Of a DNA stretch of 45,643 nt, positions 1 through 45,643 are shown piece after piece (the first letter of the stretch is position 1; each line of letters starts with the position of its first letter). Source of the DNA: an uncultured Clostridia bacterium (GTDB taxonomy: Bacteria > Bacillota > Clostridia > Christensenellales > Borkfalkiaceae). The stretch is from NCBI GenBank assembly GCA_947587085.1, contig CANPXX010000006.1, positions 1-45,643 on the forward strand, given 5' to 3'. The translations under genes and the position numbers were made by a program. The notes beneath the pieces are model-generated. The model was not told the DNA's origin. It searched no databases and was given only the letters and a program-made list of their open reading frames with translations.

Positions 1-757
1 TATCCGCCTCGCAACAGGTCATGACGTGCCGCCCCACAAAGACGGCGCCCGCGCCCAAGCGGGGATCGACCGCCACGAGTCCCTTGAAGCGGACCGCCTT
101 CCCCGCGTACTTTTCCATATCCTCCATGAGATCGCGGTAGAAAAACGCGTAGTCCTTGTCCTCGATTTCGATGACCTTCGCGTTGACGTCGAAGGGAAGC
201 GGGTCCACGATCTCGTCGTATTCCGCCTTCCCGCCGAGATATTCGTACACGATGCCGGGGCGGCGCGACATGGCGCGCACCGCCTTGTGGAATTCCTCCT
301 TGGAATGCTCGCCGCGGAACCGATTGAACACCACCATATCGGCGTATTGCACCTTGTCGTACACGAGCTGGCGCATGTTGCGGTTATAGGCGAGGAAAGT
401 ATCCGCCTCGAAGAAGGTCATCACCTGCGCGATCAGCCAGCCGTCGGGCATGGCTTCGAACAGGCGGTCGAGCGTGAGCATCCCGTTGTATTCCACCACC
501 ACCCGATCGGGGCGGTGCTTCTTCATGAGCGCCGTGAGCGCGGGGAGAGAGATCTCCTCTTGGGTGAGGTGCTCGACCGCGAACCGCCGCACGACGAAAC
601 GGGAAGAGTCGTATTCCTCTTCCCCTTCCTCGCAGACCAAAAGGAGGGTGCGCTCGTGCTGTTCGTCGAACCGCTCGTCCTCGAAGGTCTCCTGTATGAA
701 TTTCGTCTTGCCCGAATCCAAAAATCCGAGAAAGAGATAGACGGGTATTTCCTTCAT
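1..757 (-). CDS. COG0523/CobW-type G3E GTPase with YcgQ/TIGR03943-like C-terminus (3' end truncated by window edge)
   Basis: Reverse-strand translation from ATG at 757: MKEIPVYLFLGFLDSGKTKFIQETFEDERF... (P-loop GFLDSGKT); C-terminal part ...MEDMEKYAGKAVRFKGLVAVDPRLGAGAVFVGRHVMTCCEAD. No stop before position 1. Confidence 0.85.
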   Translation of the reverse strand, partial: MKEIPVYLFLGFLDSGKTKFIQETFEDERFDEQHERTLLLVCEEGEEEYDSSRFVVRRFAVEHLTQEEISLPALTALMKKHRPDRVVVEYNGMLTLDRLFEAMPDGWLIAQVMTFFEADTFLAYNRNMRQLVYDKVQYADMVVFNRFRGEHSKEEFHKAVRAMSRRPGIVYEYLGGKAEYDEIVDPLPFDVNAKVIEIEDKDYAFFYRDLMEDMEKYAGKAVRFKGLVAVDPRLGAGAVFVGRHVMTCCEAD

Positions 758-760
758 CGT

Positions 761-1864
<1,104 letters not shown>

Positions 1865-1914
1865 ATCGCCGCTCCGATTTGTGTTTTCTCTTTATATACC
1901 CCGTCCGACGGCGA

Positions 1915-3141
1915 TCAAAACGTCCAATTCCCGTTTTTGAAAATTTGCACGCGCGCGCCGTTCTTCGTGACGCCCACCACTTCGAGGTCGGGGCTCCCGA
2001 TCATGAAATCCACATGGATGATACTGTCGTTGATGCCCTTTGCGCGGATCTCCTCGTTCGACATCTGCTCGAAGCCCTTCACGCATTCGTTGAAGCCGCG
2101 CCCGAGCGCCAAGTGACAGCTCGCGTTCTCGTCGAACAACGTATTATAGAAGAGGATATTCGAATTGTTGATGGGAGAATCATAGGCGATGAGCGCGCAT
2201 TCGCCCAACATCTTCGCCCCCTCGTCCATGGAGATCATCTTTTCGAGAAGCGCGCCGTTCTTCTCCGCCTGCACCGCGACGACCTTTCCGCCCTCAAAGC
2301 GGACCGAGAAATTCTCGATGAGCTCGCCCTGATAGGACAGCGGCTTGGTCGAATAGACGATCCCCTCCGCCTCGCCCGCCTTGGGCGAAATGAAGATCTC
2401 CTCGGTCGGGATATTGGGATTGAAGAGCACGCCCCCGATCGTCTCCTCGCCGCCCCCCTTGAAACAGCTATCGGGAATGAGCCCGACTTTCAGGTCGGTG
2501 CCGTTGGAGGAGCGGTATTCGAGCGAAACGAGCTTCAAGCGGTTGAGATAGTCGCACCGCGCCGCAAGCGCGTCGTTATGGCGCGCCCATTCGCGCACGG
2601 GATCAGGACCGTCGGCGCGGGAAGCGGAGAGGATGGCGTCCCAAAGCCGCTCCACCGCCGTGCTCGCCACGAGCCCGGGGAACACCTTCTTCGCCCACGC
2701 CTTCCCGGGGACCGCCGCGATGCACCACTGGTACTTGTTCTCCATCGCGTCGCGGTAGGGTTTTGCGATACGCGAGCGCGCCGCCCGCACGGCGGTGAAC
2801 TTCTCTTGGTCCACCCCTTTGAGCCCGTCCGGGTCGGTGGATTCGAGGTAGAGCATGGCGGGAAGCTGTTCCTTCCGAAGCTCCAACTTTTCGATCTCCC
2901 ACTTCTCGAACGCGGAGAGCTTATCCTGCGACTGATACTTATAGTGGGTGTGCACGAGCGGCTGATGCGACCATTCGACGCTCACCTTGCCCGCACCCGC
3001 GCGGTACAGCTCCTCTACGACCATCTCCACGAATTCGGGCTGGTCGAGCTCCGCCTGCACGATGACCCACTGTCCCTTCTTCACGCCCACGCCCGTTCTG
3101 GCGATGAGCTTCGCATATCTGCGCAACTGTAATTTATTCAT
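1915..3141 (-). CDS. M29 family aminopeptidase (AmpS/PepS-like)
   Basis: MNKLQLRRYAKLIARTGVGVKKGQWVIVQAELDQPEFV...; C-term DSIIHVDFMIGSPDLEVVGVTKNGARVQIFKNGNWTF. ATG at 3141 preceded by aggagg-like SD. Confidence 0.92.
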   Translation of the reverse strand: MNKLQLRRYAKLIARTGVGVKKGQWVIVQAELDQPEFVEMVVEELYRAGAGKVSVEWSHQPLVHTHYKYQSQDKLSAFEKWEIEKLELRKEQLPAMLYLESTDPDGLKGVDQEKFTAVRAARSRIAKPYRDAMENKYQWCIAAVPGKAWAKKVFPGLVASTAVERLWDAILSASRADGPDPVREWARHNDALAARCDYLNRLKLVSLEYRSSNGTDLKVGLIPDSCFKGGGEETIGGVLFNPNIPTEEIFISPKAGEAEGIVYSTKPLSYQGELIENFSVRFEGGKVVAVQAEKNGALLEKMISMDEGAKMLGECALIAYDSPINNSNILFYNTLFDENASCHLALGRGFNECVKGFEQMSNEEIRAKGINDSIIHVDFMIGSPDLEVVGVTKNGARVQIFKNGNWTF

Positions 3142-3192
3142 AGTTCCTCCTATTTTTCCAAATGATTGACGGTTTTTATGCGGAATTTCCGC

Positions 3193-3215
3193 TATTACGT
3201 CAGATATAGTACTAT
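3193..3215. repeat. Dispersed motif copy (a), divergent
   Basis: TATTACGTCAGATATAGTACTATG, overlapping the nrdG stop codon. Confidence 0.4.
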
Positions 3216-3716
3216 GTTCCCGCTCGATAATGTCGATTTCACATCGATCACGCGCTGGTTGGACGAGCCGCGGAACTTCAAACGGATGTCTTTGAGCTCT
3301 TCGATAAAGGGTCCGTCCACGAGCACGTCGAGAAGAGAAATGAGCTCCTCCGTCGCCTCGGTGCGGGCGTGCTCCTCTTGCAGAGTCCTTCCGTCGAAGG
3401 TGTAGCCCGTATAGCACCAGATCGTCTTTTTCGGAAAGCGTTGCCGCACCCTTCGGACGAAGGGCAAGAGCCCCCGCTGATTGGCGGGCTCGAACGGGTC
3501 GCCGCCGAGGAGGGAAAGCCCCGCGATATAGTCGGGCGAGAGCGCCTCCATGAGGTTGCGCTCCTCCTCTTCGGTGAACGGTCTGCCGTATCCGAAATCC
3601 CACGCGACGGAATTGAAGCAGTTCTTGCAATGCCGCGTGCAACCCGAAACGAAGAGGGATACACGAACTCCCTCTCCGTTGGCAATGTCGGTCGGTTTTA
3701 TCTCCGCTATGTTCAT
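3195..3716 (-). CDS. nrdG: Anaerobic ribonucleoside-triphosphate reductase activating protein
   Basis: MNIAEIKPTDIANGEGVRVSLFVSGCTRHCKNCFN... radical-SAM CxxxCxxC; adjacent to nrdD. Confidence 0.95.
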   Translation of the reverse strand: MNIAEIKPTDIANGEGVRVSLFVSGCTRHCKNCFNSVAWDFGYGRPFTEEEERNLMEALSPDYIAGLSLLGGDPFEPANQRGLLPFVRRVRQRFPKKTIWCYTGYTFDGRTLQEEHARTEATEELISLLDVLVDGPFIEELKDIRLKFRGSSNQRVIDVKSTLSSGNIVLYLT

Positions 3717-3727
3717 GGCGTTCCGAT

Positions 3728-5899
3728 TCACAGGTGCAACACGCGGTCCTTGATCTCCTGCGTTCTGCCCTGATTCCAATACTGCGAACCGATGTAACCG
3801 CATGTGCGGCGCGCAACGTTCATCTTGCTCTGGTCGCGGTTGTGGCAATGCGGGCACTCCCAAAGGAGCTTTCCGTCTTCCTCCACGATGGCGATCTCCC
3901 CGTCATAGCCGCACACCTGGCAATAATCGCTCTTGGTATTGAGCTCGGCGTACATGATGTTGTCGTAAATGTACTGCATCACCGCGAGCACGGCGGGGAT
4001 ATTGTCCTGCATGTTGGGCACTTCGACGTACGAGATGGCGCCTCCCGGCGAAAGCTGTTGGAACTCGCTCTCGAATTTGAGCTTGGTGAACGCGTCGATC
4101 TTCTCGGTGACGTGCACGTGATAGCTGTTTGTGATGTAGTTCCTGTCCGTCACCCCGGGGATGATGCCGAAGCGCTTCTGCAAGCACTTCGCGAATTTGT
4201 ACGTCGTGCTCTCGAGCGGCGTGCCGTAGAGCGAAAAGTCGATGTTGTGCTTCGCCTTCCACTCCTTGCACTTATCGTTCATGTGTTGCATCACAGAGAG
4301 CGCGAAGGGCTTCGCCGCCGCGTCGGTGTGCGATTTCCCCGTCATGTATTTGGTGCACTCATACAGACCCGCATAGCCGAGCGAGATGGTGGAATAGCCG
4401 CCGTAGAGCAGTTTATCGATGGTCTCTCCCTTTTTGAGGCGGGCGAGCGCGCCGTACTGCCAGAGGATGGGCGCCGCGTCGGACAGCGTGCCTTTGAGGC
4501 GGTTGTGACGTTCGAGAAGGGCGCGGTAGCACAGATCGAGCCGCTCGTCGAAGATCTTCCAGAATTCGTCGAAGTCGCCGCCCGAGGAGAGCGCGACGTC
4601 CACCAGATTGATGGTCACGACGCCCTGATTGAATCTGCCGTAATACTTGGGCTTGCCGTCTGCGTCCACATAGGGCGTAAGGAAACTGCGGCAGCCCATG
4701 CAGGTGTAGCAATGCCCCTCCCCGTTCTTGTCGATCTTGTATTCGAGCATCTTCTTCTCGGAGATATAGTCGGGCACCATGCGCTTCGCCGTGCAACGGG
4801 CGGCGAGCTCGGTGAGCTCCCAATAGCGGCTCCCCTCGCGCACGTTGTCCTCTTCGAGCACATAGATGAGTTTGGGGAAAGCGGGGGTGACCCATACGCC
4901 CGTCTCGTTCTTTACGCCTTGGATGCGCTGGCGGAGCGTCTCCTCGATGATCATGGCGAGGTCGTCGCGTTCGCGCTCGTTGCGCGCCTCCCCGAGATAC
5001 ATGAACACCGTCACGAAGGGAGCTTGTCCGTTGGTGGTGAGGAGGGTGACGACCTGATATTGAATGGTCTGGATGCCCTTCCGAATCTCGTCGCGGAGAC
5101 GGTTCTCGGTGATCTTGTCGATATGCGCGGCGTCGTGGACTCCCACTTCGGCGAGCTCCACCTCCACCTCCGCGCGAATCTTCTTGCGGCTCACGTCCAC
5201 GAAGGGCGCGAGATGGGTGAGCGAGATGCTCTGCCCGCCGTATTGGTTGGAGGCGACCTGCGCGATGATCTGCGTGGCGATATTGCAAGCCGTGGAAAAG
5301 GAATGCGGCTTTTCGATGAAGGTACCCGAGATGACCGTCCCGTTCTGCAACATGTCCTCAAGGTTCACGAGGTCGCAATTGTGCATGTGCTGGGCGAAAT
5401 AGTCGGCGTCGTGGAAGTGGATGATTCCCTCGTCGTGCGCCTCCACGATGTCGTGCGGGAGCAAAATGCGGCGCGTGAGGTCCTTGCTGACCTCCCCCGC
5501 CATATAGTCGCGCTGGACCGCGTTGACGGTGGGATTCTTGTTGGAATTCTCCTGCTTGACTTCCTCGTTGTTGCACTCGATGAGCGTGAGGATCTGCGCG
5601 TCGGTCGTGTTGGATTGGCGGACGAGAGAACGCGTATAGCGATAGGTGATGTATTTGCGCGCGACCGCGAACGCCTTCGCGTCCATGATCTGGTTCTCCA
5701 CGAAATCTTGGATCTCCTCCACGCTCACCGCGCGGTTGAGATCGTTGGAGAGCGCCGTCACGCGGTCGGCGATCGCCGCGATCTGCTCTTCGGTGAGGCG
5801 GTTCCCCTCGCTCACCTCATTGTTCGCCTTGCGGATGGCGTTCAAGATCTTGCGCACATCGAAGGCTACTTCCGTACCGTTTCTCTTGATGATCTTCAT
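3728..5899 (-). CDS. nrdD: Anaerobic ribonucleoside-triphosphate reductase
   Basis: MKIIKRNGTEVAFDVRKILNAI (ATP cone), C-terminal CQVCGYDGEI...CPHCHNRDQSKMNVARRTCGYIG glycyl-radical region. Confidence 0.97.
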   Translation of the reverse strand: MKIIKRNGTEVAFDVRKILNAIRKANNEVSEGNRLTEEQIAAIADRVTALSNDLNRAVSVEEIQDFVENQIMDAKAFAVARKYITYRYTRSLVRQSNTTDAQILTLIECNNEEVKQENSNKNPTVNAVQRDYMAGEVSKDLTRRILLPHDIVEAHDEGIIHFHDADYFAQHMHNCDLVNLEDMLQNGTVISGTFIEKPHSFSTACNIATQIIAQVASNQYGGQSISLTHLAPFVDVSRKKIRAEVEVELAEVGVHDAAHIDKITENRLRDEIRKGIQTIQYQVVTLLTTNGQAPFVTVFMYLGEARNERERDDLAMIIEETLRQRIQGVKNETGVWVTPAFPKLIYVLEEDNVREGSRYWELTELAARCTAKRMVPDYISEKKMLEYKIDKNGEGHCYTCMGCRSFLTPYVDADGKPKYYGRFNQGVVTINLVDVALSSGGDFDEFWKIFDERLDLCYRALLERHNRLKGTLSDAAPILWQYGALARLKKGETIDKLLYGGYSTISLGYAGLYECTKYMTGKSHTDAAAKPFALSVMQHMNDKCKEWKAKHNIDFSLYGTPLESTTYKFAKCLQKRFGIIPGVTDRNYITNSYHVHVTEKIDAFTKLKFESEFQQLSPGGAISYVEVPNMQDNIPAVLAVMQYIYDNIMYAELNTKSDYCQVCGYDGEIAIVEEDGKLLWECPHCHNRDQSKMNVARRTCGYIGSQYWNQGRTQEIKDRVLHL

Positions 5900-5969
5900 C
5901 GTCCTGCTCCTTCGTTCATATTCCCCCTCCATTGCGGAGAAAAAGCGCTCCCGAAAAGGGAACGCTTTT

Positions 5970-5998
5970 ATTATACGCGCATCGATTGCATTTGTCAA
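5970..5998 (-). promoter_or_regulatory. Sigma70/A-type promoter of nrdD (TTGACA-N17-TATAAT)
   Basis: Reverse strand TTGACA (5998-5993), 17-nt spacer, TATAAT (5975-5970). Confidence 0.85.
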
Positions 5999-6005
5999 CA
6001 AATTT

Positions 6006-6053
6006 CCACTATATTTTGATAGAAATTTTTTGCGCAACCACTATATCTTGTGT
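6006..6053 (-). promoter_or_regulatory. Tandem NrdR-box-like sites upstream of nrdD
   Basis: Plus strand CCACTATATTTTGATA (6006-6021) and CCACTATATCTTGTGT (6038-6053), starts 32 bp apart, just upstream of the -35. Matches the known NrdR pattern of two ~16-bp boxes about three helical turns apart. Confidence 0.8.
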
Positions 6054-6131
6054 TTTGGGCGGATTTTGACGAATTTTCGCCATGAAACAAACGGCGCAAA
6101 AAGTTACACGCGCGTTCTCTAAGCGCAGGTC

Positions 6132-7055
6132 TTAGAACTCCGACACCGTGAGCCCGTCGAGGATCTCCTCATACTTTTTCTTGGTGAAGGAGATCGTCCC
6201 GAACGTCGTGACCGTGGCGGTCCCTGCGGCGACGCCCGCGCGCAGAATGTCGGGAAGATCGGCGCCCTGCTGCATCATCACAGCCGCGGCGGCGACCATG
6301 CCGTCCCCCGCGCCGACCGTGGAATTGATCGCCACGTTGATGCTCTTACAATAATAATTGCGCGTGCCGTCCGTGATGATCGCGCCGTCCTTGCCGAGCG
6401 ACAGAAGCACCGCTTTGGCGCCCCTGTCCAAGAGCTCGTGGCATCCCGCGAGCATATCCGAACGGTCGTAGAACTCATGCCCGAGCGTCTCTTCGAGCTC
6501 CTCGATATTGGGCTTCACGAGGTCGATGCCCGCTTCGAGCGCGGCGAAGAGTTTCGCCCCCTCCGTGTCGGCGATGCGCAGGGACTTGGAGTCCACCGCG
6601 CGGAAGATCTCGCGGTAATAGCTCGCGTCCACGCCGCGGGGAAGTCCGCCCGAGATGACCGTCACATCGGAATGTGCGGAGAAATTCCGAATCATCTGCA
6701 TGAGCTCCACGAGCTTATCGGGTCCCACCCGCTCGCCCACGTCGTTGATCTCGGTGAGCATGGATTTCTTGTCGATACACTTGTAGTTTTCGCGGACCCT
6801 GCCGCTGTTCCAGACGAAGGAGAAAGGGACCCCCTCCCGATCCAGCGCGCGTTCGAACATCGCGCCGTTCTCGTTGTACATAAACCCTGTCGCCTGCGCT
6901 TCCGCCCCGAGGCGGGCAACGCCGATCGCCACATTGATCGCTTTCCCCGTGAAGGAGAGCGTCTTGCTCTTCACAACGTTGACCTTTCCGACGTTGAGAG
7001 AATCGAGCTCGATCGTAACATCCACACTCGGGCTCATGCAAACGGTCAAAATCAT
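6132..7055 (-). CDS. PfkB-family kinase, 1-phosphofructokinase/tagatose-6-P kinase type
   Basis: MILTVCMSPSVDVTIELDSLNVGKVN...SFTGKAINVAIGVARLG; C-term NSTVGAGDGMVA motif. TTG at 7079 is a possible alternative start. Confidence 0.9.
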   Translation of the reverse strand: MILTVCMSPSVDVTIELDSLNVGKVNVVKSKTLSFTGKAINVAIGVARLGAEAQATGFMYNENGAMFERALDREGVPFSFVWNSGRVRENYKCIDKKSMLTEINDVGERVGPDKLVELMQMIRNFSAHSDVTVISGGLPRGVDASYYREIFRAVDSKSLRIADTEGAKLFAALEAGIDLVKPNIEELEETLGHEFYDRSDMLAGCHELLDRGAKAVLLSLGKDGAIITDGTRNYYCKSINVAINSTVGAGDGMVAAAAVMMQQGADLPDILRAGVAAGTATVTTFGTISFTKKKYEEILDGLTVSEF

Positions 7056-7090
7056 CCTGTCCCCCTTGTCCGCGGACAACCTCCGCGGGA

Positions 7091-7111
7091 AGTGACGAAT
7101 TGCGTCACTTT
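7091..7111. promoter_or_regulatory. Perfect inverted repeat AAGTGACG-AATTG-CGTCACTT in the leader of the PfkB kinase gene
   Basis: 8-bp perfect arms with 5-nt spacer, downstream of a predicted promoter (TTGAAA-N17-TATAAT on the minus strand). Confidence 0.6.
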
Positions 7112-7188
7112 GTTTACGGCTTTATTATATTACACAACCTTCGGAATTTCAATAGATTTTCCGAAAAAATCCAAAAAACTTTTCGTCG

Positions 7189-8151
7189 TCACATGGAGAT
7201 CATTTGCAGGGTCTCATACAGTTCGTAGTTGAACTTCTTCTTCATGGAGACCGCTTCGATGATGTCCATATCGATGATCTCGTTCTTATGGATGCCGACA
7301 ACGCGGTTGCCGATTCCGTCTTTCAGGAGGCGCACCGCCTTGTTGCCGAACTGCGCCGCGAGCATTCTGTCTGCCATCGAGGGCGAACCGCCCCGCTGGA
7401 TGTGCCCGATGTTGGTGGGACGCACCGAATAGGGCGTGAGCTCTTGGAGCTGTTTCGCGAAGGCGTCGGCGCTCGTCGCCCCCTCCGCGACCACGATGAT
7501 GTTGGAATGCTTCCCGTTGGCGCGCGAGCGGTTGATGCGCATCACGATGTCGTCCATGTCGTAGGAGATCTCGGGGACCACGATGATCTCGGCGCCCGAG
7601 GTGATGCCCGTATAGAGCGCGATGTCGCCGCAATGTCTGCCCATGACCTCCACCACGGAGACGCGCTCGTGCGAATTCATGGTGTCGCGCAACTTATTGA
7701 TGAGTTCGAGGCAGGTATTCACCGCCGTATCGAAGCCCAACGTGTAATCGGTATATTGCAGGTCGTTGTCGATGGTCCCGGGGATGCCGATGGTCGGAAT
7801 GCCGAAATCCTCGGTGAGGCACTTCGCGCCGCGGAAGGAACCGTCGCCGCCGATGACGACGAGCCCCTCGATTCCCCTGCGGTCGAGGGTCGCGACCGCC
7901 TTCTTCTGCCCCTCCTTCGTGAGCATTTCGAGACAGCGCGCCGTCCTCAGCTTGGTCCCGCCGCGCTGGACGATATCGGAAACGCTTCGCATCTCCAAGG
8001 GCATCATGGTGTCGTCGATGAGTCCCGCATAGCCGCGCTCGATGCCGTAGACCTCCATCCCGAAATAGATCGCCGTACGGACGACTGCGCGGATCGCCGC
8101 ATTCATGCCGGGCGCGTCGCCGCCGCTCGTAAGTAGACCGATACGTTTCAT
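7189..8151 (-). CDS. pfkA: 6-phosphofructokinase
   Basis: MKRIGLLTSGGDAPGMNAAIRAVVR..., GGDGSFRGA, GIPGTIDNDL motifs. Confidence 0.97.
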   Translation of the reverse strand: MKRIGLLTSGGDAPGMNAAIRAVVRTAIYFGMEVYGIERGYAGLIDDTMMPLEMRSVSDIVQRGGTKLRTARCLEMLTKEGQKKAVATLDRRGIEGLVVIGGDGSFRGAKCLTEDFGIPTIGIPGTIDNDLQYTDYTLGFDTAVNTCLELINKLRDTMNSHERVSVVEVMGRHCGDIALYTGITSGAEIIVVPEISYDMDDIVMRINRSRANGKHSNIIVVAEGATSADAFAKQLQELTPYSVRPTNIGHIQRGGSPSMADRMLAAQFGNKAVRLLKDGIGNRVVGIHKNEIIDMDIIEAVSMKKKFNYELYETLQMISM

Positions 8152-8251
8152 ACCTAACCTCCCAATCCCCGTTTTCCCCACTATTATAACAGATATTGTG
8201 ACAAAAGAAAAGGGGGTTTTTCAAAATTTGTACTTTCTTTTTTGCATTTTT

Positions 8252-11200
8252 TCAGCGGGGCTGCATCTTGATCTTCTCCCGCGGGAGAAAGGTGAGGAGC
8301 TCCGCCGTGAACGCGCGGCTTAGATTGACGGGAAATTCGTACCGCTTCCCGCCGTGCAAGATCTTCGCTTTGGTCTGCCCTGCGTATTCCTGCAACGCCT
8401 CGATGAGTTCCTCGAACTCCTCCTCGGGTAGCTCGCGCGCGTCCAGCCACAGGACCTCCCCCGCCTCCTCTTCCTTCTTCTCCTCGGGCGGGGTGAAGCT
8501 CTCCAAGTTGTCGAGGATGATGACGGGAAGTTTCTCGGGCGCGATGTCGATCTTCCCCGAGAGGCGCACCACCGCGTCCGTGCGCAGCGCCCCCTTGATC
8601 TTTTCGTACACGCGCGGGAAGGCAACGCACTCCACGCTCCCATAGAGGTCCTCGACGGTGATAAATCCCATGGGCACGCCGCCGCGCGTGTTGTGCTTTT
8701 TGACGGCGGAGACGATGCCGCCCATCGTCACGGGGTCGTCGGACTTGATCTGGTGATAGGTCCTGTCGCCCGTCTCTTCGTCCTCTTCGAAGTCGGCGAG
8801 CATGCCGCAGTGGAAGGTGCAGTCCGCAAAATGGGACGCGAACGCCGCGAAGGGATGTCCGCTGACATACACGCCGAGCACCGATTTTTCGCGGGAGAGC
8901 AGTTCGGCGTGGTCCCATTCGGGGAGATCGGGATAGGTGACGGCGGGCGCCTCCTCCGCGATGATGTCGCCGAAGAGCGACATCTGCGCACTGCTCTTTT
9001 GCTTATCAATGCCCGCGATGCGGCGCATCAGCTCCTCATAGACGGCGGCATACTGCGAGCGACGCTTCCCCATGCCGTCGAACGCGCCGCCGAAGATGAG
9101 CGCCTCCACCATGCGTTTGTTCACGAACTTGGTGCATCGCATCAAGAAATCGGAGAAATCTTTGAACAGCCCGTTCTCTTCCCGTTCCTTGATGACCGCC
9201 TCCATCGCCGCGATGCCCACGCCGCGGAGCGCGCACAGCCCGAAGCGGAGCCCGTTCTCCTGCACCGAGAAATACGCCTTGGAGCGGTTCACGTCGGGCG
9301 GATAGACGGCGATGTTCTTCTCCTTCATGTAGACGACGTATTTGGCGATCTCGTCGATCTTGTCGATTCGGTTGTTGAGCACGCCCGCGAGGAATTCGCG
9401 CGGATAGTACTTTTTGAGATACGCCGTCTGGTAGGTGACGACGGCGTACGCCGCCGCGTGCGACTTGTTGAAGGCGTACGAGGCGAAGCTCTCCATCTGC
9501 GCGAAGAGCTCCGAAGCGACCTCGGGCGGGATGCCGTGCGCCTTACAGCCCGTGATGTTCCCCCCCTTCTCGATGTCGCCGTAGATGAATTTATCCCTCT
9601 GCGCCATCAGCTCGGAGCGGTGCTTCTTCGCCATCGCGCGGCGCACGAGGTCTGCCTGTCCGAGCGAATAGCCCGCGAGATTTTGGAAGATCTGCATCAC
9701 CTGTTCCTGATAGATGATGACGCCGTATGTCTTTTCGAGGATGGGCTTCAAAAGGGGCGTGAGATATTTGATGTGCGCGGGGTCCGCCCTGTTTTTCAGA
9801 TAGTCGGGAATGAAGTCCATGGGACCGGGGCGGTAGAGCGAGATACCCGCGATGAGGTCCTCGAGGCAGGTGGGTTGGAGCTGTTTCATGAACCGCTTCA
9901 TCCCCCCCTGTTCAAGCTGGAACACGGCGTCCGTATCCCCTTCCGAGATGAGCTCGTACGCCTTCGGGTCGTTGCAGTCCTGCCCGAACTCCACCGTCCG
10001 TCCCGTGTCCTCCAAGATGTAATCGCACGCCTTCTTGATGTCGGTGAGCGTCGTGAGGGCAAGGAAGTCCATTTTGAGCATGCCGATGGACTCCACTTCC
10101 TTCATGTCGAATTGGGTGGTGATGTCCTCTCCGTTGCGGGAGAGCGGCACGTTGTCCGAGATGCGCTTGCGGCAAATGACGACGCCCGCCGCGTGCATGG
10201 AGGTGTTGCGCGGCATCCCCTCGAGTTTCAGCCCCATGTCGATGACGCGTTTCAGCGTCTCGTCGGATTCGTAGATCTCCACGAATTCGGGATCGCGCTT
10301 GCCCTCCTGATCGGCGAGCCGCTTGACCGCCTCGTCATGCTTATCGGGGTCCCCCTCCGTCGCCTTGACCTGTTCGCGGCAAGACTCGATGTTCAGCCCG
10401 AGCAATTCGCGGATGGTCGAACGCCCGTCCATGAGCTTGGTCACGCGGTCCGTCTCGGCATAGGGAACGCGCATCACGCGCCCCACGTCTTTGATGACCG
10501 CGCGCGAGGCGAGCGTACCGAAGGTGACGATCTGCGCCACGTTCTCGGGATGGTAGCGGCGGCGGACATAGTCGATAGTCTCGCCGCGGCGCGCCGTGCA
10601 GAAGTCCACGTCGAAGTCGGGCATGGAGACGCGGTCGGGATTGAGAAAGCGCTCGAAGAGCAGGTCATAGCGGAGCGGATCGACGTTGGTGATGCCGATC
10701 GCATAGGCGACGATGCTCCCCACGCCCGAACCGCGCCCCGGTCCGACGGGGATATCGTGCAGGCGCGACCAATTGATATAGTCCCACACGATGAGGAAGT
10801 AATCGGCGAAATCCATCTTGATGATGATGTTCAGCTCGTACTCGGCGCGCGCCTTGATCTCGTCGGTCAGCACGGGATAGCGCTTGGGGAGCCCCTCCCA
10901 TGTGAGGCGGGTGAGAAATTCGGGGGACGGCGTGCCGTCGTCCGCCGTATACAGCGGGATGAGCGATTTATCGTAGCGGGGCGTGCCGTTGGGTTCCAAA
11001 TCAAAGGGCGTATCGGTATCGGACACCTTGTCGGCGATCTCTAACGTATTGGAGATCGCTTCGGGAAGATCGGGGAAGAGCGCCGCCATTTCGTCCCCCG
11101 ATTTCATGTAGAACTCGTGCGTCTGCATCTTCATGCGCGTCGGGTCGTCCAACGTGCGCTTGGTCTGGATGCACATGAGCACGTCCTGCATCTCCCAATC

Positions 11201-11824
11201 CTCGCGGTGCAGATAGTGCACGTCGTTGGTGGCGACGAGCTTTGCGCCGATCTCGCGCGCCAGCCGCACGAGGAGAGGCAGGATGCGCTTTTGTTCAGGG
11301 ATGCCGTGGTCCTGTATCTCGATGTAAAAATCGTCGCCGAACGCCTCTTGCAGGGAGAGAGCGAACTTCTTCGCCTCCTCGTATTCCCCCGCGAGGAGCA
11401 GCCGCGGGATTCTCCCCGCGAGACAGGCAGAGAGACAGATCACGCCCTCCGTATGCTGTTTGAGCACGGTATAGTCGATGCGCGGGCGGTAGTAGTACCC
11501 GTCCACGAAGGCAAGGCTGTCGAGCTGGACGAGGTTGATGTATCCCGCCTTGTTCTTGGCGAGGAGGATGAGATGGTCGGCGTGCTGGTCGATGTGCTCG
11601 CGGTAGTTGTCCACCACATAGAACTCGCAACCGACGATCGCCTTGATGTTGTTCTTTTTGCACTTCTCCGAGAAGCGGAGGGAGGCGTACATGTTCCCGT
11701 GGTCGGTGACGGCGACGGCGCGGATGCCCTCCTTCACGCAATGGCGGACGAGATCGTCCACCTTCACCGCTCCGTCGAGAAGGCTGTATTCGGTATGCAA
11801 ATGGAGATGTACGAAGTCGGTCAT
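8252..11824 (-). CDS. dnaE: DNA polymerase III subunit alpha
   Basis: MTDFVHLHLHTEYSLLDGAVKV (PHP domain), PDFDVDFC polymerase motif, 1190 aa. Confidence 0.97.
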   Translation of the reverse strand: MTDFVHLHLHTEYSLLDGAVKVDDLVRHCVKEGIRAVAVTDHGNMYASLRFSEKCKKNNIKAIVGCEFYVVDNYREHIDQHADHLILLAKNKAGYINLVQLDSLAFVDGYYYRPRIDYTVLKQHTEGVICLSACLAGRIPRLLLAGEYEEAKKFALSLQEAFGDDFYIEIQDHGIPEQKRILPLLVRLAREIGAKLVATNDVHYLHREDWEMQDVLMCIQTKRTLDDPTRMKMQTHEFYMKSGDEMAALFPDLPEAISNTLEIADKVSDTDTPFDLEPNGTPRYDKSLIPLYTADDGTPSPEFLTRLTWEGLPKRYPVLTDEIKARAEYELNIIIKMDFADYFLIVWDYINWSRLHDIPVGPGRGSGVGSIVAYAIGITNVDPLRYDLLFERFLNPDRVSMPDFDVDFCTARRGETIDYVRRRYHPENVAQIVTFGTLASRAVIKDVGRVMRVPYAETDRVTKLMDGRSTIRELLGLNIESCREQVKATEGDPDKHDEAVKRLADQEGKRDPEFVEIYESDETLKRVIDMGLKLEGMPRNTSMHAAGVVICRKRISDNVPLSRNGEDITTQFDMKEVESIGMLKMDFLALTTLTDIKKACDYILEDTGRTVEFGQDCNDPKAYELISEGDTDAVFQLEQGGMKRFMKQLQPTCLEDLIAGISLYRPGPMDFIPDYLKNRADPAHIKYLTPLLKPILEKTYGVIIYQEQVMQIFQNLAGYSLGQADLVRRAMAKKHRSELMAQRDKFIYGDIEKGGNITGCKAHGIPPEVASELFAQMESFASYAFNKSHAAAYAVVTYQTAYLKKYYPREFLAGVLNNRIDKIDEIAKYVVYMKEKNIAVYPPDVNRSKAYFSVQENGLRFGLCALRGVGIAAMEAVIKEREENGLFKDFSDFLMRCTKFVNKRMVEALIFGGAFDGMGKRRSQYAAVYEELMRRIAGIDKQKSSAQMSLFGDIIAEEAPAVTYPDLPEWDHAELLSREKSVLGVYVSGHPFAAFASHFADCTFHCGMLADFEEDEETGDRTYHQIKSDDPVTMGGIVSAVKKHNTRGGVPMGFITVEDLYGSVECVAFPRVYEKIKGALRTDAVVRLSGKIDIAPEKLPVIILDNLESFTPPEEKKEEEAGEVLWLDARELPEEEFEELIEALQEYAGQTKAKILHGGKRYEFPVNLSRAFTAELLTFLPREKIKMQPR

Positions 11825-12699
11825 AAACGCCCCTCGTCATGGATTTTCATCAGTTTTCTGAGACGGTGGTTGAGACAGCTCTTGGAGACCCCGAGCCGCG
11901 CCGCGAGCTCCGAGAGGGAGAGCGTGGGATTGTCCATGCGCGCCCGCGCCGTCTCCCGCAGGGAGGACGGAAGCGCGGAGAGCTTCTCCCCTTCCTCCAT
12001 CTCGCGGAACGCCACCGCCTGCGCCGCGCTCGCGATCGCAGCACGGTCGGCATTCCCCGCGAAGCAGTTGCTCACGCGGTTTTCGTTGTTGCTCTCCTCC
12101 CGCTCCGCCGAGACGTGTTCGAGGATGCGTAGCGCACCGCCCGCGCCCGTAACGGAGAGGAAATCGCCGATCGCCTCGCGGCTTTTGAGGTAGGCGACGA
12201 ACCGTTCGCCGCGGCGCACCACGCTCCCGAGCAGTTGGAAGTGTTCGAGCACGGTGCAGAACTCCTCCGCGTCCCCCTCCTCGGAGAACACGCATTCGAG
12301 GTGATAGCCCGTCCGCGCGCCGCCGTGCGGGAGGGTACAGCTCCCCCCGCCCACAAACGCCCCGCGCAGATACCAGAGCGCGCACGCGTCGTCGTCGCGG
12401 GGGAAGGAGGCGAGGCGGCGGAGCATCGCGCCGCATTCGCCGCCCGAATAGGAAAAGGTGAGCTTGTCCCGATTCTTCTTCGGGTCGAACACGGCGCGCT
12501 TCACGCCCATGCGTACGCCGAACACGTCCTCGAAGAGGCGGAGAACATACTCCGCCACGCGCTCGTCCTCGCAGGTGAACTCCACGCCTTGCGGCGTGCC
12601 GCCCGTGCGGAAAAGCGCGTAGAGCGCCGCGTCGCGCGCGGCGCCATCGGGAAAGGACGAAAGCAATTCCCGCCTGATCTCATGGGTAAAGTTCGCCAT
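11821..12699 (-). CDS. whiA: DNA-binding protein WhiA
   Basis: MANFTHEIRRELL...; C-terminal HTH NPTLSLSELAARLGVSKSCLNHRLRKL; ATGA overlap with dnaE. Confidence 0.93.
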   Translation of the reverse strand: MANFTHEIRRELLSSFPDGAARDAALYALFRTGGTPQGVEFTCEDERVAEYVLRLFEDVFGVRMGVKRAVFDPKKNRDKLTFSYSGGECGAMLRRLASFPRDDDACALWYLRGAFVGGGSCTLPHGGARTGYHLECVFSEEGDAEEFCTVLEHFQLLGSVVRRGERFVAYLKSREAIGDFLSVTGAGGALRILEHVSAEREESNNENRVSNCFAGNADRAAIASAAQAVAFREMEEGEKLSALPSSLRETARARMDNPTLSLSELAARLGVSKSCLNHRLRKLMKIHDEGRL

Positions 12700-12707
12700 C
12701 TCCCCCC

Positions 12708-13478
12708 TCAGCGGCGGCTCTTGAATTCCGCAAAACGGAAATGCGGCAGCCTTCCGTCGATATTGTCGATGCGGTCGAGCGGAACGCCGACCCGCGCGAT
12801 CTGCTCCTCGGCAAGTTTCAGGTCCCCCACGCGCGCAACGGAATGCGCGTCGGAATTGATGACGAACCGCACGCCCGTCGCCGCCACCGCCGCGAGCTCG
12901 TCGTCCGTGAGGTGCTCTTTCTTGGAGCTGATCTCAAGATAGGTGCCGTAGTCGCGGCAGCACTTCGCCACCTCCACCGCGTCGGCAAAACACATGAAAT
13001 TGAGATGGGTGATGATGTCGATGGGATTTTTTTCCACCGCGTTGATGTATGCCCGCGTGACGTCGCGGATATAAGATCGGGACGGTTTGACGTGGAATTT
13101 CTCGCGGAGCCAGCCGCCAAAGCCGATCTTTCGGTCGGAAAAGCGTTCATAGCGGATGACAACGTGGATGCCCGCGAGGTAGACGTCGAAATTGTCGTAA
13201 TCGGCTTCCGTAAAATCGCACAGCCCCGAGACGCCGCGGATATTGCACTCCATCCCCGTGAGGATGGGAAGGTCCACCGCACGGCGCGCCTTCTCGATCT
13301 CTTCCAGCCAAGGAGCCGTCTCCTTCCGTTTGAGCCCGCGGAAGTAGTGCGAATAGCCGTGCTCGGTGATGGCGATCGCCTGCAAGCCGAGCTCCTTTGC
13401 CCGCGCCGCGTTTTCGAGCGCCGTGTTCTTCCCGTCCGACCACACGGTGTGCGTATGATAATCTGCCGTAAGTTTCAT
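12708..13478 (-). CDS. PHP-domain phosphoesterase (YcdX-like)
   Basis: MKLTADYHTHTVWSDGKNTALENAARAKELGL; INSDAHSVARVGD. Confidence 0.9.
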   Translation of the reverse strand: MKLTADYHTHTVWSDGKNTALENAARAKELGLQAIAITEHGYSHYFRGLKRKETAPWLEEIEKARRAVDLPILTGMECNIRGVSGLCDFTEADYDNFDVYLAGIHVVIRYERFSDRKIGFGGWLREKFHVKPSRSYIRDVTRAYINAVEKNPIDIITHLNFMCFADAVEVAKCCRDYGTYLEISSKKEHLTDDELAAVAATGVRFVINSDAHSVARVGDLKLAEEQIARVGVPLDRIDNIDGRLPHFRFAEFKSRR

Positions 13479-13515
13479 TCTTTCCTCATTCGCCGTTCAC
13501 GGCGCATATGTATAT

Positions 13516-14397
13516 TCACGGGATCCTTCGGAATTCTTCGCGGAGCAGAATGCCGCACCGCGCATACACCTCTTCCCGCACGCGCAAAGCGAGTTCGGAG
13601 ATCTCCGCCGCGCTCGCGCCCTCGTTCAAAATAAAATTCGCATGGAGTTCGGAGACGCGCGCCCCGCCGACCCGCAACCCTTTGAGCCCGCATGCGTCGA
13701 TGATCGCGCCCGCAGAGAGTCCGTTCGGGTTGACAAAGGCACAGCCCATGCTTCTCCCCTTGGGAAGCCCGCGCCTCAGCGCACGGTAGCGCGCGAGCCG
13801 CCGTTCGATCTCCCCGCGGGGACTCGCCTTGGCGTACAGCAAGACTTCGGTCACGGCGATCCCGTCCAAAAAGGCGCTCTCCTTCTCGCCGAAGCGGCAT
13901 TCGCCGTTCCCGAATTCGCGAAGACCGCCCTTTTCGGCGCCCCGGACGCGCACCACCCGTTCGCCGATGTGAAACTCGCGCACGCCCGCGTTCATCGCGA
14001 CCGCGCCGCCCACCGTCATGGGAATGCCCGTGAGCGCCTCGAACCCGCCGAGCTCACGCTCCCTCAGAAACCGCAGGAGCCGCCCGCCCGTCACGCCCGC
14101 GCCGACGCGCACGAGACAGCCCTCCGCTTCGAGCGTCTGCATGCGGGAAAAGCGGATCACGACCCCCTCATATGCACCGTCGGCGGGGAGGACGTTCGCG
14201 CCCGCGCCAATGAAGCAATAAGGAATGTGCGCGCGGGCAAGTTCGAAGAGGAGCCGCGCCGTCTCCGCGCCGTCCGCGGGAAAGACGGCTACGGCGGCAG
14301 TCCCGCCGCAACCGATGGAAGTGTGCCGCGCGAAGGAGAAGTTCTCCTCGGCGGGAAGCCGCGGAAAGCGCTCCCGCAGAAAGCGCATGATGCTCAA
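13516..14397 (-). CDS. murB: UDP-N-acetylenolpyruvoylglucosamine reductase
   Basis: SFARHTSIGCGGTAA, GAGANVLPAD, EALTGIPMTVGGAVAMNAG, GCAFVNPNGLSAGAIIDACGLKG. Start is TTG at 14397 or ATG at 14388. Confidence 0.94.
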   Translation of the reverse strand: MSIMRFLRERFPRLPAEENFSFARHTSIGCGGTAAVAVFPADGAETARLLFELARAHIPYCFIGAGANVLPADGAYEGVVIRFSRMQTLEAEGCLVRVGAGVTGGRLLRFLRERELGGFEALTGIPMTVGGAVAMNAGVREFHIGERVVRVRGAEKGGLREFGNGECRFGEKESAFLDGIAVTEVLLYAKASPRGEIERRLARYRALRRGLPKGRSMGCAFVNPNGLSAGAIIDACGLKGLRVGGARVSELHANFILNEGASAAEISELALRVREEVYARCGILLREEFRRIP

Positions 14398-14437
14398 AAT
14401 TCCACCTCTACCATTCTACCATACTTTTCCGCATAAT

Positions 14438-15349
14438 TCAAATGGTTTTTAGAAATTTATCAAGATTTTTTCGCCCGTCCCCGTCTGCCGCCATCTCCGC
14501 GAGCCGAGCACGCGATTCCGCGTCCGCGAACACGCTCGGCGTATAGCCCGTCTCCCCCTCGAGGGGCGGCAACATGCCGATCTCGCCGAGCATCTCCCGC
14601 GTGCGCTCGGAGAGAAGTTCGGAAAGCAGGGCAAGACAATCCTCCATCCGCTCCGCAGACAGGACGGAAATATATTGGTAGAGATCGCAATATTGCTCGG
14701 CGGGGCGTTCGTAGACGGTGACGCCGCGCGCGCGGAAGCGGCAGGCGTCCCGCTGGGTGCCGAACAGATAGCGATACTTCCCGTTCAAAAAGCCCGTATA
14801 GGCGGCGATCGATTCCGTCGGCTCCCCCTCCACGCCGCTCAGTGCCGCCGCGACGGCGGAGAGATTGCTCCCGCCCGACGAGATCGCCGTCCTCCCCTCC
14901 GCCTGAAAGTCGTCCGTGAGGGAAAAGAGCGAATATTGCCCGCGGCACCACGGATAGGCAAGGCATTTCCCGTCCGCTTCGCCGCCCGAAAAGGAATAGG
15001 GAAGCGGGAGACTGCGCTCCATGAACGCGTCGAGACCTATCCCGAACGACAGCATATCGGGCGTCTCCCCCGCCGCGAGCGCCGCGTTGGCGCCCTCGAC
15101 GGTATATGCGCTCACCAGATAGTAGACTCCCTCCCGCCCGCGTTCCGTCCTCCGCGCCGCATTGCGCAGGAAGGCGGTCCGCGAGCCCTTCCCGCCCTCG
15201 AACGTATCCACGTTCCACACGCGGACGACGCGGGGCGCGCCCGTCTCTTCCTTCTCGCCGCGCGGGAACCACGCCGCGAGCGCGACGACGGCGGCAATGA
15301 GGGCGAACGGAAGCGCCGCGAGCCCGATCTTTTTCCATAAGACCTTCAT
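14438..15349 (-). CDS. Extracellular solute-binding-like protein with N-terminal signal/TM segment
   Basis: MKVLWKKIGLAALPFALIAAVVALAAWF then VVRVWNVDTFEGGKGSR...AGETPDMLSFGIG, reminiscent of sugar-ABC substrate-binding proteins; no adjacent transporter genes. Confidence 0.5.
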   Translation of the reverse strand: MKVLWKKIGLAALPFALIAAVVALAAWFPRGEKEETGAPRVVRVWNVDTFEGGKGSRTAFLRNAARRTERGREGVYYLVSAYTVEGANAALAAGETPDMLSFGIGLDAFMERSLPLPYSFSGGEADGKCLAYPWCRGQYSLFSLTDDFQAEGRTAISSGGSNLSAVAAALSGVEGEPTESIAAYTGFLNGKYRYLFGTQRDACRFRARGVTVYERPAEQYCDLYQYISVLSAERMEDCLALLSELLSERTREMLGEIGMLPPLEGETGYTPSVFADAESRARLAEMAADGDGRKNLDKFLKTI

Positions 15350-15554
15350 TTCCCTATTCTATGCTCCACGTCGCGCCCTCTATTCCTCGCCGAAAACGGC
15401 AAGAGAGGACGCTCGCGCGTCCCCTCCGCGTCTCTTCCGTGCGCCTCCGCACGGCAAAGACTCTATTTGCAAGCGGTTTTGCCGCTACAAAAAAAGTTTG
15501 CGCGCTTTTCCGCCCTTTATGCAAAAATAAGGAGGACAGACGTCCTCCCCGGGG

Positions 15555-15710
15555 TCAGCTCCTCTTCTGGAAGCTGTCGCAACAGGTGCAATGCTCGAAG
15601 TCGCACGCATTGCCCACATGGATCTTGTTGAGCTGGCAGTGCATACCGTCGCAATTGAATTTGCACTCGGTCACGCCGCAGGAGACCCCGCAGTTCATGT
15701 GCTGTTCCAT
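15555..15710 (-). CDS. DUF1540 domain small Cys-rich protein
   Basis: MEQHMNCGVSCGVTECKFNCDGMHCQLNKIHVGNACDFEHCTCCDSFQKRS. Confidence 0.85.
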   Translation of the reverse strand: MEQHMNCGVSCGVTECKFNCDGMHCQLNKIHVGNACDFEHCTCCDSFQKRS

Positions 15711-15804
15711 ACTATCCTCCTCCCTTGCAGTATGCCGCCTTTTTTCGAAAATATCTTGACAAACGACATTCTTCCCTGTAAAATAGGACAAAAGGAGTAC
15801 AATC

Positions 15805-16248
15805 ATGAAAGTAATTCTCAAAGCGGACGTGAAGGGAAGCGGCAAACAGGGCGACATCATCGACGTTTCGGACGGATACGCCAAGAATTTCCTGTTGAAA
15901 AAGGGTCTTGCCGAGGTCGCGACGGCGAGCGGCGTGAACGCGATCCGCCAGAAACAGACGGCGGACGCCTACCACCGCGCCGAGACGGAAAAGGCGCTGC
16001 GCGAGCTCGCCGCGAAGCTCAACGGCTCTGCCGTGCAGGTAGCCATCCGCGTGGGAGAGAAGGGAAAGGTGTTCGGCTCCGTCACCACCGAGAAGATCGC
16101 CTCCGCCCTCTCCGAGCTCGGATATGAGGTGGATAAAAAGCGCATCGCGTTAAAGGAGCCCATCAAGACGGTCGGGACCTTCGAGGCGGAGATCCGCTTC
16201 ATGGAGAACGTCAGCGCGAAGATCTCCGTTGTCGTCGTCCCCGCCTGA
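15805..16248 (+). CDS. rplI: 50S ribosomal protein L9
   Basis: MKVILKADVKGSGKQGDIIDVSDGYAKNFLLKKGLA...; upstream TTGACA-N17-TAAAAT and SD aaggag. Confidence 0.97.
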   Translation: MKVILKADVKGSGKQGDIIDVSDGYAKNFLLKKGLAEVATASGVNAIRQKQTADAYHRAETEKALRELAAKLNGSAVQVAIRVGEKGKVFGSVTTEKIASALSELGYEVDKKRIALKEPIKTVGTFEAEIRFMENVSAKISVVVVPA

Positions 16249-16265
16249 GCCGACAAGCAAATCGG

Positions 16266-16291
16266 GCGCGCCGAACGGCGCGCTTTTTTTT
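16266..16291 (+). terminator. Rho-independent terminator after rplI
   Basis: GCGCGCC-GAAC-GGCGCGC followed by T8. Confidence 0.9.
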
Positions 16292-16307
16292 GCGGTTTTG
16301 GCATATT

Positions 16308-16332
16308 TATGTCACGCATAGTACTTCGCAAA
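16308..16332. repeat. Dispersed motif copy (b)
   Basis: TATGTCACGCATAGTACTTCGCAAA. Confidence 0.75.
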
Positions 16333-16349
16333 CGGTAAAAATTTGAAAT

Positions 16350-17852
16350 TTACGGCAATTTCAACTCGGAGAGATCTTTGGGCGGTACCTTGTGCGTCGA
16401 GTCTCGGACGAACCGCTTCACGGCGTCGGCGCCCCTCTCCGCGGGGATGTTCACGCCCGCCCCGCCGATACATCCGCCCGGGCAAGCCATCCCCTCGATC
16501 AGCGCCCCGTCGCACTTGCCGTGCCCCGCAAGGAGCAGTAATTTCTTGCATTCGCGGAGAGTCTCCGCATGTTCGACGCGCACTCGGGTCTCGGGATAGT
16601 GGGTGCGCACGCACGCCTCCACCGCGGCGGCGACCCCGCCCGCGACCGCATATCCCCTCCCCGCGCCCGTCGCATCGTGCAGAGGGTCCTCCCCGCATTC
16701 CTTCGGGTCGATGCCCTGCTCCTCGAAGATCGCGGAGAGTTCCTCGAAGGTGATCACGAAATCCACGTCGCTCCGCACGCTTCGGCGCATCGCCTCCAAC
16801 TTCTTCGCGGCGCATGGACCGATGAATACGACCCGCGCGGAAGGTCTCTCCCGCTTGATGGTGCGCGCCGTCGCCACCATGGGCGTGAGCGCGCTCGACA
16901 CGCGGTCGGCAAGTTCGGGGAATTGACGCTTCGCGAGCATGCTCCACGAGGGACAGCAGGAAGTTAGAAGAAAGGGAAGCTCGCCCGTTGCGACCTTCTC
17001 CGCATAGCATTTCGCCTCGGTCGCGGCGCTCACGTCCGCGCCAAGCGCCACCTCGTACACTTCCGCAAAGCCGAGCCGCTTCAACGCGCTCTTCATCTTC
17101 CACAGCGTCACCTCTTCGCCGAACTGTCCCACGATGGCGGGCGCGACCTCCGCGACGATCTCTCCCCCCTCTTGAAGCGCGCGGATGAGCTGGAAGATCT
17201 GCGATTTATCGGCGATGGCGCCGAACGGGCAGGTCACCATGCACTGTCCGCAGCCGACGCACTTCTCCGCGTCTATGACGGCGCGCCCGAGCCCGTCGCT
17301 CGAAACGGCGTCCACCCCGCACGCCGCGGCGCACGGGCGCCGACGGTGGACGATCGCCTCGTACGGGCAAGCCGCCTTGCACTTCCCGCAACGGATGCAC
17401 TTCGCGTCGTCGATGTGGGCGCGCCCGTCCTCCGCCACCGAGACGGCGTTCACGGGGCACGCCGAAATGCAGGAGCGCGCGAGGCACTTCATACATTGGT
17501 CGGAGACGATGAAGCGGTTCTCGTCGCACTTCTCGCAGGCGGAGGGAATGACCTGCACGAGCGGCGGTTCGTAGTACATCTCCGCCACATCGCTCGCGCG
17601 AAACCCGTCGGTGAGGCGGGCGGGCTCGTCCGACGGATTCAGCGACAATCCGAGCGACAGGCGGACGCGCTCGGCGACGACGGCGCGTTCACGGTACACG
17701 CTCTCGCGATACTGCGGAACGCCGTCGGGGGCGATCGCATAGGGAATCGCCTCCAAGGCTTCGCGCGCGCCGCGCCCTGCACGCGCGGCGCGCGCGACCT
17801 CGCGGAAGATGCGGCGCCGCAATTTGTTGATCTCGGTAGGCGATCCTCTCAT
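16350..17852 (-). CDS. Monomeric [FeFe] hydrogenase with ferredoxin-type 4Fe-4S domains
   Basis: H-cluster motifs TSCCPSW, GPCAAKKLE, EGMACPGGCIGGAG; several CxxCxxCxxxCP clusters. Confidence 0.93.
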   Translation of the reverse strand: MRGSPTEINKLRRRIFREVARAARAGRGAREALEAIPYAIAPDGVPQYRESVYRERAVVAERVRLSLGLSLNPSDEPARLTDGFRASDVAEMYYEPPLVQVIPSACEKCDENRFIVSDQCMKCLARSCISACPVNAVSVAEDGRAHIDDAKCIRCGKCKAACPYEAIVHRRRPCAAACGVDAVSSDGLGRAVIDAEKCVGCGQCMVTCPFGAIADKSQIFQLIRALQEGGEIVAEVAPAIVGQFGEEVTLWKMKSALKRLGFAEVYEVALGADVSAATEAKCYAEKVATGELPFLLTSCCPSWSMLAKRQFPELADRVSSALTPMVATARTIKRERPSARVVFIGPCAAKKLEAMRRSVRSDVDFVITFEELSAIFEEQGIDPKECGEDPLHDATGAGRGYAVAGGVAAAVEACVRTHYPETRVRVEHAETLRECKKLLLLAGHGKCDGALIEGMACPGGCIGGAGVNIPAERGADAVKRFVRDSTHKVPPKDLSELKLP

Positions 17853-17863
17853 AGCTATCTCCG

Positions 17864-17892
17864 AAAAAACAGGAGGCGGGATTCCCCGCCTC
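17864..17892 (-). terminator. Rho-independent terminator after adhE
   Basis: Minus strand GAGGCGGGGAATCCCGCCTC followed by CTGTTTTTT. Confidence 0.8.
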
Positions 17893-17928
17893 TTTCTCTT
17901 TGGTAGCTCTTAAATTTTCTTTTGTAGC

Positions 17929-20541
17929 TTACTTTCTGCCGTAATACGCCCGAAGGTACATCTCTTTGATCTCCTTCATGAGCGGATAGCGGGGATTGGC
18001 GCCCGTGCACTGGTCGTCGAAGGCGTCCTCCGTCATGGCGTCGAGCTTCGCGAGGAACTCCTCCTCGGTCACCCTCCCGCGAAGCGCGTCCGCGATGGTC
18101 TCGGGCTGTTCGACCACCCGCTGTAATTCCTTGATCTTGAGGATGAGCGCCTCCACGAGCTCCTCGTCGTTCTTGCCCGTGAGCCCGATATAGCGGGCGA
18201 CATCGGCATAGCGCGCGCGGCACTGCGGATAGGCGTACTGCGGGAACGTCCCCATCTTGGCGGGCGCCTCCGCGCTGTTGAAGCGGATGACCTCTTCGAG
18301 CATGAGCGAATTCGCCATCCCGTGCGGGATATGGAAGTACGACCCGAGCTTGTGCGCCATGGAGTGGCACACGCCGAGGAAGGCGTTCGCGAACGCCATG
18401 CCCGCCATCGTCGCGGCGTTCGCCATGCGTTCGCGCGCCTCGGCGTCGTGCGCGCCCTTCTGGTAGGCGCGGGGCAGAAATTCGAAGATGAGGCGGATGG
18501 CTTCCTTCGCGATGCCGTTCGTGAAATCGGTCGCCATGACGGAGGCGATCGCCTCGAGCGCATGGCTGAGCGCGTCCACGCCCGAAGCGGACGTGAGACC
18601 TTTGGGGATGCTCATCATGAGGTCGGCGTCCACGATCGCGACGTTGGGCATGAGCTCATAGTCGGCAAGCGGATATTTCGTGCCCGTCTTTTCATCGGTG
18701 ATGACGGCGAAGGGCGTCACCTCCGAACCCGTGCCCGCCGTGGTGGGAATCGCCACGAAGAGCGCCTTGTCGCCCATGTGCGGGAAGGTGTACACGCGCT
18801 TGCGGATATCCGAGAAGCGCATCGCCATGTCCTCGAAGTTCACCTCGGGATGCTCGTACATCACCCACATGATCTTCGCCGCGTCCATGGGCGAACCGCC
18901 GCCGACGGCGATGATGACGTCGGGCGCGAAATCGCGCATCTGCTTGACGCCCTCGTTGGCGCAGGCGAGCGTGGGATCGGGCGCGACGTTGAAGAAGGTC
19001 GCGTGCGTGATCCCCTCTTCGTCGAGAATCTTCGTAACCTGCTTGGTAAAGCCGCTGTCGAAGAGGAATTTATCGGTGACGATGAACGCCTTCTTCCTGT
19101 GATAGACCTGCTCGCCGAGCTCTTTGAGCGCAACGCCGAGGCAGCCGCGCTTGAAATACACCTTCTCGGGTGCTCTGAACCAAAGCATATTTTCCTTCCT
19201 TTCCGCAACGGTTTTGATGTTGATGAGGTGTTTCACCCCGACGTTCTCGGAGACGGAGTTCCCGCCCCACGAGCCGCAGCCCAGCGTGAGCGACGGCTGG
19301 AATTTGAAGTTATAGAGATCGCCGATGCCGCCGTGCGACGAGGGCGTATTGATGACGATGCGGCAGGTCTTTAAGATCTTGCGGAAGTACTCGATCTTCT
19401 CCTGTCCCGTCTCCACGTTGACATAGAGCGCCGAAGTGTGCCCGAGCCCGCCGTCGCGGACGAGACGGTCCGCCTTGGCGACGGCGTCCTCGAAGGAAGC
19501 CGCCTTATACATGGCGAGCACGGGGGACAGCTTTTCGTGGGCGAACTCCTCGCTCGGATCCACGCTCTCCACTTCCCCGACGAGGACGCGCGTCTCCTCG
19601 GGAACGGAAAAGCCCGAGAGCTCCGCGATGCTCGCCGCCGACTGTCCCACGATGCGCGAATTGAGCGCGCCGTTGATGATGATGGTCTTGCGGACGAGGT
19701 CGGTCTCCGCGGGCGAGAGGATATACGCGCCGCGCGCCTTCATCTCCTTTTTGAAGGCGTTATAGATATCTTTGAGGACGATGACGGACTGCTCCGAGGC
19801 GCAGATCATGCCGTTGTCGAAGGTCTTGGAGTGCAGGATGGAGGAAGCGGCGAGACGGATATCCGCCGAGCTGTCGATGACGGCGGGCGTATTGCCCGCT
19901 CCCACGCCGAGCGCGGGCTTGCCGCTCGAATACGCCGCCTGCACCATACCGGGACCGCCCGTCGCTAAAATCATATCCGCCTCCCGCATGATCATTCCCG
20001 AGAGCGGGACGGTGGGCTGGTCGATCCAGCCGATGATATCCTCGGGCGCGCCCGCCGCGACCGCGGCTTCCAGAATGATCTTCGCCGCCGCGATGGTGCT
20101 CGCCTTGGCGCGCGGGTGCGGCGAAATGATGAGCCCGTTGCGCGTCTTTAAGCAGATGAGGCACTTGAAGATGGCGGTAGACGTGGGATTGGTGGTGGGA
20201 ATGATCGCCGCCAGAACACCGATGGGTTCGGCGATGCGGGTGATTCCGAAGCCCTCGTCCCGCTCGATCACGCCGCAGGTGCGGGTGTGTTTATAGGCGT
20301 TGTAGATGTATTCGGAGGCATAGTGGTTCTTGATCACTTTGTCCTCCACGATTCCCATGCCCGTCTCCTCCACCGCCATCTTTGCGAGCGGAATGCGCAT
20401 CTTGTTGGCGGCGAGCGCGGCGCGGTAGAAAATTTCGTCCACCTGTTCCTGTGTATAGGTGGAGAATTTCTCCTGCGCGGCACGCACTCTGCGGAGCAGT
20501 TTTTCGAGCGAATCCTCGTCGTTCACGATGAAGTCCCTCAT
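17929..20541 (-). CDS. adhE: Bifunctional acetaldehyde-CoA/alcohol dehydrogenase
   Basis: N-terminal aldehyde dehydrogenase region and C-terminal iron-type ADH (GGGSPMDAAKIMW, HSMAHKLGSYFHIPHGMANS). Confidence 0.96.
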   Translation of the reverse strand: MRDFIVNDEDSLEKLLRRVRAAQEKFSTYTQEQVDEIFYRAALAANKMRIPLAKMAVEETGMGIVEDKVIKNHYASEYIYNAYKHTRTCGVIERDEGFGITRIAEPIGVLAAIIPTTNPTSTAIFKCLICLKTRNGLIISPHPRAKASTIAAAKIILEAAVAAGAPEDIIGWIDQPTVPLSGMIMREADMILATGGPGMVQAAYSSGKPALGVGAGNTPAVIDSSADIRLAASSILHSKTFDNGMICASEQSVIVLKDIYNAFKKEMKARGAYILSPAETDLVRKTIIINGALNSRIVGQSAASIAELSGFSVPEETRVLVGEVESVDPSEEFAHEKLSPVLAMYKAASFEDAVAKADRLVRDGGLGHTSALYVNVETGQEKIEYFRKILKTCRIVINTPSSHGGIGDLYNFKFQPSLTLGCGSWGGNSVSENVGVKHLINIKTVAERKENMLWFRAPEKVYFKRGCLGVALKELGEQVYHRKKAFIVTDKFLFDSGFTKQVTKILDEEGITHATFFNVAPDPTLACANEGVKQMRDFAPDVIIAVGGGSPMDAAKIMWVMYEHPEVNFEDMAMRFSDIRKRVYTFPHMGDKALFVAIPTTAGTGSEVTPFAVITDEKTGTKYPLADYELMPNVAIVDADLMMSIPKGLTSASGVDALSHALEAIASVMATDFTNGIAKEAIRLIFEFLPRAYQKGAHDAEARERMANAATMAGMAFANAFLGVCHSMAHKLGSYFHIPHGMANSLMLEEVIRFNSAEAPAKMGTFPQYAYPQCRARYADVARYIGLTGKNDEELVEALILKIKELQRVVEQPETIADALRGRVTEEEFLAKLDAMTEDAFDDQCTGANPRYPLMKEIKEMYLRAYYGRK

Positions 20542-20640
20542 AGCAACCTCCCTATCCGAGCTTTCTCTTTTTATCATACCAAATTTTGCCAGAATTGTCA
20601 ACGTTCAAACATAAGAAAGTGAGAATTTCCCTATATGCGG

Positions 20641-20670
20641 AAAAGTCCGACCGTACGCGGTCGGACTTTT
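20641..20670 (-). terminator. Terminator hairpin after valS
   Basis: AAAAGTCCGACCG-TACG-CGGTCGGACTTTT, 13-bp perfect stem. Confidence 0.85.
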
Positions 20671-20678
20671 CCATATTA

Positions 20679-23303
<2,625 letters not shown>

Positions 23304-23413
23304 ACGTCAGACCTCAACGTCGGTTCTGCACAATTATACCGCATTCCGTTGACGTTGTCAATTATTCCGCGCCGCACATACACTATATTATCCTCATTTT
23401 ACGGAGCATTTTT

Positions 23414-24409
23414 ATGAAAAAAATCATGGCAATCCTCGGAGCGGCGGTATTCGCCCTCCTTCCCCTCTCCGCATGCGGAGAGAAAGACGGTCTTACGACC
23501 GTGAAACTCAACGAAGTGACCCACTCCATCTTCTATGCGCCTCTGTATCTTGCAGACAGTCTCGGCTTTTTCGAGGAAGAGGGCATCAAGATCGAACTGA
23601 CCAACGGCGGCGGCGCCGACGCCGTGATGGCGTCCGTCCTGTCGGGCGATGCCGACATCGGCTTCTGCGGACCCGAAGCCGCCATCTATGTCCAACTCGG
23701 CGGCTCGCAGGACGTCCCCACCGTGTTCGGACAGCTCACCAAGCGCGACGGTTCCTTCCTCGTCTCCCGCAAGGAGGAGCCGAACTTCAAGTGGACCGAC
23801 CTCAAAGGCAAAGAGATTCTCGCGGGGCGCCGCGGCGGCGTTCCCGCCATGACCTTCGAATACGTCCTCCGCGAAAACGGCTTGACGGACGACGACATCA
23901 ACCTCAACTTCGACGTCGCTTTCAACCTCATGACGAGCGCCTTCGAAGCGGGGACCGCGGACTACTGCACCATGTTCGAACCCGTTGCCTCCGAATACGA
24001 AGCGGCGGGCAAGGGCTATGTGGTGGCGGCGGTCGGAGAGGCGAGCGGCGAAGTCCCCTACACGAGCTTCCTCGCAAAGCGCTCGTGGATCGACGGGCAC
24101 AAGGACGTCGTGCGGGGCTTCCTGCGCGCGATGCTCCGCGCGGTCGAATATGCGGAGACGCAGGAGCCCGACGAGATCGCGACCCATCTCTATCAGGCGT
24201 TCCCCTCCACCTCGTATGCCTCCATCTCCACGAGCATACGAAGTTATCGGAAGATCGACGCGTGGGTGAGCGATATGGCAATGACGGAAGCGAGCTTCGA
24301 CCGCTTGCAGACCATCATCGAGCGGGCGGGAGAACTCCCCGCGCGCGTGCCCTTCTCCTCCATCGTGGACAACAGCTATGTAAAGGAAGTGTACGCGGAC
24401 CTCGCGTGA
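23414..24409 (+). CDS. ABC transporter substrate-binding protein (NMT1/THI5-like, NitT/TauT type)
   Basis: Lipoprotein signal LLPLSACGEKDG; VKLNEVTHSIFYAPLYLADSLGFFEEEGIKIEL. Confidence 0.92.
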   Translation: MKKIMAILGAAVFALLPLSACGEKDGLTTVKLNEVTHSIFYAPLYLADSLGFFEEEGIKIELTNGGGADAVMASVLSGDADIGFCGPEAAIYVQLGGSQDVPTVFGQLTKRDGSFLVSRKEEPNFKWTDLKGKEILAGRRGGVPAMTFEYVLRENGLTDDDINLNFDVAFNLMTSAFEAGTADYCTMFEPVASEYEAAGKGYVVAAVGEASGEVPYTSFLAKRSWIDGHKDVVRGFLRAMLRAVEYAETQEPDEIATHLYQAFPSTSYASISTSIRSYRKIDAWVSDMAMTEASFDRLQTIIERAGELPARVPFSSIVDNSYVKEVYADLA

Positions 24410-24445
24410 GCTTCCCCTCTATCCGAAAGAAACGGGGGCATACAG

Positions 24446-25180
24446 ATGAAACAGGAAATGTTGCGCTTTACGGACGTCAAACTCACCTATCACACCGTGC
24501 ACGGCGAGACAACGGCGGCGGAAGGGCTCTCCTTCTCCGTCGGGGAGGGAGAATTCGTCGCCGTCATCGGACCGTCCGGGTGCGGCAAGACGACCCTCCT
24601 CTCCCTCGCGGCGGGGCTTCTCAAACCCTCCGAAGGGAAGGTAGAGCGCCACGGGAGTTGCGGCTATATGCTGCAAAAAGACGAACTGTTCCCATGGCGC
24701 ACCATTGAAAAAAATCTCTTTCTGCCCCTTGAGATCAAGCGGCAGAACACCAAGGAAAACCGCGAACGCGCCCGTGAGCTCGCGGTCAAATACGGGCTCG
24801 GAGAGTTCTTGCAGAGCTATCCCGCCCAACTCTCGGGCGGAATGCGCCAGCGGGCGGCGCTCATCCGCACGCTCGCGACCGACCCCGATCTCCTCCTCCT
24901 CGACGAGCCCTTCTCGGCGCTCGACTATCAGACGCGGCTCAACGTGACGGAGGACGTCTCGCACATCATCCGAAGCGAGGGCAAGACGGCGCTCCTCATC
25001 ACGCACGACATCTCCGAAGCGCTCTCCCTCGCCGACCGCGTGCTCGTTCTGACAAAGCGCCCCGCGCGGGTCGCGCACACGCACGAGCTCGATTTCGGGG
25101 GGAAAGAACCGCTCAAACGGCGCGAGGCGGCGGACTTTTCGGGCTGGTTCGAACTGCTCTGGAAGGAGTTGAACGCATGA
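24446..25180 (+). CDS. ABC transporter ATP-binding protein (NitT/TauT type)
   Basis: Walker A GPSGCGKTTLL, LSGGMRQRAAL, Walker B LLLLDEPF. Confidence 0.95.
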   Translation: MKQEMLRFTDVKLTYHTVHGETTAAEGLSFSVGEGEFVAVIGPSGCGKTTLLSLAAGLLKPSEGKVERHGSCGYMLQKDELFPWRTIEKNLFLPLEIKRQNTKENRERARELAVKYGLGEFLQSYPAQLSGGMRQRAALIRTLATDPDLLLLDEPFSALDYQTRLNVTEDVSHIIRSEGKTALLITHDISEALSLADRVLVLTKRPARVAHTHELDFGGKEPLKRREAADFSGWFELLWKELNA

Positions 25181-25986
25181 AACACCAAAGCTATTCGCGC
25201 GAACATGCGCAATTTTTGAAAAAACGCAAACGCAATCTCGTCCTCGTATGGGGATTCCGCGTCGGACTGCTCGCCCTCCTCTTGGGAGCGTGGGAGCTCG
25301 TCACCGCGGTGGGATGGGCGGACCCCTTCATTTTGAGCTCTCCCTCGCGCATCTGCAAGACGATCGCTTCCCTTTATCGCGACGGCACCCTCTTCTATCA
25401 CATCGGCGTGACGCTCGGGGAGACCGTCCTCGGCTTTGTCATCGCCGTGGCGATCGGGTGCGGCGTCGCCCTCGCTCTTTGGTGGAGCGACACCCTCCGC
25501 CGCGTCCTCGAACCTTACATCGTGGTGCTCAACGCCCTCCCCAAGATCGCGTTGGGACCGCTCATCATCATCTGGTTCGGCACGGGCAGCCGCGCGATCG
25601 TGTTTATGACGGTGCTCGTCGGCGTGATCGTCGCCATCCTGCACATGCTGAACGCCTTCATCGCGACGGACGAAAACAAGATCTTACTTCTCCGCTCGAT
25701 GGGCGCGACCAAGCCGCAGATTCTTCGGAAGCTCGTGATTCCTTCGTCGCTTGCGTCCTTCATCTCCATGTTGAAGGTCGCGGTCGGCATGGCGTGGATC
25801 GGCTCCATCATGGGCGAATACATCGTCTCCAAGGCGGGTCTCGGATATCTCATCGTGTACGGCGGTCAGGTGTTCCGCCTCGACCTCGTGATGAGCGCCA
25901 CCTGCGTGCTGTGCCTGCTCGCCGCGGGCATGTACTTCCTCGTCGTGCTTCTTGAAAAGTTGCTCGTGAAGAATGCAAAGAACTGA
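25177..25986 (+). CDS. ABC transporter permease (NitT/TauT type)
   Basis: EAA-like loop ENKILLLRSMGATKPQILRKLVIPSSLASFISMLKVAVGMAWIGSIMGE. Confidence 0.93.
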   Translation: MKHQSYSREHAQFLKKRKRNLVLVWGFRVGLLALLLGAWELVTAVGWADPFILSSPSRICKTIASLYRDGTLFYHIGVTLGETVLGFVIAVAIGCGVALALWWSDTLRRVLEPYIVVLNALPKIALGPLIIIWFGTGSRAIVFMTVLVGVIVAILHMLNAFIATDENKILLLRSMGATKPQILRKLVIPSSLASFISMLKVAVGMAWIGSIMGEYIVSKAGLGYLIVYGGQVFRLDLVMSATCVLCLLAAGMYFLVVLLEKLLVKNAKN

Positions 25987-26904
25987 AAATGCAAGTCCGA
26001 CCGCTCCTTCGATGGGATAAAAGACGGCTATGATGCCGCCCAACCCCATGCGGGAGAGCAGAAACGCCGCGAAGAGCACGCTGCCCTTCGCGGCAATTTT
26101 TTTGCCTCGCCCCTCCAACCCGTCGCACACGCGAAGCAGCGGATAGAGAGACGCCGCCAGCGAAGTGAGAATGGCGAGCGCAACGGCGGCGGAGAAGAGC
26201 ACGCCGCCCCGCATCACATATAAAAAGGGCATCTCGGCGGTGAGCGCCCCCGTCCCCTCCCGATATATGCACCCCAAGATGACGAGCGCGCTCGCGGCGA
26301 CCACGCTCCCCGCAAGGGCGGAGGCGGCGAAGGGACGCTTCATCTGCACGCCTGCGTCCATGAGCACGGGCGCCATCAGAAAGGCGTTCATCGCGGCATA
26401 GAGCAATCCGCCCGCCGCGCCCACGCCGAAGCAGGGAAGGGCGGCGTGGAAGAAGCTCTTCTCCCCGCGTCCCGCATACCCCACAAAGCACAGGAGCACG
26501 GGCACCAGAGCGGCATTGAGCGCCGCGACCCCCTTCGTCCCCCGCGTCAGCACGGCGGCGGTCAGCGCCAGCGCAAGGCAGGAGAGGAGCGGCTTCAAAT
26601 CGGGGAGCAGGCTGTCCAATCCCGCGAGCATGCCCGCCGTCGGAATCAGCGCACTGCACAAGAGCACCGCCCGCACCGCGCCCGCGCCGCGCCCGAAGAG
26701 CGCGCGGATCGCGCCGTCCGCTCCGCCGTGGCGCTTCCCGAGCGTCAGAAACAGGGCACACAGGAGCGCGAACGCGAGCGCCGAAAGGAGCACGGGAAAG
26801 AAAAACGCCTCCGAACGGAAGAAGCGCACGAGCTCCGCCCCCGATATAAATCCCGCGCCGATCGCCCCTCCCACGATGAACAGCGCGCCGCGAATGGTTC
26901 CCAT
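25684..26904 (-). CDS. YkvI-like membrane protein; ORF runs about 300 bp antisense into the convergent permease gene
   Basis: MGTIRGALFIVGGAIGAGFISGAELVRFF..., about 10 hydrophobic segments. Conserved-looking part ends near 25990; the tail is low-hydrophobicity and His/Arg-rich. Confidence 0.7.
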   Translation of the reverse strand: MGTIRGALFIVGGAIGAGFISGAELVRFFRSEAFFFPVLLSALAFALLCALFLTLGKRHGGADGAIRALFGRGAGAVRAVLLCSALIPTAGMLAGLDSLLPDLKPLLSCLALALTAAVLTRGTKGVAALNAALVPVLLCFVGYAGRGEKSFFHAALPCFGVGAAGGLLYAAMNAFLMAPVLMDAGVQMKRPFAASALAGSVVAASALVILGCIYREGTGALTAEMPFLYVMRGGVLFSAAVALAILTSLAASLYPLLRVCDGLEGRGKKIAAKGSVLFAAFLLSRMGLGGIIAVFYPIEGAVGLAFSVLCILHEQLFKKHDEEVHARGEQAQHAGGAHHEVEAEHLTAVHDEISETRLGDDVFAHDGADPRHADRDLQHGDEGRKRRRNHELPKNLRLGRAHRAEK

Positions 26905-26965
26905 CGGGGCATTTTACGAAATTTTTCGTCGGATTATGAAAAAAATTCCAAAATTTTTCTAAAAT

Positions 26966-26986
26966 TATGTCACACATAGTACTTCA
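26966..26986. repeat. Dispersed motif copy (c), next to the padR promoter
   Basis: TATGTCACACATAGTACTTCA. Confidence 0.75.
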
Positions 26987-26990
26987 ACTA

Positions 26991-27019
26991 TTGACAAAAT
27001 CCGCGAAATATTCTATAAT
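26991..27019 (+). promoter_or_regulatory. Promoter of padR-like gene (TTGACA-N17-TATAAT)
   Basis: TTGACA 26991-26996, 17-nt spacer, TATAAT 27014-27019; SD aggagg before ATG 27045. Confidence 0.9.
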
Positions 27020-27044
27020 ATGGAAAACAAAGGAGGAACGGTGT

Positions 27045-28910
27045 ATGGATGAAGAACTCACCCCCGCCGAGGAAACGGAGAAGGACGACAAGAGCATCAG
27101 CTCCGATCTCATCCGCGGGCACATCAACACCATCATATTGCGCTCCCTCTATGACGGCGACAAGTACGGGTATGAGATCATCGCCGAAATAGAGCGGAAG
27201 AGCCACGGTCAGTACACGCTCAAACAACCCTCTCTTTACAGCGCCTTGAAGCGCCTCGAAAAGGACGGATACATCACGTCCTATTGGGGCGGCTCCGTCG
27301 GCGGCGGCAGGAGAAAATACTTTTCGCTCACCGACGAAGGCAAGACGATTTCGGAGCAGAATCAATCGGAATGGGAGTATTCGAGGACGGTCATCGACAG
27401 CCTTATCTCTGACCGCGATTTCGATTTCAGCAATCCCCCGCCCTCTCTCGTGAACATGCGGGTCCTGAAAGATACGACCTCCCGCGTTCCCTCCCGCGAG
27501 GACGGGGACGAGGACGACTTCGGATCCGCGTACGCGGACGCCGAGGAGCGGAACGATCTGCAAGCGGAGTACGAGGCAAAGACCGCCGCGCTCGACGCCG
27601 ACCGACAGGCATTCGAGGCGGAGCGCTCCGCCTATGAGGAGGAGCGCCGCACGCGCGAAGAGGCGCTCCGCACCGAGCAGAGCTGGCGGGAACGCGAGCT
27701 CGAGGCGCGCGAACAGGCGATCGAGGCGGAACGCCGTTCCGTCGAAGCGCTGAAAGCCGCCGAGGTGCAGGCGCAAGAGAGCGAGCGGGAAACCGCGGCA
27801 CAGGAGGAGGCGGCACGCCAGCGCGCCCTCGCCGAGGAGAATGCGGAACAGCTCAGGCTCCGCTCGGAGGAGCTTGCCCAACGGGAGAGCGAGCTCGCCG
27901 AAGCGCGCGCGCATTCGGAGGAGCAACTTCTCCAAAGCCAAACGGCGCTCAACGAGGAACGCGCAAAGAGCGCGGACGCCCTCCGCGAACAGCGCGCCGT
28001 GCTCGAAGAGGAACGCGCCCGCTTTGCGGACGTCCTGCGCGAACGGGACGAGATGCTCGAAGAGGAGCGCCGCGCGCATGTCCTCGCCCTCGAAGAACAG
28101 GAATCCAGACTCCGCCGCGAGTATGAAGAGAACATGCACCGCCGCGAACAGCAGATTCTGCACCGCAACTATATGGAGCTCGTCTCCTCTCCCCCGCCCG
28201 CACAGCCCGAGAATACGGGATACGGATATTATACCGCTCCTCCGACCGAGCGCCCCGAGAGCGCGCCCGCGCCTGCGCCCGAACCGGAACCGGAGCCCGC
28301 GCCCAACGAGCGGGAATACCGCTCCGTCGTACAGCGCATCTATTCCCCGACGGTTCAAAACGACCGCGAGGACGAGGCGCCCCGCGCCGCCCGTTCGCTG
28401 GACGGCATCGACTTCCACGATCTCGAAGCCCGCGCCGCCCGCGACCGCATCCGCATCACCACGACGGGCTCGGGTTCCTTTGAAAAGCAGGAAGAGCGGT
28501 CGGAGAACATCGTCCACAAGGGAAAGGCGCTGTTTTTGAGCGCCATCGTGGTGTTCTTCCTCTGCGTCATCGAGGGCGCCGTCGCGCTCGCCGTCCGCAC
28601 GCAGTTCGAGATCTCCATCTTCCTCCCCTACTTCATCTGGTGCATCGGGCTCGCCGTCCTTCTCATCACGGGGCTCGCGTACGCCAACCACTACGGAGAG
28701 AGGTCCATCCGCCGCGCAAACCACGCACTTCTCAATTCCATCGTGATCTATGTGCTGTGCGTGATCGTCGTGCTCATCGTGGCGCTCGCCGCCCGCATCG
28801 ACTTTGCGAGCCTCGCCCTCTCCTCCTACGTCGTCGTTCCCGTCATTTTCCTCTTCGGCATCGTCGTATTCGGCATCTGCTACTATTTGCAGACCCGCCC
28901 CAAAGATTGA
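27045..28910 (+). CDS. PadR-family transcriptional regulator fused to coiled coil and C-terminal four-TM region
   Basis: N-term LIRGHINTIILRSLYDGDKYGYEIIAEIERKSHGQYTLKQPSLYSALKRLEKDGYI (PadR wHTH); about 200-aa E/A/R/Q-rich coiled coil; PEPEPEPAP linker; four hydrophobic segments. Confidence 0.92.
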   Translation: MDEELTPAEETEKDDKSISSDLIRGHINTIILRSLYDGDKYGYEIIAEIERKSHGQYTLKQPSLYSALKRLEKDGYITSYWGGSVGGGRRKYFSLTDEGKTISEQNQSEWEYSRTVIDSLISDRDFDFSNPPPSLVNMRVLKDTTSRVPSREDGDEDDFGSAYADAEERNDLQAEYEAKTAALDADRQAFEAERSAYEEERRTREEALRTEQSWRERELEAREQAIEAERRSVEALKAAEVQAQESERETAAQEEAARQRALAEENAEQLRLRSEELAQRESELAEARAHSEEQLLQSQTALNEERAKSADALREQRAVLEEERARFADVLRERDEMLEEERRAHVLALEEQESRLRREYEENMHRREQQILHRNYMELVSSPPPAQPENTGYGYYTAPPTERPESAPAPAPEPEPEPAPNEREYRSVVQRIYSPTVQNDREDEAPRAARSLDGIDFHDLEARAARDRIRITTTGSGSFEKQEERSENIVHKGKALFLSAIVVFFLCVIEGAVALAVRTQFEISIFLPYFIWCIGLAVLLITGLAYANHYGERSIRRANHALLNSIVIYVLCVIVVLIVALAARIDFASLALSSYVVVPVIFLFGIVVFGICYYLQTRPKD

Positions 28911-28920
28911 GCGAATCCAA

Positions 28921-28956
28921 AAAGAGGTCGGCTTATCGAAAGCCGACCTCTTTTTT
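28921..28956. terminator. Bidirectional terminator between convergent padR-like and ROK genes
   Basis: AAAGAGGTCGGCTT-ATCGA-AAGCCGACCTCTTT with flanking A and T runs. Confidence 0.92.
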
Positions 28957-28964
28957 AAGCAGTT

Positions 28965-29930
28965 TCAATGAACGCTTCCCGCGCCGAGGCGGTCCTGCGC
29001 GTACTGCGCCGCGCCGTACAGACCCGCGTCGTTGCCGAGCGCCGCGCACAGAAGATCGAGGGGCGCGAACGATTGGGGCGCATAGAGAAGCGGCTCTACC
29101 GCCCGCCGCAAGGGGACGATGAGCGCGTCGCCCTGCGCCGAAATGGCGCCGCCGATGAGAATCGCCTGCGGACGGAGCGCATTGGCGATGTTGGCGATGC
29201 CCTCCGCGAGGTCGGCGAAATATCCGCCGAGCACCTCCGAAGCGCATCCGTCGCCCGCCGCTTTTGCCGAAAAGACCGTCTCGCCGTTCGCCTGTTCGGG
29301 GGATGGAGCGAAGCGCCACAGCAAGCTGTCGCGGTGGTTCTCCATCGCCTCCCTCGTCCTCCGCACGAGCGACGAGGTGGAGGCATACCGCTCGAAACAG
29401 CCGCGTCTGCCGCAACTGCAAAGCTCTCCGCCCTGCCGAATGACCATGTGCCCGAATTCCCCGCCTGCGCCGCGGTACCCCTCGAAGAGCTTCCCGCCGA
29501 AAACGATCCCGCTTCCGACGCCCGTGCCGAGGGTGACGAGCACACAGCTCTCGTACCGTTTCCCCGCGCCGTACTTCGCCTCGCCGAGCGCCGCCGCGTT
29601 CGCGTCGTTGAGCAAGAAGGTCGGCTTCCCCGTAAAGCGGGAGACGAGCGCCGCAAGCGGCACGTCTCTCCACCCGAAGTTGGTCCATGAGACCACCGCT
29701 CCCCTCTCGCCGTCGATGACGCCCGGCGCTCCCACGCCGATGCCGTCGATATGCGAAAAGGAAACGCCCGCGAGCGTTGCCGTGCGCTCCGCGAGCGATG
29801 CGATATGCCGCGCCGTCTCCTCGGGCGTGTGCGCCGAAGAGGTGGGACAGGAGCTCTTCCCGAGCAAATTCTCGCCGCCCAAACAGGCGGCTTTGGCGGA
29901 TATCCCGCCGAGATCGATTCCGATGATCAT
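28965..29930 (-). CDS. ROK family sugar kinase (glucokinase-like)
   Basis: MIIGIDLGGISAKAACL, GIGVGAPGVID, CSCGRRGCFERYAS zinc motif. Confidence 0.93.
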   Translation of the reverse strand: MIIGIDLGGISAKAACLGGENLLGKSSCPTSSAHTPEETARHIASLAERTATLAGVSFSHIDGIGVGAPGVIDGERGAVVSWTNFGWRDVPLAALVSRFTGKPTFLLNDANAAALGEAKYGAGKRYESCVLVTLGTGVGSGIVFGGKLFEGYRGAGGEFGHMVIRQGGELCSCGRRGCFERYASTSSLVRRTREAMENHRDSLLWRFAPSPEQANGETVFSAKAAGDGCASEVLGGYFADLAEGIANIANALRPQAILIGGAISAQGDALIVPLRRAVEPLLYAPQSFAPLDLLCAALGNDAGLYGAAQYAQDRLGAGSVH

Positions 29931-31375
29931 CACAGAAGAGGATTTTTATAGGAGCGGAGCCAATCGGGGACGCGCGCGACGAATTGCGCGTTGTCCTGTG
30001 TGCGTTTGAGCATGTCGAGGACTCCCGCGGTGTTCTCCGCAAGTCCGCGCTCGCGCAACTTGTAGATCGCCGAGAGTTCCTCTTTCGAGAGGAGGAGCTC
30101 CTCCTTCCGCGTGCCCGAGCGGCGAAGTTCGATCGCGGGGAAAACGCGCTTCTCCGCAAGCTCGCGGGAGAGGAACACGTCCGCGTTCCCCGTTCCCTTG
30201 AACTCCTCGTAGATCACGTCGTCCATGCGACTGCCCGTCTCCACGAGCGCCGTGGCGAGAATGGTGATACTGCCCGCCTCCGCCGTGTTGCGCGCCGCGC
30301 CGAAGAAGCGCTTGGGCTCGGCGAGCGCGCCCGCGTCCAGCCCGCCCGAGAGCGTCCTTCCCGAGCTCTCGATGATAGAGTTATATGCCCGCGTGAGCTT
30401 TGTGAGAGAATCCAGCAGAATGACGACGTCCTTCCCGAGTTCCACAATGCGCTTGGCGTGCGCCAACATGAGCGAGGCGGCGCGGACGTGATGCTCCGCC
30501 CCCTCGTCGAAGGTGGAAGAGACGATCTGCGCGTTCTCCACGCTCATGCGGAAATCGGTCACCTCCTCGGGGCGCTCGTCGATGAGCAGGACGATGAGGC
30601 ACAGATCGCGGTGGTGTTCCGCGATGGCGCGCGCGACGGTTTTGAGCAAAGTCGTCTTGCCCGCCTTGGGAGGGGCGATGATGAGGGCGCGCTGTCCCTT
30701 GCCGATGGGCGCAAAGAGATCGAGGGTGCGGAGCGCGAGGTCGCCGTTCCCCTCCGAGAGGGCGAGCTTGCTGTTCGGATAGCACGCGGTGAGCGCGTCG
30801 AAATACGGTCTTGTTTCGTACCGCCCGATGGGCAGACCGTTGACGCTCAGAAGCTCGTCGATGGCGGCGGAATCGTTCTTCTGCCGCTCCTTTGCGGTAC
30901 AGGCGACGAAGTCCCCTTCCCTCAGCTTCAACGAGCGGATCGCGGGCGCGGGGATGAAGATGTCCCCCTTGGAGGGCTGGCAGTTGCGATTGCGAAGAAA
31001 GCCGTATCCCCCCTGCGTGATCTCGAGGATTCCCGTGAGGACGGGCTCGCTGTAAATGCCCGGCTGTGCCTCGGGCGAGGAGACGCCCAGCGTCTGCGAA
31101 TCGGAGAACTCCGCGGCGATCGCGTTCAGCTTCGCCAAGATGGCGGGCGCGACGAAATTCTGCTTGGGCGGCGCGCCCCGTCCCGTGGGCGGCTTGGGCT
31201 GTTCCTTCCCCGTGAGAATATCGGAAATGGAGTTGACAAGGTCCTCTTTATTGCTCGAAGAAGCGCGCAAAACGCCGTATTTCCGTCCGATCACGCGCAG
31301 ATCGGACAAAGCAAGGGTATCGAGAAATTCCCGATACCTTTCCTCCGCAGTGATTGCGTCTTTCCCTTCACTCAT
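29930..31375 (-). CDS. rho: Transcription termination factor Rho
   Basis: GQRALIIAPPKAGKTTLLKTVA, LLIDERPEEVTDF, VILLDSLTKLTRAYN. Confidence 0.96.
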   Translation of the reverse strand: MSEGKDAITAEERYREFLDTLALSDLRVIGRKYGVLRASSSNKEDLVNSISDILTGKEQPKPPTGRGAPPKQNFVAPAILAKLNAIAAEFSDSQTLGVSSPEAQPGIYSEPVLTGILEITQGGYGFLRNRNCQPSKGDIFIPAPAIRSLKLREGDFVACTAKERQKNDSAAIDELLSVNGLPIGRYETRPYFDALTACYPNSKLALSEGNGDLALRTLDLFAPIGKGQRALIIAPPKAGKTTLLKTVARAIAEHHRDLCLIVLLIDERPEEVTDFRMSVENAQIVSSTFDEGAEHHVRAASLMLAHAKRIVELGKDVVILLDSLTKLTRAYNSIIESSGRTLSGGLDAGALAEPKRFFGAARNTAEAGSITILATALVETGSRMDDVIYEEFKGTGNADVFLSRELAEKRVFPAIELRRSGTRKEELLLSKEELSAIYKLRERGLAENTAGVLDMLKRTQDNAQFVARVPDWLRSYKNPLL

Positions 31376-32034
31376 TCCTTCACTCTCTCCATGACGATGA
31401 TTTTCGTGCTCTCCTCCGTGAGATCGTCCCGCGAAAGTTCGATCTCGCTCCCGACCTTTTCCACCTCTTCTTCTTCGTGTTCGTCGTCGTCGAACAGGTC
31501 GGTAAATTCATCCACTTTGTCGAGGTCCATCTCCAACCCCTTCGTCTTGTAGTGCATGGGAATGACGATGGACGGCATGATGCGATCGACGTATTCCTTC
31601 GCCTGTTCCGCGTCGATGGTGTATGTGCCCCCGACGGGAATCAGCAGGACGTGCACGGGGAGCAACGTCTCGATGAGCGACGAGGAGCATTCCTCGCCGA
31701 GGTCGCCGAGGTGACACACTTCGAGCCCATCCATGCGGAACTTGAAGATGAGATTTTCCCCCCGCTTCGCCCCGTTTTTGTCGTCGTGATAGCTCTTGAT
31801 CGCCTTGATGGTGACGCCGCCGACCTCGTACTTCCCCTCCTCGTTGATGACGACGGGATCGCCGCCCACGGCTTTCACGTTGCAGTGGTCATAGTGCCCG
31901 TGACTCACCGTGACGGCGTCTGCGGAAACGGACGGCATTCGGAATCCGATTTTTCCGTAGGGGTCTGTGACGATGCTCGTGCCCGTGCTCTCGGTAAAGA
32001 CAAAGCACGAATGCCCAAGATAGCGTATTTTCAT
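31372..32034 (-). CDS. MBL-fold metal-dependent hydrolase (UPF0173-like)
   Basis: MKIRYLGHSCFVFTESTGTSIVTDPYG, SHGHYDHCN, HLGDLGE. Confidence 0.9.
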   Translation of the reverse strand: MKIRYLGHSCFVFTESTGTSIVTDPYGKIGFRMPSVSADAVTVSHGHYDHCNVKAVGGDPVVINEEGKYEVGGVTIKAIKSYHDDKNGAKRGENLIFKFRMDGLEVCHLGDLGEECSSSLIETLLPVHVLLIPVGGTYTIDAEQAKEYVDRIMPSIVIPMHYKTKGLEMDLDKVDEFTDLFDDDEHEEEEVEKVGSEIELSRDDLTEESTKIIVMERVKE

Positions 32035-32417
32035 TTTTCCTCCGAACCGATGGATAGATCCAAATAGAAGTGACGCCGCATCTCTTCCGAGAACGACAGC
32101 GTATAAGAGAGCCGAATGCTCAGCCGCGACGCCCGCTCGCCGTAAAACAGCGACCTCGTATGGACGGGGATCCGCGTCTCCTCCCGCCCGCCGCAAACCG
32201 TCAAAACGGTATCGGCGGAACGCGTGAACACGGAATGAAGAGACAATTCTCCCTCCCGCCGCATCTCGAGCGACCCGTCGGCATAGGCAAGTTCCACGGC
32301 GTCCCCATCCTCGGTGTATCGGATGAGAAGGCGTTCGCCATGCAAAACCTCGCACCTGCCCGAAAAGACGCTCTTCGTGCCGAGCGTACGGGTCGTGATC
32401 GTGATCTCTGCATTCAT
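32031..32417 (-). CDS. DUF1934 (YwiB-like) protein
   Basis: MNAEITITTRTL...GERLLIRYTEDGD...LSYTLSFSEEMRRHFYLDLSIG. Confidence 0.75.
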   Translation of the reverse strand: MNAEITITTRTLGTKSVFSGRCEVLHGERLLIRYTEDGDAVELAYADGSLEMRREGELSLHSVFTRSADTVLTVCGGREETRIPVHTRSLFYGERASRLSIRLSYTLSFSEEMRRHFYLDLSIGSEEK

Positions 32418-32474
32418 CTTATTCCATTATAATACAATTTAATCGTCTTGTAAATAAATTCAGGGTAATTTTGT

Positions 32475-33305
32475 TCAAAATTCCCCCGCATTTTTGCTCA
32501 AAAATTCCCCGTGATAGCGCTTGCCCTCCCGAAGGAGTTCCCGCATGCTCTCCTCGTCCCCCGCAAGGAGCGCGCTCCGATAGGCGGAAAGAGCGGTCTC
32601 GAGGCGGGCGAGCTCCCCCACGAGCGCCTCGCGGTTGAGGAAGAAGAGCTCCGTCCACACGTTCTCGTCCAGAGAGGCGATGCGCGTCATGTCCTGAAAG
32701 CTCCCCCCCGTAAAGCCGAGGCAGTTGCCCGCCTCGGGCGTCTTGATGTAGGCGTTGGAGACGATGTGCGCGAGCTGGGAAGTGAGCGCGATCAAGCGGT
32801 CGTGCTCCGCCGCGGAACACACCACGAACCGCCCGAACCGCATGTCCTCCCCGAGTCGGCGGACGAGCGCGAATGCCTCGGGGTCGGTCGAGCCGTTCTT
32901 CACGAGAATGAGATTTTTCCCGTCGAAGAGCGCGGGACTCGCCGAGCGGATGCCCGTCGTCTCCTTGCCCGCCATCGGATGGATGCCGACGTAGCGGTAG
33001 CGGCGGGGCGCCGCGAGCACCGTGCGCTCGAGCTCCCCCTTGACGCCGCAGATATCCGAGACAACGCTGTTCTCGGGGAAGTTCCCCTCCGCGAGGAGGC
33101 GCAGCGTCACGCGGGGCGGGAGCGCGAGAAAGATCGCGTCGGCGCCCTCGAACGATGTCGCCTCGCCGTCGATATAGCCGTGCGCGAGCGCAAACTCGAG
33201 CGGCGCGCGCGAGCGATTCATCGCGTACACTTCGTGCCCCGCCCGCTTCAGACTCGCCGCCACCGAACCGCCGATGATTCCGAGCCCATAGACGATGATT
33301 CTCAT
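32475..33305 (-). CDS. tyrA: Prephenate dehydrogenase
   Basis: MRIIVYGLGIIGGSVAASLKRAGHEV Rossmann motif; GIHPMAGKETTGIRSASPALFDG. Confidence 0.9.
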   Translation of the reverse strand: MRIIVYGLGIIGGSVAASLKRAGHEVYAMNRSRAPLEFALAHGYIDGEATSFEGADAIFLALPPRVTLRLLAEGNFPENSVVSDICGVKGELERTVLAAPRRYRYVGIHPMAGKETTGIRSASPALFDGKNLILVKNGSTDPEAFALVRRLGEDMRFGRFVVCSAAEHDRLIALTSQLAHIVSNAYIKTPEAGNCLGFTGGSFQDMTRIASLDENVWTELFFLNREALVGELARLETALSAYRSALLAGDEESMRELLREGKRYHGEFLSKNAGEF

Positions 33306-33340
33306 TTTCCCGTGCTCCTTTTTTGGATAATTTCTCTTAT

Positions 33341-33365
33341 TATGTCATGCATAGTACTTCGCAAA
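33341..33365. repeat. Dispersed motif copy (d)
   Basis: TATGTCATGCATAGTACTTCGCAAA. Confidence 0.75.
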
Positions 33366-33371
33366 ATGCGA

Positions 33372-34013
33372 TTATAGCCATCCCATTGCCCAAGTGTATC
33401 GCCGAAGCGCCCTTCTTCGCGCCATATAGTCGGGCAAGATATGCTCCACATCGCGCCAGAATGCGGCGCTGTGATCGAAATGTTTTGAATGGCAAAGCTC
33501 ATGGACGGCGAGATATTTTGCGAGAGATTCGGGCAAAAACGCACTGCGGAAGGTGAACGACAGGTTTCCCTTCGCGCTATACGAGCCCCATCTCCCCCGC
33601 GCACTGCCGACGCGAATAGAGGAATACCTGAACCCGTACTGCTGCGCGAGCGCCGCAACAAGACGGGTCATGCGCTCCCGCGTGAGCTTTTTCAGAAGCG
33701 AGATGAGCGCTTCCCGCCTCCCCTCGGCGGGAAGGAGGAGGCTGTCATCGGAGAGCGACGCCGTCCGCGCCGCTTGGATCGTCCTCTCCCGCCCGAGCAC
33801 TTCAATCCGTTCGCCGTCGGCAAAGGCGGGTTCGGGCGTCCGTTCCGCGAGCTTCCTCTCCGCCCACTGCCGATGCTGTTCGGCGAACCGCTCGATCTCG
33901 CAAAGAGGCAGACGGAGCGGGGCGTACACGACTACCCCCTCGCTCCCCACGCGCATGGAGAGCGTCTTGCGGCGGCTTCGGACGAGCGTATAAAATTCGC
34001 CTTGCTTCGACAT
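33372..34013 (-). CDS. YgjP/SprT-like metallopeptidase (M48-type)
   Basis: RGRWGSYSAKGNLSFTFR...VHELCHSKHFDHSAAFW (HExxH-like HELCH). Confidence 0.9.
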   Translation of the reverse strand: MSKQGEFYTLVRSRRKTLSMRVGSEGVVVYAPLRLPLCEIERFAEQHRQWAERKLAERTPEPAFADGERIEVLGRERTIQAARTASLSDDSLLLPAEGRREALISLLKKLTRERMTRLVAALAQQYGFRYSSIRVGSARGRWGSYSAKGNLSFTFRSAFLPESLAKYLAVHELCHSKHFDHSAAFWRDVEHILPDYMARRRALRRYTWAMGWL

Positions 34014-34086
34014 ACCCGAATTGTACCATATTCGGCGCGATATTTCAAGAAGTTCGGCGGCAAAAATGCGTTCCCGCCGCAATTTC

Positions 34087-34115
34087 TTGACTCTCCGCCC
34101 GTTTCCATATATAAT
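34087..34115 (+). promoter_or_regulatory. aroA promoter (TTGACT-N17-TATAAT), start codon 8 nt after the -10
   Basis: TTGACT 34087-34092, TATAAT 34110-34115, ATG 34123. Confidence 0.8.
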
Positions 34116-34122
34116 ATGGGGC

Positions 34123-35391
34123 ATGGAAGAATATCGCATCCGACGCTTCGTTGCGCCTTGCGAGCCCATCGTTTTGGATGTGCCCGCCTCCAAGAGTATT
34201 CTCAACCGTGCACTTCTCCTTGCCGCGCTCTCGCGGGGGGACGTCCTCCTTCGGGCGGGAACGTACGGGCAGGACACGCGCGACCTCCTCCGCTGTCTCG
34301 GCGCGCTCGGCGTGCGCATCGACGCGCACCCGCAGGGATTTACCGTGCACGGGACGGGCGGCTTCCCCCTCCGCCGCGCCTCGCTCGACGTGGGGAGCGC
34401 GGGCACCGCAGCACGCTTTCTGACGGCGGCGCTCGCCGTCTGCGGCGGCGATTACGAGCTCACCGCCTCGGAACAGATGAAAAGGCGCCCCATGCAATTG
34501 ACGGAGGCGCTCGAACGGGCGGGCGTCCGCTTCGAATACCGCGGCGAGCGGGGGCATTTCCCCTTTGCGATTCATTCTGACGGTCTCTCGTCGCAGACCA
34601 TCCGCATCGACACTTCCACCAGCACCCAATATGCGAGCGGACTGCTCCTCGCGGCGATCGCGGGAAAGGCGCCGCTCACCGTGGAGCTCACGGGTCCGCG
34701 CACGCAGGGAAGTTACATCGGCATTACGCTCGACCTTCTGCGCGCCTTCGGCGCACGGGTGGAACAGCGGGGGACCGCCGTCACCGTCTTTCCCGCGGAG
34801 CATGCCCCGCACGCATTTTCCGTGGAGCCCGACCTCTCGGGCGCCTGCTATTTCTATGCGCTCTCCCTCCTCGCGAATGCGAAGATCTGCGTTCGCGGCA
34901 CGCGGCTGTCCACCTCGCAGGGAGACGTCGCCTTCCTCCGCCTTCTGGAACGGGCGGGCGTGCGGCTGACCGAGACGGAGGACGGCATCCTCGCCGACGG
35001 CAGCGGCGTGCGCTCCTATGACGGCTTCGAAACGGATGTGCGCGATTTCTCCGATCAGGCGCTCACCCTCGCCGCCCTCGCCCCCTTCGCCGCTTCGCCG
35101 AGCGTCCTTTACGGCGTCTCCCATATCCGCGCGCAGGAATGCGACCGCGTGGAGGCGATCGTCTCCAATCTCGCCCGTCTCGGCGTCCCCGCCTGTGCGG
35201 GCGAGGACGAGATCCGCATTTCTCCCGCCCCCATTCGGCAGGCGAGGATCCAAACCTTCCACGATCACCGCGTCGCCATGGCGTTCTCTCTCGTGGGAGC
35301 AAAGACGGGGCTCGTCTCGATCGACGACCCCGACTGCACCGCAAAGACGTTCGAAGGATATTTTTCTCTCCTCGACCGAATCACCCGCTGA
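34123..35391 (+). CDS. aroA: 3-phosphoshikimate 1-carboxyvinyltransferase (EPSP synthase)
   Basis: DVPASKSILNRALLLAALS, DVGSAGTAARFLTA, TFHDHRVAMAFSLVG. Confidence 0.96.
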   Translation: MEEYRIRRFVAPCEPIVLDVPASKSILNRALLLAALSRGDVLLRAGTYGQDTRDLLRCLGALGVRIDAHPQGFTVHGTGGFPLRRASLDVGSAGTAARFLTAALAVCGGDYELTASEQMKRRPMQLTEALERAGVRFEYRGERGHFPFAIHSDGLSSQTIRIDTSTSTQYASGLLLAAIAGKAPLTVELTGPRTQGSYIGITLDLLRAFGARVEQRGTAVTVFPAEHAPHAFSVEPDLSGACYFYALSLLANAKICVRGTRLSTSQGDVAFLRLLERAGVRLTETEDGILADGSGVRSYDGFETDVRDFSDQALTLAALAPFAASPSVLYGVSHIRAQECDRVEAIVSNLARLGVPACAGEDEIRISPAPIRQARIQTFHDHRVAMAFSLVGAKTGLVSIDDPDCTAKTFEGYFSLLDRITR

Positions 35392-35402
35392 CAAACCCCG
35401 CC

Positions 35403-37727
35403 TCAATCCGCATAGATCTTGATGAAGTCGCACACCGCGGCGCTCGCGCGCCCCTCCGCGCCTTGGAAGCGGATGCGGAGGACGGTCTTCTCCCCGTCCG
35501 CGACCGTTTTCTTCCGCGCGCATTCCGCCGCAACTTCGGCGGGAATCGCGATCTCCCGCGTGTACTTCTCCTCGCCCATCGTATAGAGGAGGCGCTCCTC
35601 GAAGATCGTGCGTCCCCCTGCGGTGATGCGGAGCCATTTTCCGTTATCCTTCCGCCGAAGGGTGATAGAGAGCGTGTTCCTCTTCGCGGGGTCGATGGCG
35701 AGATCGTACCCGAAATATCCGCGCGGCGCGGCGTATCGGTACGTTCCCTCGGAGGTCACGCCGTGCGAGCGCTCCTCCTCGAGGGCATGCAGTTCGTCCG
35801 TCTCATATTGCCCATAACCCGGCTGGACGACGTCGAGGGGCTCCCGCGCCGCCTCCTCCGTCCGCTTCACGCGCACGCCGTTCTCCCATACATACTCCGA
35901 GAAGCGCAGATAGACGGCATACCGTTCGCGGTAGCGCTTGTAATGCAAACCGAACGTCAGCGGGCGGTCGGCGCCGCGCAGGTGAAAAAGCTCCCCCTCG
36001 CGGACGAGATAGGCGGACGGGTTCGCCAGCACATCCTCCACGTCGTCGAAATAGACGCGTTCGGAGCCTTTTTTTTGTTTGGGGATGGTCACGATGACCC
36101 CCGTCTCCCCCTCCCGCATATCCTCGTTGCCGAAGTCGGCGGAAAGCACGGCGCCGCCGTATCGGAAGGCGAACACGTCGGACGCGTCGGGCAGTCCCGC
36201 GAGCGTGACCGTCACGGGGAGACGGAGCGAGAGTTCGCAATCGCCCTCCACGCGGACGCGCAAAAATTTACCTTCGAGCCGCCCGCACGGCTCGTTGTTT
36301 CGCAAGAGCTCGGGCGCGCCCGCGCACCAATCGGGCACGCGGAGCAGGGCGTCGAAGGGCGCCCGCACGCCGCGGAACGCGATGCCGACGACATCGCAGA
36401 GGGGCAGATCGCAACGGATCTCCGCCTCCGCGAACGCCGTATGCGCGCGGCAGGCAAGATAGCGCGCCACGACGAGCTCCTCCCCTTGATAGAATACGGC
36501 GTCGCCGAGCTTGGTGAAGTTCTCCATCCCGCTCCCCGTACAGCACCAAAAGCGGTCGTACGGGCGGGAAAACACCTTGAAGAAGCCGCTCGCCATGGGC
36601 TGGAAATAGGTCGTCATGCCCGTTTCGGGATTTTGGGAGGCGAGAATGGCGTTCACGAACGCGTTGTCGTAATAGTCGAGGTAGCGCGCGTCGCCCGTCA
36701 CCGAGAACAGCCCGCGCGCAAGTTTGAGCATATTATAGACGTTGCACGTCTCGCAATTGCAGTTGGTGCGCTCGCCGTCGAGCACGTCGTCCGCACCGAA
36801 GTGTTCCCATTCGGAATTGCCGCCCGTCACATAGGTATGGTGCTCCGTGACGGTGCGGAAAAAGGTCTCGGCGACCCGAAGATACCGCGTTTCGTCATGC
36901 TCCCCGCCATGCAGATACAGATAGCGGCGCAATGCGCCCAAGATCTTGGGGATGGTCATGTTGGCATGCAGATCTTTCAAGCCGTCCTTCCGTTCGGAGA
37001 GGATGACGTCGAACAGCTTCTCCTCGTCGAAGCGGTGCGCCGCCTCCGCGAACACGGACTCCCCCGTGCGCGCGTACAGTTCATAGAGGCATTCGTTCAT
37101 GCCGCCGTACTCGACGGAGAGCACCCGTTTCGCCGTCCGCCCGTCCCAGCCGAGCGCACGGCGGGCGCACCACTGCCCCAGCCCGCGCGCGACCGCGAGC
37201 GCGGGCGCATAGCCCGTATAGCGGTGTGCGTCGAGAAGCCCCGCGAGCAATTTGTGCATGGTGTACCACGGCACCCACGCCTCCCGCTTGATGTTGGTCT
37301 TTCCACGTTCGACGTTCGAAAACTGCGCCTCCGCGCCGCCCGAAGCCGCGGGGACCGCTCCCCACAGGAAGCCCTCTCCCCCCTTCGAATGGCGCTGGCA
37401 TTCCGAAAGCCCGTCCACCACGGCGCGGACGCGCGAGAGGAAGCTGTCCCGTTCGGCGCCCTCCGTCTCCGCACACGCTTGCGAAATGGCGGAGAGATAG
37501 TGCCCGAGCGTATGCCCACCGATCATCATGCTCTCCCAGCCGCCGTAGCGGACGTACGGCGTGGGAAGCCCCGCGTTCTCATAGAAGCCCGCGAGGAGCC
37601 GCCCCGTCTCCAACGAGAGCAGATATTCCCTCTCCCTCGCCTGAGCGTTTTTGCAATAGCCGTCCTCGACGCGGACGTCTGAAAGCGGCAATGGAATATA
37701 TTTCATGGTATTAAAGTCGATGCCCAT
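35403..37727 (-). CDS. Glycoside hydrolase family 127 (beta-L-arabinofuranosidase type)
   Basis: GGWESMMIGGHTLGHYLSA, VEYGGMNECLYELY, NCNCETCNVYNMLKLARGLF, RFWCCTGSGMENFTKLGD; Cys/Glu zinc motif. Confidence 0.92.
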   Translation of the reverse strand: MGIDFNTMKYIPLPLSDVRVEDGYCKNAQAREREYLLSLETGRLLAGFYENAGLPTPYVRYGGWESMMIGGHTLGHYLSAISQACAETEGAERDSFLSRVRAVVDGLSECQRHSKGGEGFLWGAVPAASGGAEAQFSNVERGKTNIKREAWVPWYTMHKLLAGLLDAHRYTGYAPALAVARGLGQWCARRALGWDGRTAKRVLSVEYGGMNECLYELYARTGESVFAEAAHRFDEEKLFDVILSERKDGLKDLHANMTIPKILGALRRYLYLHGGEHDETRYLRVAETFFRTVTEHHTYVTGGNSEWEHFGADDVLDGERTNCNCETCNVYNMLKLARGLFSVTGDARYLDYYDNAFVNAILASQNPETGMTTYFQPMASGFFKVFSRPYDRFWCCTGSGMENFTKLGDAVFYQGEELVVARYLACRAHTAFAEAEIRCDLPLCDVVGIAFRGVRAPFDALLRVPDWCAGAPELLRNNEPCGRLEGKFLRVRVEGDCELSLRLPVTVTLAGLPDASDVFAFRYGGAVLSADFGNEDMREGETGVIVTIPKQKKGSERVYFDDVEDVLANPSAYLVREGELFHLRGADRPLTFGLHYKRYRERYAVYLRFSEYVWENGVRVKRTEEAAREPLDVVQPGYGQYETDELHALEEERSHGVTSEGTYRYAAPRGYFGYDLAIDPAKRNTLSITLRRKDNGKWLRITAGGRTIFEERLLYTMGEEKYTREIAIPAEVAAECARKKTVADGEKTVLRIRFQGAEGRASAAVCDFIKIYAD

Positions 37728-37769
37728 ACCTTCCTCCCTCGGCTCCCGCCGCGCGGGCGGGACGCTCTT

Positions 37770-38237
37770 TCAAGTTTCGAGGATGCCCTCGCGGACGAGA
37801 TAGTCCAAGAAGTATTCTATCCCCTCGGCAAGATCGCGATAGGTCGCGTCGAAATCCCCCGTGTACCACGGGTCCGCGATCGCGCGCGGATGCGGACTAT
37901 AATCGAAGAGCAGGGAGACCTTCCCCGCATACTCGCCGAGGATGGCGCGCGCACGGGCGCGGTTCTCCTCGTCCATCCCGATGATATAGTCGAAGCGCGC
38001 TCCGTCGCCGCGCGTGAGGATGCGCGCGCGGTGCGGCACGAGCGGCACGCCGACCTCCGCAAGTTTTTTGACGGTGCCGCGATGCGGCGGGTTCCCGATC
38101 TCGTCGAAATGCGTCGCCGCCGAGGCGACGCTCATTTTCTCCTGCCAACCCCGCCGAACGATCTCATGCGCGAGCATGCTTTCCGCCATCGGCGAACGGC
38201 AGATATTGCCGTGGCATATAAATAAAACTTTCAACAT
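37770..38237 (-). CDS. Low-molecular-weight protein-tyrosine phosphatase
   Basis: MLKVLFICHGNICRSPMAESML (CxxxxCRS-type P-loop); DPWYTGDF. Confidence 0.94.
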   Translation of the reverse strand: MLKVLFICHGNICRSPMAESMLAHEIVRRGWQEKMSVASAATHFDEIGNPPHRGTVKKLAEVGVPLVPHRARILTRGDGARFDYIIGMDEENRARARAILGEYAGKVSLLFDYSPHPRAIADPWYTGDFDATYRDLAEGIEYFLDYLVREGILET

Positions 38238-38295
38238 GTTACGGTTTTTCATCCATTTTGCCCCAATGATCGAGGACTGGTCATGACTTTTCAAT

Positions 38296-38324
38296 ATATT
38301 TTATGAAAAATTTCCATGAAATAT
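38296..38324. promoter_or_regulatory. Imperfect inverted repeat between divergent LMW-PTP and XRE genes
   Basis: ATATTTTATG-N9-CATGAAATAT, 9/10 arm match. Confidence 0.5.
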
Positions 38325-38345
38325 AAAAAATCGTGCCGAAAACAA

Positions 38346-38374
38346 TTGCATTCGCAGACGGAATTTAGTATAAT
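38346..38374 (+). promoter_or_regulatory. Promoter of XRE gene (TTGCAT-N17-TATAAT), start codon 7 nt after the -10
   Basis: TTGCAT 38346-38351, TATAAT 38369-38374, ATG 38381. Confidence 0.75.
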
Positions 38375-38380
38375 AGCCTC

Positions 38381-38584
38381 ATGAAAGTTTTTGCAGAACG
38401 GCTCATGGAACTTAGGAAAGAAAGAGGCTTATCACAGGCGACGGTTGCGAGGGATCTGAGCGTCAGTTTGGGTATCGTATGCTATTGGGAAACCAATAAA
38501 AGTGACCCGACCGCATCGAACATTGCAAAGATTGCGCGTTACTTCAACGTCTCTGCCGATTATTTGCTTGGTCTTTCCGAGTGA
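38381..38584 (+). CDS. XRE-family helix-turn-helix regulator (67 aa)
   Basis: MKVFAERLMELRKERGLSQATVARDLSVSLGIVCYWETNKSDPTASNIAKIARYFNVSADYLLGLSE. Confidence 0.95.
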   Translation: MKVFAERLMELRKERGLSQATVARDLSVSLGIVCYWETNKSDPTASNIAKIARYFNVSADYLLGLSE

Positions 38585-38677
38585 GCGAAGTTACAACTTC
38601 ATATTTTATCGGCATACCGACCGATCTTTTACGTATCACCGCAACCGCGGAGATTTTTTGAGATTCAAATTTGCCTT

Positions 38678-39691
38678 TCAATTCTGTTCCGAATCGGGAC
38701 AGAATATATTTTTTCCTTCGGCATCCGCGGGCGGCTCCGTGCCTTCGTGCGCCTCCGCCGCGCCGTCCCCCTCTTCCCCTTCGGACCGTTCGGGAGCGGC
38801 GGCTTCCAGCCGTTCCTCCAATTCCCGCACCCCGCGGAGAGGAACTGTCTCCGCGCGGAACTCCCCCGAAAACCAGCCGAGGTAGCGCTTCGCCTCCGCC
38901 TGTGCCTCCCCGCCCGATTCTTCGGAGAGGACGAGGAGCCGTTCGAGCACCCGCTTCGCCTCCTCTTCCCTTCCCGCGTCGAGATGCGCTTGCGCCTCCA
39001 ACAAAAGGAGCGCCCCATAGGCGGGCAAGTCCCCGCGCACGACGGGCGCTTGGAAGAGCACCTCCTGCGGAATCTCCCCGAAGGACCCGCGATAGAGATG
39101 CCCCTGCGCCTCCCACACATGCAACAAGACCTCCTCTTCGGGGTCTTTTTTGATGAGTCCCAAAAGCACCCTTCCGTCCGTTTTGCCCGCGGCGGTCTCC
39201 GCGGGGAAGAGCGCGATGAGCCCCTCGGCGAGGGAGAAGGCGCCGATCATGCCGAAGCAGATCATGACGACATGGCGCACGGTAAAGGCGACGGCGACGA
39301 GCACCGTCCCCACGATGAGATCGAGGAGGGCGCCGCCCAAGGTGTAGACGACGGCGCGGGTGCGCATGCGCCCTGCGCGCACGGGGTACATCTGCGTCTC
39401 CCCCGCCACGTTGGAGGGGCGAAAGGAGATCTTCCCCGCCGCGATCCGAAGCATCCCCACCGAAAAACTATGCGGGCGCATGCCGACGAGCAAGCCCGCG
39501 CACAGGTGCCCCGTTTCATGGAAGAGGACGGGCAACCCGATCACCACGGCGACCATGCCGAGAAAGTACATGAGAATCTGCATCGACGTGTCGCTCCCGA
39601 GGAAATACAGTGCGACGCAACAGCCGACCGCCCCCAGATACACGACCGAAACATAGAGAATGTAGAGGATCCTTTTCGTTCTACCGCTCAT
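38678..39691 (-). CDS. M50-like membrane metallopeptidase with long charged C-terminal region
   Basis: HETGH motif after a TM helix (VLFHETGHLCAGLLVGMRP); hydrophobic N-terminus; acidic/repeat-like C-terminus. Confidence 0.75.
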   Translation of the reverse strand: MSGRTKRILYILYVSVVYLGAVGCCVALYFLGSDTSMQILMYFLGMVAVVIGLPVLFHETGHLCAGLLVGMRPHSFSVGMLRIAAGKISFRPSNVAGETQMYPVRAGRMRTRAVVYTLGGALLDLIVGTVLVAVAFTVRHVVMICFGMIGAFSLAEGLIALFPAETAAGKTDGRVLLGLIKKDPEEEVLLHVWEAQGHLYRGSFGEIPQEVLFQAPVVRGDLPAYGALLLLEAQAHLDAGREEEAKRVLERLLVLSEESGGEAQAEAKRYLGWFSGEFRAETVPLRGVRELEERLEAAAPERSEGEEGDGAAEAHEGTEPPADAEGKNIFCPDSEQN

Positions 39692-40545
39692 AAAAGCCCC
39701 CTCGCATAGAGATATCCTTCAAGGTTGTCCGAATCCGAAAACAGCACCTCGGGAAGCCCGAGCTCTTCCGCGAGCATGGAAAGAAGCAACGCCCCGCCCG
39801 CGATGATGTCGGCACGGCGGGCGTCCATCCCCGCCACCCCCTTTCTCTCCTCCGCGGAGAGAGAAAGAAGACGCTCCGCCTCTTCCCGAAGCCACGGCGC
39901 GGAGAGAACAAGACCATTCAGCGCCGCGCCGTCGTAGGCGCGAAGCCCGAGCTTGACCGAGGCGAGCGTGGAAGCCGTGCCGCCGATGGCATACACGGGC
40001 GGAACGATTCCGCTCCCCGCGACAGGTGCGATGGCACGCCCGATCTCCTCGCGGAGGCGGTCGGGATCGTCCGCACAGCGGTCGTAGAGGCGGACCGCGC
40101 CGACGGGGAGGCTGAGCGAAAGGGCGATCGTGCCGCCACGCCTGCACGCAAGTTCGGTGCTGGCGCCGCCGATATCTATGATACAGCCGTCGCCGTGCCC
40201 GAGCGCGCCGCAGAGCCCGAGCGCCGCCTCCTCCTCGCCCGAGACCACATCCACTTCCAAGCCGCACCTTGCGCGCACGAGCGCGAGAAAGGCTTCCCTG
40301 TTCTCCGCCGCGCGGACAGCCGCCGTCGCGAAGGCAAAGACGGAGGCGCCCTGCGCGCGTCCCTCCTCCGCAAATTCTTCCACCGCCCGAGCGGTCCGCT
40401 CCATCGCGCTCCCGTTGAGAAAGGGAGCGCGCGCGATTCCCTCGCCGAGCCGCGTGGTGCAAACCTTCTTATATAAAGTTTTTCCGTCCGCCCGAAGCAT
40501 GAGGCGAACGGAATTGGAACCGATATCGATGACTGCCTGTTTCAT
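39688..40545 (-). CDS. Ppx/GppA-family exopolyphosphatase
   Basis: MKQAVIDIGSNSVRLMLRADGKT; SGEEEAALGL; IIDIGGASTEL. Confidence 0.93.
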   Translation of the reverse strand: MKQAVIDIGSNSVRLMLRADGKTLYKKVCTTRLGEGIARAPFLNGSAMERTARAVEEFAEEGRAQGASVFAFATAAVRAAENREAFLALVRARCGLEVDVVSGEEEAALGLCGALGHGDGCIIDIGGASTELACRRGGTIALSLSLPVGAVRLYDRCADDPDRLREEIGRAIAPVAGSGIVPPVYAIGGTASTLASVKLGLRAYDGAALNGLVLSAPWLREEAERLLSLSAEERKGVAGMDARRADIIAGGALLLSMLAEELGLPEVLFSDSDNLEGYLYARGLL

Positions 40546-40549
40546 GGAC

Positions 40550-40822
40550 TTAGGGGGTATGATAGCCCTGCTCGAGGGCGAGATGGTACCGCCCCAGCTC
40601 GGATTCGTAAAAATCCAGATCGCGTTCGCCCTGCTCGACGAGCTGTTCGTACTCTTGGATCGAGCGGTCGAGATCGCGCGAGCGCCTGTTCTTCACGCCG
40701 ATCTGCACAAACTGTACGATAAGCACAATGACGAGAAAGAGAATCAAGAGCACGCCGCCTACGGTTGCGCCGACGGCAATTCTCCTTGCTTTTTCTTCCG
40801 AAAGCGTCCACTTCTTTTCCAT
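40550..40822 (-). CDS. DivIC/FtsB-like septum formation initiator
   Basis: One TM followed by short coiled coil (QIGVKNRRSRDLDRSIQEYEQLVEQGERDLDFYESELGRYHL); next to yabQ/yabP. Confidence 0.7.
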   Translation of the reverse strand: MEKKWTLSEEKARRIAVGATVGGVLLILFLVIVLIVQFVQIGVKNRRSRDLDRSIQEYEQLVEQGERDLDFYESELGRYHLALEQGYHTP

Positions 40823-41145
40823 GACGTTTTTCCTTTTCGTATGCTTGCGATTCCATTATATATCATTCCCGCAAAAAAAGCAACGATTTTATGAAAACTT
40901 TTCAAATAGAGAAAAAGTCCCGCGGCGCACCCGAGACAGTGATAGACGCGGAGGTCGCCGAGTTCGAACAGGACCGCGAAAAAGAGATAGAGCGCGGTAA
41001 AGAGCATGCAAAAGACCGCGTCGGCGACCCAGCGCACCCACCCCGCGCGGAAGGGATAGCGGATGCAATAGACGATATCGTAGAGCACCCCGCCGACGAC
41101 GCCGCAGATGAGGCACAGGAAAAAGGAGAAGATGGTCTCGCCCAC
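40759..41145 (-). CDS. yabQ: Spore cortex biosynthesis protein YabQ
   Basis: GTG start; ICGVVGGVLYDIVYCIRYPFRAG...VFCMLFTALYLFFAV; immediately after yabP. Confidence 0.82.
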   Translation of the reverse strand: MGETIFSFFLCLICGVVGGVLYDIVYCIRYPFRAGWVRWVADAVFCMLFTALYLFFAVLFELGDLRVYHCLGCAAGLFLYLKSFHKIVAFFAGMIYNGIASIRKGKTSWKRSGRFRKKKQGELPSAQP

Positions 41146-41402
41146 TATTTGAGTATGCGGCGCAGACCGCCCCCCTTTGCTCCCCCGAACTTCACCGAGG
41201 CGATCTCCCCGCTCGCCGCGAAGTTCCCGCTCCCCTCGGAGAAGGAGAGAACTTTGAGCCGCGCGCCTTCGATGCGGACGCGCTTGCCGTTCACCGTAAG
41301 AAGGATGGCGCTCTCCGAAAAGCCGTCTACCGAGGAAACGCCCGTGAAGGTGAGCTTGGCTTGTTGTTCGATGGTGAGTACGCTCGGCTTGATCTCCTGC
41401 AT
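41145..41402 (-). CDS. yabP: Sporulation protein YabP
   Basis: LTIEQQAKLTFTGVSSVDGFSESAILLTVNGKRVRIEGARLKV. Confidence 0.87.
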   Translation of the reverse strand: MQEIKPSVLTIEQQAKLTFTGVSSVDGFSESAILLTVNGKRVRIEGARLKVLSFSEGSGNFAASGEIASVKFGGAKGGGLRRILK

Positions 41403-41446
41403 GGCACTATTGTATGAGGCGCGAAGCGGAATCTTTCCAAAACAAG

Positions 41447-41474
41447 AAAAAACCCAAACAATTTTGGGTTTTTT
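41447..41474 (-). terminator. Terminator after typA
   Basis: AAAAAACCCAAA-CAAT-TTTGGGTTTTTT. Confidence 0.85.
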
Positions 41475-41481
41475 GTCATAT

Positions 41482-41506
41482 TATGCGTGACATAGTACTT
41501 TGCAAA
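41482..41506. repeat. Dispersed motif copy (e), centre inverted
   Basis: TATGCGTGACATAGTACTTTGCAAA; the TATG-TCACG-CATA core is present as its reverse complement, while the AGTACTT flank keeps its orientation. Confidence 0.75.
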
Positions 41507-43333
41507 TCAGCCTAATTTCGCTTTTGCGCGCGCCTTTGCCCGCAATTCCCCATCCAGAATGCGCTTGCGGATGCGCACGTTCAAAGGCGTCACTTCGAGG
41601 AGCTCGTCCTCGCCGATGAATTCGAGCGCCTCTTCGAGGCTCAGCTTGCGCGGCGGGATGAGCCGAAGCGCGTCGTCCGCGGAGGAAGAGCGGGTGTTCG
41701 TGAGGTGCTTTTGTTTGCACACGTTCACGTTGATGTCCCCCTCCTTCGGCGCCACGCCGATGACCATTCCCTCATAGACGGGCGTGCCCGCGCCGATGAA
41801 GAGCGAGCCGCGCCCCTGCGCGTTGAACAGCCCGTAGGTGACCGCTTCCCCCGTCTCGAACGCGACGAGCGACCCCGTGAGTTTGCGCGTGATCTCCCCC
41901 TTATAGGGCTGATATTCGAAGAACACCGAGCTCATGACGCCCTCGCCCTTGGTGTCCGTCAGAAATTCGCTCTTGTAGCCGAACAGTCCCCGCGCGGGCA
42001 CGAGGAATTCGAGGCGCATCCGCGAGCCCATCGCGCTCATGTGCACGAGCTCGCCCTTGCGCGTTCCCATGCTCTCGAACACCACGCCCGTGCCGTTCTC
42101 GGGGACGTCCACGATGAGGCGCTCCACGGGCTCATACCGTTCGCCGTCTATCTCCTTATAGAGAACTTTCGGCGCGCTGACCTGAAATTCGTACCCCTCG
42201 CGGCGCATCGTCTCGATGAGGATGCTGAGGTGCATCTCCCCGCGCCCGCTCACGCGGAACGAGTCGGTGCTGTCGGTGTCCTCGACGCGGAGAGACACAT
42301 CGCGCAGGAGCTCCCGATACAGCCGCTCGCGCAGATGGCGGGTGGTGACAAACTTCCCCTCCTTCCCCGCGAAGGGCGAATCGTTGACGGAGAAGATCAT
42401 CTCCACCGTCGGGTCGGAGATCTTCACGAAGGGCGCGGGTTCGACCGCATCGACCGCGCAGACGGTATCGCCGATGTTGATCTTTTCGAGTCCCGAAAAG
42501 CATACGATGTCGCCCGCCTTGGCGCTCTCGCAGGGGACGCGTTCCAACCCCTCGATCTCATAGAGATTGACGAGCTTCCCGCGCAGATCGACGTCCTTTC
42601 GGTTATAGTTACAGACGGCGACCTCGGCGCCCGCGTGCGCAACGCCGCGCTCGATGCGTCCGATGCCGATGCGCCCCACATAGTCGTTGTAGTCGATGGA
42701 CGAGACGAGCAGTTGCAGGGGCGCCGTCTCGTCGAGTTCGAGGGGCGGGAAGTGCGACAGGATGGTATCGAAGAGCGGTTTGAGGTCGGTCCCCTCCTCC
42801 TCGTCCGAGAGGGAGGAGGTGCCGCTCCTGCCCGAACAGAACACGAAGGGGCTCTCGAGCTGTTCGTCCGAGGCGTTGAGGTCCATGAGGAGTTCGAGCA
42901 CCTCGTCCTCCACCTCCTTCACGCGCGCGTCGGGGCGGTCGATCTTGTTCACGACGATGATGAGCTTGTGCCCCATCTCGAGCGCCTTCTGCGTGACGAA
43001 GCGCGTCTGCGGCATGGGACCCTCCGCCGCGTCCACGAGGATGAGCACGCCCGAGACCATTTTCAGAACGCGCTCTACCTCGCCCGAAAAGTCGGCGTGC
43101 CCGGGCGTATCGATGATGTTGATCTTGACGCCGCGATAGTGGATGGAAGTGTTCTTCGCGAGGATGGTGATGCCGCGTTCCCGCTCCAGATCCCCGCTGT
43201 CCATCACGCGCTCTTCCACGACCTGGTTCTCGCGGAAGGTCCCGCCCTGCTTCAACATCTGATCGACGAGGGTGGTCTTGCCGTGATCGACGTGCGCAAT
43301 GATGGCAATGTTTCTCAAATCTTCTCTGATCAT
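41507..43333 (-). CDS. typA: Translational GTPase TypA/BipA
   Basis: MIREDLRNIAIIAHVDHGKTTLVDQMLKQGGTFRENQ; DSGDLERERGITILAKN. Confidence 0.97.
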   Translation of the reverse strand: MIREDLRNIAIIAHVDHGKTTLVDQMLKQGGTFRENQVVEERVMDSGDLERERGITILAKNTSIHYRGVKINIIDTPGHADFSGEVERVLKMVSGVLILVDAAEGPMPQTRFVTQKALEMGHKLIIVVNKIDRPDARVKEVEDEVLELLMDLNASDEQLESPFVFCSGRSGTSSLSDEEEGTDLKPLFDTILSHFPPLELDETAPLQLLVSSIDYNDYVGRIGIGRIERGVAHAGAEVAVCNYNRKDVDLRGKLVNLYEIEGLERVPCESAKAGDIVCFSGLEKINIGDTVCAVDAVEPAPFVKISDPTVEMIFSVNDSPFAGKEGKFVTTRHLRERLYRELLRDVSLRVEDTDSTDSFRVSGRGEMHLSILIETMRREGYEFQVSAPKVLYKEIDGERYEPVERLIVDVPENGTGVVFESMGTRKGELVHMSAMGSRMRLEFLVPARGLFGYKSEFLTDTKGEGVMSSVFFEYQPYKGEITRKLTGSLVAFETGEAVTYGLFNAQGRGSLFIGAGTPVYEGMVIGVAPKEGDINVNVCKQKHLTNTRSSSADDALRLIPPRKLSLEEALEFIGEDELLEVTPLNVRIRKRILDGELRAKARAKAKLG

Positions 43334-43389
43334 AGGTTCCTCTTAAAAATCCAACGCAAATTATAATACATTTGCGCCCTTTTGACAAC

Positions 43390-43429
43390 AAAAAAGAGGC
43401 GAAATCGAAAAATTTCCGCCCCTTTTTTC
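43390..43429 (-). terminator. Terminator after lipoprotein gene
   Basis: AAAAAAGAGGCGAAAT...ATTTCCGCCCCTTTTTT hairpin. Confidence 0.7.
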
Positions 43430-43465
43430 CAAGTACGGCAAAACCTTCGCCTTGCCCTCGCGGCA

Positions 43466-44923
43466 CTACCGCCGCTTTTCCTCATAGTACAGCGTCACCG
43501 TGCGCGCGGCGGAAACGGAGACGCTCTCGGAATACAGCTTCGCATTCTCTTTATCGATTTCCTCTCGTTCAAATTCAACGATCAAAACCCGCTCCGTATC
43601 CAAATGCTCCAAATTATAATTATCCGCCTTGTAACTAAATGCAACCGCAACATAGGCATGGATTTCTTCGAGCGTATCGCCGTAACGAATCAACATCATA
43701 TAGTTGCTTTTTGTGCAGGAGCCCATATAAAATGCCGAGGATACTGACGAATTTTCGGTCTTATATCCAAACAGAACCTCGGCGTTCTCGTATTCAGGAA
43801 TTGGGTCTGCTTTATCCCGTATGTCATTCCCCTGGCAGCCGTCCTTTGCAAGTTTTTTCAAAACATTTTGCGCCAAGATTACAAATTGAGGGTCATCTTC
43901 TTCGGTTGACCTGTTACAATTCGAACTATCGAGTTTTTTTAGAGAATTTTTTTGATTTAAGGATTCTGCAAATTCATTTGGCGTCAACTTGTTTACCGTA
44001 TAATCTACATTTATCTTAAAATAATCATAAGTCCTTGAATTGTTCAAGCTGGAGCAATAAGACCCAAACCCTAACCCGTCATCCTTGTCATTTACATGTG
44101 TTACTTTTATGAGTTCTAAGGTTACCCCATAATTTGCCTTTGTCAAAATGCTGTTGTCTGCTTTTAGCGTTTCCTCCAACGTCTTTGCAAGGAGCGGAAT
44201 GTTGTATTTTCTTTGCCCGTTCACCGTCTCATAGACGTATTGGGCGACGTCTTTATAGGCGGGAAGCGTCAGCGCAACTGAGCCGACCTTGGAGAGCGCG
44301 TATTCGTCCTCCCCGACCTGCCACGCGACGCCCGCGTCGTCCGTGAAGTGCAGACGGATACCATCGGCTTGGAGCTCGCCCTCCGCATATGCCGTCCATG
44401 CGATGTCGCGAAGCGCTGCAAGACAGCTCTTGGAGGTCTCCCACACTTCGCCGTCTCCGCAAAAATCGCGCTCCCATGCGTCGCCGTTTTTGGCGATGAT
44501 GTAGTTCTCCCCGCCCTTTTCCGCATAGTAGACGACCGTCCCCCCATCGGTGACCTTCACAAGATCGGAGGCATAGTCGTACTGCTTCCCGTTCGCCGTA
44601 TAGCGATAATTGTCCTTCACCTGTTCGAGAAAGCGGTCGAGCCGCGCGACCGCGTCCGCAAGCGTCTCCTCTGCGTCCTCCTCGGGCTCCTCTGTCTTAT
44701 CCCCGTCGGGCTCGGAAGGAGTCGAGGGATTGGACGGCGTGGACGGATTCGAAGGTGTGGAGGGATTCGACGGAGTCGATGGCGTGGATGGTGTGGACGG
44801 TGTGGTGGGCGTTTGAGGGGTCTGCGCCGAGGGATCTCCCCCGCCCGTACATGCGGCGATGCCGAAGCAGAGGCAAAGCGCGGTCAGCAGAGCAAACAAA
44901 ACAAGCAAAAGTTTCTTTTTCAT
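43466..44923 (-). CDS. Hypothetical lipoprotein with Thr/Pro/Ser repeat linker
   Basis: MKKKLLLVLFALLTALCLCFGIAACTGGGD lipobox; TPSTPSTPSNPSTPSNPSTPSNPSTPSEP linker. Confidence 0.85.
   Translation of the reverse strand: MKKKLLLVLFALLTALCLCFGIAACTGGGDPSAQTPQTPTTPSTPSTPSTPSNPSTPSNPSTPSNPSTPSEPDGDKTEEPEEDAEETLADAVARLDRFLEQVKDNYRYTANGKQYDYASDLVKVTDGGTVVYYAEKGGENYIIAKNGDAWERDFCGDGEVWETSKSCLAALRDIAWTAYAEGELQADGIRLHFTDDAGVAWQVGEDEYALSKVGSVALTLPAYKDVAQYVYETVNGQRKYNIPLLAKTLEETLKADNSILTKANYGVTLELIKVTHVNDKDDGLGFGSYCSSLNNSRTYDYFKINVDYTVNKLTPNEFAESLNQKNSLKKLDSSNCNRSTEEDDPQFVILAQNVLKKLAKDGCQGNDIRDKADPIPEYENAEVLFGYKTENSSVSSAFYMGSCTKSNYMMLIRYGDTLEEIHAYVAVAFSYKADNYNLEHLDTERVLIVEFEREEIDKENAKLYSESVSVSAARTVTLYYEEKRR
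44710..44820. repeat. Short tandem repeats encoding TPS/NPS linker
   Basis: Degenerate 9-12 nt units (ggcgtggac / ggattcgaa) in the lipoprotein gene. Confidence 0.8.
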
Positions 44924-44936
44924 ACAACACTCCTGA

Positions 44937-45094
44937 AAATAAAAAATAAGGACGCCTCAATATGAGACGCCCGCTTAGGGTATCCCATATTGTTGCGACA
45001 CAATTGATTTCCTTTCGCTTCAACACACAGGAAAAAGGGATACACCTACGCCGAGGTTGTAACCTGTGTGTCAATGCTTTCAATTGTGTCGCAT
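44937..45094 (-). ncRNA. Structured leader RNA / candidate riboswitch or small ncRNA
   Basis: P1 44994-45007/45080-45093 (14 bp), P2 45023-45031/45063-45071 (9 bp), pseudoknot 44980-44986 with 45037-45043 (7 bp), terminator 44950-44972 plus U-rich tract, SD and ATG of lipoprotein directly after. Confidence 0.75.
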
Positions 45095-45098
45095 GTTC

Positions 45099-45127
45099 AG
45101 TATAGCATAGCGCGCGAATTTTTGCAA
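45099..45127 (-). promoter_or_regulatory. Promoter of structured leader RNA (TTGCAA-N17-TATACT)
   Basis: Minus strand TTGCAA (45127-45122), 17-nt spacer, TATACT (45104-45099); predicted TSS at the base of P1. Confidence 0.8.
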
Positions 45128-45188
45128 GTGTTTGGGGAATTTTTCATTGCCATTTCGACCGCCATACCTTCTTTTGTACTTCCAAGGA

Positions 45189-45643
45189 CGCACAAGCGCG
45201 AAGTGGCGGAGGCGTAGCTCCAATTATGTCATTTGCCCGCCGCGCAGTGGCGCACAAGCGCGAAGCGCGAAGTAGCGGAGGCGTAGCTCCAATTATGTCA
45301 TTTTGAGCGGAGGCGAAGCCGAAGTCGAAAAATCTCTACCGCATTATAGCAAGGTCGAGATGTTTCGACTCGAGCGCCCGCGCCCATTGGGCGCGGGCGC
45401 TCGGCTCAACATGACAAAAAGCAACGGCTTCGCCTTACGGCTACTTCAGCGCAAAGCGCGAAGCGCCGAAGCGAAGTAGCGGAGGCGAAGTAGCGGAGGC
45501 GAAGCTCCAACAATGACATTTTGCCCGCCGCGCATGCTCCCTTCTGTCATGCCGCCCGCCGCGTAGCTCCAATTATGTCATTTTGAGCGGAGGCGAAGCC
45601 GAAGTCGAAAAATCTCTACCGCATTATAAACAAGGTCGAGATG
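45189..45643. repeat. Repeat-rich intergenic region (direct repeats plus palindromes) reaching the window edge
   Basis: 68-bp identical direct repeat at 45281-45348 and 45561-45628; partial copy at 45211-45233. Confidence 0.9.
45371..45403. repeat. 15-bp perfect GC-rich palindrome inside the repeat region
   Basis: CGAGCGCCCGCGCCC-ATT-GGGCGCGGGCGCTCG. Confidence 0.9.

Follow-up and report, generated by a model that had tools for sequence, protein, structure and literature searches.

We have found a leader RNA that is very probably a cis-acting transcription attenuator belonging to an uncatalogued, class-wide RNA family, although we have no transcript, probing, termination or ligand data for it. 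It lies on the minus strand of a 45,643-nucleotide stretch of DNA from an uncultured Clostridia bacterium (the window). Its helices, their covariation, the overlaps between them and the gene context are shown by comparative sequence analysis, and the best reading of the whole is a riboswitch-like attenuator that governs a cell-surface regulon.

The leader and its family

The leader occupies about 160 nt between a promoter and the start codon of a lipoprotein gene (Table 1). A sequence-only reading of the window had proposed most of its parts, namely a promoter of the form TTGCAA-N17-TATACT, a 14-bp outer stem (P1), a 7-bp GTATCCC/GGGATAC pseudoknot, a terminator and an antiterminator that exclude each other, and a Shine-Dalgarno sequence (SD) and ATG right after the terminator. 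We located the promoter (45099-45127, minus strand), both arms of P1, which begins 5 nt past the -10 box, both strands of the pseudoknot, which show two-sided changes in homologues, the terminator and antiterminator strands, which overlap at the terminator 5' half, and the translation signals. The inner stem (P2), given as 9 bp, is present but actually reaches 12 bp, and a small hairpin inside its loop (P3), which shares part of its 3' strand with the pseudoknot, had been overlooked. The folding z-score of the window leader is -5.9, and none of 200 shuffles folds equally well (0/200).

Table 1. Parts of the leader element and the gene that follows it (window coordinates)
Feature	Position	Strand	Remarks
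-35 hexamer TTGCAA	45122..45127	minus	read from sequence
-10 hexamer TATACT	45099..45104	minus	17-nt spacer; 5 nt ahead of P1
P1 5' arm TGCGACACAATTGA	45080..45093	minus	at inferred transcript 5' end
P1 3' arm TCAATTGTGTCGCA	44994..45007	minus	pairs with 45080-45093; P1 is 14 bp
P2 5' arm UUGACACACAGG	45063..45074	minus	P2 is 12 bp
P2 3' arm CCUGUGUGUUGA	45020..45031	minus	pairs with 45063-45074
P3 hairpin UACAACCU/AGGUGUA, loop CGGCG	45041..45061	minus	P3-only swap test (order and class sets)
Pseudoknot 5' strand GUAUCCC	45037..45043	minus	overlaps P3 3' strand
Pseudoknot 3' strand GGGAUAC	44980..44986	minus	just 3' of P1; pseudoknot is 7 bp
Antiterminator 5' strand CAAUAUGGGA	44983..44992	minus	has bases in common with pseudoknot strand
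Antiterminator partner UCUCAUAUUG	44958..44967	minus	part of terminator 5' half plus loop
Intrinsic terminator hairpin GGGCGUCUC/GAGGCGUCC	44950..44972 (44964-44972 with 44950-44958)	minus	fold and pair counts
Terminator U-rich run UUAUUUUUUAUUUU	44936..44949	minus	read from sequence
Shine-Dalgarno AGGAG	44930..44934	minus	read from sequence
Start codon ATG	44921..44923	minus	read from sequence
Regulated gene, 485-aa secreted lipoprotein	43466..44923	minus	lipobox IAAC, then Pro/Thr/Ser-rich stretch

The 485-aa lipoprotein matched no Pfam family. Directly downstream of its gene (41507-43333, minus strand) is a BipA/TypA translational GTPase, and the intergenic DNA upstream of the promoter (45194-45628) holds repeats in which GCGTAGCTCCAATTATGTCATTT is part of units of 41 nt and 68 nt; the longer unit is present twice in identical form, 280 nt apart.

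What a single sequence could not reveal is that the element is one member of a family that spans the class, recurs within genomes and has a regulon of surface proteins. BLAST found further copies in the window's own genome and dozens in congeners. We aligned 59 genus copies by eye and with MAFFT and built a covariance model (R1) from 55 of them. In the genus, R1 matches 88 of 103 genomes, a single genome holding as many as 17 copies; in the order, it matches 57 of 297 genomes, spread over 27 of 125 genera. A second model (R2), built from 69 diverse copies, matches 89 of 388 genomes of the class, in 53 of 220 sampled genera, and reaches many families that do not belong to the order; elsewhere in the phylum, about 290 genomes gave a single weak R2 match (E 3.6e-5). 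These genome counts are lower bounds, because the filters were stricter and the models had a single genus as their seed, and the covariance-model E-values are rough. The same architecture is retained in hundreds of homologues, and the P3 loop region most often reads GGCA, GGUA or GCCA across the family. The window genome holds four copies: the window copy and those at C7:39940-40083, C54:817-956 and C11:2946-3095, the last with its own promoter and with pseudoknot strands (GGCAUAUCUCC/GGAGAUGCC) that are different yet complementary.

Several features of individual copies are recorded here in their own right. The RNA occurs in tandem at L035:1226-1626, L148:545-980, L186:2356-2742 and L188:46-452, and the second copies at L035 and L186 carry their own promoter. 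Directly 3' of the terminator U-run, 33 of the 59 genus copies (L035-L094) have GCCCGC, which complements GCGGGC at the terminator 5' base; it is absent from this place in the window copy and in all copies of the class set. The family also has two matches in INPHARED, both labelled 'Bacteriophage sp.'. One such GenBank record (L211, MT835845.1) has the RNA at 2076-2233, ahead of a lipoprotein gene. The label of this record is probably wrong and the fragment bacterial, because its other genes look bacterial; from their sequences, we take them to include ClpB-like and YicC-like genes.

Paired strands and a proposed switch

The sequence-only reading held that homologues without covariation in its helices would refute a structured RNA. 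Covariation is in fact seen in P1, the pseudoknot and the terminator. Across these three helices in an alignment of 69 copies (A3), 94.6% of cells are standard pairs, compared with 77.1% for shuffled partners and no more than 54.5% for slid ones. Two-sided changes occur at 27 of 27 pairs, including all 13 counted pairs of P1 (95.2% of cells paired) and all 6 counted pairs of the pseudoknot. Among 42 matches from other orders (A4), 95.3% of cells are paired (82.0% shuffled; at most 57.4% slid), with two-sided changes at 23 of 31 pairs. The models used to fit alignments A2 to A4 included P1 and the terminator but left the pseudoknot out, so its counts owe nothing to the fitting; one caveat is that the pseudoknot columns were picked from a single member row.

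Pairing was also examined without an alignment, by comparing the duplex formed by each copy's own two strands with duplexes whose strands were exchanged between copies. In a pooled set of 75 copies, mostly order-level, own partners outperform swapped ones for the P2/P3 duplex (-19.0 versus -9.4 kcal/mol), the pseudoknot (-13.5 versus -8.8) and the antiterminator (-16.0 versus -9.4), in each case by at least 14 SD of the swapped mean; the duplex used as negative control is flat (-4.9 versus -5.1). In a separate class set, these three again fall well outside every swap. P3 on its own passes the test at both order and class level. The pseudoknot is nearly invariant among genus copies, and its own-partner excess there is accordingly small.

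These helices cannot all form at once. P3 and the pseudoknot have a common strand, with at least 3 bases shared in 154 of 157 copies; the pseudoknot and antiterminator strands share at least 3 nt in 157 of 157; and the terminator 5' half is common to the antiterminator by construction. Such overlaps imply two states, P3 with the antiterminator (read-through) or the pseudoknot with the terminator (stop). In the mechanism we propose, the element's own sigma-70 promoter would start the transcript at, or 1 to 2 bases from, the P1 5' end, and P1 and P2 would fold, displaying the P3 hairpin. The P3 3' strand has an alternative partner strand immediately downstream of P1, and pairing with it would give the pseudoknot. 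That downstream strand would double as the antiterminator 5' strand, so that with the pseudoknot formed there would be no antiterminator, the terminator would fold and the gene would be off. With P3 kept closed, the antiterminator would form and RNA polymerase would continue into the surface-protein gene. This direction of switching is inferred and has no experimental support. It is a further inference that the transcript 5' end, placed in a helix, could stabilise the mRNA.

In the window copy, fold energies without the pseudoknot are -61.4 kcal/mol with the antiterminator and -60.3 kcal/mol with the terminator, near-equal values that are, as modelled, what a poised switch predicts. Before loop costs are counted, the pseudoknot duplex contributes up to -9.5 kcal/mol; freeing its 5' strand costs the P1/P2/P3 domain only 0.8 kcal/mol. 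The folding model excludes pseudoknots, and the energies leave both the default state and the ligand-favoured state undecided.

What, then, would set the switch? That some input acts on the P1/P2/P3 domain is inferred. A small molecule is most likely, otherwise a protein or another RNA; we place a metabolite first on account of the riboswitch architecture. A protein input, in which an RNA-binding regulator holds the leader in one state after recognising sequence-conserved P1 (GCGACACAA/UUGUGUCGC) or else the P3 loop, seems unlikely but deserves serious consideration. P1 keeps much of its sequence, beyond pairing, across the class, and multi-copy leaders of one regulon would fit a dedicated regulator. 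However, we have identified no candidate regulator, and the known antiterminator-protein site families score nothing in Rfam.

Downstream genes and readings without a switch

An SD-bearing open reading frame (ORF) starts within 60 nt downstream of 115 of 161 copies; if the limit is widened to 400 nt, the number rises to 144. Among 130 downstream proteins, BspA-type leucine-rich repeats (LRR) are found in 39, zinc ribbons in 14 and Listeria-Bacteroides repeats in 12, and some also have collagen-like, S-layer or SPFH domains. In a control of 121 other ORFs from the same loci, zinc ribbons are found in 4 and LRR_5 is not among the top families listed, the last entries of which have 2 members. Lipoprotein signal-like N-termini occur in 47 of 94 downstream ORFs versus 13 of 360 background ORFs; ORFs and lipoproteins were called by simple rules, the latter by a simple N-terminal pattern. 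NCBIfam concurs, with LRR adhesins, internalin-like proteins and PARCEL surface proteins downstream; the PARCEL repeat family (TIGR02167) is matched by 19 of the 130 proteins (A5 members). PARCEL repeats are coding repeats known from surface proteins. The surface-protein link is strongest in the genus and order, and the downstream genes of other orders are more mixed. In those orders, small proteins of unknown function (MADYKRLYFHLF..., MNIKVELLKNYI...) recur downstream across genomes (L169, L172, L177, L180, L189 and L198). A PHROGs search with nine downstream proteins gave no common theme.

This gene context bears on whether the RNA acts in cis at all. The sequence-only reading had allowed for a stand-alone RNA of the raiA type, and one could more generally imagine a small RNA, raiA-type or trans-acting, with its own promoter and terminator and only incidental read-through into the gene. 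Nearly every copy does have both signals, and in 17 of the 161 copies, some of them at contig ends, no ORF was found within 400 nt. We nevertheless regard this as improbable for the family: the SD-bearing ORFs described above usually follow, the genes are strongly biased to surface proteins, a conserved antiterminator would serve no use, and neither the window nor the homologous loci searched match the raiA RNA model (RF03072). Those 17 copies, together with the 29 of 161 whose ORF lies 61-400 nt away, are evidence against a uniform leader role, and for this reason some members may be decayed or may function as RNAs in their own right.

The promoter is itself part of the family. It stands at a fixed place ahead of 155 of 158 copies, and the same test moved 50 nt upstream finds 11 of 158; among the 155, the -10-to-P1 distance is 5 in 134 and the spacer is 17 in 142. 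Conservation in the genus copies begins at the promoter, and flanks beyond -70 are 26% identical, which is chance. The family is therefore a promoter-plus-leader unit rather than a longer repeat. A dispersed mobile or repeat element (MITE- or REP-like), carrying hairpin and promoter by chance, would suit the high copy number, but these unrelated flanks lead us to reject that very improbable reading, and against it also stand the strict orientation towards genes, the covariation of overlapping alternative helices and the lack of any transposase link among the downstream families listed. Weakest of all and likewise rejected is ribosome-mediated attenuation by a leader peptide, for which the terminator/antiterminator arrangement is present, but an SD with a frame of at least 5 codons lies inside the leader in only 7 of 161 copies, and P1 at the inferred transcript start leaves no room for an upstream SD.

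Relation to known RNA classes

A riboswitch-like architecture that fits no known class had already been suggested from the window sequence, with an Rfam match named as what would remove its novelty. The suggestion is supported by the covariation and swap tests and by the searches. No Rfam 15 covariance model matched the element at gathering score in the whole window; the 281-nt region, at E up to 10, gave nothing but chance matches; the element was unmatched in 20 order loci and 20 class loci; and at E up to 5 on five loci, nothing on the element came near gathering score. The T-box model (RF00230) matched none of the elements, though an unrelated T-box lies elsewhere in L174. No paper was found that links riboswitches with BspA/LRR proteins or with a guessed name for the order, nor does any paper contain the core sequence string. 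Candidate lists in PMC11109978 and PMC8040213 contain the same kind of motif, a leader hairpin with a terminator; their main texts, which are all we can speak for, have no motif described like this one, and an unnamed listing in their supplementary tables is not excluded. By 'uncatalogued' we mean that the element is found neither in Rfam 15 nor in the main texts searched.

Likeness to terminating riboswitches with a pseudoknotted aptamer is one of kind, not of family. The element shares with them a 5' leader, a pseudoknot that excludes the antiterminator, an intrinsic terminator, an SD and ORF, and many loci per genome, some in tandem. It differs in that it has no known aptamer core and no identified ligand, and its promoter is fixed 5 nt from P1, so that the switch starts at or near the transcript 5' end. 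The raiA RNA, a structured RNA of Gram-positive bacteria, likewise has a pseudoknot; the present element differs in its multiple copies and in leading surface-protein genes, as well as in lacking an Rfam match.

Among signals with a similar regulon, c-di-GMP is the best known. Its riboswitches, GEMM-I and GEMM-II, occur in many copies per genome and control surface and adhesion proteins in Clostridia, and in this they are alike. However, neither GEMM covariance model matched the window, the 281-nt region or the 20 order and 20 class loci. In addition, no GGDEF was found in the window genome (G000) or in five congeners with 11-17 RNA copies each (G002, G009, G020, G030 and G033); the assemblies checked are 93-99% complete. 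Because genomes rich in copies lack GGDEF enzymes, we consider c-di-GMP unlikely as the input and reject it as the general ligand.

Two criteria for a riboswitch are met: the family has a conserved, structured 5' leader with covariation, and its expression platform is exclusive with part of the aptamer fold (157/157; swap tests). It is tempting to go further, to a new riboswitch class, spread widely through one bacterial class, that responds to an unassigned metabolite or signal other than c-di-GMP and co-switches BspA-like LRR, InlB-repeat, collagen-like and zinc-ribbon surface proteins from up to 17 independent copies in a genome of less than 2 Mb. Without ligand-binding data, we can offer this only tentatively, as a possibility to which we stop just short of giving an even chance.

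For the host-facing adhesins of such uncultured bacteria, no common control has been known so far. A single RNA class ahead of many surface genes, in which promoter and switch form one unit, defines a regulon and points to an input that can be tested. That a class this large should turn up in a well-mined phylum indicates that Rfam still misses major leader families, and the full covarying set of P3, pseudoknot, antiterminator and terminator provides a clean model for switching studies. The identity of the ligand would reveal the signal by which these bacteria alter their surface.
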